The notes under the pieces were generated by a model. That model worked only from the letters and a program-made list of their open reading frames with translations, did not search any database and was not told where the DNA came from. A DNA stretch of 64,000 bases from Amycolatopsis viridis (GTDB lineage Bacteria > Actinomycetota > Actinomycetes > Mycobacteriales > Pseudonocardiaceae), in assembly GCF_011758765.1 (NCBI RefSeq), contig NZ_JAANOU010000001.1, positions 3,658,001 through 3,722,000 on the forward strand, written 5' to 3'. Below are positions 1-64,000 of the stretch, piece after piece (position 1 is the stretch's first letter; each line of letters opens with the position of its first letter). The translations under genes and the position numbers were made by a program.

Positions 1-1596
<1,596 letters not shown>

Positions 1597-1633
1597 CTAC
1601 TGGTGACCTGGGGATTTACCCGGGATACCGCGG

Positions 1634-1656
1634 GCATGCCACGGCGCGCGGCATGC
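1634..1656. promoter_or_regulatory. Inverted repeat upstream of geosmin synthase
   Basis: In the 262-bp gap between the geosmin synthase start and the DinB-like gene, GCATGCC (1634-1640) and GGCATGC (1650-1656) form a perfect 7-bp inverted repeat with a 9-bp spacer. It lies about 170 bp upstream of the geosmin synthase start codon and downstream of nothing on the plus strand, so a regulator-binding site is possible. No promoter consensus was recognised with confidence. Confidence 0.3.
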
Positions 1657-1729
1657 GGCACTGGGCCGTTCGAGCGACTTCGTCCGGAACCACGGCACCA
1701 ATGGTGTGATCCGGCGAGGGCACCCCGCC

Positions 1730-2236
1730 CTAACGGCGCTGAAGGATGCCACGGACGAACGCGGCCTGGCCGGCGTGCTGCAGGTCGTCGGACAGGATGC
1801 TCACCAGCCGGACGCCCAGGGTCACCGGCGGGTCCCACGCCTCGTCGACCACCCGGTCCAGCTCCAGCTCGCCCAGCCCGCGCAGCCACGCCACCGTCGA
1901 GTCGTGCACCGCGTCGTGGTAGCCGGTGAGCAGTTTGGCTTCGGCGCGCACCGCGGCGACATCCTCCGACTGGTGGCCGTAGCCGGTCGCGCCCCGGCCG
2001 AACGGCAACCCGAACCGCTCGTGCCAGCCCTGCTCGGTCCACACCTGAGGAGTGCCGGCCAGGTCGGCGATGTGGTCGTCCTGCACCCGCGTCAGGTGCC
2101 AGACCAGCCACGCGATCGAATTGGCGTCCGGGTCGAGCCGCTCGGCGAGCTGGTCCTCGGTCAGCCCGTCGACGGCTTCGTGCACCACCTCCCGGATGCG
2201 ACCGAAACCGTCGATCAGCAAGTCCGCAACAGTCAT
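1730..2236 (-). CDS. DinB-superfamily protein, mycothiol-transferase-like (DUF664)
   Basis: This 168-residue protein belongs to the DinB/YfiT four-helix-bundle superfamily. In actinobacteria these proteins include mycothiol-dependent transferases that bind a metal through three histidines. Candidate ligands visible are the His in VWHLTRVQDDH (residues 45-55) and the His in LQHAGQAAFVRG near the C-terminus. Length and the C-terminal HAGQ helix fit the family. The ORF starts at ATG 2236 and lies 9 bp downstream of the permease gene on the same strand, so the two are probably cotranscribed. The substrate cannot be told from sequence. Confidence 0.8.
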   Translation of the reverse strand: MTVADLLIDGFGRIREVVHEAVDGLTEDQLAERLDPDANSIAWLVWHLTRVQDDHIADLAGTPQVWTEQGWHERFGLPFGRGATGYGHQSEDVAAVRAEAKLLTGYHDAVHDSTVAWLRGLGELELDRVVDEAWDPPVTLGVRLVSILSDDLQHAGQAAFVRGILQRR

Positions 2237-2245
2237 GCCCCCACG

Positions 2246-2992
2246 CTAGCGGCGATCGATCAGTCCCGCCGCGACCAGTTCGACCGTCACCAGCACGGCG
2301 ATCGACTCGGCGGCCAGCAGGCCGAGCAGGACCAGCACCTGCGTCACCCCGGCCTGCACCGGCCCGGCCCCGCCGAGCAGCACGCCGACGAAGGCGCCCG
2401 GCAAGGTGACCAGGCCGACGGTGCGGGTCTGGTCGAGCGCCGGGATCAGCGCCTGGCCGGCGGTCGGGCGGCAGATCTCCAGTGCCGCGGCGCGGCGCAG
2501 GAACCCGAGCGCGAGGGCGGCCTCGTACTCGCCATGCCGCGCGGTCAGCTCGTCCAGGGCGCGCCGCGCGGCCTGCGAGGTCGCGGTCATCGCGCCGCCG
2601 ATCACGATGCCGGCGATCGGCACGACCGCGATCGGCCGCAGGGGCACCACACCGAGGGCCAGGACGAGCGCGAGCACCGGCAGCACCCCGCTCGCCAGGG
2701 CCAGCGCGACCCACGCCAACCGTCCCAGCGGAAGCCCGACCCGGCGGGTCGACGTCACCGCGGCGACGGTGAACATCAGCAGCACGAACAGTCCGGTCCA
2801 CCAGCCCGACCGCAGCACCACGGTGATCAGCAGCGACACGGCGGCGAGCTGGGCGACGGCGCGCCCCGCCGCGGTCACCACCGTCCAGCCCGGCCCGAGC
2901 CGTCCCAACTGGACCGCAAGCGCACCGGCGACCACGAGCGCGACGAGGACGACGGCCAGCATGGGGCCGGCGTGCAGGGTCGCTCCGTTCAC
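2246..2992 (-). CDS. FetB/YbbM-type (UPF0014) ABC transporter permease
   Basis: A 248-residue membrane protein with about seven hydrophobic segments. It belongs to the UPF0014 family, whose characterised bacterial members (FetB) pair with an ATPase (FetA) to export iron under oxidative stress. Family marks seen are the ALGFLRRAAALEICRPT stretch after the central helices and the cytoplasmic-loop segment QTRTVGLVTLPGAFVGVLLGGA. No FetA-like ATPase is adjacent, which is unusual; the partner must be elsewhere, or the gene is an orphan. It is followed 9 bp later by the DinB-like gene. The family assignment is good; the iron substrate is inferred from distant relatives. Confidence 0.82.
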   Translation of the reverse strand: MNGATLHAGPMLAVVLVALVVAGALAVQLGRLGPGWTVVTAAGRAVAQLAAVSLLITVVLRSGWWTGLFVLLMFTVAAVTSTRRVGLPLGRLAWVALALASGVLPVLALVLALGVVPLRPIAVVPIAGIVIGGAMTATSQAARRALDELTARHGEYEAALALGFLRRAAALEICRPTAGQALIPALDQTRTVGLVTLPGAFVGVLLGGAGPVQAGVTQVLVLLGLLAAESIAVLVTVELVAAGLIDRR

Positions 2993-3062
2993 GCGGACGA
3001 TCGTGCCTCACCGGGCCGGGCGCTCGCCCGCTCCGGCAACCACGCAGGCGGCCGGGACGAGG

Positions 3063-3557
3063 TCAGGGCAGGGACTTCGAGCAGCGCACCATCCCCTGCG
3101 GCGCCGACACCGACCGCTCGCTGACCACCACGCCGTCGACGACGATCCGGCAGGTCAGCACGCCACCACCGGCGCTTTGCGCGGTGAGGCTGAAGTACTG
3201 GTGGGCGCCCTGCGCCCCGGTCCGCACCAGGGACACCGACCACGGCGTGCGGGTGTCCAGAACCTGCGCGATGTCGGCACCCTGCGCCACGTAGGTCACG
3301 TTCAGCGCGTGCGCGCCACCGGTCAGCTCGTAGGTGACCTGGTAGGACGCCTGCGGACCGGGCGCGGCCGGGGCCACGATCGGTGCACCGGCGCCGCTGA
3401 GCGAGCCCACCTCCGGATCGGTGGACCGCTGGCCCGCGGCCAGCAGCGAGGTGAGGCCGACCGTCAGGACCACACCGAGGGCGGCGAACACCGCCATCGA
3501 GCTGGCCAGCGGCCGCCGCGGTCCCGGGCTGGGGCGCACGGTGGGAACAACACCCAT
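3063..3557 (-). CDS. MmpS-like membrane-anchored transport accessory protein
   Basis: A 164-residue protein with a short cytoplasmic N-terminus rich in Arg/Pro, one transmembrane helix (about residues 19-40) and an extracytoplasmic beta-rich domain. The domain pattern (YQVTYELTGGAHALNVTYVAQG, then DTRTPWSVSL, then ending in a Cys-containing strand) is that of MmpS proteins, which in mycobacteria assist MmpL lipid exporters. No mmpL gene lies nearby. Two Cys (in LTCRIVV and MVRCSKSLP) could form a disulfide. It is monocistronic on the minus strand, with about 200 bp of non-coding DNA upstream. Confidence 0.75.
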   Translation of the reverse strand: MGVVPTVRPSPGPRRPLASSMAVFAALGVVLTVGLTSLLAAGQRSTDPEVGSLSGAGAPIVAPAAPGPQASYQVTYELTGGAHALNVTYVAQGADIAQVLDTRTPWSVSLVRTGAQGAHQYFSLTAQSAGGGVLTCRIVVDGVVVSERSVSAPQGMVRCSKSLP

Positions 3558-3755
3558 GGCGTCGTCTTCTCTCGGCTCTCCGCGCTTCCACCGAGCGCGT
3601 CAACCATTCCTCGCGAGCCGAGCACCAATCGTTACCTGCGGTGCACACCGTCATCCGCTTTTCACCCGTTCGGGGTAGTGCAACGAGCTGACCTGCGGAC
3701 TTTTCCGCGTCGACGGCCTCGGTCGCGCAGGATGATCCCCGGAGTCGCGTCGAGG

Positions 3756-5249
3756 TCAGTGCTCGCTCTCCCGCTGCCGCGCGGCCAGGAAGTGCGTGAC
3801 GTCCTTGGTGGCGGGGTAGAGCGCGCGGTACCGCTCGTAGAACCGGTCGTAGACCTCCATCGCGCCTGGGTCGGGGCGCACGGTGCGGGCGACCGGGTTC
3901 CACCGCGCGGCATCCGGTTCGGCGCCGATCGCGACCGCCGCCAGCAGGGCGTCCCCGAACGCCGCGCCGATCGTCTCGGCAGGCACCTGCTGCTCGGCAC
4001 CGGTCACGTCGGTGACGATCTGCGTCCACAGCCCGCCCTGGGTGCCACCGCCGACGGCAACCAGGCGGCTCGCGGCGCCACCGGAATCGCGCATCGCCTC
4101 CAGGTTGTGCCGCACCCCGTAGGCGATGCCCTCCAGCGCGGCCCGGTACAGCTCGCCGATGCCGTGCGCGGTGGTCAGCCCGGCGAGCACGCCCCGCGCA
4201 TCCGGGTCGAACAGCGGGGTCCGCTCCCCCGCGAAGTACGGCAGCAGCAGCAACCCCCGGCTGCCGGCCGGCACCTTCGCCGCCTCGCCGACCAGTGCGG
4301 CGAACTCGCCGCCGACGAGACGGCGCAGCCAGTCGGTGATCGCCCCGGACGTCGCCATTCCCGCGGCGAGCGAGTACGTGCCGGGGAAGGCGCCGCAGGT
4401 GGTCCACAGGCCGGTGTGCGGCCGCGGGTCGGCGAGCACCTGGATCAGGAACATCGTCGTCCCGTACATCACCATCGTGTCACCGGGCTCGCTGACCCCG
4501 ACGCTGGCGGCCTCCGCCCACGCGTCGACGGTGCCGGCGGTGACCGGAAGCCCCTGCGGCAGGCCGGTTTCCGCCGCGGCGGCCGCACTGACCGTGCCGG
4601 CCACCTCGGTCGGCCAGACCAGCCGCGGCATCTCGACCCCGGGTGCGCACCGCTCCGCCCAGTCGCTCGCCCAGTCGCCCCCGCGCAGGTCGTACATCGG
4701 GTCGCACTGGCTGGCGGAATGGTGGTCCAGCACGTACTCGCCGGTCAGCCGGTGGACCAGGTAGGAGCTGCACATGAGGAACAAGCGGGTGCGCCGGAAC
4801 ACCTCCGGCTCGTGCCGGGCGAGCCACCGCCACTTCGGGCCGACCGCCTGCGAAGACAACGCCGTGCCCGCGCGCTCCACAATCGAGTCCGCGCCCAGTT
4901 CCGCAGTCAGTTCCTCGATCTCGCGCGAGGCGCGCGTGTCCACCCCGTACAGGATGGCCGGGCGCAACGGCCGTCCGTCGGAGTCCGCGGGCAGCAGCAC
5001 CGGGCCGATGCCACTCACCCCGAGCGCGGCGAGGCGGCGCTCACCGGCCGCCGCGACCAGCTCCCGCGTCAGCGCGAGGAAGTCCTGCCACCACACCGCC
5101 TCCGCGTCGTGCTCCACCCAGCCGGGGTGCGGGTAGGACGTCTCGTGCGCCCGTGATGCCCGGGCGACGATCTCACCGTCGCGGGTGACCAGGACACCCT
5201 TCGAGCTCGACGTCCCGATGTCGATGCCGAGCAGCAGGTCCTCAGCCAC
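3756..5249 (-). CDS. FGGY-family carbohydrate kinase (xylulokinase-like)
   Basis: A 497-residue cytoplasmic sugar kinase that would phosphorylate the ketose made by the isomerase encoded just upstream. The N-terminal GIDIGTSSSKG phosphate-binding segment, the VSGIGP motif and the C-terminal VGGGTQGGLWTQI adenosine motif place it in the FGGY family near xylulokinase. The start is set at GTG 5249: it overlaps the isomerase stop (GTGGCTGA on the minus strand), which implies translational coupling, and the extra upstream residues in the open frame are low-complexity and unlike the family. The sugar could be xylulose, ribulose or fuculose. It is probably controlled by the LacI regulator through the palindrome at 6676. 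Confidence 0.88.
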   Translation of the reverse strand: MAEDLLLGIDIGTSSSKGVLVTRDGEIVARASRAHETSYPHPGWVEHDAEAVWWQDFLALTRELVAAAGERRLAALGVSGIGPVLLPADSDGRPLRPAILYGVDTRASREIEELTAELGADSIVERAGTALSSQAVGPKWRWLARHEPEVFRRTRLFLMCSSYLVHRLTGEYVLDHHSASQCDPMYDLRGGDWASDWAERCAPGVEMPRLVWPTEVAGTVSAAAAAETGLPQGLPVTAGTVDAWAEAASVGVSEPGDTMVMYGTTMFLIQVLADPRPHTGLWTTCGAFPGTYSLAAGMATSGAITDWLRRLVGGEFAALVGEAAKVPAGSRGLLLLPYFAGERTPLFDPDARGVLAGLTTAHGIGELYRAALEGIAYGVRHNLEAMRDSGGAASRLVAVGGGTQGGLWTQIVTDVTGAEQQVPAETIGAAFGDALLAAVAIGAEPDAARWNPVARTVRPDPGAMEVYDRFYERYRALYPATKDVTHFLAARQRESEH

Positions 5250-6657
5250 GGGACCACTCGTGCAGCTCGACGCCGAGCAGACCGGCCGCGGCACGCAGCT
5301 CGGCGCGGCGGTCACCCGGGATGGCGTGGATGTGGTTGGCCCCGAACTCGGACAGGAACTTCTCCGCCGGCGCGTCCAGGCGGGCCCACGCGTGCGGCCA
5401 TTCCGGGGTGGACTGCCGCATCAGCGCTTCGTTGGTCTCGTCGTCGTAGTTCTCGAACTCGCCCAGCATCAGCTGCAGACGGTACTCCCCCGCCTGCCGG
5501 GTGAGCCGCCCCAGTGTCATCTGCCCGGGCGCGGCGATGTGCTGCACCGAGGCGCCACCGGCCGGGAAGAAGAACACCTCGGGGTACAAGTGGACCTTCG
5601 CGAGGTTCACCGCCGGGTCGTCGCTGCGCGCGGCGAACCAGGTGGCGTGCTGGCCGGAGTTGCACAGGTCCCAGATGTCGCGGTCGGCGTGGTAGTGACG
5701 CACGTCGGCGAACAGGACGGGGGTGCCGGAGATCCGGTGCATCAGCTGCATCGTGAGCGCGCCGTCCATGTCCGCCTCGGTGGCGGTGACGTGCACCGGT
5801 TTGGGGCCGTCCCAGTCGTAGGGGTCGTTGAGCAGGGCCTCGGTGACGTCCATCGTGGCGAAGTGCTCGGTCAGCTCGGGCTGGCCCTTGATGCCGGAGA
5901 AGTCCAGGTTGCGCTCGGCGATGATGTCGCGGATGGCGAGGTAGGAGCGGATCTGGCGCTCCAGCAGCTCCGGGGTGAGCTTCGCACCGTCGTAGTGCAC
6001 CCCGGCGGCGTGGTCCTCGAGCCACCGCCGCGCCTTGGCGGCCTCGCCGACGTCGGCCTTCTCGGCGCGCAGCACCAGCTCGTACTGGTCGATCTCCTCG
6101 ACGTCGATGCCGAACTGCCGCATCCACTGGTCGGTGTTGGCCACCGCGGTGTTCATGCCCATCGGCCGTCCGCCGAACCGGCCGAACGTCGATCCGCGCA
6201 GGGAGGCGACCGCGGCCGCGGCGCGGGCGTGCGCGCCGATCCGCTCGGTCAGGTCCGCGTCGTCCGGGGCGCCCCACAACCGCGTGTGCGCACGGCCGAT
6301 CTGGTCCAGTGCACCACCGGCGGCGAGCATGCCGACCAGGCCCGGTTCGGTGGGGTCGGTGCTGGCGACGAGGATCAGGGGGCTGCTCGTGGCGTCCGCG
6401 GCGAGCATCGTGAAGTGCGGGAAGCTCCACACCGCGTAATAGAAGACGGTGACGTCCACCCCGGCCGCGGCGACCTCGCGCGCGACCGAGGAGGCCAGCG
6501 TGTTGGTGGCGACCAGGTCGGAGCCCGCCACCACGTCATGCCCGGCCGCGGCGAGCGACCGCACGAGCGCGTCCTGTTTGGACTGGATGAACCGGGCGTT
6601 GCGCGCGTGCACGTGGTCACGCCCGTCGGAAATGCTGATCACGCCGATGCGGGCCAC
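5242..6657 (-). CDS. L-fucose/L-arabinose isomerase family enzyme
   Basis: A 471-residue aldose-ketose isomerase of the FucI/AraA superfamily, the first gene of the two-gene catabolic operon with the sugar kinase. Visible features are the N-terminal Rossmann-like segment (ARIGVISISDG), DPTEPGL, and a metal-site region with conserved acidic residues in NLDFSGIKGQPELTEH and EADMDGALTMQLMH, plus a C-terminal GANHIHAIPGD His pair. It is shorter than E. coli FucI and typical for the actinobacterial subfamily, whose substrate is unsettled (L-arabinose, L-fucose or related sugars). GTG start at 6657 with a GAGGAGG ribosome-binding site. The LacI-type operator lies 19 bp upstream. Confidence 0.85.
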   Translation of the reverse strand: MARIGVISISDGRDHVHARNARFIQSKQDALVRSLAAAGHDVVAGSDLVATNTLASSVAREVAAAGVDVTVFYYAVWSFPHFTMLAADATSSPLILVASTDPTEPGLVGMLAAGGALDQIGRAHTRLWGAPDDADLTERIGAHARAAAAVASLRGSTFGRFGGRPMGMNTAVANTDQWMRQFGIDVEEIDQYELVLRAEKADVGEAAKARRWLEDHAAGVHYDGAKLTPELLERQIRSYLAIRDIIAERNLDFSGIKGQPELTEHFATMDVTEALLNDPYDWDGPKPVHVTATEADMDGALTMQLMHRISGTPVLFADVRHYHADRDIWDLCNSGQHATWFAARSDDPAVNLAKVHLYPEVFFFPAGGASVQHIAAPGQMTLGRLTRQAGEYRLQLMLGEFENYDDETNEALMRQSTPEWPHAWARLDAPAEKFLSEFGANHIHAIPGDRRAELRAAAGLLGVELHEWSRG

Positions 6658-6675
6658 CGCTGCCTCCTCGGGCGG

Positions 6676-6687
6676 GTAATCGATTAC
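6676..6687. promoter_or_regulatory. LacI-type operator upstream of the isomerase operon
   Basis: GTAATCGATTAC is a perfect 12-bp palindrome with the central CG step typical of LacI/GalR operators. It sits between the isomerase start (6657, minus) and the lacI-type gene (6770, plus), so one site could repress both directions. A near-identical copy (one mismatch) lies at 11720-11731 in front of the importer operon. Confidence 0.8.
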
Positions 6688-6769
6688 TCACGACGCTATT
6701 CTGGACCCCGGGCGGTGTCAATAGCCGCCCGGAGCCCGCGTGAGCGGCACGGAAGACGGGAGGTCGCGG

Positions 6770-7750
6770 GTGGCGACCATCAGCGACGTGGCCCGCCACG
6801 CCGGCGTGTCGACGGCCACGGTGTCCCGCGCGCTGAACGGCGTGTCCACAGTGGATCCGGCGCTGGTCGCGCGGGTGCGCGCGGCGGCCGAGGAGCTCGG
6901 CTACCGGCCGAACGGGCTCGCGCGGAACCTGCGCCGCCAGGAGACCGCCGTCCTCGCGCTGGTCATCTCCGACGTGGAGAACCCGTTCTTCACCGCCATC
7001 GCCCGGGGCGTCGAGGACGTGGCGCAGACGGCCGGCTACTCCGTGGTGCTCTGCAACTCCGATGAGAACGCGGAGAAGGAACGCCGCTACATCGACGTGG
7101 CGCTGCAGGAACGGGTGGCCGGGGTGGTCATCTCGCCGACCGACGAGTGGGCCGGGGTGGAGATGCTGCTGCGGCGCGGCACCCCGGTGGTTGCGGTGGA
7201 CCGGCCGCTGCGGGCGGGCACCGGCGACCAGGTGCTGGTCGACTCGCGCGCCGCGGCCCGCGCCGCGACGGAACACCTGATCGCGGCGGGCTACCGGCGG
7301 GTCGGGTGCGTGACAGGGCCGGCGGGTGTCCGCACGGCTGACGACCGGCTGGCGGGATACCGGGACGCGCTCGGGCGCCGCAAGCGGCGGGAACGGCGGG
7401 CGGAGTACCGCGCGGCCGGCGGCGCGGCGGCGACGCGCGAGCTGCTGGCCGGGGCCGAGCCGCCGGACGCGTTGCTGGTCGCCAACAGCGCCATGGCGAT
7501 CGGGGTGCTGGAGACCTTGCGGGCCGAGGGGTTGCGGCTGGGGCGCGACGTGGGCGTGGTGGCGTTCGACGACGTCCCGTGGGCGACGCTCATCGACCCG
7601 CCGCTGACCGTGGTCGCGCAGCCCGCCTACGAGATCGGCGCCGAGGCCGCGCGGTTGCTGCTGGCGCGCATCGCCGACGGCACCCTGCCCCCGACAGCCA
7701 CGACACTGGAGGCGCAGCTCATCGAGCGGGGCTCGAGCCACCGCGCCTGA
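6770..7750 (+). CDS. LacI-family transcriptional regulator
   Basis: A 326-residue repressor: N-terminal helix-turn-helix (ATISDVARHAGVSTATVSRALNG, residues 2-24), hinge helix around YRPNGLARNLR, then a periplasmic-binding-protein-like effector domain (AVLALVISDVENPFF onward; GVVAFDDVPWATLIDPPLT near the C-terminus). I chose GTG 6770 rather than the in-frame GTG 6740 because GGGAGG sits 7 bases before it and the protein then begins exactly at the helix-turn-helix. It is divergent from the isomerase/kinase operon and next to the sugar importer operon. Palindromes before both operons make it the likely local repressor, with the imported sugar or a derivative as inducer. Confidence 0.93.
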   Translation: MATISDVARHAGVSTATVSRALNGVSTVDPALVARVRAAAEELGYRPNGLARNLRRQETAVLALVISDVENPFFTAIARGVEDVAQTAGYSVVLCNSDENAEKERRYIDVALQERVAGVVISPTDEWAGVEMLLRRGTPVVAVDRPLRAGTGDQVLVDSRAAARAATEHLIAAGYRRVGCVTGPAGVRTADDRLAGYRDALGRRKRRERRAEYRAAGGAAATRELLAGAEPPDALLVANSAMAIGVLETLRAEGLRLGRDVGVVAFDDVPWATLIDPPLTVVAQPAYEIGAEAARLLLARIADGTLPPTATTLEAQLIERGSSHRA

Positions 7751-7803
7751 CGGCTGTTCGCCTTCGCGCGCGCACCCGCAGCCCCGGCACGACCCAGGTG
7801 AGG

Positions 7804-8084
7804 TGAACACGTCGCCCGCGGCGGCAAACACGGCGCCCGAAGTGGCGAACACGCGGTCCGGAACGGCAAACACGGCGCCCGCAGCGGCGAACACGCGGTC
7901 CGCAGCGGCGAACACGACGCCCGCAGCGGCGAACACGCGGTCCGGAACGGCAAACACGGCGCCCGCAGCGGCAAACACGGCGCCCGCAGCGGCGAACACG
8001 ACGCCCGGAACGGCGAACACGGCGCCCGGAGTGGTGAACACGGCGGCCGGAGTGGTGAACACGGCGGCGGGGGTGGGTAATACG
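7804..8084. repeat. 21-bp tandem repeat array, locus 1 (14 units)
   Basis: Fourteen contiguous units of exactly 21 bp, with the invariant core AACACG at 7806, 7827, 7848 and every 21 bp to 8058; a degenerate AATACG is at 8079. The plus-strand unit is approximately GCGGCGAACACGGCGCCCGSA. There are no spacers. It fills the gap between the convergent lacI-type gene (stop 7750) and the substrate-binding protein gene (stop 8105). The frame stays open because 21 is a multiple of three, but I see no ribosome-binding site and consider it non-coding. The same repeat family occurs at 43366-44020. Confidence 0.93.
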
Positions 8085-8104
8085 GGCGACCGGGGGTGCG
8101 CGGG
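8069..8104 (+). other. G-quadruplex-like sequence at the end of repeat array 1
   Basis: Five plus-strand guanine runs of three or more (8069-8073, 8075-8077, 8084-8086, 8092-8096, 8102-8104) are separated by loops of 1-6 bases. They directly abut the stop codon (8105-8107) of the minus-strand substrate-binding protein gene. The second repeat locus ends the same way. Folding is a prediction only. Confidence 0.55.
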
Positions 8105-9097
8105 TCAGGAGCCGGTGTTCAGCTCTGCGTAGGTGGCGGCTGCGTTCTCCTTCGTCACCAGCCTCGTCGGCAGCGTCTGGGTCTTGGGCACCTGCCCGCA
8201 GTCCAGCAGGATGCGCTTCGCCGCGTCGACGGCTTCCCGCCCGCCGGTCGGGTAGAGGAACGTCGCCGACAGCCGGCCCGATTCCACCGCCTTCAGCCCA
8301 CCGGATTCGATCGGCAGCCCGTCGATCCCGGTGATCGGCAGATCGGCGCGGCCGGCGTTCTGCGCCGCGATCCGTGCGCCCTCCCCCATCGGGTCGTTCT
8401 GCGAGTAGATCGCCTGGATGTCCGGGTGGGCCTGGAGGATGGCGTCGGCCTGCTGCTGTCCCTTGTCGCGCAACCAGTCGGCGTCCTGGGCGGCCACGAT
8501 CTCGATCTTCGAGCCCTCGATGCCCTGCACGAACCCGTCGTGCCGTTCCCGCGCCGGGGTGGATCCGGCCAGCCCGCGCAGTTCGGCGATCTTCCCGCCG
8601 TGCGGCAGCAGCACGTTCTTGAAGTACTCGCCGGCCTGCCTGCCGATGGCGGTGTTGTCCGCGCCGATGAACGAGGTGTAGGCGTCGCCGTCGACCTTGC
8701 GGTCCAGCACCAGCACCGGGATGCCCTTGTCGAAGGCGCGTTTCACCGGTGCGGTCAGCGGGGTCGCCTCGTTCGGGCTGATGATGAGCAGGTCGATCTG
8801 CTGGGTGAGGAAGGTGTCCACCTGCTCGACCTGTTTGGAGTTGTCCTGCGCGGCGTCGGCGAAGTCGACGGTGAACTGCGGCACCGCCGCGACGGCCGAC
8901 CGGATGTCGTCGTTCATCCGCTGCCGGTAGGGCTCGGCGACGTTGGCTTGGCTCATCCCGATCGTGTACTTCCCGTCGGCACCGCATTTGGCTGTCGCAC
9001 CGGGGCCGCCGCCGGCGCCGGCGTTCTCGTGGGTGGTTCCGCAGGCGGCGAGCAGCAGGCACGCACCCGCCGCGGCCAGGGCCCGGGACTTCTTCAT
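8105..9097 (-). CDS. Sugar ABC transporter substrate-binding lipoprotein (RbsB/XylF type)
   Basis: A 330-residue periplasmic-binding-protein homologue. The signal peptide ends in a lipobox (LLAAC, Cys19), so it should be an exported lipoprotein on the outer face of the membrane. The mature part follows the ribose/xylose-binding fold: YTIGMSQANVAEPYRQRM, LLIISPNEATPLTAPVKRAFDKGIPVLVLDRKV, IGADNTAIGRQAGEYF, then AIYSQNDPMGEGARIA. It is the third gene of the importer operon, 15 bp after the permease. The sugar is probably the substrate of the neighbouring isomerase and kinase. Confidence 0.93.
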   Translation of the reverse strand: MKKSRALAAAGACLLLAACGTTHENAGAGGGPGATAKCGADGKYTIGMSQANVAEPYRQRMNDDIRSAVAAVPQFTVDFADAAQDNSKQVEQVDTFLTQQIDLLIISPNEATPLTAPVKRAFDKGIPVLVLDRKVDGDAYTSFIGADNTAIGRQAGEYFKNVLLPHGGKIAELRGLAGSTPARERHDGFVQGIEGSKIEIVAAQDADWLRDKGQQQADAILQAHPDIQAIYSQNDPMGEGARIAAQNAGRADLPITGIDGLPIESGGLKAVESGRLSATFLYPTGGREAVDAAKRILLDCGQVPKTQTLPTRLVTKENAAATYAELNTGS

Positions 9098-9112
9098 GCG
9101 CTTCCCCTCTCG

Positions 9113-10144
9113 TCAGGAAACCGATGCCGGGCGCAGCCGCTGCAGCCCCGCGGCGAGCACGATGACCAGGCCGATGACGAGCAACTGGACGTTGGAGTCC
9201 ACGTTGTTCAGGGCCAGGATGTTGCGCAGCACGCCCACCAGCAGTGCGCCGGCGACCGTGCCGACGACCGAGCCGCGCCCGCCCATCAGGCTCGTGCCGC
9301 CGATGACCACGGCGGCGATGGCGTCCAGTTCGTACATCGCGCCGTCGTTGGGACCGCCGAAGTTCAGCTGCCCGGCGTGCACGATCCCGGCCAGTGCGGC
9401 CAGCAGCCCGCACAGTCCGAACACGACGATCTTGACCCGCTTCACCGGCACCCCGGACAGGCGCGCCGCCTTCTCGTTGCCACCGATCGCGTAGACGTGC
9501 CGGGAGAACGCGCTGACCCGCAGCAGCACCACGGCCAGCGCCGCGACCACTCCGAAGATCAGCGCGGGGATCGGCACCAGCCCGTCGAACGTGCGCTCCC
9601 TGAGCAGCGAGAACGTCACCGGCGCCTGACCCGGCCGGTCGCCGTAGGTGATCGACACGCCCTGGCCGCCGGACCAGATGCGCGCGAGCCCGCGTGCGAT
9701 CTGCATGCCGGCCAGCGTGACGATGAACGCCTGGATTCCGAACGCCGTGATCGCGATCCCCTGCAGCAGCCCGAATCCCAGGCCGATCGCCAGCACCGCG
9801 AGCACGGCGGGCACCAGGCCGAGGTCGTTCCCGGTCAGCAGCACGGCCGAGCCGACGCTGGCCAGGCCGAGCACCGAGCCGACGGACAGGTCGATGGCGC
9901 CGATGAGGATGACGAGCGTCATCCCGACCGCGAGGATCCCGATCTCCGACATCGAGCGGACGACGTTGAACAGGTTGCCCGAGTCCAGGAACACGAGCTC
10001 GCCGTTCTTGCTCGGCGAGTACACCACCGCCGCGGCGAACACCAGCACCAGGCCGAAAAGGCTCTGGAACCGGAACAGCGTCGCCAGCACACCGCCGCCG
10101 GGACGCCCGGACCCGGGGAGCACGGCCACCTTGGCCTGGGTCAT
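9113..10144 (-). CDS. Sugar ABC transporter permease (RbsC/AraH family)
   Basis: A 343-residue inner-membrane permease of the ribose/xylose/arabinose transporter family with about ten hydrophobic helices. Family segments are VGMTLVILIGAIDLSVGSVLGLASV, the EKAARLSGVPVKRVKI coupling loop for the ATPase, and GTSLMGGRGSVVGTVAGALLVGVL. The start is ATG 10144, whose ATGA overlaps the ATPase stop codon (10141-10143), so the two are translationally coupled. A longer upstream open frame is only the antisense-like extension into the ATPase gene. Confidence 0.93.
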   Translation of the reverse strand: MTQAKVAVLPGSGRPGGGVLATLFRFQSLFGLVLVFAAAVVYSPSKNGELVFLDSGNLFNVVRSMSEIGILAVGMTLVILIGAIDLSVGSVLGLASVGSAVLLTGNDLGLVPAVLAVLAIGLGFGLLQGIAITAFGIQAFIVTLAGMQIARGLARIWSGGQGVSITYGDRPGQAPVTFSLLRERTFDGLVPIPALIFGVVAALAVVLLRVSAFSRHVYAIGGNEKAARLSGVPVKRVKIVVFGLCGLLAALAGIVHAGQLNFGGPNDGAMYELDAIAAVVIGGTSLMGGRGSVVGTVAGALLVGVLRNILALNNVDSNVQLLVIGLVIVLAAGLQRLRPASVS

Positions 10145-11694
10145 GACGTCCCTTCCGCCACCAGGTCCTCGACGGCCCCCTCGCCCATCGAGAACGCCAG
10201 CAGCTCCGCTTCGCTGGTGTCCGCCGCGTTCAGTTCCCGCACGCTGCGCCCGTCCCGCAGCACGACGACGCGATGGCACACGCCGATCAGTTCGGCCGGT
10301 TCCGACGACGCGAGCAGCACCCCCACGCCCCGGCCCGCGGCTTCCCCGAGCAGCCGGTAGATCTCGGCCTTCGCGCCGACGTCGACGCCGCGGGTCGGCT
10401 CGTCCAGCAACAGCAGCGCGGGATCGGTGAGCAGGCCGCGTCCCAGCACGACCTTCTGCTGGTTGCCACCGGACAACGACCCGGCCGGGTCACGCAGCGA
10501 ACCGAGCTTCACGCCGAGCCGGTCGACGATCTCCTCCGCCGCGCCGCGTTCCCGCCCACGGGACACCACCCCGGCCCGCGCGATCCGGTCCACGATGGAC
10601 AGCACGGCGTTGGCGAGCACCGAGTGCTCCAGCGCCAGGCCGGCGATGCGGCGGTCTTCCGGCACGAACGCCAGTCCGAGCCGCAGCGCCGCGCGGGGGT
10701 TGCGCGGACGGACCTCCTTTCCCCGCAACACAATCCGCCCGGAGAAGCGTCCCCCGACACCGTAGATCGTCTCGAGCAGTTCGGTCCGCCCGGACCCGAG
10801 CAGGCCCGCCACGCCGACGATCTCACCGCGGCCCACGGTCAGGCTGATGCCGGCCGGATCGCGCCGGCCCGGCCGCCGCGACGGCACCACGAGGTCCTCG
10901 ACCCGGAGCAGTTCCTCCCCCGCACCCGCGCCGCCCCCGGTGCGGAACACCGACTCGACCGGCCTGCCGACCATCGCCTCGGACGCCTGCCGCGCGGTCA
11001 TCGCCCGCGCGTCGAACTCGGCGACGACCTCGCCGTTGCGCAACACGGTCGCCCGGTCGGCGACGCGGCCGATCTCGTCCATCCGGTGCGAGATGTAGAC
11101 GATGCCGGCACCGCCGCGGCGCAGCCCGGCGATGACCGCGAACAGCCGGTCGATCTCCGGCGCGGACAGCGCCGAGGTCGGCTCGTCCATGACGAGGATC
11201 CGCGCGTCCAGGGACAGCGCCTTGGCGATGGTGACCAGCTGCTGCTCACCGGTGCGCAGCTGCTCGACGGGCCGCCGCGGGTCGAGCGCGATCCCGATGC
11301 GGTCGAGCAGCGCCGCGGTGTCCCGCCGCATCCGGCGGCGGTCCACCGTGCCCAGGCGGGTGCGTGGTTCGCGACCGAGGAACACGTTCTCCGCCACCGG
11401 CAGGGCCGGGACGAGATCGAGTTCCTGGTGGATCATCGCGACCCCGGCGCGCTGCGCGTCGGCGGGGCCGGCGAAGCGGACGGGCGCGCCGCCGACGCGG
11501 ATCTCGCCCCGGTACCCGCCGACCTCGCCGGAGAGCACCTTCATGAGGGTGGACTTGCCCGCGCCGTTCTCCCCGAGCAGCGCGTGCACCTCGCCGGCGC
11601 GAACGGTGAAATCGACACCGCGCACCGCGTGGATCCCGCCGTAGGACTTGCTCACCCCGGCGAGCTCGACCAGCGGCGGCCGCGGCTCGTCCAC
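10141..11694 (-). CDS. Sugar ABC transporter ATP-binding protein (RbsA/XylG/AraG type)
   Basis: A 517-residue protein with two tandem nucleotide-binding domains, first gene of the importer operon. Domain 1 has Walker A GENGAGKS and Walker B ARILVMDEPTSALS. Domain 2 has a degenerate Walker A (GLLGSGRTE), a good signature (LSGGNQQK) and LLLLDEPTRGVDVGAK, the usual asymmetry of this family. GTG 11694 is preferred over the in-frame GTG 11712 because GAGGGGG lies 6 bases before it. The LacI-type operator at 11720-11731 sits 26 bp upstream, so the whole ATPase-permease-binding protein operon should be induced together with the isomerase operon. Confidence 0.93.
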   Translation of the reverse strand: MDEPRPPLVELAGVSKSYGGIHAVRGVDFTVRAGEVHALLGENGAGKSTLMKVLSGEVGGYRGEIRVGGAPVRFAGPADAQRAGVAMIHQELDLVPALPVAENVFLGREPRTRLGTVDRRRMRRDTAALLDRIGIALDPRRPVEQLRTGEQQLVTIAKALSLDARILVMDEPTSALSAPEIDRLFAVIAGLRRGGAGIVYISHRMDEIGRVADRATVLRNGEVVAEFDARAMTARQASEAMVGRPVESVFRTGGGAGAGEELLRVEDLVVPSRRPGRRDPAGISLTVGRGEIVGVAGLLGSGRTELLETIYGVGGRFSGRIVLRGKEVRPRNPRAALRLGLAFVPEDRRIAGLALEHSVLANAVLSIVDRIARAGVVSRGRERGAAEEIVDRLGVKLGSLRDPAGSLSGGNQQKVVLGRGLLTDPALLLLDEPTRGVDVGAKAEIYRLLGEAAGRGVGVLLASSEPAELIGVCHRVVVLRDGRSVRELNAADTSEAELLAFSMGEGAVEDLVAEGTS

Positions 11695-11719
11695 TCTCGT
11701 CCCCCTCGCCACACTGCGA

Positions 11720-11731
11720 GAAATCGATTAC
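11720..11731. promoter_or_regulatory. LacI-type operator upstream of the sugar importer operon
   Basis: GAAATCGATTAC differs by one base from the perfect palindrome GTAATCGATTAC at 6676-6687. It lies just upstream of the importer ATPase start on the minus strand. The match supports one regulator for both transport and catabolism. Confidence 0.7.
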
Positions 11732-11845
11732 CCGGCCGAACTTAGAGTGACCGGCGACACATGTCAAGAGTGGACGAGGTAGCGTCCACTCCGGTCAGTT
11801 TCCCCCGGCGCGCACGAATCCGCACGCCGGGCTATGCTCGGGCGC

Positions 11846-12430
11846 ATGACGGTCGCGCTGGAGAACGTCCTCGCCAAGGCCGGTCTCCGGATCGACGCCG
11901 AGGACTTCCTGTCGCTGGTCGAGGACGCCGCCCGCCGGCTGTCCCCGCCGCACCCGGACCCGGCGTCGTTCTTCGGCCCGGGCCAGCGCGCCGCGCTCAC
12001 CGCGGCCGGGCTCGACCTCTCACCCCGCCGCGACGACGAGACCGACGGCCGCGCCGCGTCCGTCGCCGCGTACGCGGTGCTGGCCGAGTCCGCGCTCACG
12101 GTCACCGAAGCCGCGCAGCGGCTGGACGTCGATCCGAGCCGCATCCGGCACCGGCTCGCCGAGCGGCGCCTGACCGGCTGGAAGGACCAGGGCGGGTGGC
12201 GGCTGCCGTCGTGGCAGTTCGGCGAGCACGGGCCGCTGCCCGGCCTGGACCTGGTCCTCGCCGCCGTGCCCGACGACCAGCCGGCGCTGGTCGTGGCCGC
12301 GTTCATGAACAGCACCCAGCCGGACCTGGAGATCGGCGGGCGCCCGGTGACCCCGCGCCAGTGGCTGCTGGCCGGGGGCGACCCGGCGCCGGTGGCCGCG
12401 CTCGCCGCCACCCTCGGCACCCCGTTCTGA
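11846..12430 (+). CDS. Xre-type antitoxin of a RES/Xre toxin-antitoxin pair
   Basis: A 194-residue protein, upstream of and 18 bp from a RES-domain gene. The middle (LTVTEAAQRLDVDPSRIRHRLAERRLTGWK, about residues 88-117) is an excisionase/MerR-like DNA-binding helix-turn-helix followed by a wing. The C-terminal part (AAFMNSTQPDLEIGGRPVTPRQWLLAGGD) matches the MbcA/ParS/Xre antitoxin tail that binds and blocks the toxin. The start ATG 11846 is chosen from the family-like opening; ATG 11834 in the same frame is an alternative and neither has a clear ribosome-binding site. It probably represses its own operon. Confidence 0.8.
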   Translation: MTVALENVLAKAGLRIDAEDFLSLVEDAARRLSPPHPDPASFFGPGQRAALTAAGLDLSPRRDDETDGRAASVAAYAVLAESALTVTEAAQRLDVDPSRIRHRLAERRLTGWKDQGGWRLPSWQFGEHGPLPGLDLVLAAVPDDQPALVVAAFMNSTQPDLEIGGRPVTPRQWLLAGGDPAPVAALAATLGTPF

Positions 12431-12448
12431 GGGCCGCAGCACGAGCTC

Positions 12449-13105
12449 ATGGCACGTCTTCCCCTGCCGCCCGCGCGGGCCGAACTGGTCGCCGCGCTGC
12501 GCCCGGAAACCGACCTCGTCACCGTGCCGCCCACCCAGCGGCTGGTGCGGATCTTCAGCACCGGTGGCGCCCACCCGCAGCAGTGGAACACGTTCCGCTA
12601 CACCGGCCCGCTGCCACACGGCCGGTTCGACCCCCAGCCACCGGATCGCGACGGTGGCCCGGTCACCGGTTCCGGCCACGGGGTGCTGTACTTCGGGCTC
12701 ACCGTGCGGACGAGCGTGGCCGAGGTGTTCCAGACGACGTCGCTGGTCGACCGCAAGACGCGCGTCCCGCGGCTGGTCGTGGTGCGCCCGGCACGGCCGC
12801 TGCGGCTGCTCGACCTGACCGGTCTGTGGCCCACGCGGGTCGGCGCCTCGCAGGAGATCTCCAGCGGGCCGAAGAAGATCACGCAGGCGTGGGCGCGGGC
12901 GATCCGCACGGCGTTCGACGGACTCGACGGGCTGTGGTACCGCTCGTCGATGGACGGCGGATCGCCCGCGCTGTGCCTGTGGGACCCGCCGGCCGGGGAC
13001 GCGCTGCCGCTGGCGCCGGACATCCTGCTGCCGCTGGACCACCCCGGGCTGGACGTGCCGTTGGCACGGGTCTGCGAGGAGCTCAACTACGTGCTGCTGA
13101 ACTGA
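12449..13105 (+). CDS. RES-domain toxin (predicted NAD+ phosphorylase/hydrolase)
   Basis: A 218-residue RES-domain protein. Characterised members (for example mycobacterial MbcT) degrade NAD+ and are held inactive by a neighbouring Xre-type antitoxin. The family's conserved Arg (RLVRIF), Glu (TSVAEVFQTT) and Ser (LWYRSSMDGG) positions are visible in order, and GVLYFGLTVRTS is the usual strand-helix around the site. It follows the antitoxin gene by 18 bp in one operon and ends in a shared terminator. All catalytic positions seem present, so I infer an active toxin. Confidence 0.83.
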   Translation: MARLPLPPARAELVAALRPETDLVTVPPTQRLVRIFSTGGAHPQQWNTFRYTGPLPHGRFDPQPPDRDGGPVTGSGHGVLYFGLTVRTSVAEVFQTTSLVDRKTRVPRLVVVRPARPLRLLDLTGLWPTRVGASQEISSGPKKITQAWARAIRTAFDGLDGLWYRSSMDGGSPALCLWDPPAGDALPLAPDILLPLDHPGLDVPLARVCEELNYVLLN

Positions 13106-13130
13106 CCCGCGGGCGAGTCCGCCCGCGGGT
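13105..13130. terminator. Bidirectional hairpin between RES toxin and S9 peptidase genes
   Basis: An 11-bp perfect stem (13105-13115 with 13120-13130, ACCCGCGGGCG and its complement) and a 4-base loop begin at the last base of the RES stop codon, 12 bp before the minus-strand peptidase stop. No U-tract is present, which is normal for actinobacterial terminators. Confidence 0.65.
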
Positions 13131-13142
13131 CCGGCCGGCTCG

Positions 13143-15074
13143 TCAGGACAAGTGGCGCGACCACCACTCGAGGATCGCGTCGAACCGCTGCCGCCGGTGC
13201 CGGGGCTTGCCGGACCGGCTCAGCTCGTGGCCTTCGCCGGGGAAGAGCAGCATCTCCACCGCCGTGCCGTTGCGCTTGAGCTCCACGAACAGCCGCTGCG
13301 CCTGCTCGACCGGGCACCGCCAGTCGTGTTCGGAGTGGACCACGGCGAACGGGATGCCGATCTGCGCGGCGTAGGTCAGCGGGCTGCGCTCCCGTTGCAC
13401 CGCCGGGTCCGCACCGACGTAGGCCTCGCTGAAGAACCAGCCGATGTCCGAGCTGCCGGTGAACGAGTCCCACGCGTTGACCGCCCGCTCGCTCCACGCG
13501 GCGCGGAACCGCGAACCGTGGTGGGCCGCGAGCCAGGTGGTCATGAACCCGCCGTAGGACCCGCCCATCACGCCGACGCGCGAGGAGTCCAGGTCGTCGC
13601 GTGCCAGGGCCGCGTCCAGCAAGGCCAGCACGTCGTCCACGTCCACCGTGCCGAGACCGTGCACGATCGCCTGACCGTGGCTCTCGCCGTAGCCGGCCGA
13701 CCCGCGCGGGTTGCCCATCACCACGGCGTATCCGGCGGAGGCGTACACCTGCGCCTCGTCGAACAGGCCCCAGTCGTAGGCGGCGAACGGGCCACCGTGC
13801 ACCACGAGCAGCACCGGGTGCGGCCCGTCGCCGTCCGGCCGCACCAGCCAGCCGTGCACCGGGTAGCCGTCGGGCGCGGTGGTGGTCAGCTCCTCGACCG
13901 GCCGGATCCCCTTGCCCCGCAAGGGTTCCGAGAAGTCGGTGAGCACCCGCTGGTCCGGGCCGTCGAGCAGCACCACGTCCCCGGCGCTGTCCGGCCGCGC
14001 CACCACCGCGGCGATCCGTTCCCCGTGCACGGCGAACGAGCGCACCGCGCACCGGTCACCGAGCAGCCGGTCCAGCCCGTCCAGCGGCACCCGGTCAGCG
14101 TCCCGGGACACCGCCCGCAGCTCGACCGCGCCGCGGTTGAGCACGGCCACCAGGACCTGGTCGCGGAACCGCGCCGGCGGCACGTCGGTCGCGCAGTGCA
14201 CCGACTCGGCGTCGGTCAGCCGCCGCGGCTTGGCCGGCTCGCCGTCGGCGGGCAGTTCCGCCGCCCACAGGCCGGGGTTGCGGGCGACGGCGTGCGGCCA
14301 GGTGAACTCGGCGCCGTAGTAGCAGACGGTGCCGTCGTCGAACACGGCGGGCTTGACAGCGCTGCCGGCGGTGCGCACCACGAGCACCGGCTCGCCGCCG
14401 CCCGCCGGCACCCGGTAGAGGTCGCTCTCCTCGGTGTCGGCCGTGCCCCAGTCACGTGGTGCGACGACGAGCAGGGCCGAGCCGTCCGGCAGCCACGCGG
14501 GGTCGGACACCTCGGCCTGGTCGTCGGTCAGCGGCTCCGGTTCACCCGGATCGGTGGCATCGACCACGAACAGCCGCGACGGCCGGTCACGCAGGAACCC
14601 GACATTGTCCAGCCGGTAGTCGTAGCGGGTGATCCGGCGGGGCGCCTCCGCGTCCGGTTCGACGACCTCGCCGTCCTCCCCCGGGGTGCCGTAGCGGCCC
14701 GGCTCGGGCAGGCGCGCGGTGAAGGCGATGCGGCGGGAGTCCGGTGCCCACACCGGGGCGCCGGCGCCGAGCGGCAGGTCGGTGATCCGCCGGGCGTCGC
14801 CGCCGTCGGCCGGCATCACGTGCAGCTGGGGCTTGCCCTGGTCCTCCGCCCGGAGGAAGGCCACCCAGCGGCCGTCCGGTGAGATCGCGGGAGCGCTGTC
14901 CCGCTCACCGTGGGTCCACTGCCGGGCCGGTCCGCCGTCCGGGTCGGCCCGCCACAACGCACTGCGGTAGGTGTTGCCGCCGAGGTCCGGGGAGGCGACC
15001 GCGGTCAGCAGCAGGGTGCCGTGCAGCGCGGGCGTACCGGGCACGGCGACGAGTTCGAGATCCGAAGGACGCAT
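13143..15074 (-). CDS. S9-family serine peptidase (acylaminoacyl-peptidase/prolyl oligopeptidase type)
   Basis: A 643-residue cytoplasmic peptidase with an N-terminal WD40-like beta-propeller (repeats such as ISPDGRWVAFLR and WAPDSRRIAFTARL) that gates a C-terminal alpha/beta-hydrolase domain. The catalytic Ser is in MGGSYGGFM (near residue 505), Asp in HSEHDWRCP and His in PGEGHELSRSG, so the triad is complete. The propeller also carries the strand YDYRLDNVGFLRD seen in acylaminoacyl peptidases. No signal peptide is visible. It is convergent with the RES toxin gene. The start ATG 15074 leaves only 9 bp to the terC-type gene stop, so cotranscription with that gene is likely. Confidence 0.92.
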   Translation of the reverse strand: MRPSDLELVAVPGTPALHGTLLLTAVASPDLGGNTYRSALWRADPDGGPARQWTHGERDSAPAISPDGRWVAFLRAEDQGKPQLHVMPADGGDARRITDLPLGAGAPVWAPDSRRIAFTARLPEPGRYGTPGEDGEVVEPDAEAPRRITRYDYRLDNVGFLRDRPSRLFVVDATDPGEPEPLTDDQAEVSDPAWLPDGSALLVVAPRDWGTADTEESDLYRVPAGGGEPVLVVRTAGSAVKPAVFDDGTVCYYGAEFTWPHAVARNPGLWAAELPADGEPAKPRRLTDAESVHCATDVPPARFRDQVLVAVLNRGAVELRAVSRDADRVPLDGLDRLLGDRCAVRSFAVHGERIAAVVARPDSAGDVVLLDGPDQRVLTDFSEPLRGKGIRPVEELTTTAPDGYPVHGWLVRPDGDGPHPVLLVVHGGPFAAYDWGLFDEAQVYASAGYAVVMGNPRGSAGYGESHGQAIVHGLGTVDVDDVLALLDAALARDDLDSSRVGVMGGSYGGFMTTWLAAHHGSRFRAAWSERAVNAWDSFTGSSDIGWFFSEAYVGADPAVQRERSPLTYAAQIGIPFAVVHSEHDWRCPVEQAQRLFVELKRNGTAVEMLLFPGEGHELSRSGKPRHRRQRFDAILEWWSRHLS

Positions 15075-15083
15075 GCCCCGAAC

Positions 15084-16073
15084 CTACCTGATTTCGTTAG
15101 CCTCGCTAAGAGCTTCCGTCGCCGACTTCTTCTCGTCCCGCTTCGCCTTCGCCAGGCTGAGCACGGTGGTCACCGCCAGGACGACCACGATCACGCCGAG
15201 GGACACCCAGTTGCCGATGTCCAGCCAGTCCGGCACGGCGTGGTATTCGTGCAGCGCGTGCAGGATCAGCTTCGCGCCGATGAAGGCGAGGATCACGGCC
15301 AGCCCGTAGGACAGGTAGACCAGCTTCTGCACCAGGCCGCCGAGCAGGAAGTACAGCTGCCGCAGGCCCATCAGCGCGAACGCGTTGGCGGTGAACACCA
15401 GGAAGGCCTCCTGGGTGATGCCGAAGATCGCCGGGATCGAGTCGACCGCGAAGAGCAGGTCCGCGCTGCCGATCGCGACGATCACCACGAACATCGGCGT
15501 CAGCCACCGCCTGCCGTCCCGCTTGAGCGTCATGCGGTGACCGTGGAAGTCCTCGGTGACCGGGTAGAGCTTGCGGATCCAGCGCACGACCGCGTTCTCG
15601 TGGTACTCCTCGTCGTGGTCGTCACCGCGGACCAGGCTGATCGCCGTCCACACCAGCACCGCGCCGAACAGGAAGAACACCCACACGAACTGGGCGATGA
15701 GCGCGGCGCCGATCGCGATGAAGACGCTGCGCATGGCCAGCGCGAGCAGGATGCCGATCAGCAGCACCCGGTGCTGGTGGATCGCCGGCACCCGGAACGA
15801 CGCCATGATGATCATGAAGATGAACAGGTTGTCCACCGACAGCGAGTACTCGGTGATGTATCCGGTGAAGAACTGCACCCCGTAGTCGTGCCCGGCGAGA
15901 ACCCAGACGCCGATACCGAACAGCACCGCGCAAGCGACGTAGAACACGACCCACCTGGCCGCTTCGGCGGTGGTGACCTCATGCGGTTTGCGGTCGACGA
16001 CCACCAGGTCGACGGCGATGAGAACCAGCAGTCCGGCCACGGTGGCAGCCCACAGCCACACGGGAACAGTCAT
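15084..16073 (-). CDS. TerC/Alx-family integral membrane protein (probable Mn2+ exporter)
   Basis: A 329-residue protein with about nine transmembrane helices. The TerC signature is present: EYSLSVDNLFIFMIIMASFRVP with intramembrane Asp and Asn, and the repeat-related IGSADLLFAVDSIPAIFGIT. These acidic residues form the metal site in Alx/MntP-like transporters. The name comes from tellurite resistance plasmids, but chromosomal members are increasingly linked to manganese efflux, and the riboswitch in its leader supports that here. The start ATG 16073 is preferred over longer forms because it follows the GGAGG at 16088-16084 and begins at the first helix (MTVPVWLWAATVAGLL). Confidence 0.92.
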   Translation of the reverse strand: MTVPVWLWAATVAGLLVLIAVDLVVVDRKPHEVTTAEAARWVVFYVACAVLFGIGVWVLAGHDYGVQFFTGYITEYSLSVDNLFIFMIIMASFRVPAIHQHRVLLIGILLALAMRSVFIAIGAALIAQFVWVFFLFGAVLVWTAISLVRGDDHDEEYHENAVVRWIRKLYPVTEDFHGHRMTLKRDGRRWLTPMFVVIVAIGSADLLFAVDSIPAIFGITQEAFLVFTANAFALMGLRQLYFLLGGLVQKLVYLSYGLAVILAFIGAKLILHALHEYHAVPDWLDIGNWVSLGVIVVVLAVTTVLSLAKAKRDEKKSATEALSEANEIR

Positions 16074-16111
16074 GTACGCAATACCTCCGGTTAGCGCGCA
16101 GCAGCAGCTAG

Positions 16112-16212
16112 CCGGAGGTCTCTTCCGCCGGTGGATCACCGGCCGACGGTGCCGGGTGTCCCGCAGGACCGCCGTGCTGACGACACCGCCGCGAAGGAAT
16201 ACTCCCCTCCAC
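16112..16212 (-). ncRNA. yybP-ykoY (Mn2+-sensing) riboswitch in the terC leader
   Basis: On the minus strand the leader shows the conserved yybP-ykoY blocks in order: GGGGAGTA (16207-16200), GTCGTCAGCACGG (16184-16172) and AGAGACC (to about 16117). P1 pairs GGAGG (16210-16206) with CCTCC (16118-16114). The 3' strand CCTCCGG (16118-16112) is also perfectly complementary to the terC ribosome-binding site CCGGAGG (16090-16084). Mn2+ binding would close P1 and free that site, turning translation on. Family recognition is from sequence; the switching model is inference. Confidence 0.85.
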
Positions 16213-16336
16213 GTCAGGACCCATCATCCCTGACGAACCGGACGAACACCACTTCGGGTAAGGCTCATCACCCGGATCCCCCCGGGATCCGACCGCGCTG
16301 CGGCGTTCTCAGGAAAGCTCCCATACCGTTTCCGGT

Positions 16337-19171
16337 GTGCCCCGAATCCCGCTGCCGCACACGCGCCGTGCCCGGGCGGTGACCCTCGCGGTCGTCGTCG
16401 TGGTGCTCGCCGCCGTGGCGCTCGTCTGGACCCGCTCGCCGAGCGAACCCGCCGCGGTCCCGGCGCAGGACGCCGTCCTCGACGTGCCGGCCGCGCCCGG
16501 CTCGGCGGCGACGGTGCGCCTGGACACCACGCTCTACCTGCCCGCGCACACACCCGCGCCGGCGATCCTGCTGCCGCACGGGTTCGGCGCTGACAAGACC
16601 AGCGTCGCCGGGGACGCGCAGGACCTGGCGCGCCACGGGTTCGTGGTGCTCACCTACTCGGCACGCGGGTTCGGGCACAGCACCGGCGAGATCGGGCTGA
16701 ACGACCCGGACTTCGAGGTCGCCGACGCCACGCACCTGGTCGACTGGCTCGCCACCCGCCCCGAAGTCCGCCTCGACGGCCCCGGTGACCCGCGGATCGG
16801 GGTGCTCGGCGCCTCCTACGGCGGCGCACTCGCACTGCAGCTCGCCGGCCGGGACAAGCGGATCGACGCGATCGCGCCGGTGATCACCTACAACGACCTG
16901 GCCCAGGGGCTCACGCCGAACGCGGCGACGACCACGCCCACCCCCGGGACGCCCGCGGCCGGGGCGTTCGCGCCCGACGGGGTGTTCAAGAAGGGCTGGG
17001 CCGGCCTGCTGTTCTCGGCCGGCAGCTCGTCCACCGCCGGCGGCGGTCTGAGCGCCGACGCCCCCGAGCCCGGTCAGCAGAGCCAGGACAACCAGTCCGG
17101 CAGCACCGGCAGTGGCGGCGGTTCGGCGGCCGGTGCCACCCCGGTCCCCGCACAGGCGCCACCCCCGCGCGGCTCGGCGGGCTGCGGCCGGTTCACCGAC
17201 GAGATCTGCCGGGCCTACACCGAGCTCGCCACCACGGGCAGGGTCAGCGCGCAGGTCGCGGCCCTGCTGCAGCGGCTGTCGCCATCGGCCGTCACCGGGC
17301 GCATCACCGCGCCCACGCTGCTGGTGCAGGGCGAGGCCGACACCCTGTTCGGGCTCGACCAGTCCGACGCAACGGCCCGGCAGATCACCGCGGCCGGCGG
17401 GCACGTGCAGCAGGTCTGGTACACCGGCGGGCACGACGGCGGCCGTCCCGGTCCGCAACTGCGCGCGAAGATCGGCGACTGGCTGTGGTTCCAGCTCACC
17501 GGCGAAGGCGGCAACCCGTTCAGCGGGTTCTCCTACGACGTGCAGGGCTCGCTGCGTGCCTCCGGTTCACCGTCGGTGCGCACCGTCGACGCCGGTCCGT
17601 ACCCGGCGCAGGCGGAACGGCGCACGCTCCGGCTGAGCGGCGCCGAGCAGACGATCGTGAACCCGCCCGGCGGCACGCCCGCCGCGGTCAGCGGGATCCC
17701 CGGGCTGAACGGGGCGGTCAGCGGCTCCTCGCGGCTGTCCGGGCTGTTCACCGCCGACCCGCCGGGGCAGTCGGCACGCTTCACCACGGCGCCGGTCGGC
17801 TCGCAGCTGCTCGTGACCGGCTCGTCGACCGTGCGGCTACGGGTGTCCGGCACCGGCGATGCGGTGCTGTTCGCCAAGCTCTACGACCTCAACCCGGACG
17901 GCACGCGCACGCTGCCGGCGAACGAGGTCGCTCCGATCCGGGTGGCGATCCCGGCGTCCGGCACCGCCGACGTGACCGTGACGCTGCCCGGGATCGTGCG
18001 GCCCGTGGAGGCCGGGCATGCGCTGCAGCTCGTGGTCACCACGACCGACCAGGCGTACGCCACCCCGGTCGCACCGGCCGCGTACCGGATCGCCCTGACC
18101 GACCCGGTGCTGGCCGTGCCGGTGGTGCCCGGGCACGCCGAGGGCGGCGGGTGGCCGGCCGGCACGGTCCTCGGCATCGCGGTGACCCTGGCGATCGCCG
18201 CGGCGGCCGCGGCGATCGCGGCGCTGCGCAGGCGCCGCTCCCACCGGGCCGATCCGGAGCTCGCCGCGGTGCCGCTGGTGATCGACGGGCTGACCAAGTC
18301 CTACCCGGGCGGCGTCACCGCGGTGAACGACCTGTCCTTCCGGGTTGAGCCTGGCCAGGTACTGGGCCTGCTCGGCCCGAACGGCGCGGGCAAAACCACC
18401 ACCCTGCGGATGCTGATGGGGCTGATCACCCCGACGGCCGGGGAGATCGTGGTGTTCGGCCACCGGGTGACGCCGGGCGCGCCGGTGCTGTCGCGGATCG
18501 GGTCGTTCGTCGAGGGCTCGGGATTCCTGCCGCACCTGTCCGGCGCCGCGAACCTGCGGCTCTACTGGGACGCGACCGGGCGGCCGGCCGAGCAGGCGCA
18601 CCTGGAGCAGGCGCTGGAGATCGCCGGGCTGGGCAACGCGGTGCACCGCAAGGTCCGCACCTACAGCCAGGGCATGCGGCAGCGGCTGGCGATCGCCCAA
18701 GCCATGCTCGGGCTGCCGGAGCTGCTCGTGCTCGACGAACCGACCAACGGGCTCGACCCGCCGCAGATCCACCAGATGCGCGAGGTGCTGCAACGGTACG
18801 CGGCGACCGGGCGGACCGTGGTGGTCTCCAGCCACCTGCTGGCCGAAGTGGAGCAAACCTGCACGCACGTCGTGGTGATGCACCGCGGGCGGCTGGTGGC
18901 CGCGGGCGAGGTCGGCGACATCGTGGCCGCCGGCGGCGAGGCCACCTTCCGGGTGGACCGGCCGGACGCGGCGGCCGACGCGCTGCGCGGCGTGCCCGGG
19001 GTGTCCGCTGTGGACGTCGACGGCGACCTGGTGCACGCCGACCTGGACGGCATGCCGCGCGCCGACGCCGTCGCGATGCTGGTGCGCGCCGGGGTCGCGG
19101 TCGAGCAGGCCGGTCCCCGGCGGCGGCTGGAGGACGTGTTCCTGCAGCTGGTGGGAGAGGACGGCGCATGA
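16337..19171 (+). CDS. Exported alpha/beta-hydrolase (S15/CocE-like) fused to ABC transporter ATPase
   Basis: A 944-residue fusion. A basic N-terminus and a helix (about residues 14-32) lead into an extracytoplasmic alpha/beta-hydrolase of the X-Pro dipeptidyl-peptidase/CocE type with the full triad: Ser160 in GASYGG, Asp335 in QGEADTLF, His366 in GGHDGG. A Gly/Ser/Pro-rich linker (about 210-280) interrupts it and a C-terminal jelly-roll-like domain follows (about 390-600). A second helix (about 611-632) re-enters the cytoplasm, where a complete ABC ATPase follows (Walker A GPNGAGKTT 680-688, signature YSQGMRQR, LLVLDEPTNGLD). The topology is self-consistent: hydrolase outside, ATPase inside. 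The permease partner is the next gene but one. The start is GTG 16337; its ribosome-binding site is weak. Confidence 0.88.
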   Translation: MPRIPLPHTRRARAVTLAVVVVVLAAVALVWTRSPSEPAAVPAQDAVLDVPAAPGSAATVRLDTTLYLPAHTPAPAILLPHGFGADKTSVAGDAQDLARHGFVVLTYSARGFGHSTGEIGLNDPDFEVADATHLVDWLATRPEVRLDGPGDPRIGVLGASYGGALALQLAGRDKRIDAIAPVITYNDLAQGLTPNAATTTPTPGTPAAGAFAPDGVFKKGWAGLLFSAGSSSTAGGGLSADAPEPGQQSQDNQSGSTGSGGGSAAGATPVPAQAPPPRGSAGCGRFTDEICRAYTELATTGRVSAQVAALLQRLSPSAVTGRITAPTLLVQGEADTLFGLDQSDATARQITAAGGHVQQVWYTGGHDGGRPGPQLRAKIGDWLWFQLTGEGGNPFSGFSYDVQGSLRASGSPSVRTVDAGPYPAQAERRTLRLSGAEQTIVNPPGGTPAAVSGIPGLNGAVSGSSRLSGLFTADPPGQSARFTTAPVGSQLLVTGSSTVRLRVSGTGDAVLFAKLYDLNPDGTRTLPANEVAPIRVAIPASGTADVTVTLPGIVRPVEAGHALQLVVTTTDQAYATPVAPAAYRIALTDPVLAVPVVPGHAEGGGWPAGTVLGIAVTLAIAAAAAAIAALRRRRSHRADPELAAVPLVIDGLTKSYPGGVTAVNDLSFRVEPGQVLGLLGPNGAGKTTTLRMLMGLITPTAGEIVVFGHRVTPGAPVLSRIGSFVEGSGFLPHLSGAANLRLYWDATGRPAEQAHLEQALEIAGLGNAVHRKVRTYSQGMRQRLAIAQAMLGLPELLVLDEPTNGLDPPQIHQMREVLQRYAATGRTVVVSSHLLAEVEQTCTHVVVMHRGRLVAAGEVGDIVAAGGEATFRVDRPDAAADALRGVPGVSAVDVDGDLVHADLDGMPRADAVAMLVRAGVAVEQAGPRRRLEDVFLQLVGEDGA

Positions 19172-19257
19172 CCGAGTACGAGGGCCACAGCCCGCGCCGG
19201 GCGGACCGGTGCGCTGCCGGGCAGCCGGCGAGGCCGCGGCGGGAGGGAGACGCATGA
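19168..19257 (+). CDS. Possible 29-codon coupling ORF between fusion ATPase and permease
   Basis: ATG 19168 overlaps the stop of the ATPase fusion (ATGA), and the frame ends in TGA 19255-19257, which overlaps the ATG (19254) of the permease. Its first nine bases (ATGACCGAG) equal the first nine of the permease gene. It may be a translational relay or the trace of a small duplication; the peptide (MTEYEGHSPRR...) has no recognisable feature. Translation is unproven. Confidence 0.3.
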   Translation: MTEYEGHSPRRADRCAAGQPARPRREGDA

Positions 19258-20180
19258 CCGAGAACGGTGTGCACACCGACCCGGCGGCGCTGGACGACCT
19301 CACCGACGCCGCGAGTCACACCCACAGCGGCGTCGGTGCGGACGGCGCCGTCGCCGGCTACCGGGCGCGGCGCACGCTCCGGCTGGGCGTCGAGCTGCGG
19401 CGTCAGCTGCGGCGGCGGCGCACCCAGCTGGTGCTCGGGTTCGTCGTGCTGCTGCCGTTCATCCTGGTGGTGGCCTTCGAAATCGGGCAGTCCAGCCCGA
19501 ACCGGCGCTCCGGCGGGTTCGTCGACCTGGCGACCGCGAGCGCGCCGAACTTCGTGGTGCTGGCACTGTTCGTGTCCGGGACGTTCCTGCTGCCCACGAT
19601 CGTCGCCCTGTTCTTCGGGGACACGATCGCGAGCGAGGCATCCTGGTCGAGCCTGAAGTACCTGCTCGCAATCCCGGTGCCGCGGCACCGGCTGCTGCGG
19701 CAGAAGGCCGTCGCGTCCGGGCTGCTGGCGGTGGCGGCGCTGGTGCTGCTGCCGCTGGTGTCGCTCGTGGCGGGGCTGATCTTCTACGGTGCCGGGGACG
19801 CGGTGAGCCCGACCGGCGACGCGATCCCGTTCGGCCGCAGCCTGGTGGCGCTCGCGCTGTCCACGGTGTTCGTGGTGGTCCAGCTCGCGTGGGTGGCCGG
19901 GCTGGCGCTGCTGCTGTCGGTGCTCACCGACGCGCCGCTCGGCGCGGTCGGCGGGGCGGTGCTCGCGGCGATCCTGTCGCAGATCCTGGACCAGATCACC
20001 GCACTGGGCACACTGCGCAACTATCTGCCGACGCACTACGCGTACGGGTGGATGGACCTCATCGCGACCGACATCGACTGGACGAACATGGCGGCCGGGC
20101 TGTTGTCCGCGGTGATCTACGCGACGGTGTTCACGCTGCTGGCCGCCCGCCGGTTCGCGACCAAGGACATCACCAGCTGA
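19254..20180 (+). CDS. ABC-2 type transporter permease
   Basis: A 308-residue membrane protein with six predicted helices, typical of ABC-2 export permeases: a first helix LVLGFVVLLPFILVVAFEIG, then FVVLALFVSGTFLLPTIVALFFGDTIASEASWSSLKYLLAIPVPRHRLLRQK, which is the coupling region of this family. The cytoplasmic N-terminal 50 residues are acidic and His-containing (DDLTDAASHTHSG). The start ATG 19254 is chosen because GGGAGGGAGA precedes it. It should form the exporter with the ATPase domain of the upstream fusion; the substrate is unknown. Confidence 0.88.
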   Translation: MTENGVHTDPAALDDLTDAASHTHSGVGADGAVAGYRARRTLRLGVELRRQLRRRRTQLVLGFVVLLPFILVVAFEIGQSSPNRRSGGFVDLATASAPNFVVLALFVSGTFLLPTIVALFFGDTIASEASWSSLKYLLAIPVPRHRLLRQKAVASGLLAVAALVLLPLVSLVAGLIFYGAGDAVSPTGDAIPFGRSLVALALSTVFVVVQLAWVAGLALLLSVLTDAPLGAVGGAVLAAILSQILDQITALGTLRNYLPTHYAYGWMDLIATDIDWTNMAAGLLSAVIYATVFTLLAARRFATKDITS

Positions 20181-20198
20181 GCCCGCTACGGTGAGCCG

Positions 20199-20954
20199 AT
20201 GACGATCGAGCTGGACAAGGCCGGCGACGTGGCCGTGCTCACGCTGGCCCACGGCAAGGCGAACGCACTGGACACCGAGCTGTGCCGGGAACTGGTGGCG
20301 CAGCTGGAGAACGCCGAGCTCAACGGCGTGCGGGCGGTGGTGCTGGCCGGGCGGGACGGGATGTTCTCCGCGGGCGTGGACCTCAAGCGGGTGTCCGCCG
20401 GCGGGGCGGACTACGTGCGGGAGTTCCTGCCGGCGCTGTCGGATGCGTTCCTGGCGGTGTTCGGGTTCCCCGGCCCGGTGGTGGCGGCGATGACCGGGCA
20501 CGCCATCGCCGGCGGGGCGGTGCTGGCCGCCGCGTGTGACCGTCGGGTGCTCAACGCCCGGCAGGGGCGGGTAGGCGTGACCGAACTGCTGGTCGGGGTG
20601 CCGTTTCCGCTGGTGGCGCTGGAGATCCTGCGGTGCGCGTACGGGACGGAGCGGCTGCCCGGGTTGACGTTCCTCGGCGAGACGTACGCCGGGGAGGACG
20701 CGCTGGCCCGCGGGCTGGTCGACGAACTGGCCGCGCCGGACGAGGTGCTGCCGCGGGCGATCGAGACGGCCACGCGGCTGGCGGCGGTGCCCGGGGACGT
20801 GTTCCGCCACACGAAGGCGCAGATCCACCGCCCGTTCGACGAGCGGATCGGCGAGCAGCGCGCCGGGGACGACGCTTACGTCGAGCAAGTGTGGCAGTCG
20901 GCGCCCGCACTAGCGGCGATCGAGCAGTACGTGCGGAGGACCCTCGGCAGGTGA
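20199..20954 (+). CDS. Enoyl-CoA hydratase/isomerase family protein
   Basis: A 251-residue crotonase-fold protein. The first oxyanion-hole segment is AGRDGMFSAGVDLKR (about 48-62) and the second is GHAIAGGAVLAAACDRRV (about 98-115), both characteristic. In place of the usual two catalytic Glu of hydratases, the 117-140 region reads GRVGVTELLVGVPFP, with one Glu, so isomerase or other crotonase chemistry is possible. It lies 18 bp after the permease on the same strand but is functionally unrelated. The following 252 bp to uvrB contain no gene I can support. Confidence 0.88.
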   Translation: MTIELDKAGDVAVLTLAHGKANALDTELCRELVAQLENAELNGVRAVVLAGRDGMFSAGVDLKRVSAGGADYVREFLPALSDAFLAVFGFPGPVVAAMTGHAIAGGAVLAAACDRRVLNARQGRVGVTELLVGVPFPLVALEILRCAYGTERLPGLTFLGETYAGEDALARGLVDELAAPDEVLPRAIETATRLAAVPGDVFRHTKAQIHRPFDERIGEQRAGDDAYVEQVWQSAPALAAIEQYVRRTLGR

Positions 20955-21206
20955 CCGGCCGGGTGGTGGTAGCCCGCACAGCCACCCGCCCGCCGCCAGA
21001 CCGAACGACCACCACTCGCCCAAGCCCACCGGGTCGAACGACAGCCGCCTGGCGGTAACTGGCCGGGCGTCCCGGGCGAGGCACCGGAGATCCCGGCACG
21101 ACAACGGGTCCGGTAGCCGCGTCCACCCCGGATCACCGACGGCTGTGCTCGCGCTCGTGCGGTCTGGTGGTGCGGGGTGCGCCGGCCGCGGCGCGGCGCA
21201 CCGTCG

Positions 21207-23360
21207 TCACTTCAGCCCGGCGGCGTCCATGCCCCGCAGTTCCTTCTTCAGGTCCGCGATCTCGTCGCGGAGGCGGGCGGCCAGCTCGAACTGCAGGTCG
21301 CGCGCGGCCTGCATCATCTGGTCGGTCATCTGCTGGATCAGGTCGGCCAGTTCCGCGCGCGGCATGCCGGCCACGTCGCGGTCCACCAGCACCCCCGAGC
21401 TGCGGCCACCCTGCTCGGGTTTCTTGCCCCGCGAGGCGTTGCGGCCCGAACCGCCGACCTGCACCGCCTGCTCGGAGTCCTCGGCCTCGGTGTAGACGCG
21501 GTCGAGGATGTCGGCGATCTTCTTCCGCAGCGGCTGCGGGTCGAGGCCACGCTCCTCGTTGTAGGCGATCTGCTTCTCGCGGCGGCGGTTGGTCTCGTCG
21601 ATCGCGTACCGCATCGAGTCGGTGATCTTGTCCGCGTACATGTGGACCTCACCGGAGACGTTTCGCGCAGCCCGGCCGATCGTCTGGATCAGCGAGGTGC
21701 CGCTGCGCAGGAAGCCCTCCTTGTCCGCGTCGAGGATCGCCACCAGCGACACCTCGGGCAGGTCCAGGCCCTCCCGCAGCAGGTTGATGCCGATCAGCAC
21801 GTCGAAATCACCCGAGCGCAGCTGCCGCAGCAGCTCGACCCGCCGCAGCGTGTCCACCTCGGAATGCAGGTACCGCACCCGGATGCCCAGCTCCAGCAGG
21901 TAGTCGGTGAGGTCCTCGGCCATCTTCTTGGTCAGCGTGGTGACCAAGACCCGTTCGTCCCGCTCGGCGCGCACCCGGATCTCGTGCACCAGGTCGTCGA
22001 TCTGGCCCTCGGTCGGCTTGACGACGACCTCCGGGTCGACCAGACCGGTCGGCCGGATGACCTGCTCGACGAACTCGCCGCCGGTCTGGCCCAGCTCATA
22101 CGGGCCCGGCGTGGCCGACAGGTACACCGTCTGCCCGATGCGGTCGGTGAACTCCTCCCAGGTCAGCGGCCGGTTGTCGAGTGCGCTGGGCAACCGGAAC
22201 CCGTGCTCGACGAGGGTGCGCTTGCGCGACGCGTCGCCTTCGTACATGCCGCCGATCTGGGGCACCGTCACGTGCGACTCGTCGATGACCAGCAGGAAGT
22301 CCTCGGGGAAGTAGTCGATCAGGGTGGCCGGCGCCGACCCCGGCGGGCGGCCGTCGATGTGCCGCGAGTAGTTCTCGATGCCGGAGCAGAACCCGACCTG
22401 GCGCATCATCTCGATGTCGTAGCTGGTGCGCATGCGCAGCCGCTGGGCCTCCAGCAGCTTGCCCTGCTTCTCCAGGCGGGCCAGCTGGTCGGCCAGCTCC
22501 TCCTCGATGCCGCGGATCGCCTTCTCCATGCGCTCCGGCCCCGCCACGTAGTGGGTGGCCGGGAAGATGCGCACCTCGTCGACCTCGCGCACGATCTCGC
22601 CGGTGAGCGGGTGCAGGTAGTACAGCTTGTCGACCTCGTCGCCGAAGAACTCGACCCGCACGGCCAGCTCCTCGTACGCGGGGATGATCTCGACCGTGTC
22701 GCCCCGGACCCGGAACGTGCCGCGCGAGAACGCCAGGTCGTTGCGGGTGTACTGCACGTCGACCAGGGCCCGCAGGAACGTGTCGCGCTCGACCTCCATC
22801 CCGACCGAGAGCCGGGCGGAGCGGTCGAGGTAGGACTGCGGTGTGCCCAGGCCGTAGATGCAGGACACCGACGCGACCACGATGACGTCGCGCCGGGACA
22901 GCAGGTTCATCGTGGCGGAGTGCCGGAGCCGCTCGACGTCGTCGTTGATCGACGAGTCCTTCTCGATGTAGGTGTCGGTCTGCGGGACGTAGGCTTCCGG
23001 CTGGTAGTAGTCGTAGTAGCTGACGAAGTACTCGACCGCGTTGTGCGGGAACAGCTCACGCAGCTCGTTGGCCAGCTGGGCGGCGAGCGTCTTGTTCGGC
23101 GCCATGACCAGGGTGGGCCGCTGGACCCGCTCGATCAGCCACGCGGTGGTCGCCGATTTGCCCGTACCGGTGGCGCCCAGCAGCACGACGTCCTTCTCGC
23201 CGCGCGTGAGGCGCTCGGCGAGCTCGTCGATGGCCGCCGGCTGGTCACCAGCGGGCTGGTACTCGCTGACGACCTTGAACCGGCCGTCCGCGCGCGGGAT
23301 GTCGGAGACGGGCCGGAACTCGGACTGGGCGAGCACGGGGTGTTCGGTTGCGAAAGCCAC
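21207..23360 (-). CDS. uvrB: UvrABC excinuclease subunit B
   Basis: A 717-residue nucleotide excision repair helicase-like subunit that loads on damaged DNA with UvrA and recruits UvrC. Walker A is GATGTGKS, the beta-hairpin that clamps DNA is in [28 protein letters not shown], and helicase motifs [14 protein letters not shown] and QTIGRAARN follow. The C-terminal UVR motif ([28 protein letters not shown]) that binds UvrC is complete. I place the start at GTG 23360 ([15 protein letters not shown]), the usual actinobacterial beginning, with GGGGA just upstream; a longer frame adds 10 unlikely residues. Confidence 0.98.
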
Positions 23361-23409
23361 GTTCCCCAGAGTAGGCGGGCCCACCGACACTTTTCAGCGT
23401 GGCGGGGTT

Positions 23410-23664
23410 TCAGCAGGCCAGGCGCCGATCGCGGGCGGCGCGGGCCAGGCACGCCTCGCACGGCATGCCGCAGATGCGCTCCAGCAGCTCGGCGCTGCCG
23501 CAGCGGATCGGGGCGCCGCAGCGGGCGACGAGGACCTCCGGGATGGGGCCGGTCTCCGGGATGGGGACGAGGTGGCACACCCGGTCGCGTTCACCCGTGG
23601 CTCCCGGCCGCAGCCGGACGAGGGCCATCACTCCGGTCGGTTCGGCGTACACGACGTTCCCCAT
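23410..23664 (-). CDS. Small Cys-rich hypothetical protein
   Basis: An 84-residue protein of unknown function with seven cysteines (30, 49, 55, 65, 69, 72, 84) and a CxxxCxxC cluster near the C-terminus, suggesting a small metal-binding fold. It opens MGNVVYAEPTGVMALVRLRPG. ATG 23664 is the start (CCGTATG context; ribosome-binding site weak). It sits 49 bp upstream of uvrB on the same strand, so it could be a leader gene of that transcript. I do not recognise the family with certainty. Confidence 0.65.
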   Translation of the reverse strand: MGNVVYAEPTGVMALVRLRPGATGERDRVCHLVPIPETGPIPEVLVARCGAPIRCGSAELLERICGMPCEACLARAARDRRLAC

Positions 23665-23871
23665 ACGGAGATCGTAAACCGGAATAATCGTGGAATCTTC
23701 GTGCCCTCGGCCCAATCCTCCGGTCGGGTACTGGTCTTGCGAGACGAAAGCGGGATGACGCGGGCGGACGCGAAATGGCGCGGACAGCACCGATGACGCG
23801 AATGACGGCGCGAGGGGTTCCAGCGGGCGCAGCGTCCGGCGGCCGCGGCCGCCGGCCGGTGCACCGGGGAT

Positions 23872-25125
23872 CTACGGTGCCGTCAGCACGGCCGCGCCGA
23901 GCCGGTGGCACAGCCGCAGCGCCAGTTCCACGTCGAGGCGGTTCTCGGCGACCGGGCGGCCCAGCATCTCCTCCGCCTTGCGCACCCGGTACTGCACCGA
24001 GTTCTTGTGCATCGTCAGCTGGGTGGCCGCCGCGGTGTAGCTGCCGCCGGTGGACAGGAACACGCGCAGCGTCTCGCGCAGCCGGGCGTGGTGCTCGTCG
24101 TCGGTGGCGAGCTGGTTGAGCGTGTCGGCCACCCAGCCCCGCGCGGCCGCGATGTCACTGGCCATCAGGGCGATGGCGCCCACGTCGCGGAAGGTCAGGA
24201 ACCGGTCGCAGTGCTCCCCCGCGGCGAAAGCCAGGTTGTAGACGCGCTGGGCCTGCCGGTGGCTGCGGCGGAACCCGTCCAGGCCCGCACCGGGGTCGCC
24301 GAGCACGAACCGGACGCCCGGGTCGGCCTTGTCGAGCACCTTCCGGACCCGCTCCTCGTCCGGCATCGCGGCCCGCTCCAGGGGGAACCAGACCCACGCG
24401 CACATCTCGTCGTTCGGCACGAACAGCGGCGCTCCGGCGCTGGGCAGCCCGCCGGCCAGCTCGGTCGCGACCGACTCCAGCGCGCTGAGCACGTGCCCGG
24501 CCGGCGGGAGGGGCGCCTGCCACACGATCATCGCCAGGTGGGTGCCGCGCAGGCGGTAACCGAGGCTGGTCTCGCTGGTGTCGGTGGCGCCGCCCTCGAT
24601 CAGCGTCCGCACCCGCGCGGCGCGCACTGCGCTCCGGTTGACCAGCCAGCGGTCGCGCTCCTCCTGGTAGGCGGACACCGCCTGCTGCGTGACCCGGTCG
24701 ATGAACGCGAACGCCTCGGTCAGCGCGTGGCTCATCATCCCGCCCACCACGGCGGGGTCGCGCTCCAACCGCACCGCCTCGGGCAGGGCGTACTCCAGCA
24801 GCGCGGTCTGGCCCAGGTAGTAGGCGCGGATCAGGTCGACGACCGGGGTGCCGCGCTGGGCGAGCCGGCGCGCGTACTCCGTCGCGGCGGCGGGCGCCTC
24901 CACGCGGCGCGGATCGATGCCGTGCTGGAAGATCCGCAGCGCGGTGTCGACGTTCTGGTAGACGCTCGCCGACAACAGGCTGACCACGCTCTCGTCGTCG
25001 TTGACCAGGTTCGGGAGCTCACGCGCGTACACCTGCACGACCTTCTCGGTGAGCTCGGTGGCCCGTTCGGCGAGCAACGCGGCCACGCGCGCCACTGCCT
25101 CGATCGCGTCTGCCTCGTCCGCCAC
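23872..25125 (-). CDS. PucR-family transcriptional regulator (CdaR-like C-terminal helix-turn-helix)
   Basis: A 417-residue regulator. The N-terminal 170 residues are helical (RsbT co-antagonist-like/PucR N-domain: YQNVDTALRIFQHG, YYLGQTALLEYALPEAVRLE), the middle is a GGDEF-like sensory domain, and the C-terminus carries the PucR helix-turn-helix LRVFLSTGGSYTAAATQLTMHKNSVQYRVRKAEEMLGRP. Such proteins often respond to nitrogen, purine or amino-acid metabolites. It is monocistronic, and divergent from a DUF402 gene across a 58-bp gap that must hold both promoters. Confidence 0.88.
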   Translation of the reverse strand: MADEADAIEAVARVAALLAERATELTEKVVQVYARELPNLVNDDESVVSLLSASVYQNVDTALRIFQHGIDPRRVEAPAAATEYARRLAQRGTPVVDLIRAYYLGQTALLEYALPEAVRLERDPAVVGGMMSHALTEAFAFIDRVTQQAVSAYQEERDRWLVNRSAVRAARVRTLIEGGATDTSETSLGYRLRGTHLAMIVWQAPLPPAGHVLSALESVATELAGGLPSAGAPLFVPNDEMCAWVWFPLERAAMPDEERVRKVLDKADPGVRFVLGDPGAGLDGFRRSHRQAQRVYNLAFAAGEHCDRFLTFRDVGAIALMASDIAAARGWVADTLNQLATDDEHHARLRETLRVFLSTGGSYTAAATQLTMHKNSVQYRVRKAEEMLGRPVAENRLDVELALRLCHRLGAAVLTAP

Positions 25126-25183
25126 GTGATCACCCTACCGCCGCGACAATTCCGTTCTGCCTGTAAACCAGCAGAATGGAGCG

Positions 25184-25711
25184 ATGACCGCGCACGCCGG
25201 GACGATCCACTCCCCCAAGATCGAGACCTTCGACGTCGCGAACCGGACGAACACCGACCCCAAGGGCATCGCCCGCGCCGTCGAGGAGTACCGGGTCGAA
25301 CCCTTCGGGCTCTACCTCGCCCGCCGCACGCCGGGCCGCGCCCAGTTCCACTACCTGGAGTCCTGGCTGCTGCCCGGGCTCGGGTTGCGCGTGACCGACT
25401 ACTGGTTCCGCCCCGGGCACGAACGTGATCAGGACTTCTACCTCGACGTGGTCTCGGTGGAGCGCGACGGCGCCACCTGGCGCACCACCGACTGGTACCT
25501 CGATCTCGTGGTGCGCGAGGGCGAGCGGGTCGACGTGCTCGACACCGACGAACTCCTCGCCGCCACCGGCGCCGGGCTGCTCACCCCGCGCGAGGCCGAA
25601 CGCGCGCTGGCGATCACCTACGGCACCGTCGACGGCCTCGCCGCCCACGAGTACCGGGTGGACCGCTGGCTCGCCACCTGCGGCATCCACCTGACCTGGC
25701 GGCGGCGCTGA
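25184..25711 (+). CDS. DUF402-domain protein (FomD-like/nucleoside phosphatase fold)
   Basis: A 175-residue protein with a DUF402 domain. Relatives include FomD of fosfomycin synthesis (CMP hydrolase) and staphylococcal nucleoside di/triphosphatases that use Mg/Mn. Family residues seen: WLLPGLGLRVTDYWFRPGHE, then FYLDVVSVERDGATWRTTDWYLDLVVREGERVDVLDTDEL, rich in the metal-binding Asp/Glu of the family. Its exact substrate is unknown. It is divergent from the PucR-type regulator, which may control it. Confidence 0.8.
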   Translation: MTAHAGTIHSPKIETFDVANRTNTDPKGIARAVEEYRVEPFGLYLARRTPGRAQFHYLESWLLPGLGLRVTDYWFRPGHERDQDFYLDVVSVERDGATWRTTDWYLDLVVREGERVDVLDTDELLAATGAGLLTPREAERALAITYGTVDGLAAHEYRVDRWLATCGIHLTWRRR

Positions 25712-25887
25712 TCCCGCCGGCCGGCGGCGGAGAAGAAGTTGACGTTCGAGGGCAACCGAACCGCTCCCGGCGGCGTCACAGTTGCGGAGCTCGCCCGCCT
25801 TCCGGTGTGCACCACCGCGCAGGCGGGCCGGCTGCTGTCGCTCGTCCGGCGGGCCGCCACGGCGGTTCCGGCGACGAGCGCGGTTTC

Positions 25888-25935
25888 CTGGCGGCTGGTC
25901 GGCATCTGCTTGGGGGTATGCCGACCAGCCGCCGG
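25888..25935. terminator. Long perfect hairpin between convergent DUF402 and coaE genes
   Basis: GCGGCTGGTCGGCAT (25891-25905) and its exact complement (25918-25932) enclose a 12-base loop, with the stem extended by 25890/25933 and a G-U pair. It is 180 bp after the DUF402 stop and 83 bp after the coaE-fusion stop. A bidirectional terminator is the simplest reading. The rest of the 306-bp gap shows no gene. Confidence 0.6.
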
Positions 25936-26017
25936 CACTCCGCGATCAGCGGGCGGCTCCGGGTCACCGGCCGGTGGTGTCCACACCGGACCGGACGACG
26001 GCCGCGCCGCGTCAGCG

Positions 26018-27202
26018 TCAGGCCGACCAGCCGGTGCGCTCCGCCCACTCCTCGGCGCGCGTGAAGGCGGCGTTGACCCAGCCCTGCTTCTCCTCGGCGT
26101 AGCCGTCCACCGAGCCGTCCTGCGCGTGGGCCTGCGCCAGCTTGGCCTTCACCTCGGCGTAGGCGTCGCGCTCGGCCGGGTTCGCCCGCAGCCACGCGGC
26201 GAACAGCAGTGCCAGCCGCCAGGCCGGGGTCCCGGTGCTGCGCACGTGGACGTTGACCGGCCGGCCCGGGTCGGCGCCGTAGTGGAACCGCTTCGGCCAC
26301 GGCCCGCCGCCGCCCTGGGGGTCGTCCCACCACTCCCCCTCGGCGCGGAGGAAACCGGCCTCGGACAGCACGTCGGCGAACTCGTCCGCCTGCTCCAGCG
26401 TCGACACGGTCACCTGGAGGTCGAGGACGTCCTTCGCGGGCAGCCCGGGCACCGATGTCGAGCCGATGTGGTCCACGCGCAGCGCGCGGCCGGCGGTCAG
26501 CAGCCGCAGCCGGGCGAGCGCACGGGCGGCCTGAGCGGGCCACGTCCGGTCGTAGGGCACCAGCTCGGGCGCCCGCGGCGGGCGGGGCCGGCGCAGGCGC
26601 ACGTTCTCCTCGAACGGCACCAGCCGCTCGGTCCACAACCGGTCCACCTCGGGCAGCACCGCTCCGGCCGGGCCGGAGTTGTCCAGCCACACGTCGGCGA
26701 CCGCCCGGCGCTGCTCGTCAGCGGCCTGCGCGCGGATGCGGGCGCGGGCGTCCTCCTCCGGCATCCCCCGCTGTTCGACCAGCCGCCGCACCCGGGTCTC
26801 CACCGGCGCGTCCACGATCACCACGAGGTGGTAGTTCGGCGCGTACCCGCCCTCGACCAGCAACGGCACGTCGTGCAGCACGATCCCGTCCGGCGGCACC
26901 GCGGCCATCCGTTCCGCGGTGCGGGCGCCGATCAGCGGGTGCAGGATGCCGTTGAGCCGACGGCGGGAGTCCTCGTCCGCGAACGCCTTCGCCGCGAGCG
27001 CGGGGCGGTTCAGCCCGCCGTCCGCGGCCAGGACGTCCGCCCCGAACGCCTCGACGACCTTCGCGAGTCCCTCGGTGCCCGGTTCCACCACCTCGCGCGC
27101 GATCACGTCGGCGTCGATGTGCACCGCGCCGTGCTCCACGAGCCGCGCCGCGACGGTCGACTTCCCCGCGCCGATTCCTCCGGACAGTCCCACCCGCAGC
27201 AT
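26018..27202 (-). CDS. coaE: Dephospho-CoA kinase fused to a GrpB/UPF0157 nucleotidyltransferase-fold domain
   Basis: A 394-residue fusion. Residues 1-200 are CoaE, which phosphorylates dephospho-CoA in the last step of CoA synthesis: P-loop GLSGGIGAGKST at the N-terminus, DADVIAREVVEPG, and the lid/base region VVIVDAPVETRVRRLVEQRGM. Residues from about 215 to the end are a GrpB/UPF0157 domain (VPYDRTWPAQAARALARL, VDHIGSTSVPGLPAKDVLDLQV), a nucleotidyltransferase-like fold of unknown role. The same fusion is common in actinobacteria, including mycobacteria. ATG 27202 is chosen; ATG 27211 is also in frame. No strong ribosome-binding site is seen. Confidence 0.95.
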   Translation of the reverse strand: MLRVGLSGGIGAGKSTVAARLVEHGAVHIDADVIAREVVEPGTEGLAKVVEAFGADVLAADGGLNRPALAAKAFADEDSRRRLNGILHPLIGARTAERMAAVPPDGIVLHDVPLLVEGGYAPNYHLVVIVDAPVETRVRRLVEQRGMPEEDARARIRAQAADEQRRAVADVWLDNSGPAGAVLPEVDRLWTERLVPFEENVRLRRPRPPRAPELVPYDRTWPAQAARALARLRLLTAGRALRVDHIGSTSVPGLPAKDVLDLQVTVSTLEQADEFADVLSEAGFLRAEGEWWDDPQGGGGPWPKRFHYGADPGRPVNVHVRSTGTPAWRLALLFAAWLRANPAERDAYAEVKAKLAQAHAQDGSVDGYAEEKQGWVNAAFTRAEEWAERTGWSA

Positions 27203-27355
27203 GATTCGCATTGAACCAGACACCTCGAACGGGTGTCCTTGACTCCCTGATCGGCTTGTGACGGAAACGAGACTGGTGACACGCCGGGGTGCTACTACGC
27301 TTCCGGCCGTTCGTTGCGTACGGTGCGCGCGGAAGGTCGCCCACACGGAGGAACG

Positions 27356-27565
27356 ATGTCGCGGAGCAAGCACACCGGGAGGCACCGCCTCGGCACGCCG
27401 GGTCTGGTGCACTGCGTCCTGCATCGCCCCGTGGCGCTCGCGCTGGAGGAGTACCGGCGCACCTGGCTGACCGCGCTGCTGGTCCCGGCGAAGCACAGCC
27501 TGGCCGGGCTGAAGCGCCGCGCCAGCGCGGCGGCGCTCGAACGCGCGTGGGCACCCGCCACCTGA
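27356..27565 (+). CDS. Small basic hypothetical protein
   Basis: A 69-residue basic protein, MSRSKHTGRHRLGTPGLVHCVLH at its start, rich in Arg, Lys and Leu, with no recognised domain. Support comes from a strong ribosome-binding site (GGAGG at 27347-27351, 4 bases before ATG) and a good terminator 18 bp after the stop. It is divergent from coaE. Function unknown; nucleic-acid or membrane association would fit its charge but is only a guess. Confidence 0.6.
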   Translation: MSRSKHTGRHRLGTPGLVHCVLHRPVALALEEYRRTWLTALLVPAKHSLAGLKRRASAAALERAWAPAT

Positions 27566-27582
27566 TCGCCTCCCCGGACAGC

Positions 27583-27616
27583 ACGAGGCCCCGCCGGCAA
27601 CCCGGCGGGGCCTCGT
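27583..27616. terminator. Bidirectional hairpin terminator after small ORF and LCP gene
   Basis: A 15-bp perfect stem (27583-27597 with 27602-27616, ACGAGGCCCCGCCGG and complement) with loop CAAC lies between the small plus-strand ORF (stop 27565) and the minus-strand LCP gene (stop 27648). Confidence 0.85.
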
Positions 27617-27647
27617 CGTGCCGGTGCCGGCGAGCCGGAACTGCGCG

Positions 27648-28877
27648 CTAGTTCACGCAGCCCGACAGGTCGGTGCTGGAGGTGGGCGGGACCGTGGCGG
27701 CCGGGGTGCCGGCCGGGGCGGGAGCGGCGTCCGCGGCCTGCCTGGCGGCGGTCGTGGGCGTCGTGGAGGTGCCGGCGGTCCCCGGCCCGGTGCCGCCCAG
27801 CAGGGCGGCGATGAAGTCGCGCACCTGCCCGGGGTCGACCTTCACCGCGTCGCCGTCGTCGGGCGTGGACAGGCTCAGGCTCTGCACCGGGATCGTGGCG
27901 AACGTGATGGCGCCCGCGGACAGGTTGTGCAGCTGCTCGGCGAAGGTCAGCACGTCCCAGCCCTGGTCGAGGACCACGGACTGGCGCACCGCATCGACGA
28001 GCGCGGACAGCCGCGAGGGGTCGGTGAAGGTACCGCCGCCCAGCACCACCTGCGCCATCCCGGACAGGAACGCCTGCTGACGGGCGATGCGGTCGAGGTC
28101 ACCGCTGGGCAACCCGTGCCGCTGCCGCACGAACGCCAGCGCCTGCGCACCGGACAGCGTCTGCTTGCCCGCCGGGAAGTCGGCGCCGGAGTAGGTGTCG
28201 TGCACCGGCTCCTTCAAACAGACGGGCACGCCGCCGACGGCGTTGCTCAGGGCGTAGAACCCGGCCAGGTTGATCGCGGCGTAGTGGTTGATGGCGAGCC
28301 CGGTGAACTCTTCGACCGTCTCGATCGTGGTGCGCGCGCCCGCCGCGTCCGCCTCGCGTTCCAGTTCCGCCCCGCTCACCCCTTGTGCACGCAGGGTGTT
28401 CAGCGCGGCCTGCTTGCCGTAGGTGTACGCGGAGTTGATCTTGTGCTTGCCGTATCCGCCGGCGAGCTGCACGTAGGAGTCGCGCGGGATGCTGATCGCG
28501 GTGGCCGAGCCGCCACCTGCCGGGACGTGCACGACCATCATCGTGTCGGTGGTGTCCCCGCCGTCGCTCGCGTCGCCGGCGTGCAGCTGGTCGAGCAGGC
28601 TCTGCGGCAGCGGGTCGCCCTGCGCGTCGGTACGGGAATCGAGGCCGACGAGCAGGATGTTCTGGTCCACCGACAGCCTCGGCCCGGCCGGCACCCGGGC
28701 CGAGGGCGCGATGACGTTGGCGGTCGCCAGGCCGCTGTCCAGCCGGGACAGCTGGGTCCAGGCGTACCCGGTGCCCGCGAGCACGAGCAGTGACGACAAC
28801 CCCACCGCCGTGTAAGCGGCCGGGCGCCATCGGTGACGCGGCGCAGACGGTGTCGTCACTCCTTGTCTGCGCAGCAC
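27648..28877 (-). CDS. LytR-CpsA-Psr (LCP) family cell-wall glycopolymer transferase
   Basis: A 409-residue membrane-anchored enzyme that would attach arabinogalactan or other glycopolymers to peptidoglycan. After a basic N-terminus comes one helix (YTAVGLSSLLVLAGTGYAW), then the LCP domain with the conserved Asp/Arg positions: NILLVGLDSRTD, TDTMMVVHVPAGG, AISIPRDSYV, GKHKINSAYTYG, and ALAFVRQRHGLPSGDLDRIARQQAFL. The C-terminal 45 residues are a Pro/Ala/Thr tail ending in a Cys (DLSGCVN). GTG 28877 is chosen because AGGGAA precedes it by 6 bases; the open frame extends 31 codons further without support. Confidence 0.93.
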   Translation of the reverse strand: MLRRQGVTTPSAPRHRWRPAAYTAVGLSSLLVLAGTGYAWTQLSRLDSGLATANVIAPSARVPAGPRLSVDQNILLVGLDSRTDAQGDPLPQSLLDQLHAGDASDGGDTTDTMMVVHVPAGGGSATAISIPRDSYVQLAGGYGKHKINSAYTYGKQAALNTLRAQGVSGAELEREADAAGARTTIETVEEFTGLAINHYAAINLAGFYALSNAVGGVPVCLKEPVHDTYSGADFPAGKQTLSGAQALAFVRQRHGLPSGDLDRIARQQAFLSGMAQVVLGGGTFTDPSRLSALVDAVRQSVVLDQGWDVLTFAEQLHNLSAGAITFATIPVQSLSLSTPDDGDAVKVDPGQVRDFIAALLGGTGPGTAGTSTTPTTAARQAADAAPAPAGTPAATVPPTSSTDLSGCVN

Positions 28878-28967
28878 CGTGCGTTCCCTTCGGACATCAC
28901 TCCATCCAGCTAACACCAGGATCCACGAAAAAACTGATGGTTTGCTGTGAATATCGGTGTGCACAAA

Positions 28968-29002
28968 CACGAAGGCCGCCCCGATGCGGGGCGGCCTTCG
29001 TG
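28968..29002. terminator. Strong hairpin terminator upstream of the LCP gene
   Basis: A 15-bp perfect stem (28968-28982 with 28988-29002, CACGAAGGCCGCCCC and complement) with a 5-base loop lies 119 bp downstream of the small minus-strand zinc-ribbon gene and should end its transcript. The neighbouring 28918-28967 is an AT-rich pocket (AAAAAACTG, TGAATATC) that probably holds the LCP promoter. Confidence 0.85.
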
Positions 29003-29120
29003 CCGGGGGATGGAATGAGCGCGGCGGGGTGCCGGAGTATCGCGGGCAGGCTGGGCACGAGCCCGCCGCGCTCGACCGACCGGCGCGAGGGGGGAGGGCG
29101 CCGGGCGGCTGGACCGGGGA

Positions 29121-29291
29121 TCAGGAGGCCGCGGAGGTGGTCCCGGCCGAGCGGGCGAGCGCCCAGGACGGCGGACCGCACTGCGGCCGCCACGTGCCCA
29201 GGTGCACCCACTGCCGTCCCCAGCTGTACCCGGCGAGCACCACCTGGCGGTGGCACCGCGGGCAGGGCTGCGGCGGCGAATCGACCTGCAT
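29121..29291 (-). CDS. Small CxxC hypothetical protein
   Basis: A 56-residue protein with a CPRC motif (Cys10, Cys13), a following His, and Cys38, resembling one half of a zinc ribbon with aromatic residues (YSWGRQWVHLGTW). ATG 29291 follows GGAGGG by 6 bases, a good ribosome-binding site; the ATG six bases earlier would overlap it. It is followed by a strong terminator. The family is not recognised. It lies downstream of the large LuxR-type regulator, 101 bp away. Confidence 0.6.
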   Translation of the reverse strand: MQVDSPPQPCPRCHRQVVLAGYSWGRQWVHLGTWRPQCGPPSWALARSAGTTSAAS

Positions 29292-29392
29292 GACCATCCC
29301 TCCGGTATTCGGTTTCGGTCGCAACTACCAGAGTGCCTGCCGCACCGGCCCGGGAAACCGGGAGTCCTACGCATCTGGGTACGTAGACCGGG

Positions 29393-31711
29393 CTACCGAC
29401 CGTCCCCGCCGGCGCGCTGCTCGGTGAGCCAGGCCGCGATCTGGGCACGCGAGGTGAAGCCGAGCTTGGTGAGGATGTTCTCCACGTGGGTCTCGGCGGT
29501 GCGCTGCGCGATGACCAGGCGGGTGGCGATCTGCTTGTTGCTCAGCCCGTCGGCGACCAGCTCGGCGATCTCGCGTTCCCGCGGGGTCAGACCGCCGGGG
29601 CTGCTCTCCCGCGCCCGCCGCGCCGGCCGGGGGCCGCCCGGCTTCTCCGCCAGGGCGTAGGCGATCGCCTCGGCCACGCCGCCACCGCTGGTGCCGGCGA
29701 ACGCGGCGCGGTAGGCGTCGTCGCCCAGCGCCTCCCGGGCGCGCGCCTCGCACTCCTGCTCGAACTGCTGGTGCGGCCGCGTTTCGGACACCGCGGCGCC
29801 GCTGAGCCGCCAGATCGCGGACGCCGCGCCGAGCAGGCCGGCGGCCCGCTCGTGCTCGCCCGCGGCGCCGGCACACCACGCGAGCGCGCTGAGGTTCAAC
29901 GCCAGCTGGGTGCGGTCCGTGAGCCGCATCGCGATGGCCTCGCGCAGCAGCGCCGACGCCCGGCGGTGGTCGCCGTGCCGCCAGGTGTGGATGGCCACCG
30001 CCCACAACGCGTAGGCCTTGGACCAGTCGGCCTGGTGCGTTTCGCACAGCGCCAGGGCCTCCTCGGCCACCGGCAGCCCCTCGGGCTCGTCCAGGTAGAA
30101 CAGCACCGCGGCCAGCAGGATCAGGGTGTTGCACACCTGGGCCAGGTCGCCGGTGCGCCGGAACCCGGCCAGCGCCTGCTCCAGCAGCTGCCGCCCGCCC
30201 GCCAGGTCGCCGAGGTAGAAGGTGCCCGCCCCGGCGCACTGGGCCCACCCGGCGCGCAGGCCGTCGTCATCCAGGGCTTCGGCCAGCTCGCGCAGCTCCG
30301 CCAGCATTGCGCGGGCCGGCTCCTCGTCGCCGATCTGGATCGCCGCGAACGCCGCGCCCTGCACCGCCCGGGCGTGCACGAGGCGGTCGCAGCCGGCGTC
30401 GCGCGAGAGCGACGCCCGCAGCCACCGGTAGCCCTCGCGCACGTACCCGCCCGCGAACCAGTAGTCCCACAGCGGCCCGGTGATCTCCGCAGCGCGGCAG
30501 GCACCCTCCGGTCCGCCGGCCATGCAGTGCTCCAGCGCCACACGCACGTTGGGCTGCTCGCGCCGCAGCCGCTCCACCCACTCCAGCTGGTGCGGGCCGA
30601 AGTTCTCGTCGCGGTAGCGCTGCGTCAGCCGCACGACGTAGTCCACCTGAGCGCCGCGCACCGCCTCCTCCCGGCCGGACGCGACCAGCTTGACGTACCC
30701 GAACTCGCGGACGGTCTCCAGCATCCCGTACCGCGCCGAGCGCCCGAAGGTGCCGTCGAGGCGGGACAGGATGGACTTGTCCACCATGCCGGCGACCAGG
30801 TCGAGCACCTCGTCGGCGCCGATCCCGGCCGCGGCGCACACGGCCTCGGCCGCTTCCAGGTCGAACCCGCCCGCGAACACCGACACCGCCTCCCACACCG
30901 CCTGCTCCGCGCCGGTGCACAGGTCGAAGCTCCACGCGATGGCCGCCTCCAGCGTCTGCTGCCGGTCCGGCGCGGTGCGGCTACCGCCGGTGAGCAACCG
31001 GAAACGGTCGTCCAGCCGCTGGAGCAACTGGTCGAGCGAGAGCACGCGCAACCGCACGGCGGCGAGTTCGAGCGCGAGCGGGATGCCGTCCAGGCGGCGG
31101 CAGATCCGGATAACGGTGTCGCGATTGGACGAATCCACGGTGAATCCGGGCACCACGGCGGCGGCGCGTTCGGCGAACAGCGTCACCGCCTCGACCGCCG
31201 GCTCGCCCGCGGAGGGTACCGGCAGCGGCGGCACCACGAGCACCTGCTCGCCGTCGGCGCGCAGCAGCTGCCGGCTGGTCGCCAGCACCCGCACCGACGA
31301 GGTGGCCGACAGCAGCTTCGCGACCAGCACCGCGCACGCGTCCAGCACGTGCTCGCAGTTGTCCAGGACCAGCAGCACCCGCTGGTCCTCGAGGAACTCC
31401 GCGAGCCCGGCCACCTGCGCCCCGGCCTCGTCGGTCAGGCCGAGCGTGGTGGCGATGGTGTAAGCCAGCAGCGCGGGGTCGCGCAGTTCGGCCAGCGGCA
31501 CGAACCACACGCCGTCGGGGAACGCCCGGCGCACGTCGGCGGCCGCGCGCAGCGCCAGCCGGGTCTTCCCGACGCCGCCCGCACCCGTGAGCGTCACCAG
31601 CCGGGCGGAAGCCAGGAGGCGGCGGGTTTCGGCGAGCTCGCGGCGCCGCCCCACGAAACTGGTGAGCTCGCTGGGAAGGTTGCCTGCGCCGCGCGAGACG
31701 TCGGGCATCAC
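29393..31711 (-). CDS. LuxR-family regulator with AAA/NB-ARC ATPase domain
   Basis: A 772-residue STAND-type regulator. Walker A is GAGGVGKT at residues 43-50 and Walker B is VLLVLDNCEHVLDA; an ARC-like helical part and a TPR-like region (about 400-680) follow. The C-terminus is a complete LuxR helix-turn-helix (LTPREREIAELVADGLSNKQIATRL, then RTAETHVENILTKLGFTSR). These proteins integrate ligand binding with nucleotide-dependent oligomerisation. The gene starts 6 bp after an alpha/beta-hydrolase gene, so it is cotranscribed with it. The regulated genes are unknown. Confidence 0.93.
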   Translation of the reverse strand: MMPDVSRGAGNLPSELTSFVGRRRELAETRRLLASARLVTLTGAGGVGKTRLALRAAADVRRAFPDGVWFVPLAELRDPALLAYTIATTLGLTDEAGAQVAGLAEFLEDQRVLLVLDNCEHVLDACAVLVAKLLSATSSVRVLATSRQLLRADGEQVLVVPPLPVPSAGEPAVEAVTLFAERAAAVVPGFTVDSSNRDTVIRICRRLDGIPLALELAAVRLRVLSLDQLLQRLDDRFRLLTGGSRTAPDRQQTLEAAIAWSFDLCTGAEQAVWEAVSVFAGGFDLEAAEAVCAAAGIGADEVLDLVAGMVDKSILSRLDGTFGRSARYGMLETVREFGYVKLVASGREEAVRGAQVDYVVRLTQRYRDENFGPHQLEWVERLRREQPNVRVALEHCMAGGPEGACRAAEITGPLWDYWFAGGYVREGYRWLRASLSRDAGCDRLVHARAVQGAAFAAIQIGDEEPARAMLAELRELAEALDDDGLRAGWAQCAGAGTFYLGDLAGGRQLLEQALAGFRRTGDLAQVCNTLILLAAVLFYLDEPEGLPVAEEALALCETHQADWSKAYALWAVAIHTWRHGDHRRASALLREAIAMRLTDRTQLALNLSALAWCAGAAGEHERAAGLLGAASAIWRLSGAAVSETRPHQQFEQECEARAREALGDDAYRAAFAGTSGGGVAEAIAYALAEKPGGPRPARRARESSPGGLTPREREIAELVADGLSNKQIATRLVIAQRTAETHVENILTKLGFTSRAQIAAWLTEQRAGGDGR

Positions 31712-31717
31712 CCGATT

Positions 31718-32749
31718 CTATGCCGGTGCCGGGCCCGGTCCGGCCGGGCGCGACCGGATGTGGCGCCGCAGCAGCGCGACGAGCAGGTCGTTGACCTGAT
31801 CGGGGTACTCCAGCGGGAAGGCGTGCCCGGCGGCGGGCAGGACCACGAGTTCGGCACCGGGCACCGCGCCGGCGATGGCCTCGCTGTGCGCGGGCGGCGT
31901 GACGGCATCCTCGGCGCCGGCCACGACGAGGCAGTCGGCGCGGTGGAGTGCGGCGAGAGCGGCGACCTTGTCGTGCACGCGGAACTGCGGGAAGAAGTCG
32001 GCCAGCACGTCCAGCGGCGTGGCTTCGATCAGCCCGGTGAGGAAATCGGCCACCTGCGGCGGCACGTCCGAGGCGAACGCGTGCCGGGCCACCAGCGCGC
32101 CGGTCAGCTCGCGCAGGGCACCCACCGGCGAACCGGTGCGGTGCAGCGCCGCCAGCGCCCACGGGGCGAGCCGGTGCAGCACCCGCATCCCCGGGCGGGG
32201 CAGTCCGAGGTCGCCCAGCACCGGCTCGGCGCTCGTGGCGAGCAGGGCCGCGGCCACGACACGCGAGCCGAACAGGTCCGGGTACTGCTCGGCGAACGCC
32301 ATGATCGTCATGCCGCCCATCGAGTGCCCGGCGAGCACGACCGGCCCGTCCGGCGTGATCTGCTCGAGCACCGCCCGCAGGTCGCGGCCCAGCTGGTCCA
32401 CCGTGGCGTGCGCGGCCGGCCCGCGCTGGGAGCGGCCGTGCCCGCGCTGGTCCCACGTCACGACGCGGGCGTGGCGGGCCAGCTCGGGAGCCTGGAAGCA
32501 CCAGCTCGCCGACGACAGCGCGTAGCCGTGGCACAGCACCACGGTGACCGGCGCGTCCGCCGCGCCCCGGATCTCGGCGTGCAAGGCAACGCCGTCGTCG
32601 GCGATCACCGTGCGGGTCTCGCCGCGGCCCGGATCGGCCGGGACAGCCGGCCCGGGGCGGCCCGGGGCGCCGGTCACGGCACGCACGGCGGTCCGGGTCA
32701 GCGCGAGCCCGGCCACCACACCCAGCTCCACCGCCTTCACCGCGCGCAC
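31718..32749 (-). CDS. Alpha/beta-hydrolase
   Basis: A 343-residue hydrolase. After a hydrophobic N-terminal segment (ELGVVAGLALTRTAVRAV) that may anchor it, the fold begins VTVVLCHGYALSSASW; the nucleophile is Ser in AGHSMGGMT, the acid probably Asp in VVAGAEDAVTPP, and the His in LPAAGHAFPLEYP. GTG 32749 is chosen for the GGAGGG five bases upstream. Substrate unknown; lipase/esterase or haloperoxidase-like members are closest in motif. It is cotranscribed with the LuxR-type regulator 6 bp downstream. Confidence 0.88.
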   Translation of the reverse strand: MRAVKAVELGVVAGLALTRTAVRAVTGAPGRPGPAVPADPGRGETRTVIADDGVALHAEIRGAADAPVTVVLCHGYALSSASWCFQAPELARHARVVTWDQRGHGRSQRGPAAHATVDQLGRDLRAVLEQITPDGPVVLAGHSMGGMTIMAFAEQYPDLFGSRVVAAALLATSAEPVLGDLGLPRPGMRVLHRLAPWALAALHRTGSPVGALRELTGALVARHAFASDVPPQVADFLTGLIEATPLDVLADFFPQFRVHDKVAALAALHRADCLVVAGAEDAVTPPAHSEAIAGAVPGAELVVLPAAGHAFPLEYPDQVNDLLVALLRRHIRSRPAGPGPAPA

Positions 32750-32853
32750 GTCGTCCCTCCGGTCGCCACCACGACCGGCCCGACCCTGCCCGTCCACGCC
32801 GGGCCGGGGCACCGGGGAAGTACGTAACCGGCTACGGAGCCCCGCCAGCGACC

Positions 32854-33711
32854 TCAGCAGCCGGAGTAGCGGTGCGGGGGCATCCCGCGCACCCCCGGCC
32901 GCACCCGGAACAGGGCACCGGCCTCCGGCTGCGTGCCCACTTCGACGCCCTGGCGCGACGTCGTGATGTACAGCTCGGACAGGTCGTCGCCACCGAAGGT
33001 GCACGCGGAGACCTGGGTGACCGGGAGTGCGACCCGGGCGAGCTGCGCGCCGCCGGGCGCGTAGCAGTGCACTGCGCCGCCGCCCCAGAGCGCGACCCAC
33101 AGGTTGCCCTCGGCGTCGACGGTCAGGCCGTCCGGCGAGCCCACGTCGGCGGGGATGGTGACCACCGGACGGCGGTGCGTCAGCCCGGCCGCGGCCGTGT
33201 AGTCGAAGGCGTCGATGCGGCCGGTCGCCGTGTCCACGTAGTACGCCGTGCCGCCGTCCGGGCTCCAGGCCAGGCCGTTGGAGATGGTCACACCGGTGAG
33301 GACGGTGGTGATCGCGCCGTCCGGGTCGAGCCGGTACAGGGCGGCGGCACCCGGGGTCTCGTCGTAGGCCATCGAACCGCAGTAGAACCGCCCGTCCGGA
33401 TCGCATCCGCCGTCGTTCATGCGGATCCCGGGGTCGCTCCACAGCTCCCCCAGCGGCCGCACGTCCGCGAGCGTCGCGTCGGCGAGCGCGAAGCCGCGTT
33501 CCACCGCCACGACCACGCCGCCGGCCACACCCGGGCGCAGCGCCGCGGCGACCGACCCGACGTGGTGTCGGCGGACCTCGCCGCCGTCCAGTTCCAGCAC
33601 GTCCCCGGCAAGCATGTCCACCCAGCGCACGCCGGGCCACTCCGGCGCCCACACCGGCCCTTCGCCGTGCTCGGCCACCGGTGCGGTCACCTGGTCCACA
33701 GTGGACGTCAT
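32854..33711 (-). CDS. SMP-30/gluconolactonase family protein
   Basis: A 285-residue six-bladed beta-propeller. Metal ligands typical of the family are visible: Glu in EHGEGPVWAPEW, Asn in PGIRMNDGGCDPDGRFYCGSM, Asn in VTISNGLAWSPDGGTAYYVDT, and Asp in VGSPDGLTVDAEGNLWVALWGG. It likely hydrolyses a sugar lactone. ATG 33711 is chosen because the family homology begins four residues later. It is monocistronic, with a 104-bp gap before the hydrolase downstream. Confidence 0.92.
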   Translation of the reverse strand: MTSTVDQVTAPVAEHGEGPVWAPEWPGVRWVDMLAGDVLELDGGEVRRHHVGSVAAALRPGVAGGVVVAVERGFALADATLADVRPLGELWSDPGIRMNDGGCDPDGRFYCGSMAYDETPGAAALYRLDPDGAITTVLTGVTISNGLAWSPDGGTAYYVDTATGRIDAFDYTAAAGLTHRRPVVTIPADVGSPDGLTVDAEGNLWVALWGGGAVHCYAPGGAQLARVALPVTQVSACTFGGDDLSELYITTSRQGVEVGTQPEAGALFRVRPGVRGMPPHRYSGC

Positions 33712-33816
33712 GTCGGACCTCCCTCGCCAGGCGCCCGCTGGAAGCCGGCGGGACGCGTTCCCGGGTCGTGCCGACGGTATCCGCCGACGCCCGTCGCCGC
33801 ACCCGGGCATAGGGTC

Positions 33817-34200
33817 GTGACCGTGGATTCGAGCTGGGCGCGGAAGTTCACCGAGGACTGGGTCACCGCGTGGAACGCGCACGACCTGGAGTCCCTGCTG
33901 GCGCACTTCACCGACGACGTGGTGTTCACCTCGCCGGTCGCGGCACAGCTCGTGGGTACCGCGGTGATCCGCGGCAAGGACGCGTTGCGCGCGTACTGGA
34001 GCGAGGGCCTGCGCCGGATCCCGGACCTGCGCTTCGAGGTCGTCGGCGTCTACTCCGGGGTGGACACGCTGGTCATCAACTACCGCAACCAGAAGGGCGG
34101 TCTGGTCAGCGAGGTGCTGCGGTTCGACGGCCCACTGGTGCGCGAGGGCCACGGCACCTACCTCGGGGAGGACTCCAACCCGGCCGGCGCGACGTCCTGA
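33817..34200 (+). CDS. SnoaL-like/NTF2-fold protein
   Basis: A 127-residue protein with a cone-shaped NTF2 fold: FTEDWVTAWNAHDLESLLAHFTDDVVFTSP is the diagnostic N-terminal helix-strand, followed by GTAVIRGKDALRAYWSEGLRRIPDLRFEV. Members include small isomerases, cyclases and non-enzymatic ligand binders. GTG 33817 is used; GTG 33823 has equal support. Its 3' end overlaps the 3' end of the convergent methyltransferase gene by 43 bp. Confidence 0.85.
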   Translation: MTVDSSWARKFTEDWVTAWNAHDLESLLAHFTDDVVFTSPVAAQLVGTAVIRGKDALRAYWSEGLRRIPDLRFEVVGVYSGVDTLVINYRNQKGGLVSEVLRFDGPLVREGHGTYLGEDSNPAGATS

Positions 34201-34988
34201 GCGGTGCGCACCGCCACCACCGCCAGGGTGGTGTAGTCCATCGTGAAGCCACCGCCGAGCGCGTCGACGGCGGTGCCGACCGCGTCCAGGATCTCGGCCC
34301 GGACGGCGGGCGCGAGCCCGGTGAGGCCGCCGGTGGTGGCCAGCAGGTCCAGCCACTCCTCGCGGGTGTAGGGCCGGGCCCAGTCGAACCGCCACTGCTC
34401 CGGTTCGGCGAAACCGTGCCCGGCGGCGATGTGCTCGGTGAACCGGGCGAACCCGGCGCGGTGGAAGTCGACCACGTTCCCGGAGGGCTGCGCCGGGAAC
34501 GGCGCGCCGGGCACCAGGCGCCGGTACGCCTCGGCGAACGCGTCGGCCACCGGCGCCGGCGGCGCGAAGACGTGCGCGAACACCGCGAGCACACCGCCCG
34601 TGCGCAGCACCCGTGCCGCGGTCGCCGGACCCGCCACCGGGTCGACCCAGTGCCAGGACTGCCCGGCCACGACCGCGTCGAACACCCGGCCGGCGGGGTT
34701 CCAGTCCTCGAAGGTGGACACCTCCACCTCGACCCCGCCGCGCCGGGCGAAGTCCGCCATCCGCGGATCCGGCTCGACGCCGAGCACGCGGCACCCGGCC
34801 GCCTGGAACTGCCGGGCCTCGATGCCGGTGCCGCACCCGACGTCCAGGAACACCCGGCCCGGGGCCGCGGCGACGACGCGGTCGATCAGTTCACGCGGAT
34901 AGGGCGGACGGGCGCGGTCGTACCGGTCGGCGTCCACACCGAAGGATTCTGCGATCTGCCGCGCTCGGTGCGCTGGTGAAGTGGGCAT
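34158..34988 (-). CDS. Class I SAM-dependent methyltransferase
   Basis: A 276-residue methyltransferase. Motif I is VFLDVGCGTGIEARQF, followed by VLGVEPDPRMADFAR and the acidic motif VVAGQSWHWVDP; the aromatic WHWV and the C-terminal region (FRHxGF-like FHRAGFARFTEH) match small-molecule methyltransferases of the UbiE/trans-aconitate type. It is divergent from the TetR gene and its start codon lies inside the first of two palindromes (34981-34996), so it is almost certainly the target of that repressor. The substrate cannot be inferred. Confidence 0.9.
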   Translation of the reverse strand: MPTSPAHRARQIAESFGVDADRYDRARPPYPRELIDRVVAAAPGRVFLDVGCGTGIEARQFQAAGCRVLGVEPDPRMADFARRGGVEVEVSTFEDWNPAGRVFDAVVAGQSWHWVDPVAGPATAARVLRTGGVLAVFAHVFAPPAPVADAFAEAYRRLVPGAPFPAQPSGNVVDFHRAGFARFTEHIAAGHGFAEPEQWRFDWARPYTREEWLDLLATTGGLTGLAPAVRAEILDAVGTAVDALGGGFTMDYTTLAVVAVRTAQDVAPAGLESSPR

Positions 34989-35016
34989 GCGCCCACCATA
35001 GTGGGCGGGTGCCCAC
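34981..35016. promoter_or_regulatory. Paired palindromic operator between methyltransferase and TetR genes
   Basis: Two copies of GTGGGC-N4-GCCCAC (34981-34996 and 35001-35016) are spaced 20 bp centre to centre, about two helical turns. The first covers the methyltransferase start codon. TetR-family proteins commonly bind such paired sites in divergent promoters. Confidence 0.75.
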
Positions 35017-35060
35017 GTGCGCCATCGGGTACCCCCACCCGGATCGAGGACAATGAACAC

Positions 35061-35654
35061 ATGCCGACCGGGGTGCACATCCGCGACGTGCGCAAGCAGC
35101 TGTTCGACGCCGCCGGGCGCGTCCTGCTCCGGGACGGTGCGAGCGCGCTGACCAGCCGTGCGGTGACCGCGGAAGCCGGTGTCGCCAAGGGGGTGCTGCA
35201 CCGGCACTTCACCGACTTCGACGCCTTCCTCGCCGAACTCGCCGGAGCCCGGATCGCCCGGATCGAGGACCAGGCCGCGGCCCTGCGCGCGGCGGCCGGG
35301 ACCGGGACCGTGGCCGGCCACGTCACCCGGGCGCTGACCGAGCTGTTCGACCCGGTCGCCGTGGCGCTGACCCGGCTGGTCCTGTTCCGCGACGAGCTGC
35401 GCACGCGGCTGCGCCGCGGACGTCCGCACGGCATCCCGATCCTGACCGAGGGCACCGCGATGCTCGCCGCGTACCTCACCGCGGAATGCGAGCTGGGCCG
35501 GGTCGCGGCCGACACCGACGCCGGTTCGCTCGCGCCGGCCCTGATCGGCGCCGGGCACCTGCTGTTCACCGATCCGCGACCGCCGGAACCGGCCGACGTC
35601 GCCCGCGTCGTGGAGTCCGTCCTCGCCGACGTGCTCCAGCGGCGCCTGCTCTGA
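35061..35654 (+). CDS. TetR-family transcriptional regulator
   Basis: A 197-residue repressor with the N-terminal helix-turn-helix (LTSRAVTAEAGVAKGVLHRHFTDFDAFLAEL, about residues 31-61) and a C-terminal ligand-binding helical domain. It lies divergent from the methyltransferase gene across 72 bp containing two identical palindromes, so it likely represses both. ATG 35061 is chosen with GAGGA upstream. Its stop codon and that of the following convergent gene sit inside the palindrome CTGACCGGTCAG. Confidence 0.9.
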   Translation: MPTGVHIRDVRKQLFDAAGRVLLRDGASALTSRAVTAEAGVAKGVLHRHFTDFDAFLAELAGARIARIEDQAAALRAAAGTGTVAGHVTRALTELFDPVAVALTRLVLFRDELRTRLRRGRPHGIPILTEGTAMLAAYLTAECELGRVAADTDAGSLAPALIGAGHLLFTDPRPPEPADVARVVESVLADVLQRRLL

Positions 35655-35658
35655 CCGG

Positions 35659-36807
35659 TCAGCGGCCCAGCCGCCGCACCGCGACACCCGCGCCGAGGAT
35701 CAGCACCAGCACGACCATCGACCAGCGGCGCTTCTCCTCCGTCTGTTCCCGGGGGGACACCTGGTCCGCGGTCTTCTTCGCGGTCACCGGGCGATGGGGT
35801 GCGGTGGCGGGCGGCGGGAGCGGCGGCGGGGGCACCGGCCGCGGGGACGGGTTCGGCGCCCGGGGCGGCGGGACCGGAGCGGGTGCGGCTGCCGGCACCG
35901 GGGGCGGCGGCGCGGCCGGTGGAGGTGCGACGGGCAGCGGAACCGGCGGCGGTGGCGACGGCACCGACGACGGTGGTAGCGGCGCTGGCGGCGGTGGTGG
36001 TGGCGGCGCGGGCGGGTCCGGGTCGCGCAGGCAGCCGGCTGCGTCCGATCCGGACAGTGGCGGCCCCGAGGACACGGGCACCACCGTCCCGTCCCGGGAC
36101 ACCGCGTAGGTGCGGCTGCGGCCCTCGCTGCGGTTCGCCGTGACGTAACCCGTCTCCCCCGCCGACACGACCGAGCCGTACGCGGTGGACGGCGGCAGCA
36201 CCGGCCCGGACACCGGGTGCGTGAATCCCGACCCCGGGTCGATCCGCACGATCCGGCCGCGGAACGGCCACGTGCTCGTCACCCCGTACAGCGCATCCCC
36301 GGCGAAGTCGAAGTCGTCGATGCCGGACGCGAACGGTGCCGGCCACAGCTCGACGCGCCGCACCACACCCAGAAAACCGGGGCTGCCCGGGTCCGCGTCG
36401 ATCAGGTACAGGTCGTCGCCCCGCTGCACGTACCACCGGTTGCCGGATACCGCGCCGGCGGTGGCGTGGTCGAGCGGCCTGCGGTCGCCGGTGCGGACCG
36501 GGCCGAGCCGGGTCAGCCCGCCGTCCCGGCCGACGACCACCGCGGTGCCCTCCCGGGTGAGCCCGTAGACCCGGTCCTGACCGCGCGCGTAGCCGAGCGC
36601 GTTGAGCTGCACCTCGAGCACCGACCGGCGCTCCACCGTTCCGGCCGGGAGACGCACCAGCTCCACTGTGGACGGACCAGACAGGGTGTCGTCGGTGACG
36701 CGCAGGACGGTGCACGCCGCGGGAGCCGCCACGGCCGGAGCGACCGGCACGGACCCGACCAGGACGGCCGCGGCCGCGAGGACCCGGGCGAGCCGACCCC
36801 TGGTCAC
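35659..36807 (-). CDS. Exported, membrane-anchored proline-rich protein
   Basis: A 382-residue surface protein. A signal peptide (LARVLAAAAVLVGSVPVAPAVAA) precedes a beta-propeller-like domain of about 240 residues with repeated Gly/Asp turns (TREGTAVVVGRDGGLTRLGP, GDDLYLIDADPGSPG). Then comes a long spacer of prolines with Ala, Val and Ser (about 75 residues) that should span the wall, and finally one helix (WSMVVLVLILGAGVAV) with a basic tail. There is no LPxTG motif. GTG 36807 overlaps the stop of the DUF4239 gene, so the two are translationally coupled. Function unknown. Confidence 0.8.
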   Translation of the reverse strand: MTRGRLARVLAAAAVLVGSVPVAPAVAAPAACTVLRVTDDTLSGPSTVELVRLPAGTVERRSVLEVQLNALGYARGQDRVYGLTREGTAVVVGRDGGLTRLGPVRTGDRRPLDHATAGAVSGNRWYVQRGDDLYLIDADPGSPGFLGVVRRVELWPAPFASGIDDFDFAGDALYGVTSTWPFRGRIVRIDPGSGFTHPVSGPVLPPSTAYGSVVSAGETGYVTANRSEGRSRTYAVSRDGTVVPVSSGPPLSGSDAAGCLRDPDPPAPPPPPPPAPLPPSSVPSPPPPVPLPVAPPPAAPPPPVPAAAPAPVPPPRAPNPSPRPVPPPPLPPPATAPHRPVTAKKTADQVSPREQTEEKRRWSMVVLVLILGAGVAVRRLGR

Positions 36808-37571
36808 CGCAGCCGCTCGATCGCCTGGCTGAACGCGTCCGGCCCCACTTTCGACCCGCCCGCGAACGGGTTCTGCATCTGGAAGATCGCGAACAGCAAC
36901 AGGGTCGTGGCGGCCGCCAGGGTGGACACGATCACGACGTGCGTCAGCGACTTGGTGCCGCCGAAGAGGTTGGGCAGCAGCACGAAGACGACGCTGCCAC
37001 CGATCAGCACGAACCACACCACCCGGCCGACGTTGTTGTCCTGCACGGCGTTGAGCCGGGCCTGCCGTTCCTTGAACACGTCCAGCAGGGAGCCGGCCAC
37101 CTCGGTCTTGCGGTTGCTCAGCCAGTCGTCGTCGCCGGGCACCTCCGCGCCGTCGGCGAGGGCGCGCATCCGGTCGAGCTCGCTCCAGCCGTCCTGGGGA
37201 ACCGGGCCGCCGTCGCGCATGCGCGGCCACTCCCGGTTCACCACCGTGTCCGCGTAGTCCACCGCCAGGTGCCGGATCTCGGTGCGGGCGGGCTCGGGCA
37301 GGGCGTCGGCCGCCCAGGAGGCCGCCACCAGGCTCCGCGCCTCCTCGTAGGACCCGTCGCGCACCGTGCTCGCGGCGTCGAACAGGGAGATCAGCACGAA
37401 CGCGACCACCGCGGCGTGCAGCCCGCCGACGATCGTGAACGCCTGGCCGGCGGCGTCGTTGTTGTCCGGTCTGCCCTCGTCCAGCCCGTACCGGCGGACG
37501 AGGTAGGCGACGGCGGCGCCGAGCACCACGGCCCCCATCACCCACAGCGAACCGGCCACGTAGACATTCAT
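36804..37571 (-). CDS. DUF4239 (bestrophin-like) membrane protein
   Basis: A 255-residue protein with an N-terminal pair of helices (YVAGSLWVMGAVVLGAAVAYLV and AFTIVGGLHAAVVAFVLISLFDA) and a C-terminal pair (VVWFVLIGGSVVFVLLPNLFGG and VVIVSTLAAATTLLLFAIFQM), with a helical cytoplasmic domain between. The segment GQAFTIVGGLHAAVVAFVL and the RxxEAxxLxxxxW-like EEARSLVAASWAAD fit DUF4239. Role unknown; ion channel activity is only a fold-based idea. It is coupled to the proline-rich surface protein. Confidence 0.8.
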   Translation of the reverse strand: MNVYVAGSLWVMGAVVLGAAVAYLVRRYGLDEGRPDNNDAAGQAFTIVGGLHAAVVAFVLISLFDAASTVRDGSYEEARSLVAASWAADALPEPARTEIRHLAVDYADTVVNREWPRMRDGGPVPQDGWSELDRMRALADGAEVPGDDDWLSNRKTEVAGSLLDVFKERQARLNAVQDNNVGRVVWFVLIGGSVVFVLLPNLFGGTKSLTHVVIVSTLAAATTLLLFAIFQMQNPFAGGSKVGPDAFSQAIERLR

Positions 37572-38155
37572 CGCCAGATGCCTCCCCGAACGGGAATGGA
37601 ACGTGCCCACGCTAGGCGCCGGCCGATCGGGGCGGCAAGATCGGTTCCGTTCTTTCCACCCGACGGAATACCGCGCATTCTTTCCGGTCACCGGGTCGGA
37701 GCAGCTGGGCGCCGATTCCCCCGTTGAAATGCCCTGTTGTCGCGGGGACAACACGCGGGCGGACGCTGTGCTGGACCGTCCGGGCGAGGATCGGCTACCG
37801 GTCGTCACCCGGCCCTCCCGCCGCACGGAACACGTCGTCGCACGAACATTTCCGGCCCGTTCGGAGCAACGGACGCCCGCATCGGACGCGGCGCGCCGAG
37901 CACGGCCCCCGCCGGGGACCGGCCCCACTGGGCGCCCCGGGTGAGCGAACCGCATTCCGCTCTACCCTGAGTTTTCCGGAACCGCCGAACGTGTACGGTC
38001 CGCGCAATTGTTCCGCGGTCCCGGCGCGGGCGAGCGGCTGTACGGTTCCGCCACCCGGTGCTAACGTCGCAACCACCGACGGAAAAGTTCGCACAGTTCG
38101 CCGTATCCCATTCCCAATTCGCGATTCGGCTTTTCGACGATGGGTGGTATTTGCC
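37572..38155. promoter_or_regulatory. 584-bp leader region of the encapsulin operon
   Basis: No gene I can support lies here. The last 90 bp before the first encapsulin gene are less GC-rich (GAAAAGTTCGC, CCCAATTCGCGATTCGGC) than the surrounding DNA and probably contain the operon promoter. No sigma-factor consensus, palindrome or riboswitch was recognised. The length itself suggests room for regulation or for an unrecognised small RNA. Confidence 0.35.
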
Positions 38156-39571
38156 GTGACCGTGACCGATCCCGCCGTGCCCAGCGTGGACGAGGACAGC
38201 CCGCAGCAGAGCCTGAGCACCCGGGCCGCCCGCAACCTGGCGACCACGACCAAGTCCGTCCCCCAGATGCAGGCCATCACGTCCCGGTGGCTACCGCGCC
38301 TGCTGCCGTGGGTGGAGGCGTCCGGCGGTGCCTATCGCGTCAACCGCCGGCTGTCCTACGCCGTCGGCGACGGCCGCGTGACCTTCGTGACCACCGCGGA
38401 CCGCGTCGAGGTGATCCCCGCCGAGCTGGCCGAACTGCCGATCCTGCGCGGCTTCGACGACCACGACGTGCTCGCCGCGCTCGCCGGCCGGTTCGAGCAG
38501 CGCGACTACGAGCCCGGCGAGGTGATCGTGGAGTTCGGCAGCTCCTCGGACCAGGCGTTCCTCATCGCGCACGGCAAGGTCGGCAAGGTCGGTCCCGGCG
38601 AGTACGGGGACTTCACCAACCTCGGCGTGCTCGCCAACGGGGACCACTTCGGCGACGAGTCCCTTGTGGACGGCCAGAGCATCTGGGAGTACACCGTCAG
38701 GGCGGTTACCCATTGCACTGTGCTGGTGCTCGAACAACGCGGGTTCGACGAGCTGCTGGAGCAGTCCGCGGCGCTGCGCGAGCAGATCGAGGCGTACCGC
38801 GCCCGCCGGCTGGCCGCGGGCAACGAGCACGGTGAGGCGGAGATCGAGCTGGCCTCCGGCCACACCGGCGAACCGGAACTGCCCGCCACGTTCGTCGACT
38901 ACGAGCTCTCCCCGCGCGAGTACGAACTCAGCGTCGCCCAGACCGTCCTGCGCGTGCACACCCGCGTCGCCGACCTCTACAACAAGCCGATGAACCAGAC
39001 CGAGCAGCAGCTGCGGCTGACCATCGAGGCGCTGCGCGAACGTCAGGAGTCCGAACTCCTCAACAACGCAGAATTCGGGCTGCTGCACAACGCCGACGTC
39101 AAGCAGCGCCTGCACACCCGCACCGGCCCGCCCACCCCGGACGACCTGGACGAGCTGCTCGCCGCGGTGTGGAAGGAACCGGCGTTCTTCCTGGCCCACC
39201 CGCAGGCGATCGCCGCGTTCGGCCGGGAGTGCAACAGCCGCGGAATCTACCCGGCCGGTACCGAGTTCCACGGACACCACGTGCCGTCCTGGCGCGGCGT
39301 GCCGATCCTGCCGTCCAACAAGATCCCGGTGTCGCCGACGCGGACCAGTTCGATCCTGCTGATGCGGGTCGGCGAGCAGAACCAGGGCGTGATCGGCCTG
39401 CACCAGACCGGCCTGCCGGACGAGGTCGAGCCCGGCCTGTCGGTGCGGTTCATGAGCATCGACGACAAGGCGATCATCTCCTACCTGGTGTCGGCGTACT
39501 TCTCCGCGGCCGTGCTGGTGCCCGACGCGCTGGCGGTGCTGGAGCACGTCGAGATCGGCCGCGAGGGCTGA
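38156..39571 (+). CDS. Family 2B encapsulin shell protein A
   Basis: A 471-residue nanocompartment shell protein. Family 2B encapsulins assemble HK97-like cages in which each subunit carries an inserted cyclic-nucleotide-binding-like domain. Residues 1-90 are the N-terminal arm ([30 protein letters not shown]), about 90-205 the cNMP-like domain ([40 protein letters not shown]), and from about 228 on the HK97-type core beginning with [29 protein letters not shown]. The phosphate-binding cassette (about 162-187) has WEY where classical cNMP binders have the Arg. GTG 38156 is used; GTG 38162 is alternative. A second shell gene follows 38 bp later. Confidence 0.93.
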
Positions 39572-39609
39572 CGCGGAGCCCGGAACAGCGACACGAGGGG
39601 GTGGGCGCC

Positions 39610-41007
39610 TTGACCGCGACCCGGCACACGTTCCAGCACACCGGGACCCGGCTGAGCCTGGGCACGGCGGCGGCCCGCAAGCTCGCCAGCACCACCAAGT
39701 CGGTGCCGCAGAACCAGGCGGTCACCAGCCGCTGGCTGCTGAGCCTGCTGCCGTGGGAGGAGACCGAAGCCGGCACCTACCGGGTCAACCGGCGGCTCAC
39801 CCACGCCACCGGGCGGGGCCGGGTCGCCTGCGTCGCCGAGGCGGGCCGGATCCGGGTGGTGCCGGCCAGCCTCACCGAACTACCGCTGTTCCACGGGTTC
39901 GGCGACCCGGTGGTGCTGACCGCGATCGCCGATCGCCTGGTGCAGCGCGAGTACCGCGCCGGGGAGGTGATCGTGACGGCGGGCGCACCGGCCGCCGAGG
40001 CGCTGATCGTCGGACACGGCAAGGTGCGCCGGATCGGCCGGGGCGAGTACGGCGACCAGGTGAGTCTCGGGGTGCTCGCCGACGGCGACTTCCTCGGGCA
40101 GCAGGTGCTCGACGCCGAACCGCGGCCGTGGGAGTACGGCGTCCGGGCGGAGACACCGGTGACGGTCCTCGCGCTGCCGCGTCCGGACATCCTGTCGCTG
40201 ATGAACGCCGCGCCGTCGTTGCGGTCGCATGTGGACGCTCTGCGGCAAGGGGCGCACCGGCCGCGGAACAAGTACGGGGAGACGGCGATCGAGCTGGCCT
40301 CCGGCCACACCGGCGAACCGGAACTGCCCGCCACCTTCGCCGACTACGAACTGTCCCCGCGCGAGTACGAGCTCGGCGCAGCCCAGACCATCCTGCGCGT
40401 GCACACCCGCGTCGCCGACCTCTACAACCAGCCGATGGACCAGACGGAACAACAGCTGCGGGTGACGCTCCAGGCGCTGCGCGAACGGCAGGAAGCCGAA
40501 CTGCTCACCAACCCGGAATTCGGGCTGCTGCACAACGCCGCCCCGGGCCAGCGCCTGCACACCCGCACCGGCCCGCCCACCCCCGACGACCTGGACGAAC
40601 TGCTGGCCCGGCGCCGCAAGACGCAGTTCTTCCTCGCCCACCCGCGGGCCATCGCCGCGTTCGGCCGGCAGTGCGCGGCACGCGGACTCGCGCCGGAAAG
40701 CACCGAAGTGGACGGTCACGTGGTGACCACGTGGCGCGGTGTGCCGATCTTCCCCAGCGACAAGATCCCGCTCTCCCGCACGCAGACGACCTCGATCCTG
40801 GCGATGCGGACCGGGCTGCGCAGTCAGGGCGTGATCGGGCTGCGGCAGACCGGGCTGCCGGACGAGGCCGAGCCCGGCGTGACCGTGCGGTTCATGGGCA
40901 TCGACCACCGCGCGATCGTGAAGTACCTGGTCACCGCGTACTTCTCGGTCGCGGTGCTGGTCCCCGACGCGCTCGGGGTGCTCGAGCACGTGGAGGTGGG
41001 ACGGTGA
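39610..41007 (+). CDS. Family 2B encapsulin shell protein B
   Basis: A 465-residue paralogue of shell protein A with the same order: N-terminal arm ([30 protein letters not shown]), cNMP-like domain, and HK97-type core ([29 protein letters not shown]). The core is very similar to A, while the cNMP-like domain differs much more ([26 protein letters not shown]; cassette [22 protein letters not shown]). Its N-terminus lacks the acidic stretch of A. TTG 39610 is preferred over in-frame GTG 39601 because GAGGGGG at 39595-39601 is 8 bases before it. Both proteins probably co-assemble. It overlaps the prenyl synthase start by GTGA. Confidence 0.92.
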
Positions 41008-42047
41008 CCCGCACGGACCCGGCCGGGACCGCGGCGCGTACGGCGGACGAGATCCTCGCGTGGAGCCGCGACCGGGTCGACCCCGCGCTGCGCACGGCCG
41101 TGGCACACCTGCCGGAGTCGATGCGGCCGGCGGCCGCCTACCACTTCGGATGGGCCGACGAGACCGGCGCCCCGCGGGCCGCGGGCAGCGGCAAGGCCGT
41201 CCGCCCCGCGCTGGTGCTGCTGTCCGCGCAGGCCGTCGGTGGGATGCCCGGGGCGGCGCTGCCCGCCGCGGTGGCGGTCGAGCTGCTGCACAACTTCTCA
41301 TTGCTGCACGACGACATCATGGACGGCGACGAGACGCGGCGGCACCGACCGACCGCGTGGAAGGTGTTCGGGGCGGGCACCGCGATCCTCGCCGGGGACA
41401 GCCTGCTGATCGAGGCATGGGACGTGCTCGCGGCGAGCGGACACCCGTCCGCGCGCGAGGCGCTGCGGGTGCTGGGCGCGGCCGCCCAGGACCTCATCGA
41501 GGGCCAGGCCGTGGACCTGGCGTTCGAACGCCGCGAAGAGGTGAGCCTGGCCGAATGCCGCGCCATGGCCGAGGGCAAGACCGGGGCGCTGCTGGGGTGC
41601 GCCTGTGCGCTGGGGGCGTTGCTCGGCGGGGGCGGCCCGGAGCAGGTCGCGCGGCTGCGCCGGTTCGGCGAGGCCGCCGGGCTGGCGTTCCAGCTGGCCG
41701 ACGACCTGCTGGGCATCTGGGGCGATCCGGCGGTCACCGGGAAACCGGTGTTCTCGGACCTGCGGAACCGGAAGAAGTCCCTGCCGGTGGTGGCGGCACT
41801 GACCTCGGGCACGGCGGCCGGTCGGGAGCTGGCGTCGCTCTACGCCCGGCCCGGTGAACTGACCGGCGCAGAACTGGCGCGAGCGGCACGGCTGGTCGAC
41901 GAGGCAGGCGGCCGGACGTGGAGCCGGACGGAGAGCGCAGCGCTGCTCGACCGCGCACGCGGCCACCTGCACGCCGCCGCAGCGGAGCCGCGGGCCGCCG
42001 CCGAGCTGGAGACGCTCGCCACGCTGCTCGCCGACCGCGACCACTGA
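41004..42047 (+). CDS. Polyprenyl diphosphate synthase, probable encapsulin cargo
   Basis: A 347-residue trans-isoprenyl diphosphate synthase that condenses IPP with an allylic diphosphate. The first Asp-rich motif is DDIMD (103-107) after [11 protein letters not shown]; the second is DDLLGIWGD (233-241), in the form seen in actinobacterial encapsulin-associated prenyl synthases rather than a strict DDxx[15 protein letters not shown] carries the Lys/Arg that bind IPP. The N-terminus before the fold is only about 20 residues, so no long disordered targeting tail is visible. GTG 41004 overlaps the shell B stop. Chain length of the product (C10, C15 or C20) cannot be read from the sequence. Confidence 0.92.
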
Positions 42048-42079
42048 CCCGGTCCCCATCCCTGGAACGGAGCACACCG

Positions 42080-43354
42080 ATGACGTTCACCGCAGCGGAG
42101 AGCATCCTCGCCGCGCACCGTCCGGGCCGGCCCGGCCCGGGCGAGGTGCTGGTCGCCGACGAGGTGCTGTGGCCGGACCGTCCGTCGCTGCGGTGCCCGG
42201 CCGCCGGACTGCTCGACGGCGAGCTGCGGCGCCGGGGGATCACCCCGGCGCGCGGCCACCTCTACACCGACACCGACCACGCCGCCGCGGTCACGCTGCG
42301 GGCCGTGCTGCAGGGCGCAGGCGGACCGGCCGGGCTGGGTGTCGCGGCGACCGGGGAGGTGACCGCCCGGACGGCGGCCGAGGTGAGCGCCGCGATGGCC
42401 GCGGTCCTCGCCGTCGCCGGACCGCCGCGGTCAGTGCTGCTCGCCGCGCCACGCTCGTTCTGCGCGGGCGTGGAACGCGCGATCGAAATCGTCGAACGGC
42501 TTCTCGAGCGCCGCGGCGGGCCGATCTACGTGCGCAGGGAAATCGTGCACAACCGGCACGTCGTCGACGGGCTCCGCGCGCGCGGCGCGGTGTTCGTCGA
42601 CGAGCTGGACGCCGTGCCGCGCGGAGCGACCGTCGTGTTCTCCGCGCACGGGGTCTCCCCCGCGGTCCGCGCCGAGGCGGAGCGGCGCCGGCTCAAGGTC
42701 GTCGACGCCACCTGCCCCCTGGTGACCAAGGTGCACGCCGAAGCCCGCCGCTTCGCCGGGCAGGGCGACACGGTGCTGCTGATCGGGCACGCCGGGCACG
42801 ATGAGGTCGAGGGCACCCTCGGCGAGGCGCCGCGGCGGACGATCCTGGTGGAGTCGGCCGAACAAGCCCGCCGGGTCCGGGTGCCGGACCCGGCCCGGGT
42901 GTCCTACCTGACGCAGACCACGCTGGGTGTGGACGAGACCGCCGAGGTGATCGCCGAGCTGCGCGCCCGCTTCCCCGCGCTGCGCGGCCCGGACACCGGC
43001 GACATCTGCTACGCCACCACCAACCGTCAGGACGCGCTCCGGTCGGTCGCCCGCGACACCGATCTGGTCCTGGTGGTGGGGTCGGCGAACTCGTCGAACT
43101 CGATGCGCCTGGCCGAGCTGGCGCGGCGCTGCGGCACCCCGGCCCACCTGGTCGACGACCCGCGCGGCATCCGGCCGGAGTGGCTGGCCGGCATCGAGCG
43201 GATCGGGCTCACCGCCGGTGCCTCGGCACCGCCGGCCCTGGTCGACGCGGTGATCACCGCGCTCGGCGGGCTGGGGCCGCTCACCGTCGGCGAACGGGAG
43301 ACCACCCGGGAAACGGTCCACTTCACCCTGCCCCCGGCCGTACGCCGACACTAG
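42080..43354 (+). CDS. ispH: 4-Hydroxy-3-methylbut-2-enyl diphosphate reductase (IspH) with N-terminal extension
   Basis: A 424-residue protein; ordinary IspH is about 310. IspH reduces HMBPP to IPP and DMAPP with a [4Fe-4S] cluster, the last step of the MEP pathway. Cluster cysteines are Cys128 (SFCAGVERA), Cys212 ([11 protein letters not shown]) and Cys310 (GDICYATTN); [27 protein letters not shown] and [10 protein letters not shown] are the substrate-site motifs, all intact. The extra 116 N-terminal residues ([45 protein letters not shown]) look folded, not disordered, and I do not recognise them. It is 32 bp after the prenyl synthase, which would use its products directly. Confidence 0.93.
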
Positions 43355-43365
43355 CGTGCCCACCG

Positions 43366-43688
43366 CTCCAGGCAGCCTGTTGGCCGCTCCGGGCCGCGTG
43401 TTCACCGTTCCGGGCCACGTGTTGGCCGCTCCGGGCGACGTGTTCACCGCCCCGGGCGACGTGTTGGCCGCTCCGGGCCGCGTGTTGGCCGCTCCGGGCC
43501 GCGTGTTGGCCGCTCCGGGCGACGTGTTGGCCGTCCCCGGCGACGTGTTGACTGCTCCGGGCAGCGTGTTCACCGCTCCGGGCGACGTGTTCACCGCTCC
43601 GGGCAGCGTGTTCACCGCTCCGGGCAGCGTGTTGGCCGTCCGGGTACGTGTTGGCCGCTCCGGGCCACGTGTTGGCCGCTCCGGGCGT
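43366..43688 (+). repeat. 21-bp tandem repeat array, locus 2 left arm (15 units)
   Basis: Fifteen units, with GTGTT at 43398, 43419 and every 21 bp to 43629, then 43648 (a 2-bp deletion) and 43669; a degenerate unit begins at 43377. The plus-strand unit is approximately GTGTTSRCCGCTCCGGGCSRC. It starts 12 bp after the ispH stop. It is the reverse complement of the family in locus 1 (7804-8084) and of the right arm at 43837-44020. Confidence 0.93.
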
Positions 43689-43836
43689 AGCGGACTCGCA
43701 CCGCACGTCGCGCCTGGCCTGTGAGCTCGGCTGTAGAGCGTCCAGCAAGACAAGTTGGGCGAACACGAGCGTGTGGGGCCCGGATCGTGCGCGCCGGGGA
43801 GAGGCCAGCTCACCGCCCGGCGGACCCGCCGCCCCG

Positions 43837-44020
43837 ACCGCCCAACACGCCGCCGGGAGTGGCGAACACGGTGCCCGGACGGGCCAACACGCTGTCCGGA
43901 GCGGCGAACACCCTGCCCGGAGCAGCAAACACGGTGCCGGGAGTGGCGAACACGGTGCCGGGAGTGGCGAACACGGTGCCGGGAGTGGCGAACACGATGC
44001 CCGGACGGGCGAACACGCTG
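43837..44020 (-). repeat. 21-bp tandem repeat array, locus 2 right arm (9 units, inverted)
   Basis: Nine units in the opposite orientation, AACAC at 43844, 43865 and every 21 bp to 44012. With the left arm they form inverted arrays separated by about 150 bp (43689-43836) of unique sequence in which I see no gene. RNA or single-stranded DNA through this region could pair extensively with itself. Confidence 0.92.
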
Positions 44021-44021
44021 T

Positions 44022-44043
44022 GGGTGGGGTGGGGTGGGGTGGG
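44022..44043 (+). other. G-quadruplex-like sequence at the end of repeat locus 2
   Basis: Guanine runs at 44022-44024, 44026-44029, 44031-44034, 44036-44039 and 44041-44043 are all separated by a single T, a textbook strong quadruplex pattern. It ends 3 bp before the stop codon of the minus-strand 58-residue ORF (44047), mirroring the position of the G-rich element at 8069-8104. Confidence 0.75.
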
Positions 44044-44046
44044 CGT

Positions 44047-44223
44047 TTAGCGGTCCTCGGGGGGTCCGCCGGCCAGGGGTACGTCGGGGTCGTCGTCGGC
44101 CGGGGGCTCCGGGTCGCGCCACTCCTCCACGCGGCTGGACCGGTTGCCCTGCAACGTGCCGCGCAGCTCGGCCTTGAGCGCGTCGTCCTCGCGGGGGCTG
44201 TGCTTCTCGCTACCGCGTTCCAT
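44047..44223 (-). CDS. Small hydrophilic hypothetical protein
   Basis: A 58-residue, highly charged, probably disordered protein (MERGSEKHSPREDDALKAELRG, then a DPEPPADDDPDVPLAGGPPEDR-like acidic proline-rich tail). ATG 44223 shares its A with the stop of the DUF3140 gene (TGATG), and AAAGGAG precedes it, so translation is well supported. Last gene of a four-gene set with DUF3140, DUF3618 and holin-like genes. Function unknown. Confidence 0.7.
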   Translation of the reverse strand: MERGSEKHSPREDDALKAELRGTLQGNRSSRVEEWRDPEPPADDDPDVPLAGGPPEDR

Positions 44224-44564
44224 CAGCCGGCTCCTTTCAACGGGTCGTGCCCGATCGTCATCAGCCGGTGCCGCCAGTTCTCCTGCCCGGCGGTCGGCTC
44301 CAGGTCGTCCCGGCGCTCGGCGTGCACCTTCTCCACGACCTTGCGCATCACGCGCTCGTCGTCCTCGGTCAGGTCCGTCCGGCGTTTGCCGAGGATGTCC
44401 AGAACTCGCTGGCCGGTTTTGGTGCCCGCCTGGTCCGGCAGCTCCTCGCTGTCCGTGCCGGCCGAGCGGACGCGCAGCCAGTCCCCCAGCTCCCGGGAGG
44501 ACATGTTCACCACGCGGTGGAACTCGTCCCACAGTGCTTCGTCCACATGCGACTCGGTCGTCAT
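44223..44564 (-). CDS. DUF3140 protein
   Basis: A 113-residue actinobacterial conserved protein: LWDEFHRVVNMSSRELGDWLRV at the N-terminus and VLDILGKRRTDLTEDDERVMRKVVEKVHAERR in the middle are the DUF3140 signature. Family members have no proven function; some occur near DNA-modifying or stress genes. It is soluble and charged. It is coupled by TGATG to the 58-residue gene and lies 4 bp after the DUF3618 gene. Confidence 0.8.
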   Translation of the reverse strand: MTTESHVDEALWDEFHRVVNMSSRELGDWLRVRSAGTDSEELPDQAGTKTGQRVLDILGKRRTDLTEDDERVMRKVVEKVHAERRDDLEPTAGQENWRHRLMTIGHDPLKGAG

Positions 44565-44568
44565 CGGG

Positions 44569-44787
44569 TCACCTCCGGGCGGTCAGCCTGCGCACCAGGA
44601 CCAGGACGAGGACGAGGATCCCGAGCCCGGCACCCGTGCCCAGCGCGATCCGCTGGGTCCGGTGCGCGGTCTCCTTCATCTTCCCGGCGAGTGCCTCGGC
44701 GGTCTCGCCCAGTTCCTGACGAGTCAGCTCGAGGTCGAGGCGCGCTTGTTCGGCGTCGTGCGGGAACGTGTCGCGCTTGGCCGTCAT
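44569..44787 (-). CDS. DUF3618 membrane-anchored protein
   Basis: A 72-residue protein of the DUF3618 type: an amphipathic N-terminal helix (AEQARLDLELTRQELGETAEALAGKM), then one C-terminal helix (LGTGAGLGILVLVLVLV) with a basic end. Such proteins accompany the Phage_holin_3_6-type protein in actinobacteria, as here, where its ATG overlaps that gene's stop (ATGA). Role unknown, probably envelope associated. Confidence 0.8.
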   Translation of the reverse strand: MTAKRDTFPHDAEQARLDLELTRQELGETAEALAGKMKETAHRTQRIALGTGAGLGILVLVLVLVRRLTARR

Positions 44788-45203
44788 CGGCGCATTCCCT
44801 CTCGAACGGCCGCCACGTCCTTGGGCAGCCCGGACACGGCCTCCTGCGGCACCGGCGGCACCGCGCCGGACAGCTGCTTCTTGCCGATCAGCCCGGCCAC
44901 TCCCCCGACGAGCAGCAGCGCGCCGCCGATGATCAGCGCCGATGCCCACGCCGGCAGGACCAGCGCCAGCGCCAGCACCGCCGCTGCGATGAGGGTGCCC
45001 GCCCCGAACAACGCCAGGATCCCGGCCGCACCGGCGAGACCCGCACCCGTGCCGGCCCGCTTGCCCTTCTGCCGCAGTTCTTCGGTCGCCAGCCGCAGCT
45101 CGTCCCGTACCAGCCGCTGGACCTGCTGCGACATGTCCTGGACCAGCTGCGCGATCGAGCGGTCCTCCACCGCCGTGGATCCGCGACCCGTGTCCTCACT
45201 CAT
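44784..45203 (-). CDS. Phage_holin_3_6-type (DUF1469) membrane protein
   Basis: A 139-residue protein with an amphipathic coil (IAQLVQDMSQQVQRLVRDELRLATEELRQKGK) and two long helices (AGLAGAAGILALFGAGTLIAAAVLALALV and ALIIGGALLLVGGVAGLIG). Despite the Pfam name it is a chromosomal envelope protein found throughout actinobacteria, not evidence of a prophage. First gene of the four-gene set. Confidence 0.82.
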   Translation of the reverse strand: MSEDTGRGSTAVEDRSIAQLVQDMSQQVQRLVRDELRLATEELRQKGKRAGTGAGLAGAAGILALFGAGTLIAAAVLALALVLPAWASALIIGGALLLVGGVAGLIGKKQLSGAVPPVPQEAVSGLPKDVAAVREGMRR

Positions 45204-45256
45204 GCGTCGCCTCCCTTGGAGTAGCTCGCAGTCCGGCTACCCCCGGGCGAGGAGCG

Positions 45257-47041
45257 TTAATCGTCGTGCGTGGTCGGTGAGGTCCCGCTGGTGAGGCTCT
45301 CGGTGGCGGTTTCCGAGGGCGTTTTCGCTGCCTCGGAGTGCGGGATGGTCCTGCCCGTCAGCGTGATGTGCCCTTCTTCGTGCAGGCGCTCCACCAGGTG
45401 CGGGTAGTGCATCTCGAACGCGGGCCGCTCCGACCGGATCCGCGGCAGCGACAGGAAGTTGTGCCGCGGTGGCGGGCAGGTGGTGGCCCACTCCAGCGAG
45501 TTGCCGAAGCCCCACGGGTCGTCCACTTCGACCGGATCGCCGTACCGGTAGCTGCGGACCACGTTGTACATGAACGGCAGCATGGAGGCGCCGAGGATGA
45601 ACGCGCCGATCGTGGAGACCGTGTTCAGGATCGTGAAGTTGTCGGTGGCCAGGTAGTCGGCGTAGCGCCGCGGCATGCCCATGTCGCCGAGCCAGTGCTG
45701 CACCAGGAACGTCGTGTGGAACCCGATGAACGTGGTCCAGAAGTGCAGCTTGCCGAGGCGCTCGTCGAGCATCCGGCCGGTCATCTTCGGGAACCAGAAG
45801 TAGAAGCCGGCGAAGGTCGCGAACACGATCGTGCCGAACAGCACGTAGTGGAAGTGCGCGACCACGAAGTAGGTGTCGTGGATGTGGAAGTCCAGCGGTG
45901 GCGAGGCGAGCAGGATCCCGGTCAGCCCGCCGAGCAGGAACGTCACCAGGAACCCGACCGACCACAGCATGGGCGTCTCGAAGCTCAGCTGCCCCTTCCA
46001 CATGGTGCCGATCCAGTTGAAGAACTTGATGCCGGTCGGCACCGCGATGAGGAACGTCATGAACGAGAAGAACGGCAGCAGCACCGCGCCGGTGGCGAAC
46101 ATGTGGTGCGCCCAGACCGCGAACGACAGCGCCGTGATGCCCATGGTCGCGAAGACCATCAGCCGGTACCCGAACAACGGTTTGCGGCTGAACACCGGGA
46201 TGATCTCGGTGATGATGCCGAAGTAGGGCAGCGCGACGATGTAGACCTCGGGATGGCCGAAGAACCAGAACATGTGCTGCCACAGGATCGCCCCGCCGTT
46301 GGCGGGATCGAACACGTGCGCGCCGATGATGCGGTCCGCGGCCAGCCCGAACAGCGCCGCGGTGAGGATCGGGAAAACCGCGAGCACCAGCACGCTGGTG
46401 AACAGGATGTTCCAGGTGAAAATGGGCATCCGCCACATCGTCATGCCCGGGCAGCGCAGGGTGACGATCGTGGTCAGCATGTTGACGCCACCGAGGATGG
46501 TACCCAGACCGGACACGATCAGCCCGAAGATCCACAGGTTGCCCCCGATGCCCGGCGAGTTCGCCGCCTCGGACAGCGGCGCGTACGCGGTCCAGCCGAA
46601 GTCCGCGGCGCCGCCCGGGGTGAGGAACGACGAGAGCACGATCGTCCCGCCGAACAGGAACAGCCAGTAGGAGAACGCGTTCAGCCGCGGGAACGCGACG
46701 TCCGGCGAGCCGATCTGCAGCGGCAGGACCATGTTGGCAAAGGCGAACACGTTCGGTGTCGCGTAGAGCAGCAGCATGATCGTGCCGTGCATGGTGAACA
46801 GCTGGTTGTACTGCTCCTGCGACAGGAACTGCAACCCGGGCCGGGCGAGCTCGCCGCGCATGAGCAGCGCCAGCGCGCCGCCGATGACGAAGAAGGCCAG
46901 CGACGTGTACAGGTACATCAGGCCGATCAGCTTGTGGTCGGTCGTCCGTGCCATGCGCAACAGCAGGGCGCCCCGGCGGTGCCTGGCCGGCAGCTCGTAC
47001 CGGTTGCCCAGGACGATGGGACGTGCCTTCAGCTCCGTCAT
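45257..47041 (-). CDS. ctaD: Cytochrome c oxidase subunit I
   Basis: A 594-residue integral membrane protein with twelve helices, the catalytic subunit of aa3-type oxidase. Heme a and CuB/heme a3 ligands are visible: [30 protein letters not shown] with the His-Tyr cross-link region, HHMFATG, and [18 protein letters not shown]. The C-terminus carries the [12 protein letters not shown] segment and a long hydrophilic tail, normal for actinobacteria. It is isolated from other oxidase subunits, which are elsewhere in most actinomycetes, and is probably one of several ctaD copies. Confidence 0.97.
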
Positions 47042-47099
47042 GCGGCCCTCCCGGCTGCCGAGTGGACGAATCCAGGGTGCTCCGGATCACATCGGGGAA

Positions 47100-47816
47100 T
47101 CAAGACCCCAACCCGTACGTGGCGTAAGCGCTGCGGATGACCGGCTGGGCGACGTTGCGCACCCGCACCCCGCCGGGGGTCACGCCCTGTTCGCAGCCGA
47201 AGTGGGCGTGCCCGTGGATCGCCAGGTCGGCACCGCATTCGTCGATCACCTCGCCGAGCTGGTAGGCACCCAGGAACGGGTAGATCTCCGGCGGTTCACC
47301 CCGCAGGGTCTCCGGGATGGGCGAGTAGTGGGTCAGCGCGATGCGGAAGTCGGTGTCGTCGAGCTCCAGCATCGCCCGGCGCAGCGCGTCGGCCCGCTCG
47401 ATGCTGTGCTCGACGAACGCCTTCATCTCGCGCTCGCCGAACGCGCTCGCGCACTTGCCGGCGAACCCGCCGCCGAAGCCCTTGACCCCGGCGATGCCCA
47501 GCTGCTGCCCACCGGCCGCCACCCGGGTCGCGGAGCCCTCCAGGACCTGGATGCCGTGGTCCTCCAGGAGCTTGGTGATGTCGTCCTGACGGTCACTGTG
47601 GTAGTCGTGGTTGCCCAGCACCGCCACCACCGGCCGGCCCAGGCCGCTGAACTCGTCGGCGACCACCTCGGCCTCCTCCAGTGCGCCGTGCCGGGTCAGG
47701 TCACCGGCCAGCAACAGCACGTCCGCCAGGTCGCCCAGGTGTTCCAGCGCGGGGCGCAGCAGCCCCCGCGCGTCCTCGCCGAGGTGCACGTCCCCGACCG
47801 CCGCCACGCGGATCAC
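47100..47816 (-). CDS. Metallophosphoesterase
   Basis: A 238-residue calcineurin-like phosphoesterase with the metal-site motifs in order: AVGDVHLG, LLAGDLTRHG, VLGNHDYH, ALTHYSP and IHGHAHFG. It is soluble. It is the third gene of a tightly coupled set (its ATG at 47816 overlaps the BON-protein stop). The substrate could be a nucleotide or phosphodiester; YkuE/Icc-type members are closest in motif. Confidence 0.9.
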   Translation of the reverse strand: MIRVAAVGDVHLGEDARGLLRPALEHLGDLADVLLLAGDLTRHGALEEAEVVADEFSGLGRPVVAVLGNHDYHSDRQDDITKLLEDHGIQVLEGSATRVAAGGQQLGIAGVKGFGGGFAGKCASAFGEREMKAFVEHSIERADALRRAMLELDDTDFRIALTHYSPIPETLRGEPPEIYPFLGAYQLGEVIDECGADLAIHGHAHFGCEQGVTPGGVRVRNVAQPVIRSAYATYGLGS

Positions 47817-48076
47817 CGCAGGTCCTCCCTCCGGGCCGGCTCGCGGGTATCGGCCACCCGCACGTCGTTGTGCACCCGCAGGCCCGGCGCGACCTCGTGC
47901 AGCACGGTCTCCAGCTCGGCGCGCCGCTCGTCGCAGGTCACCTCCCCGGACAGGTGCACGTCGTCGCCACGGACGTTCACCCGGACGCCCATCTCGGCCG
48001 TCCGCGGGTCCTCGGCCAGGGCGCGGCGCAGGTGGGCCGCGCGGTACTGGGGTGTTTCCCGCCCGTCGGTCATCAC
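47813..48076 (-). CDS. BON-domain protein
   Basis: An 87-residue soluble protein that is essentially one BON domain: HLRRALAEDPRTAEMGVRVNVRGDDVHLSGEVTCDERRAELETVLHEV with the conserved central Gly. BON domains bind membranes or phospholipids, but this one has no signal peptide. It overlaps both neighbours by ATGA, so it is made together with the nucleotidyltransferase and phosphoesterase. Confidence 0.82.
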   Translation of the reverse strand: MMTDGRETPQYRAAHLRRALAEDPRTAEMGVRVNVRGDDVHLSGEVTCDERRAELETVLHEVAPGLRVHNDVRVADTREPARREDLR

Positions 48077-48630
48077 GCGGTTCCTTCGAGCTCGACGACG
48101 TCCAGCGAGTCCAGCAACGTCAGGAACGCCTGTGCGTACGGCGACTCGCCGGTCTCCTTCGCCACCCGCTCCCAGTCGACCTGTTCCCGCAGGTCGCGGG
48201 CGATGTGCAGGAGCGGTGCGAGATCGCAGCGGTGCGCGTCGAGGACGAGCAGCTTGTCGATCATGATGTCGGTGCCGCCCAGGACCGGTGCCATGGCCGG
48301 GCCGACGCGCATCACGTCCGAGCGGCGGAGGGTCTCCTCGGTGACCGGGCGGTAGTTGGGCCGGAAGATCAGATCGACCAGGACCTCACCGTCCCAGACC
48401 TTGCTCAGCCAATCCTCCGGCGGGTCGTCGGCCCGCATGCCCTCGGCCACCAGGGCCGCCCGTGCCGCCGGCACGTCCTCCTCCTTGAGGAACACGTCCA
48501 CGTCGTGGTCGGAGGGCGGGCCACCGCGGGCGTAGACCGCGCATCCGCCCGCCACGGTGAACGGGATCTCCCGAGCCGTCAGCGTGGTGACCACCCTGGT
48601 CAGCGTCCGCAGCAACGACTGCTCGTCCAT
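48073..48630 (-). CDS. Nucleotidyltransferase-fold protein (AbiEii/MNT-like)
   Basis: A 185-residue protein with the minimal nucleotidyltransferase fold: IPFTVAGGCAVYARGGPPSDHDVDVFL provides the GG and hDhDh metal-binding motif, and EVLVDLIFRP the third acidic residue. This is the pattern of aminoglycoside-type and toxin-like nucleotidyltransferases. ATG 48630 is the start. First gene of the coupled set with BON and phosphoesterase genes. No matching antitoxin is seen, so a toxin role is not supported. Confidence 0.8.
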   Translation of the reverse strand: MDEQSLLRTLTRVVTTLTAREIPFTVAGGCAVYARGGPPSDHDVDVFLKEEDVPAARAALVAEGMRADDPPEDWLSKVWDGEVLVDLIFRPNYRPVTEETLRRSDVMRVGPAMAPVLGGTDIMIDKLLVLDAHRCDLAPLLHIARDLREQVDWERVAKETGESPYAQAFLTLLDSLDVVELEGTA

Positions 48631-48745
48631 CCCGGCCGGGTACCCGTCCCCGACCGGGGCAAACGGGTGCCGCGGCGGACGGGTTTCGCGCCCCGCGCCC
48701 CGGGTATGACCCGTCCCGTTCGTGAGGTTGGGAGCGATCGAGGCG

Positions 48746-49111
48746 ATGCGGCGCAGCACCGAACTCAGGCTGGCCCGGACGGTGGACGCCGCACGCCGGG
48801 CACGCCGGTTCACCACTGAGGTGTGCGCACGCTGGCGCGTCGCCCAGCTGGCGCCGGACGCGGCGGTCGTCGTGACCGAACTGGTGGAGAACACGCTGCG
48901 GCACACCCGGATGGCACCGAGACTCGCCCTGGAACTGCACCGGGACGAGCTGACGGTCCGGGTCACCGACGACGACCCGGGCGAGGCGATCATGCGGGAG
49001 GGTGGCCACCCACCGGGGCTGGGACTGCTGCTGGTGGCCCAGACGTCCCGGGAGTGGGGATGCGAGCGGGTTCCCTCCGGGGGCAAAACGGTGTGGGCGG
49101 TCCTGCGCTGA
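48746..49111 (+). CDS. Anti-sigma factor-type ATP-binding protein (HATPase_c_2)
   Basis: A 121-residue GHKL-fold protein like RsbW/SpoIIAB serine kinases: VVVTELVENTLRHTRMAPRLAL is the N-box and VTDDDPGEAI with GHPPGLGLLLVAQ the G-boxes. It would bind a sigma factor or phosphorylate an anti-anti-sigma STAS protein, and a STAS gene lies 304 bp downstream. ATG 48746 is chosen; GTG 48722 in frame is possible but has no ribosome-binding site. It is divergent from the nucleotidyltransferase operon. Confidence 0.85.
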   Translation: MRRSTELRLARTVDAARRARRFTTEVCARWRVAQLAPDAAVVVTELVENTLRHTRMAPRLALELHRDELTVRVTDDDPGEAIMREGGHPPGLGLLLVAQTSREWGCERVPSGGKTVWAVLR

Positions 49112-49119
49112 ACGCGCGG

Positions 49120-49156
49120 CCGGCGGTGCGGGACCACCGCTGTCCCGCACCGCCGG
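49120..49156 (+). terminator. Hairpin terminator after the anti-sigma factor gene
   Basis: A 15-bp perfect stem (49120-49134 with 49142-49156, CCGGCGGTGCGGGAC and complement) with a 7-base loop begins 8 bp after the stop codon. Confidence 0.85.
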
Positions 49157-49339
49157 TGCACCCACCACGGACGGCTCGCGCCGCGCCTGCGGCACCCTGC
49201 CGACCCGCACCGGATACCCCGTGCTGCCGTCGCCAACCGGGATGAAGCGGGTTGCCAAGCAGCGGGGCGGGTCCGTACGGTCGGAGGTGAGCGGTTGAGC
49301 TACCAGCCGTGCCGGGAACGGACACACCCGGCTGGAGAT

Positions 49340-49356
49340 TTCGAAGACATTTCGAA
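49340..49356. promoter_or_regulatory. Paired TTCGAA boxes upstream of the STAS gene
   Basis: Two copies of the palindrome TTCGAA (49340-49345 and 49351-49356) are spaced 11 bp, one helical turn, in an AT-rich island 60-75 bp before the STAS start. A regulator site or promoter element is plausible. The remainder of the 303-bp gap has only the terminator at 49120. Confidence 0.4.
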
Positions 49357-49414
49357 TACCTGGACGCGTGTGCGGCCGTCCCCGCTGTGCTCACCACCAA
49401 CCGGGGAGACTCCC

Positions 49415-49789
49415 GTGTACCAAGCTCACGAGCTCCGCATCGACATCACCGACCGGCCCGACGGGATCCGGCTGGCCCGCCTGTCCGGCGAGCTGGACCT
49501 CGGCGCCGCACCCGCGCTCCGCCGCTGCCTGACCGAGTGCCTCGACCACGGCCGCACCTTCGTCGTGGACCTGGAGGCCGTCACCTTCCTCGGCTCGGCG
49601 GGCCTGCAGGCCCTGGTCGACGCCGACGAAGCGGCGGCACGCCGCGAACTGCGCTGGGCCCTGGTCGGCAGCCACCGCACCGTCGTCCGCCCGCTGGAGA
49701 TCACCGGCCTGCACGAGCAGCTGCCGCTCTACCCCAGCGTCACGGTGGCCGCCCGTCACCTGTCGGAGACCACCTCGATCACCGGCTGA
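49415..49789 (+). CDS. STAS-domain anti-anti-sigma factor
   Basis: A 124-residue STAS protein like SpoIIAA/RsbV. The phosphorylatable Ser is in VTFLGSAGLQALVDADE; the preceding strand LARLSGELDLGAAPALRRCL and the helix after are the family pattern. Unphosphorylated, it would sequester the anti-sigma kinase and free a stress sigma factor. GTG 49415 is set by GGGGAGA 6-12 bases upstream. The likely partner is the HATPase encoded at 48746. Confidence 0.9.
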   Translation: MYQAHELRIDITDRPDGIRLARLSGELDLGAAPALRRCLTECLDHGRTFVVDLEAVTFLGSAGLQALVDADEAAARRELRWALVGSHRTVVRPLEITGLHEQLPLYPSVTVAARHLSETTSITG

Positions 49790-49856
49790 GGCACGCCACT
49801 CCCCCGCGAACACGGTCACGGCCCGGCCACCGGGGTTGCCGTGCGGGTGGTCGGGA

Positions 49857-51116
49857 TCACGTTCCGGGCGCACGACCCAGCCGGACCAGCCGCAGGCCGC
49901 TGCCCCGGACCGCGGCCGGGTCGAGCACGTTGCGCATGTCGACCACGACGTCGCCCTCGGCGACGGCGGCCAGCTGGCTCCAGTCGAGCCGCGCGAACTC
50001 GGGCCATTCGGTCAGCACCACCAGCACCCGGGCGCCCTTGGCGGCCAGCACCGGGTCGTCCACGCGCTGGACCGGTCCGGTGTCGGCGGTCACGGCCGGG
50101 TCGTAGCCGGTCAGCGTGGCGCCGGCGGCGGCCAGCCGCCCGGCGACCGCGAGTGCCGGGGAGTCCCGCAGGTCGCCGGTGCCGGCCTTGAACGCCAGCC
50201 CGAACAGGCCGATGCGGGCACCGTCGAGGCTGCCGCCCGCGGCGTCGCGGATCCGGGCGGCCACGTGGTCGTACTGCCGGTCGTTGGCCTCGATCGCGGC
50301 GCGCAGGACGGTCAGGTCGACCCCGGCGCCGGCGGCGGAGGCGACCAGCGCCCGGGTGTCCTTGGGCAGACACGACCCGCCCCAGCCGGGGCCGGGGCGC
50401 AGGAAGTGCGGGCCGATCCGCTCGTCCAGGCCCATCGTGCGGGTGACCGCGTCGATGTCGGCGCCGGTGCGTTCGCACAGCCGGGCCAGCAGGTTGACGT
50501 AGGACAGTTTGAGCGCGAGGAACGCGTTGCTGGCGTATTTGCCCAGCTCCGCGCCGGCGTGCCCGGTGCGCACGATCGGCGCACCGAGGTCCGCGTAGAG
50601 CGCGGCGACCCGGTCCACCGCGTGCTCGTCGCCGCCGAGGACGACCCGGTCGGGGTGCCGGAAATCGTGCACGGCGTGCCCCTCGCGCAGGAACTCCGGG
50701 TTGCTCACCACGGCGATCCCGGTGGTGCCGGCGATGCGGGCGCAGGTGCCGACCGGCACGGTCGACTTCACCACCAGCACGGTGTCCGGCGCCGGGCGGA
50801 TCGCGGCCAGCACGGCCTCCAGCGCGCCGAGGTCGGCCGTGCCGTCGGGCCCGGTCGGCGTGGGCACGCAGGCGAACACGAACTCCCGCGCGCCGGCCGC
50901 CCGCACGTCCGGGGTGAACCGCAGCCGCCCGGCGGCCAGGCCGTCACGCACCAGCGGCGCCAGGTCCGGCTCGGCGAGCGTGACCTCGCCCCGGGACAGC
51001 CGCGCCACCTTGGACTCGTCGACCTCCGCGCACAGCACGTCGTGGCCGAGCGCGGCGAGGCAGGCGGCCGTGGTGAGGCCGACGTACCCGGCCCCGGCGA
51101 TCCCGACCGCGGCCAT
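49857..51116 (-). CDS. UDP-glucose/GDP-mannose dehydrogenase family (UDP-glucose 6-dehydrogenase-like)
   Basis: A 419-residue NAD-dependent oxidase of sugar nucleotides, oxidising UDP-glucose to UDP-glucuronate. The N-terminal Rossmann motif is GIAGAGYVGLTTAACLA; VPTPTGPDG, STVPVGT, NPEFLREGHAV and GAELGKYASNAFLALKLSYVN follow, and the catalytic Cys is in PGWGGSCLPKDTRAL. It is the last gene of the nine-gene glycoside operon, one base after the GT9 stop. With the decarboxylase-like epimerase at the other end of the operon it would supply UDP-glucuronate and UDP-xylose. Confidence 0.93.
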   Translation of the reverse strand: MAAVGIAGAGYVGLTTAACLAALGHDVLCAEVDESKVARLSRGEVTLAEPDLAPLVRDGLAAGRLRFTPDVRAAGAREFVFACVPTPTGPDGTADLGALEAVLAAIRPAPDTVLVVKSTVPVGTCARIAGTTGIAVVSNPEFLREGHAVHDFRHPDRVVLGGDEHAVDRVAALYADLGAPIVRTGHAGAELGKYASNAFLALKLSYVNLLARLCERTGADIDAVTRTMGLDERIGPHFLRPGPGWGGSCLPKDTRALVASAAGAGVDLTVLRAAIEANDRQYDHVAARIRDAAGGSLDGARIGLFGLAFKAGTGDLRDSPALAVAGRLAAAGATLTGYDPAVTADTGPVQRVDDPVLAAKGARVLVVLTEWPEFARLDWSQLAAVAEGDVVVDMRNVLDPAAVRGSGLRLVRLGRAPGT

Positions 51117-51117
51117 G

Positions 51118-52050
51118 TCAGACCTCCGCCACCTTGCGGCCCGCCGCAACCACCTCGTCGACGGTGATGGCCAGCAGGCCGGGGGCCGGTTCCGCGGCGA
51201 ACGGGTCGCCCTCCTCGCCCGCCCACAGCACCACGTGCCGGTCCTCGGTCCCCGGCGGCGGACCCCACCGCCACGGCGGGGTCGGACCGAACAGCAGCAC
51301 CGACGGCGTTCCATAGGCCGTGGCCAGGTGCGCGATGCCGGTGTCCCCGCTGATCAGCAGCCGCGCCCGGGACACGAGCGCGGCCAGTTCGCTCAGCCCG
51401 GTGCGCCCGGCCAGCACGGTGTCCGGAGGCAGGCCGGCCGCGGCGGCGAGCTCCCCCGCGAGGTCCCGCTCCGCGGCGCTACCGGTCACCACGACGCGGT
51501 GACCCGCGCGGGAAAACTCGCGCGCGACCTCGGCGAACCGGCCGGGCGGCCAGCGCCGCGACCCGTATGCCGCGCCGGGGTGCACGACGATCGCGTCCGG
51601 CGCCGGGCTCGGCACGTCCGGCCGGGTCAGCGCGAGGTCGCCGGGGTCGGCCTCGATCCCGTAGTGGGCGAGCATCCGGCACCAGCGCTGTGCCTCGTGC
51701 TGGTCTGCCACCCAGTCCGGTCCGTCCGCACCACCGGTGGCCGGGTGCCGGTGGGCGAGCAGGCGGCCGGGCCGGGTGCCGAGCAGGTCGCGCACGCTCT
51801 CCGGGCCGCTGCCGTGCAGGTTGACGGCGACGGCGGGCGGTGCGCCGTCCCAGCGCAGCGCGCCCAGCCCCGGGGTGGGCAGCACCCGGTCGACCGCGCC
51901 GGTGAGCGCGGCGATCCCGTCCAGCGCCGCGGGCGCGGCCAGGGTGATCCGCGCGTCCGGGAACGCGGCCCGCAGGCCGCGCAGCGCCGGGACGGCGACC
52001 AGGAGGTCGCCGAGCCCGAGCGCCCGCAGCACCAGGACGTCGACGGTCAC
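51118..52050 (-). CDS. Glycosyltransferase family 9 (heptosyltransferase-like), copy 2
   Basis: A 310-residue GT9 enzyme. The opening VLVLRALGLGDLLVAVPALRGL and the donor-site region VVHPGAAYGSRRWPPGRFAEVAREF, then LISGDTGIAHLATAYGTPSVLLFGPTPPWRWGPP are typical. GT9 enzymes use ADP-heptose in Gram-negatives; the operon provides an NDP-heptose, so heptose is the likely donor here too. GTG 52050 overlaps the stop of the SDR gene. It differs from the other GT9 at 54695, which suggests two successive transfers. Confidence 0.9.
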   Translation of the reverse strand: MTVDVLVLRALGLGDLLVAVPALRGLRAAFPDARITLAAPAALDGIAALTGAVDRVLPTPGLGALRWDGAPPAVAVNLHGSGPESVRDLLGTRPGRLLAHRHPATGGADGPDWVADQHEAQRWCRMLAHYGIEADPGDLALTRPDVPSPAPDAIVVHPGAAYGSRRWPPGRFAEVAREFSRAGHRVVVTGSAAERDLAGELAAAAGLPPDTVLAGRTGLSELAALVSRARLLISGDTGIAHLATAYGTPSVLLFGPTPPWRWGPPPGTEDRHVVLWAGEEGDPFAAEPAPGLLAITVDEVVAAGRKVAEV

Positions 52051-52763
52051 GGCCAGGAGCCCTCCTCGGAGTGCGCGACGACCAGCTCGCGCACCTCACA
52101 ACCGGCCGGCTGGGACAGTGCGAACAGGACAGTCGCGGCGACGTTGCCCGGGTGGTTCAGCTTCGCGTCGGCGGGTGGCTTGTACTGCTCGTCGCGCTCG
52201 TCGAAGAACGCGGTGTGCATGCCGCCGGGGACCAGCATGGTCACCCCGATGCGGCCCGCGGTCTCCGCGGCCAGCGCGCGGGTGAACCCGACCACGCCCC
52301 ACTTCGAGGCGCAGTAGGCGGTGGCGTCGCTGACCGCCTTGATGCCCAGGGTGGACGCGACGGTCACGACCTTGCCGTGCGAGCGTTCCAGGTACGGCAG
52401 CGCGGCACGCACCACCGCCGCGGTGCCGAACAGGTTGACCTGGACGACCCGCTCCCAGTCCGCTGTGGACACCTGGTCGAGCTTGCCGGGGAAGTCGATC
52501 CCGGCGGCGGTGAACACCGCGTCCAGACCGCCCGCCTGTTCGGCGAGCTCCCGCACGGCCCGCTCGGTCTCGGCCGTGTCGGTGAGGTCGACCGGGACGT
52601 AGGGCACCCCCGCGGCCGGGGGCTTGCGGTCGAGCACCAGCGGGGTCCCGCCGGCCTGCGCGACCGCCTCGACGGTCGCCGCGCCCAGCCCGGACGCACC
52701 CCCGGTGATCAGCACCTTGCCGACGTTGCCTGCCTTGCCCACCTTGCCTGCCGAAGTTGGCAT
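52047..52763 (-). CDS. Short-chain dehydrogenase/reductase
   Basis: A 238-residue classical SDR: cofactor motif VLITGGASGLGAATVEA, NAG-equivalent TAAGIDFPGK, catalytic Ser in VASTLGIKAVSDA and YxxxK in AYCASKWGVVG. It is the classical, not the extended, type, so it is not the usual ADP-heptose epimerase. It may oxidise or reduce a sugar intermediate of the operon. ATG 52763 has GGGGAG upstream and lies 10 bp after HldE-like gene. Confidence 0.9.
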   Translation of the reverse strand: MPTSAGKVGKAGNVGKVLITGGASGLGAATVEAVAQAGGTPLVLDRKPPAAGVPYVPVDLTDTAETERAVRELAEQAGGLDAVFTAAGIDFPGKLDQVSTADWERVVQVNLFGTAAVVRAALPYLERSHGKVVTVASTLGIKAVSDATAYCASKWGVVGFTRALAAETAGRIGVTMLVPGGMHTAFFDERDEQYKPPADAKLNHPGNVAATVLFALSQPAGCEVRELVVAHSEEGSWP

Positions 52764-52773
52764 GTCTCCCCTT

Positions 52774-54138
52774 CTATCCGTTGGACACGGTCTCGATGAG
52801 CCGTGTGGTCGAGTAGCCCTCGACGGTGGGCACGAGCACGACCTTGCCGCCGCCGGCGCGCACCACCTCGGCCTCCGGCAGGTCGGTGCCCTCGTAGTCG
52901 CCGCCCTTGACCCAGATGTCCGGGCACAGCCGGCGCAGCACCTCCACCGGGGAGGACTCCTCGAACACCACGACGGCGTCGACGGACTCCAGCGCGCTGA
53001 GCACGCGCACCCGGTCGGCCGCGGTCACCACCGGGCGCCCCGGCCCCTTCAGCCGCCGCACCGACTCGTCGGAGTTGACGCACACGATCAGCACGTCGCC
53101 CAGTTCGCGGGCACGGCGGAGCAGCGCCACGTGGCCGGGGTGCAGGATGTCGAAGCACCCGCCGGTGGCGACGACCCGCCCGCCGCGGTGGCGCACCCGC
53201 TCGGCCAGCTCGAAGCCGGACAGGCCGGGTTCGCGCGCGCGGACCGGCTCGGCGGGCTCGGACAACGCGGTAGCCGCACCGGCGGCGACGAACCGGGCCG
53301 CGGACTCCACCGCCGAGGCGACCGCGTTCTCCAGCGCCGCGCCCTCGAACAGAGCCGCGGCGACGGCGCTGGCGAAGCGATCGCCCGCACCGCAGGTGTC
53401 CGGCCGCACGCTCGCCGGGACGCGGGACGCGTTCGGCACCGGGATCGCGCGCGTGCCCGTGCTGTCGGCGAGCACGGCGCCCTGCGCACCCACGGTCACC
53501 GCGACCGCCTCGGCCGCCCACTTCGCGCGCAGGCGCCCGGCCAGTTCCTCCGGGGTGCCGGACCCGCCGGCGAACTTCGCGGCCTCGCTGTCGTTGGGCG
53601 TCACCAGTGCCGCGCCGGGGACCGGCGAACCACCGCGCGGGTGCGGGTCCCACACCACCGGTGCGCCGGTCCCGGCCAGCAGTTCCCGGATCTGCGGGTG
53701 GTCCGCCACGCCGCGGCCGTAGTCGGCGACCAGGATCGCCGAGGCGCCGCGCAGCACGGACACCGTGCGCGCGTCCAGCGGCTCGTGGGCGGCACGCCCG
53801 TCGCCGTGGTCCAGCCGCACCACGGACTGGCCGGCCGCGCGGATGCGGGTCTTGCGGACGGTCCCGCCCCGCAGCGGCAGCGCGCACAGCTCGACCTCGC
53901 CGGCCAGCAGCCGCGCCAGCCGCGCGCCGCCGTCGTCGTCGCCGAGGGCCGTGACCAGCACGACGTCCGCGGCCGACCGGGCGGCCAGCCGCGCGGCCAG
54001 CCCGGCGCCACCGGGCCGGTGCCATTCCCGGCCGACGTCGACCACCGGCACCGGCGCCTCCGGGCACAGCCGGTCCGCGCTGCCGTCGACGTCGATGTCG
54101 AGCAGGGTGTCGCCGACCACCACCAGGGGGCCGGTCAC
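52774..54138 (-). CDS. hldE: Bifunctional heptose-7-P kinase/heptose-1-P nucleotidyltransferase (HldE-like)
   Basis: A 454-residue fusion. The N-terminal PfkB kinase domain (about 1-310: VVVGDTLLDIDVDG, VADYGRGVADH, and the catalytic DTCGAGDRFASA) phosphorylates D-glycero-D-manno-heptose 7-phosphate at C1. The C-terminal cytidylyltransferase-like domain (GGCFDILHPGHVALLRRARELGD, VNSDESVRRLKGPGRP) transfers a nucleotide to heptose 1-phosphate after GmhB action. The order matches Gram-negative HldE. Start GTG 54138 overlaps the GmhA stop. Nucleotide (ADP or GDP) is not decided by the sequence. Confidence 0.92.
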   Translation of the reverse strand: MTGPLVVVGDTLLDIDVDGSADRLCPEAPVPVVDVGREWHRPGGAGLAARLAARSAADVVLVTALGDDDGGARLARLLAGEVELCALPLRGGTVRKTRIRAAGQSVVRLDHGDGRAAHEPLDARTVSVLRGASAILVADYGRGVADHPQIRELLAGTGAPVVWDPHPRGGSPVPGAALVTPNDSEAAKFAGGSGTPEELAGRLRAKWAAEAVAVTVGAQGAVLADSTGTRAIPVPNASRVPASVRPDTCGAGDRFASAVAAALFEGAALENAVASAVESAARFVAAGAATALSEPAEPVRAREPGLSGFELAERVRHRGGRVVATGGCFDILHPGHVALLRRARELGDVLIVCVNSDESVRRLKGPGRPVVTAADRVRVLSALESVDAVVVFEESSPVEVLRRLCPDIWVKGGDYEGTDLPEAEVVRAGGGKVVLVPTVEGYSTTRLIETVSNG

Positions 54139-54698
54139 GAGGGCACCCCCAGTGCCTCGTCGAGCGCCGCGCACAACCCGTGGATCACCGCGAGGTGCGC
54201 CTCCTGCACCGTGCCGGTGCTCGGGGCCTCGATCACCACCGCGTCGTCGCAGATCGAGGCGAGCGCGTTCGGTCCCGGGCCGGTCAGCGCCCACGTCGTC
54301 ATGCCCAGCTCGTGGGCGGTCTTCGCCGCCGCGCACACGTTCTGGCTGCGCCCGCTGGTGGACAGCGCCACGAGCACGTCGCCGGTGCGGCCGTGCGCGC
54401 GCACCTGGCGGGCGAACACCTCCTGGTCGCCGTAGTCGTTCACGATCGCCGTGGCCGCCGACGTGTCGGCGTGCAGGGCGATCGCCGAGAGCGGCTGCCG
54501 GTCGTGGACGAACCGGCCGACCAGCTCGCCGGTCAGGTGCTGGGCCTCGGCGGCGCTGCCGCCGTTGCCGCAGGCGAGCAGCCGTCCGCCGGCTCCGAGC
54601 ACCTCGGCGAGGTGACGACCCCACGCCTCGATCCTCGGTGCCAGCGCGGTCAGGTCCCGCATGGTCGCGGCCAGAGCCGCGAACCGCTCCTCGATCAC
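54135..54698 (-). CDS. gmhA: Sedoheptulose-7-phosphate isomerase (GmhA-like SIS protein)
   Basis: A 187-residue SIS-domain isomerase that starts heptose synthesis by converting sedoheptulose 7-phosphate to D-glycero-D-manno-heptose 7-phosphate. The signature ACGNGGSAAEAQHLTGELVGRF, AIVNDYGDQEVFARQV and VALSTSGRSQNV are GmhA-type. GTG 54698 is preceded by AGGAGG, which lies inside the end of the GT9 gene whose stop it overlaps. Longer open frame upstream is unsupported. Confidence 0.93.
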   Translation of the reverse strand: MIEERFAALAATMRDLTALAPRIEAWGRHLAEVLGAGGRLLACGNGGSAAEAQHLTGELVGRFVHDRQPLSAIALHADTSAATAIVNDYGDQEVFARQVRAHGRTGDVLVALSTSGRSQNVCAAAKTAHELGMTTWALTGPGPNALASICDDAVVIEAPSTGTVQEAHLAVIHGLCAALDEALGVPS

Positions 54699-55711
54699 GC
54701 TGCACCTCCTAGTTTTTCGACGGCCATCAGGACATCCTCGGGCGGAACCCGGCCCAGGCAGGGGTGCCCGGCCACCGGACAGACCCGCGCGCGCGTGTCG
54801 CGGCAAGGCGCGTCCTGGTCACCGAGCAGGACGAGCGGCACGCCGTAGGGCGCCCACCGCGCGGCCGGCACGACGGGCGCGAACAGCGACACCACGGGAG
54901 TGCCCACGGCCGCGGCCAGGTGCGCCGGCCCGGTGTTCGGGACGACGGCGACCCGGGCCCCGGCGAGCACGGCGGCCAGGCCGTGCAGATCGGTCCGGCC
55001 GGCCAGGTCCAGACCGTGTGCGCCGGCGACCTGCGCGGTGAGGTCGCGTTCGGACGGTGCGCCGGTGACCACGACGCGGTAGCCGGATTCGGCCAGCAGC
55101 CGCACGACTTCCGCGTTCTGCTCGGCCGGGTACTGCCGGGCCGGCACCGACGCGGCCGGGTGGACCACGACGTAGCCGGGTTCACCGACCAGGTCCGACA
55201 CGTCGGGCAGCGGGCGGCGCACGGCGAGGCGCCCGTCGTCACCGGGCGGCAGCTCGTATCCGGCGGCCCGCGCCAGCGACAGGGCGCGCTCGGGCTCCGG
55301 CGGGTCGCCGTCGATCCGGTGCCGCAGGTCCAGCAGCGAGCCCGGGTAGTCCTCACAGATCGCACCGATCCACGGCACCCCGCACTCACGCAGGACCAGC
55401 GCGAGCGGCAGCGGTGACTGGTGGAACGACGTCACCACGAGCGCCGCGTCCGGTTGCGCGGCCCGGATGTGCGCGCGCAGCTCCGCCAGGTGGGCGGGGC
55501 TCGCGGCGGGCGGTTCCGGGTCGATCCACGGGGCGCACCACTCGATGACCTCGCCGACACCGGGCAGCAGTTCGGCGGCGGCGCGGCCGTGCGGGCCGGC
55601 CAGGAACGTGACCGGCCCGGCCGTGGCCGCCACCGCGCGCACGAGCGGACCGGACAGCAGGACGTCACCGGCGTTGTCCAGCCGCGCCACCAGAACCCGT
55701 GACCTCACCAC
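54695..55711 (-). CDS. Glycosyltransferase family 9 (heptosyltransferase-like), copy 1
   Basis: A 338-residue GT9 enzyme: VLVARLDNAGDVLLSGPLVRAV opening, VVVHPAASVPARQYPAEQNAEVVRLL and VVPNTGPAHLAAAVGTPVVSLFAPVVPAARWAPYG in the donor domain. A C-terminal cluster of Cys (DAPCRDTRARVCPVAGHPCLG) also occurs in heptosyltransferase homologues from actinobacteria. It overlaps both the GT2-HAD gene and GmhA and is part of the operon. Confidence 0.9.
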   Translation of the reverse strand: MVRSRVLVARLDNAGDVLLSGPLVRAVAATAGPVTFLAGPHGRAAAELLPGVGEVIEWCAPWIDPEPPAASPAHLAELRAHIRAAQPDAALVVTSFHQSPLPLALVLRECGVPWIGAICEDYPGSLLDLRHRIDGDPPEPERALSLARAAGYELPPGDDGRLAVRRPLPDVSDLVGEPGYVVVHPAASVPARQYPAEQNAEVVRLLAESGYRVVVTGAPSERDLTAQVAGAHGLDLAGRTDLHGLAAVLAGARVAVVPNTGPAHLAAAVGTPVVSLFAPVVPAARWAPYGVPLVLLGDQDAPCRDTRARVCPVAGHPCLGRVPPEDVLMAVEKLGGAA

Positions 55712-57195
55712 GCCCGGTCCCCCATCGCCAGCCCGACCGCTCCGGCCAGGTCACCCGCCACCTGCGCGTCGCGCCGCGCGGCCGCGATCTCCGCGGGCCG
55801 CGTCCGGGGTGTGGGCACCAGCACCGCCCGCGCGCCCGCCGCGCGCGCCGCCTCCACGTCCGCCCCGATGTCCCCGATGACCACGCAGTCCTGCGGCCGC
55901 ACACCCAGTGCGAGCGCGGCACGGGTGACCAGTCCCGGTTTCGGTTTACGGCAGCAGCAACCGTCGTCCTCGGCGTGCACGCACACCTGCCACGTCGCGA
56001 ACGGCCCGAGCAGCTCCTCGACCCGCGCGTTGACCGCGGCAAGTTCGTCCGGCGTGATCAGCCCGCGCGCCACACCGGACTGGTTGCTCACCACGCCCAC
56101 CGGCACACCGGCGGCGCGCAGGCGCCGCAGCACCTCCTCGGCACCCGGCACCGGCCGCACCCGCTCGGGGTCGTTGTTGTACGGCTCGTCGTGGACGAGG
56201 GTGTCGTCCCGGTCGAACAGGACCGCCTTGGCAGCGGGTCGCGGGCGGCGCACGCGCAGCTCACCGGCGAGCCGGTGGCGCACCGCGACCGGCGGGATGA
56301 GCACGCTGGTGACCGCCATCTTCGCCAGCTCCTCCGGGGTCTTCGGGCCGGGCAGGATGCGCCGCAGCGCGAACTCCGCGGTGAGACCGAGCCACGCGAT
56401 TCCGGCGAAGGCGGCCGGTGTGGGCCGCCGCGCCGCGGCGCAGGCGAGCGCGGCGAGTCCGCTGAGCGTGGTCAGGGTGTGCCGGCCGAGGCGTCCCGGC
56501 CCGGCCGCGGTCAGCTCCCTCCACTGTGGACCGAACTTGCGCCGCATCAGCGCGTTGTCGGCATTGCCGCGCTGCGCCCGCACGCTCGCGAAGAACCCGC
56601 CGTGGCGCGCCGGGTGCAGGGTGGTGCGGATGCCGCGTTCCAGCCGCCATCCAGCCTGCCGCACGCGCAACGCGAGGTCGGCGTCCTCGCGGAAGGCGCG
56701 CGGGAAGCGTTCGTCGAACCCGCCCACGGCGGCCAGCACATCGCGCCGGTAGGCCATGTCCGCGGTGATCCACTCCGCGGTCGCCAGTCCGGCCGTGTCC
56801 CGTTCCAGGTCCGTCGGGCGGCGGCCCCCGGTCGGCCCGGGCACCACGATGCGGCCCTGCGATCCCGCCACGTCGGCGGCCAGCGCGGCCAGGTCGGACT
56901 CCAGCCGGGAAGCCCAGTCGGCGGTGGGGCGCACGTCGTCGTCGAGGAAGGCGATCCACTCGGTGCCCGCGGCCCGCCACCCGGCGTTGCGCGCCGCGGC
57001 CGGGCCGCGCCCGCCGGAGCGCAAGACGCGCACCGGCGTCGCCAGCTCGGGCAGCGGCAGGTCGCCGGGCTCCGGGCGGTCATCGACGACGATGATCTCG
57101 GCCGGCCGCGGTCCCATCCCGTGGCCGAGCGCGGACAGCAGAGCCTGCAGGCTGTCCCGGCCGGTCGTCGGGACAACCACGGTGTAGGCGATCAT
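55705..57195 (-). CDS. Glycosyltransferase family 2 fused to a GmhB-type HAD phosphatase
   Basis: A 496-residue fusion. Residues 1-290 are a GT2 domain (VVVPTTGRDSLQALL, EIIVVDDRPEPG, WIAFLDDDVRPTADW, the DxD-like motif, and FREDADLALRVRQAGW). From about 325 comes a histidinol-phosphatase-type HAD domain (AVLFDRDDTLVHDEPYNND, VSNQSGVARGL, CCCRKPKPGL with the zinc-loop cysteines, VIGDIGADVEAARAAG), as in GmhB, which removes the C7 phosphate from heptose 1,7-bisphosphate. A separate GmhB is absent, so this domain likely fills the step. ATG 57195 overlaps the carbamoyltransferase stop. Confidence 0.9.
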   Translation of the reverse strand: MIAYTVVVPTTGRDSLQALLSALGHGMGPRPAEIIVVDDRPEPGDLPLPELATPVRVLRSGGRGPAAARNAGWRAAGTEWIAFLDDDVRPTADWASRLESDLAALAADVAGSQGRIVVPGPTGGRRPTDLERDTAGLATAEWITADMAYRRDVLAAVGGFDERFPRAFREDADLALRVRQAGWRLERGIRTTLHPARHGGFFASVRAQRGNADNALMRRKFGPQWRELTAAGPGRLGRHTLTTLSGLAALACAAARRPTPAAFAGIAWLGLTAEFALRRILPGPKTPEELAKMAVTSVLIPPVAVRHRLAGELRVRRPRPAAKAVLFDRDDTLVHDEPYNNDPERVRPVPGAEEVLRRLRAAGVPVGVVSNQSGVARGLITPDELAAVNARVEELLGPFATWQVCVHAEDDGCCCRKPKPGLVTRAALALGVRPQDCVVIGDIGADVEAARAAGARAVLVPTPRTRPAEIAAARRDAQVAGDLAGAVGLAMGDRAW

Positions 57196-58820
57196 TCCGG
57201 CCTCCGGACGACGAACGGCCCGAGGGCCAGCAGGTCGATCGGGCTCGATCCGAAGCACTCCAGGGCGTCCCGCGGCGAGTCGACCATCGGACGGCCCGCG
57301 GTGTTCAGGCTCGTGTTGACCACCACGGGAATCCCGGTCCGCGATTCGAACTCCGCCAGCACGCGCGCGACCAGCGGCTCGTCCGTCCGGTCGACCGTCT
57401 GCACACGGGCGGTACCGTCCACATGGGTCACCGCCGGGATGCGGTCCCTCCATTCCGGACGGACGTCGTGCACGAACAGCATGTAGGGACTGGGCAGCGG
57501 CCCGCGCTCGAACAGTTCGCGGGCGCGGTCGGCGAGCACCATCGGCGCCACCGGGCGGAACTGCTCACGGCCCTTGACGTCGTTGAGGCGTTCGAGGTTG
57601 CGCCGGTGACCGGGGTGCGCGAGCAGTGAACGGTGTCCCAGGGCGCGGGGACCGAATTCCGCCCGGCCCTGGAACCACGCCACGATCCGGTCCTCGGCCA
57701 GTGCCTGGGCCACCGTCGCGGCGAGGTCGTCCGGCCGTTCGTACGGCAGGCGGGCGGTGTCGAGCGCCTGCTGGATCTCCCCGTCGGAAAAACCGCGTCC
57801 CAAGGCGGCACCGGTCATCCGCGCGGCGGGTTCGCCCCATTCCGCAGCCAGGTGCAGCGCGGCGCCCAGCGCGGTGCCCGCGTCACCGGCGGCCGGCTGG
57901 ATCCAGACGTCGTCGAACGGGCCGTCGGCCCGCAACCGCGTGTTGGCCACGCAGTTGAGCGCGATGCCGCCCGCCATCGTCAGGTTCACCTGCCCGGTCT
58001 GGGTGTGCAGCCAGCGCGCCAGGTCGAGCAGCACCTCCTCCAGCCGCTGCTGCACGCTGGCGGCGAGGTCGGCGTGCTCGGGCCGGAAATCGGCCCCGGG
58101 CTCGCGACGCGGCGCGAACCGGGCCAGATCGAGTGGTGCGGCGCGGAACCCGCCGTCACCGAGGGCATCGAGGCGCTCGCGCAGCGCGTCGGCGAACTGC
58201 GGTTTCCCGTACGAGGCCAGCGCCATCACCTTGTACTCGTCGCTGGAGCGCGCGAACCCGAGGTGTTCGGTGAGGTCCTCGTACCGCAGTCCGAGCGAGT
58301 GCGGGAGCCGTTGCGCGGCCAGCTCGACGAGCTTGCCGTCGCGGTATTCCCCGGCCAGGTAGGAGGTCGCCTCACCGCGGCCGTCGGCCACCAGCACGGC
58401 GGCGTCGCCGAACGGCGCGGCCAGCCCGCTGGACGCGGCGTGCGCCACGTGGTGCCGCACGAACCGCACCTTCGCCGGATCCAGCCCGGGCAACGCGGTC
58501 TTCAAGAAGTGCGGGGCGCGGCGGGCATAGGTGGTGCGCAGCTCCTCCCAGCCCGGGTCCACCCCGGCGACGTCGTGGTCCACCAGATCCGGGTCGTAGG
58601 AGTAACCCACCGCGTCCAGCTCGGACGGTTCGATCCCGGCTTCGGCCAGGCACCAGCGCGCGGCCTGCTCGGGCAGCTCCCAGGCGGCGAACGGCACCGG
58701 GCGCTTGCCGTGCTTGCGGCGGCTGAAGCGCTCCTCCTCGGCGGCGGCGACCACCCGGCCGTCCACCACGAGGGCGGCGGCCGGATCGTGGAACACCGCG
58801 TTGATCCCGAGGATCCGCAA
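57192..58820 (-). CDS. NodU/CmcH-family carbamoyltransferase
   Basis: A 542-residue enzyme that transfers carbamoyl from carbamoyl phosphate to a hydroxyl, via carbamoyl-AMP, as in TobZ and NodU. Motifs: ILGINAVFHDPAAALVVDG, EEERFSRRKH, the Fe-binding His pair in VRHHVAHAASS, VLVADGRGEATSY, MAGGIALNCVANTRL and FQGRAEFGPRALGHRSLLA. TTG 58820 is chosen for GGAGG seven bases upstream; the frame before it is unlike the family. Its likely acceptor is a sugar of this operon, such as a heptose. Confidence 0.93.
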   Translation of the reverse strand: MRILGINAVFHDPAAALVVDGRVVAAAEEERFSRRKHGKRPVPFAAWELPEQAARWCLAEAGIEPSELDAVGYSYDPDLVDHDVAGVDPGWEELRTTYARRAPHFLKTALPGLDPAKVRFVRHHVAHAASSGLAAPFGDAAVLVADGRGEATSYLAGEYRDGKLVELAAQRLPHSLGLRYEDLTEHLGFARSSDEYKVMALASYGKPQFADALRERLDALGDGGFRAAPLDLARFAPRREPGADFRPEHADLAASVQQRLEEVLLDLARWLHTQTGQVNLTMAGGIALNCVANTRLRADGPFDDVWIQPAAGDAGTALGAALHLAAEWGEPAARMTGAALGRGFSDGEIQQALDTARLPYERPDDLAATVAQALAEDRIVAWFQGRAEFGPRALGHRSLLAHPGHRRNLERLNDVKGREQFRPVAPMVLADRARELFERGPLPSPYMLFVHDVRPEWRDRIPAVTHVDGTARVQTVDRTDEPLVARVLAEFESRTGIPVVVNTSLNTAGRPMVDSPRDALECFGSSPIDLLALGPFVVRRPE

Positions 58821-58879
58821 ACTCCTACCTCCACATCCGGTCACCACTGCTACTTAGCGCTACCCCTGCTTCTCCTCGT

Positions 58880-59824
58880 CTAAACGGGACTGAGGTGCGC
58901 GGCGAACCACTCCAGGGTCCGGCGCAGTCCGTCGTGCAGGCCGACGCGCGGCCGCCAGCCCAATTCCCGTTGCGCCACCGCGATGTCGGGGCACCGCCGT
59001 CGCGGATCGTCCACCGGGGCGGGAACGTTGCGCACCGGCACGGCCGTCCCGGCCAGCCGCTGGATCTCCTCGACCAGCTGCCGGATCTGCAGCTCGTGCG
59101 GATTGCCGAGGTTGACCGGTCCGGCGAACTCGGCGTCCGCCAGCGCCAGCAGCCCGTCCACGGTGTCGTCCACATAGCACAGCGACCGGGTCTGGGTGCC
59201 CCCGCCCGCGACCGTCACCGGTTCGCCGGACAGGGCCTGCCGGATGAACGTGGGGATCGCGCGGCCGTCGTCGGCGCGCATGCGCGGCCCGTAGGTGTTG
59301 AACAGGCGTGCGATGCCGGTGTTCGCACCGCGGGCACCGCGGTAGGCCGTGGTGAGCGCCTCGGCGTAGCGTTTCGCCTCGTCGTATACGCTCCGCGGGC
59401 CGACCGGGTTGACGTGTCCCCAGTAGGTCTCGCGCTGCGGGTGCTCACGCGGGTCGCCGTAGACCTCGCTGGTCGAGGTGAGCACGAACCGGGCGTGGTG
59501 GGCGACCGCGAGGTCCAGCGCGGCGTGGGTGCCGGCCGCCCCGGTGTGCAGCGTCTCCACCGGCAGCCGCTCGTAGTCCCGCGGCGAGGCCGGGCTGGCC
59601 AGGTGCATCACCAGGTCGACGGGGCCGGCGACCTCCAGCCCGCCCGTGACGTCGGCCCGGACGAACTCGAAACCCGGATCGCCCGCGAGGTGTGCGATGT
59701 TGTCCGCGCTGCCGGTGCACAGGTTGTCCACACAGGTGACCCGGGTGCCGCGGGCGAGCAGGCGTTCGCACAGGTGGGAGCCGAGGAAGCCGGCTCCGCC
59801 GGTGACAACGGCGTGGCTGTGCAT
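58880..59824 (-). CDS. NAD-dependent epimerase/dehydratase (UDP-glucuronate decarboxylase-like)
   Basis: A 314-residue extended SDR, first gene of the nine-gene operon. NAD motif [18 protein letters not shown], active site [15 protein letters not shown] with [13 protein letters not shown] (YxxxK in the UDP-xylose synthase form), and [22 protein letters not shown] are visible. This matches UDP-glucuronate decarboxylase, which turns the product of the UDP-glucose dehydrogenase at the operon's end into UDP-xylose. A related epimerase activity is possible. Confidence 0.88.
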
Positions 59825-59876
59825 GGACTCCTCCTACCCGGCGGAGTCACTTCGAAACGCTACGGAGGTACTTCTC

Positions 59877-60698
59877 CTACGCCAGGGCCAGCAGCGCCAG
59901 CGCCCCGGCGGCCCCGCAAATACCCAGCGTCTGCTTCCGGTTCAGCCGTTCACCCAGAAAGACCAACGCGAGCACGACCGGGATGGCCGGGTAGAGGGCG
60001 GCCAGCACGGTCGCGACGGCGAGCAGCTGCTGGTGGGTGGCGACCCAGTAGAGCACGATCGCGACGCTGCCGAGCGCGCCCGCGAGGACGGCCGGCCAGG
60101 CCAGCCGCGGCCGCAGCGTGAGCGGGGTCCGGGTGGTGAGCACGAGCGGCAGGATGACGGCCACCGAAGCGGCGCGGCTGACCACGATCGGCCACAACCC
60201 GGCGTCGAGCGGGACGGGTTTCATGGCCAGGAACTGGAGTGCGAAGCCGGCACCGGCGATGAGGGCGTCGCGCACGCCCGGGCCGGCGGGGCGGCCGCCG
60301 CCGGACACGAGCCAGATCGCGGGCAGGGCCAGCACGATCCCGGCGACGGCCGCCGGGGAGGGCCGCTCGCCGAGGAAGGCCAGCCCGGCCACCACCGGCA
60401 GCGCGACGGCCCCGACGTCGCTCACGGGCACCACCACGGTCAGCGCGTCGCGGCTCATGGCCCGGTAGAGGAATCCGACCCCGATGCCAGTGCCGGCACC
60501 GGACAGCGCACCCCAGCCCAGGCCGCCGGTGCCGGGGTGGGAGGCGAGGAGAGCGACGACGAGGGTCACCAGGGTGCCACCGGCCTGGGCGTAGAGCGAG
60601 ACGGTCAGCCCGGGCGCCCGCCGCGCGACGAGACCGTTCACGAAGTGCGTGACCCCGAAACACCCCGCGGAGGCCAGGGCGAGCAGCTCACCGGTCAT
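59877..60698 (-). CDS. EamA/DMT-family transporter
   Basis: A 273-residue permease with ten predicted helices arranged as two EamA repeats, for example [51 protein letters not shown] and [42 protein letters not shown]. Substrate is unknown (small metabolites or drugs). ATG 60698 overlaps the MarR stop, so it is cotranscribed with and likely controlled by that regulator. Confidence 0.88.
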
Positions 60699-61249
60699 CG
60701 GTGGCCCCCGTCCGCGACCCGGGCGCCGGTGGCCTCCCGCGCCCGGCAGGCCGCGCCCACCGGGCACACCGCGCCCGCCGCCACGCAGGCGGCCCGGTCG
60801 CACAGGCGGCACAGCCGGTCGGCCTCCGGGAGCTGCTCGTAGGCCGCGGTGAGGAGCTTGGCGACCAGCTCGGCGAACACCGCCCGTTCCCGGTCGTCGA
60901 GCGCGGCGGTCAGCGAGGCGAGGCGCCCGCCGCGGTGCCCGAGGATCCGCTCCGCGGCGTCCACCCCGGCATCCGTCAGGTGCACCGCGACCGCCCGGGC
61001 GGCCGTCGGCCAGCGTTCGGCCAGGCCGCGACTCTCCAGCCCGTCCACCATGCGTGCGGCGGCGGGCTGGCTCAGGCCGACCCGCCGGCCGAGTTCCGTC
61101 ACCGACAACCCGGGCGCGGTGGACAGCACCACCAGGGCCGCGGCAGCGCTCACGCTCGTGCCGGCCGCGGTCGTGGCGTCGGTCAGCGCGAGGTCGTTGA
61201 CGGTGAGCGCCAGCGCGCCCAGGAGATTCGCCAGCCGTTCTTCATGCAT
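60695..61249 (-). CDS. MarR-family regulator with Cys-rich tail
   Basis: A 184-residue regulator. The winged helix ([41 protein letters not shown], about 40-78) is standard MarR. The C-terminus has five cysteines (147, 150, 155, 162, 168) with the start [10 protein letters not shown], which suggests metal binding or redox sensing. Its ATG lies inside the palindrome at 61244-61260, the likely autoregulatory operator. The divergent gene is a manganese catalase, so oxidant response is a reasonable inference. Confidence 0.88.
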
Positions 61250-61260
61250 GACTCATGCAT
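61244..61260. promoter_or_regulatory. Palindrome over the MarR start codon
   Basis: ATGCATGA-C-TCATGCAT is a perfect 8-bp inverted repeat with one central base, typical of MarR operators. It covers the MarR initiation codon (61247-61249) and lies 122 bp upstream of the catalase gene. Confidence 0.75.
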
Positions 61261-61382
61261 AGGTCATCGGAGTGGGATTCGCAAGCCGGGGCGAACCGGC
61301 ACGAATATCCCGGGCAGGGCGGGGAAGCCCCCCGTCTGCACGCGTACTCAAACCAACTTTCCTTCGTCCACAAGGAGATCTT

Positions 61383-62249
61383 GTGTTCCGACACACGAAA
61401 CTGCTGCAGTTCGAGGCGAAGCCGGAGCGTCCGGACCCGTACTACGCCAGGAAGCTGCAGGAGCTGATCGGTGGTGCCTACGGTGAGATGACGGTGACGA
61501 TGCAGTACCTGTTCCAGGGCTGGAACTGCCGCATGGAGGGCAAGTACAAGGACCTGATCATGGACACGGCGACCGAGGAGATCGGTCACGTGGAGATGCT
61601 GGCCACGATGGTGGCACGCCTGCTGGAGGGTGCTCCGGCCACGGCGACCGCGGAGGCGGCCAAGGACCCGGTGATGGCGGCGGTGCTGGGCGGGATGGAT
61701 CCCCAGCAGGCGATCGTGTCCGGCGGTGGCGCGGTGCCGGCGGACTCCAACGGCACGCCGTGGAACGGCAAGTACATCGTGGCCTCGGGCAACCTGCTGG
61801 CCGATTTCCGGGCCAACGCGGCCGCCGAGGCGCAGGGCCGGTTGCAGACGGCGCGGTTGTACAACATGACCGACGACCCGGGCGTGAAGGAGATGCTCAA
61901 GTTCAACCTCGCCCGGGACACGGTGCACCAGAAGCAGTGGCTGCGCGCGATCGAGGAACTGCAGGCCGACGGGCTGGAGTCCGACATCGCCCCCAATGCC
62001 CTGCTGGACGAGGAGGACCAGACCCACAACAACACCATCTGGCACCTGTCCGACGGCCCCGACGGCAACAAGGGCGGCTGGTCCACCGGCGAGGACCGCA
62101 TCGACTACCTCATGGACCCCAAACCCCTCGGCGGCCCCGGCACCGCCCCCAAACCCGAACCCGATCTCTACGCCACCTACTCGCCCACGAAGGACGCGCT
62201 GGGCACGGTCAAGGGCAAGGCCCAGTCCGCGGTCAACAAGCTCACCTGA
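61383..62249 (+). CDS. Manganese catalase
   Basis: A 288-residue non-heme catalase that splits H2O2 at a di-manganese site. The ligands match the Lactobacillus plantarum enzyme numbering: Glu35 (GGAYGEMTVTMQY), Glu66 and His69 (TATEEIGHVEM), and further Glu/His in ANAAAEAQGRLQ and RDTVHQKQW. The C-terminal tail is Pro/Lys rich, as usual. GTG 61383 is set by AAGGAG just upstream. With the Mn2+ riboswitch-controlled TerC elsewhere in the window it suggests manganese-based oxidative defence. Confidence 0.95.
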   Translation: MFRHTKLLQFEAKPERPDPYYARKLQELIGGAYGEMTVTMQYLFQGWNCRMEGKYKDLIMDTATEEIGHVEMLATMVARLLEGAPATATAEAAKDPVMAAVLGGMDPQQAIVSGGGAVPADSNGTPWNGKYIVASGNLLADFRANAAAEAQGRLQTARLYNMTDDPGVKEMLKFNLARDTVHQKQWLRAIEELQADGLESDIAPNALLDEEDQTHNNTIWHLSDGPDGNKGGWSTGEDRIDYLMDPKPLGGPGTAPKPEPDLYATYSPTKDALGTVKGKAQSAVNKLT

Positions 62250-62255
62250 GGCGGC

Positions 62256-62285
62256 CGCCCCCTCGGGACCACTCCCGAGGGGGCG
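62256..62285. terminator. Bidirectional hairpin terminator after manganese catalase
   Basis: A 13-bp perfect stem (62256-62268 with 62273-62285, CGCCCCCTCGGGA and complement) with loop CCAC begins 6 bp after the catalase stop and ends 9 bp before the stop of the convergent hypothetical gene. Confidence 0.88.
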
Positions 62286-62294
62286 CCGCACGGT

Positions 62295-63212
62295 TCACGC
62301 CGCGGGCAACCGCCCGGTCGGACGTTCGGCCAGGATCTCCCTGATCCCGGAACGGTCCACCAGCAGAACGGCGGGCACGAGGTCGCCGCTCGTGTCCGGC
62401 GAGGTGCGGACCCAGTCCGTGATCTCCGCGCCCCAGCCCGACCTGGCCCCCGCCACACAGATCTGGTCCGGGCTGATCAACCCCACGATCAGCTCGTCTT
62501 CACCGATCTGCTCGGCGGCCTTCCCGGGGAAGTCGTCCATCACGATCGCGGACGCGGCGCACAGGTTGCCGTCGGGGCGTTCCAGGATGGCCATGCGTCC
62601 CTTCGCCTCATCCACGAACACCGTGAAGCGAAGCCCGGCCGTGAGATTGCCGACCGCTTCCGCGACCAGTTCCGCGATCTCGTCCCGGCTCATTTGCATG
62701 AACGTGGTCCGCAGGAGGTGGGACATCCCGATCCGGCCGGTTTCCGAGATCACCACCTTGGCGAACCCCACGTGCAGCCGGTCGCCCACCAGCGGGTAGG
62801 ACGCGTAGAGCTGCAACGGGCCGTCGTAGGTGTGGAGGGTGGGCAGCCACTCACCCTCCGCCCGGGTCTTCGCGGACGACTGGGCGCCGTGGTCCAGCTC
62901 GATCCGCGCGACAGCCTTCGCCGCCCTGTCGAAGGCCGCACTCCAGTCGCCGTCCTGGGGACGGTCGAACACGTAGGTGCACCCGGCGTCGCGGAACGTC
63001 TCCGCCAGGAAGATCCGGTCCGCTTCCGAGGGCTGCCAGGTGCACCGCACCTGGGTGATCTCGGAAGCCGGAACCTGCCGCTCCTCCTGCACCTGGCGCC
63101 AGGCCAGCCGGACACCGTCCTCCGCCTGAGCGGGCGCGACCCCCCGCAGGACCTCGTCGTCGTTGCCGTTCACCTGGAAGAAGACGACGTTGGTGTCCAC
63201 AGCCGGATCCAT
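62295..63212 (-). CDS. Hypothetical protein, 305 residues
   Basis: A soluble, acidic protein I do not recognise. It opens MDPAVDTNVVFFQVNGNDDEVLRG and appears to have two alpha/beta halves; the second (TFMQMSRDEIAELVAEAVG, then VFVDEAKGRMAILERPDGN) contains helix-strand units separated by Gly/Asp turns. No signal peptide, membrane segment or catalytic motif is apparent. Codon use matches neighbours, so it is a real gene. It is convergent with the catalase gene; the downstream neighbour on its own strand is a glycosyltransferase. Confidence 0.75.
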   Translation of the reverse strand: MDPAVDTNVVFFQVNGNDDEVLRGVAPAQAEDGVRLAWRQVQEERQVPASEITQVRCTWQPSEADRIFLAETFRDAGCTYVFDRPQDGDWSAAFDRAAKAVARIELDHGAQSSAKTRAEGEWLPTLHTYDGPLQLYASYPLVGDRLHVGFAKVVISETGRIGMSHLLRTTFMQMSRDEIAELVAEAVGNLTAGLRFTVFVDEAKGRMAILERPDGNLCAASAIVMDDFPGKAAEQIGEDELIVGLISPDQICVAGARSGWGAEITDWVRTSPDTSGDLVPAVLLVDRSGIREILAERPTGRLPAA

Positions 63213-63289
63213 GCGAGATGATCTTACTCAGCGGAGAACGGTCCCCTGTCCGCACCGGCCCGGCTACGCGATGGCCTCAGCGATGTCCG

Positions 63290-64000
63290 TCAGCCCTGGC
63301 TCACCACGGCATCGGTTGTCACCACCGGGCCCGCGGCGCCGGACGGGACCTTCTCGCCCAGGGTCTTCTCGTAGATGCGCAGCACGTCGACGGCGATGCG
63401 GTCCCACGAGTACCGGGACCGGGCGCGGTCACACCCGGCGATGCCGTACGCCTCGCGCTGAGCGGGGTCGCCGAGCAGGCGGCGCAGGGTGGCGGCGAGC
63501 ACCTCCGGGCGCTGGGGCGGCACCAGCTCACCGGTCACGCCGTCGACCACCGTGTCGATCAGACCGCCGACCGCGGCGGCGACCACCGGGACCCCGCAGG
63601 CCATCGCCTCGAGCGGGACGATGCCGAACGGCTCGTACCACGGCGTGCAGACCACGAGATCCGCCGAGCGCAGCAGCGCCGGCATCTCGTCGCGCGTCAC
63701 CTGGCCGAGCAGCCGCACCCGGTCGGCGACGCCGAGCCGTTCCGCCAGCTGGAGCAGCCGTTTTGCCTCCGGGTCGTCGGCCAGCCGCCCCTGCTCCGGA
63801 CCACCGGCGATGACGAGCTCCGCGCCGGGCACCGCGGGCAGCGCGGTGATCGCCGTGGCGAACCCCTTGCGTGGCACCAGCCGGCCGACGCTCACGATCC
63901 GGTGCAGGTCACCGCGCGGCGCGACCGGGCCGTCCGGGGTGAACCGGTCGAGATCGACGCCGCACGGCGCGACGGACATGCGTGAGCGGGGCAGGCCCAT
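63290..64000 (-). CDS. Glycosyltransferase family 4, N-terminus cut by window edge
   Basis: The C-terminal 236 residues of a GT4 (GT-B fold) enzyme; the acceptor-binding N-terminal domain lies past base 64000. Donor-site motifs are complete: [37 protein letters not shown], and [27 protein letters not shown] with the EX7E glutamates. The tail ends in a long Ala/Val/Gly segment. It may belong with the glycoside operon at 49.9-59.8 kb although three genes separate them. Confidence 0.92.

Follow-up and report, generated by a model that had tools for sequence, protein, structure and literature searches.

The window, a 64,000-nucleotide stretch of Amycolatopsis viridis DNA, carries four tightly spaced genes between positions 38156 and 43354 (Table 1), which we confirmed as open reading frames for two Family 2B encapsulin shell proteins (Enc1 and Enc2), a prenyl diphosphate synthase (PT) and IspH. 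The two shell genes, thus within 10 kb, are 38 bp apart, the PT start overlaps the Enc2 stop as GTGA, and 32 bp separate PT from IspH, a spacing that verifies the single tight operon described in the earlier note. According to our own gene calls, the nearest genes on either side lie on the opposite strand, and the operon therefore reads as a closed four-gene unit; pattern scans for a promoter and a terminator found none. Start codons come from a simple gene caller and are approximate, and an in-frame GTG at 39601 is a possible alternative start for Enc2.

Table 1. Features of the encapsulin operon (positions in the window)
Feature	Position	Strand	Basis
Enc1, Family 2B shell protein, first component	38156..39571	+	GTG start; NF041163 775.2 bits, PF19307, PF00027, motif 1 VWK
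Enc1 residues 229-328, core tract apparently homogenised with Enc2	38840..39139	+	Fourfold sites, exact DNA matches, tract tree
A-domain block of Enc1 (residues 332-385), where diagnostic motifs 1 and 2 lie	39149..39310	+	Separates Enc1 from Enc2
Enc2, Family 2B shell protein, second component	39610..41007	+	TTG start; NF041163 704.2 bits, motif 1 RR-RK
Enc2 partner of the apparently homogenised core tract	40285..40584	+	Same comparisons as for the Enc1 tract
PT, putative cargo	41004..42047	+	GTG start; NF041169 479.7 bits, PF00348 197.5, DDIMD and DDLLG motifs
IspH (HMBPP reductase), 424 residues	42080..43354	+	
IspH N-terminal extension, 117 residues, eroded HpnG-like nucleosidase domain	42080..42430	+	Profile comparison, alignment, predicted fold

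The family scores of the operon (shells, PT and IspH) are far above chance. Both shells exceed the cut-off of 400 of the encap_f2b model NF041163, and they are the only two of the genome's five matches to do so. Each contains PF19307, the HK97-type, SrpI-like shell domain (459.3 bits in Enc1 and 433.2 bits in Enc2), with a PF00027 cyclic-nucleotide-binding-like domain (CBD) inserted in the E-loop (residues 116-203 and 113-199; 58.3 and 53.9 bits), and the core and insert first read from the sequence are thus borne out. The best PDB match of Enc1 is 9bje, and the PDB relatives of Enc2 are 9bhu, 9bje and 9bix; from the motifs in the alignment we assigned 9bje and 9bix ourselves to the Sl-Enc1/Sl-Enc2 structures of S. 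lydicus. Motif 1, whose diagnostic form is TVWK-like in Enc1 and RRRK-like in Enc2, reads AVWKEP in the window Enc1 against RR-RKTQ in the window Enc2. The Enc1 type (VWK, once VWR) was present in all 14 first shells examined, and the Enc2 type in all 14 second shells and all 10 lone shells examined. At motif 2, in the luminal loop, the window Enc1 is similar to Sl-Enc1 and the window Enc2 is not close to Sl-Enc2, as judged from the motif letters in PMC12407261. In that paper, the S. lydicus pair is described as co-assembling into mixed shells, Enc1 being unable to assemble alone and the Enc2 kind able to do so. With the Enc1- and Enc2-type forms of motif 1 found here, these mixed shells sustain the proposal of a two-component Family 2B shell.

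The IspH of the operon matches PF02401 (306.1 bits) and NF002188 (431.4 bits, cut-off 420), and the genome holds two further IspH genes elsewhere. C128, C212, C310, H157, H240, E242, T280, S338, N340 and S382 are invariant in 29 sequences; matched to E. coli, the three cysteines are the cluster ligands and the others active-site residues. In a tree of 43 rows (L012, L021, L028 and L073, whose IspH was split or missed by the gene caller, were omitted), the seven housekeeping IspH rows form one side of a 100/100 branch, and the hopanoid and encapsulin IspH, the window row included, form the other. On this tree the operon enzyme is not a housekeeping IspH, and groups with the IspH of hopanoid clusters, which carries a fused HpnG-type domain. 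The tree does not settle how the encapsulin and hopanoid IspH branch relative to each other, so that the direction of descent rests on domain decay.

This decay is seen in the N-terminal extension, in which Pfam alone detects nothing. Compared with the hopanoid HpnG-IspH fusions, the extension gives an hhalign probability of 98.5, and an HpnG-domain profile matches all ten short extensions at 18.8-37.6 bits (33.4-34.4 bits for that of the window), the best of 500 shuffles reaching 10.1. The VDMES segment, the catalytic segment of the HpnG nucleosidase, is absent from all ten short extensions in the alignment, and variants of it occur in the six hopanoid rows aligned with them. Judged by these profiles and the predicted fold, the 117-residue extension is an eroded remnant of an HpnG-type domain. 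The remnant is probably not a docking tag, because it is present in genome G019, which has no recognisable 2B shell, and missing from 8 of the 16 shell-linked IspH. An HpnG-IspH fusion was not found in the open-licence passages on hopanoids, HpnG and IspH that we consulted, an absence of little weight; ispH is reported there to cluster with shc and hpnH in Acidobacteria.

IspH adjoins PT in 5 of the 33 PT-encapsulin loci of 296 sampled genomes, which makes it a recurrent minority form, and the full order Enc1-Enc2-PT-IspH, for which the earlier note had proposed a search, recurs in L009, L010 and L023. The arrangement is thus uncommon, as had been supposed, and it nevertheless recurs in several families. 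The frequent presence of terpenoid-precursor genes beside PT encapsulins is already published in PMC8346489; the word IspH occurs 0 times in its main text. A search of the open-licence literature for encapsulins together with IspH matched only a microcompartment review, and this absence is weak.

Where does IspH work? The earlier note placed both PT and IspH in the mixed shell, with HMBPP reduction and C5 condensation in one compartment. Outside the Streptomyces-like group there are 11 PT-encapsulin loci, and in 5 of them IspH does directly follow PT; two unlike luminal loops could moreover load two cargos, as suggested in PMC12407261. However, among the remaining six of these loci, four are without IspH beside PT, one has a remnant only and one shows none in the 480 bases to the contig end, which speaks against an enclosed IspH, as does the distribution of the extension described above. 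Moreover, IspH requires protein electron donors, which a closed shell would exclude. We therefore consider joint packaging unlikely, and infer that IspH sits outside the shell.

The second question is whether PT is the cargo. It passes the encapsulin-cargo model NF041169 (f2_encap_cargo4, cut-off 450), under which the genome's own hopanoid-cluster PT falls, at 421. The G019 PT, which also adjoins IspH, passes the same cut-off, and the sole shell match of that genome lacks the CBD portion of the profile for 2B shells; the name of the cargo family is thus no proof of packaging. PT cargos are reported in PMC8346489 to carry a disordered, unannotated N-terminus of 50-100 residues. The operon PT has no such N-terminus, extending only about 5-10 residues beyond the hopanoid PTs in the alignment; its Pfam domain begins at residue 62, and the preceding region is common to shell-free PTs. 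The PT tree comprises 47 rows and no outgroup (L015, L016 and L018 were omitted as near copies, and L027 yielded no PT row). Operon and family thus keep the proposed cargo role plausible, and packaging remains inferred since the long disordered tail is absent.

The missing tail would also fit PT and IspH being merely co-regulated cytosolic enzymes, the true cargo being encoded elsewhere. One example is the terpene cyclase with two domains whose gene lies 37 kb upstream. This gene, at the window start, is the genome's only PF19086 gene and scores 1142.7 on the encapsulin-cargo cyclase model, whose cut-off is 1200; the L129 cyclase, although operon-linked, also stays below it (1160.1). Furthermore, cyclase-type genes lie within the shell operon of L013-L018, L023, L129, L131 and L137. 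However, the window cyclase is distant and without the exact GPTGLGT motif, whereas PT is within the operon and above its cargo-family cut-off. A cargo outside the operon is accordingly improbable, and PT is the likely one.

The relationship of the two shells bears on their assembly. In the core tract, fourfold third positions of Enc1 and Enc2 are identical at 44 of 51 sites, the two genes share three stretches of identical DNA (48, 38 and 35 bp), and the tract tree joins the two window genes at 99/95. Region trees of 18 two-shell loci (close relatives L014-L016, L018, L133, L137, L152, L153 and L155 omitted) give a clean Enc1/Enc2 split only in the 54-residue A-domain block. A shuffle test of within-operon similarity covered 11 PT-type loci; other shell regions also show raised similarity, less than the core, and part of it may reflect shared codon habits. 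Residues 229-328 thus look homogenised by gene conversion within operons, in PT-type and other two-shell loci, which favours mixed shells, short of proof. Separate homomeric particles, which the mere 64% or so overall identity of Enc1 and Enc2 (0.42-0.58 in the CBD and N-arm) would suit, are very unlikely given this homogenised core, the Enc2 type of every lone shell and the behaviour of the S. lydicus pair. Open-licence literature on encapsulin gene conversion yielded nothing related, which is weak as an absence. If the wider proposal given below is true, the A-domain block of about 54 residues would hold the difference between a self-assembling and a non-self-assembling shell protein, and the homogenised core would account for the mixing of Enc1 and Enc2 in whole-protein trees.

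Starting from what was observed (the order of the genes, their families and motif types, the conserved active-site residues, the HpnG remnant, the trees and the core tract), we propose that Enc1 and Enc2 co-assemble into one mixed shell in this species and that PT, as the likely cargo, condenses IPP and DMAPP inside it, the product being most likely FPP and possibly GGPP. IspH would be a specialised extra HMBPP reductase, derived from an HpnG-IspH fusion of the hopanoid type by later decay of the HpnG part; most likely cytosolic and next to the shell, within reach of ferredoxin or flavodoxin as reductants, it would raise the supply of IPP and DMAPP whenever the operon is expressed. We give this model as a whole a probability of roughly 0.6. 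A wider proposal, for which we would not quite offer even odds, is that two-component 2B shells are obligate hetero-assemblies kept by recurrent gene conversion, the core 229-328 being overwritten in each operon and the block 332-385 carrying the whole ancient Enc1/Enc2 identity, and that the mixed shell of the PT-IspH branch holds a PT related to hopanoid FPP synthase and is fed by an IspH descended from the HpnG-IspH fusion. The operon would add a natural case of a precursor enzyme that left the synthesis of membrane lipids for a prenyl pathway adjoining a protein cage, and is useful for asking if encapsulins channel terpenoid precursors.

Three known systems can be compared. The two-component 2B system of S. 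lydicus (Sl-Enc1/Sl-Enc2; PMC12407261) has the same adjacent 2B shell genes, CBD inserts and Enc1/Enc2 motif 1; it is termed XK (xylulose kinase) and has no known native cargo, whereas in the operon described here PT and IspH come after the shell genes. The PT-type Family 2B operons of PMC8346489 likewise join a 2B shell to a polyprenyl synthase, often with terpenoid-precursor genes, but their cargos have the long disordered N-termini that the window PT is without. Finally, the actinobacterial hopanoid clusters (that of the same genome, L138, and L019, L024, L026, L030 and others) share a homologous PT, and their IspH likewise bears a domain derived from HpnG at its N-terminus; they differ in having no shells and a squalene-hopene cyclase between PT and IspH, and their HpnG part is longer than the window remnant and retains the V/A-D-M/T-E-S/T segment.

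The operon of two shells, a prenyl diphosphate synthase (PT) and IspH described in the earlier note was found with every gene at the position and spacing claimed, and the predicted gene calls put its flanking neighbours, on either side, on the opposite strand. Both shell proteins, Enc1 and Enc2, score above the NCBIfam cut-off for Family 2B encapsulins and combine an SrpI-like PF19307 domain with an inserted PF00027 domain (CBD, the cNMP-binding-like insert); the third gene encodes a PT that passes the threshold of NF041169, an encapsulin-cargo family, and the fourth an IspH. The genome, a single contig of 5,684,261 bases, holds three IspH genes and no shell above the 2B cut-off besides these two. 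An Rfam match to the Saccharopolyspora antisense sRNA Sernc350 (RF02735, 194 bits) runs antisense to the Enc1 start, and conservation of the coding sequence may be its sole cause. Two arrays of a 21-bp repeat lie directly 3′ of IspH, the second resembling the reverse complement of the first; in genome G249 (locus L134) the translation from PT to the contig end likewise looks repetitive.

Positions and make-up of the operon, neighbouring features and compared loci
Feature	Location	Coordinates	Strand	Remarks
Enc1	window	38156-39571	+	
Enc2	window	39610-41007	+	
PT	window	41004-42047	+	
IspH	window	42080-43354	+	extension 42080-42430
Sernc350 match	window	38193-38700	-	
21-bp repeat arrays	window	43353-43686; 43831-44020		
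Two-domain terpene cyclase	window	1-1467	-	continues outside
Same cyclase	L144	2275-4467		
IspH remnant	G250, L133	9468-9644	-	behind PT; both shells and PT in place
Own-genome hopanoid cluster	L138	C1:2550001-2569900		order PT, squalene-hopene cyclase, HpnG-IspH fusion, HpnH
Adjacent shells, PT and IspH	L009 Prauserella, L010 Streptomonospora, L023 Virgisporangium			3 of the 11
1-2 cyclase-type ORFs between shells, PT and IspH	L013-L018			6 of the 11
Single shell, PT and IspH	L025 Stackebrandtia, L031 Glycomyces			2 of the 11

IspH is an occasional companion of PT encapsulins. A sample of 296 genomes from the class contains 37 with a PT above the NF041169 cut-off. A 2B shell match is found no more than 10 kb away from 33 of these PTs (the exceptions being G019, G141, G087 and G016). 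Of the 33 loci, 22 belong to group f20/g24, which we take to be Streptomyces; each has a single shell, and in none does an IspH adjoin PT. Outside that group IspH adjoins PT in five of 11 loci (G000, G121, G071, and G291 and G099, where a contig end truncates the shell), persists 3′ of PT as a remnant with internal loss in one (G250, whose PT joins that of the Streptomonospora locus at 100/100), and is absent in four (G232, G275, G189 and G241); in G249 the 480 bases between PT and the contig end contain no IspH. G019 has PT, IspH and DXS-like and IspG-like genes together, the last two labels coming from clustering with members scored by models; we count it as having no 2B shell, since its sole shell match (profile positions 209-448) does not include the CBD part. 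Among the best 80 of 560 IspH-relative loci from named genomes, 11 unite shell, PT and IspH, the cyclase-type label in the table reflecting clustering with two model-scored proteins.

A Pfam search with the 117-residue N-terminal extension of the window IspH gives no hit, even at E 10. A profile built from 10 such short extensions aligned to one built from 15 hopanoid N-domains at an hhalign probability of 98.5. Scored singly against the hopanoid-domain profile, the 10 extensions all reach 18.8-37.6 bits (best of 500 shuffles, 10.1), and in the reverse search 14 of the 15 hopanoid domains exceeded the inclusion threshold. Aligned with the hopanoid domains, the extension still has a core around CPAAxLL together with the last helix; the first part of the domain of HpnG, the hopanoid-type nucleosidase, is gone together with the VDMES segment, which we take to be an HpnG motif. 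A structure prediction for the extension by itself gives a fold with mean pLDDT 78.9; the 50 Foldseek matches listed for it are all nucleoside phosphorylases or nucleosidases, with weak E-values. This HpnG remnant is present in 8 of 16 shell-linked IspH proteins (shorter in L023) and absent in the other eight (L013-L016, L018, L025, L031 and L017, the last with a low-complexity stretch in its place).

Loci that lack shells and combine PT and IspH with a gene of about 630 residues are hopanoid clusters. The window's genome has one of its own (L138). Curated models recognise HpnE, squalene-hopene cyclase and HpnH in the surroundings of its PT and IspH, and two squalene-synthase-like genes upstream are read as putative hpnC and hpnD. 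The IspH of this cluster has 491 residues; its N-terminal part scores 43.4 bits against PF01048 (cut-off 25.1) and 72.9 bits against HpnG TIGR03468, which falls short of that model's cut-off (187.1); an HpnG-IspH fusion was seen in the 15 hopanoid-type IspH rows used. In the IspH tree, seven housekeeping rows form one side of a 100/100 branch, with the hopanoid, encapsulin, MEP-operon and PT-only rows on the far side. Fifteen of the 16 encapsulin rows group with three MEP-operon and two PT-only rows (92/84), the Glycomyces row standing outside on a long branch, and the tree gives no supported order for this group relative to the hopanoid rows. Since no remnant can give rise to a full domain again, we infer a direction from the hopanoid-type fusion to the encapsulin operon.

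The IspH active-site residues are invariant across 29 aligned sequences, so the window enzyme should work. Its electron donors would be ferredoxin or flavodoxin, as for IspH generally. Because a closed shell would exclude these proteins, and because the extension is not shell-specific (it occurs also in G019 and L011), IspH would be placed outside the shell; its enclosure, which the earlier note had allowed for, is unlikely.

PT is probably inside, judging from its operon and family. Against this counts its short N-terminus: PMC8346489 describes disordered N-termini of 50-100 residues in PT cargos, and the window PT and its operon relatives begin, in the alignment, only about 5-10 residues ahead of the hopanoid PTs. 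In a PT tree without outgroup, a 99/100 branch parts 10 hopanoid rows from 37 others, of which 17 (Streptomyces-like shell PTs and Crossiella) form a 100/100 group and the other 20 (13 with IspH, six shell-linked without it, and G019) a 97/82 group. FPP is our best guess for the window PT product, since the related hopanoid enzyme is expected to supply FPP for squalene; GGPP is a possible alternative. The terpene cyclase at the window start, the sole PF19086 gene found in the genome, scores 1142.7 bits with NF041168, the encapsulin-cargo cyclase model (cut-off 1200), and the C-terminus of this cyclase, FPARLGMSALHLA, holds what by eye looks like a degenerate GPTGLGTSAAR motif of operon-linked cyclases.

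The shell genes look like mosaics. Motif 1 is of Enc1 type (VWK, once VWR) in all 14 first shells, and of Enc2 type in all 14 second shells and all 10 lone shells examined. In the window pair, third positions of shared fourfold codons are identical at 44 of 51 sites in residues 229-328, against 16/39 in residues 1-90, 18/39 in 91-225, 17/23 in 329-385 and 23/37 beyond. Over 11 PT-type loci, the corresponding mean for residues 226-325 is 0.82 within and 0.59 between loci, a level reached by none of 2000 pairing shuffles; the within-locus rise is smaller in the N-arm (0.64 vs 0.50; 1/2000), CBD (0.62 vs 0.56; 66/2000), A-domain (0.67 vs 0.52; 0/2000) and C-terminal part (0.68 vs 0.52; 0/2000). 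Ten more two-shell loci with no PT above cut-off nearby, five of them from two genera, give 0.91 within and 0.57-0.75 between for the tract. DNA trees by region (18 loci, 36 genes) agree with the fourfold-codon comparison: for residues 332-385 Enc1 and Enc2 part once (99/94) and no Enc1 has its own Enc2 nearest, whereas for residues 229-328 the tree requires 16 label changes, the own Enc2 being nearest for 11 of 18 Enc1 (window pair 99/95) and not for the other seven. The corresponding counts are 4/18 for the N-arm, 3/18 for the CBD and 5/18 for the C-terminal region. The plain reading of these sequences would be that Enc1 and Enc2 diverged long ago, that the A-domain preserves this split, and that the core has been gene-converted repeatedly inside operons. 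This reading qualifies whole-protein trees, where some Enc2 fall among Enc1. Such conversion would fit interchangeable subunits in one shell; it is no proof of co-assembly, because similar neighbouring genes can convert for other reasons too.

The solved structures closest to Enc1 are 9bje and 9bix, and those closest to Enc2 are 9bhu, 9bje and 9bix; judging from their motifs, 9bje and 9bix would be Enc1 and Enc2 of S. lydicus, the pair described in PMC12407261. That paper (Dutcher, Andreas and Giessen 2025) covers 503 two-component operons, including a PT type, and reports mixed shells and an Sl-Enc1 that does not assemble alone; Andreas and Giessen 2021 (PMC8346489) gives 900 PT operons and notes that terpenoid-precursor genes are often encoded in PT systems. 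The observation in the earlier note is correct. Its general idea of a mixed shell enclosing PT is plausible and, since these papers cover the kind of system, already published except for IspH itself. Searches of open-licence papers yielded no report of an HpnG remnant on IspH or of a shell-gene mosaic, and it is these two features that look new.
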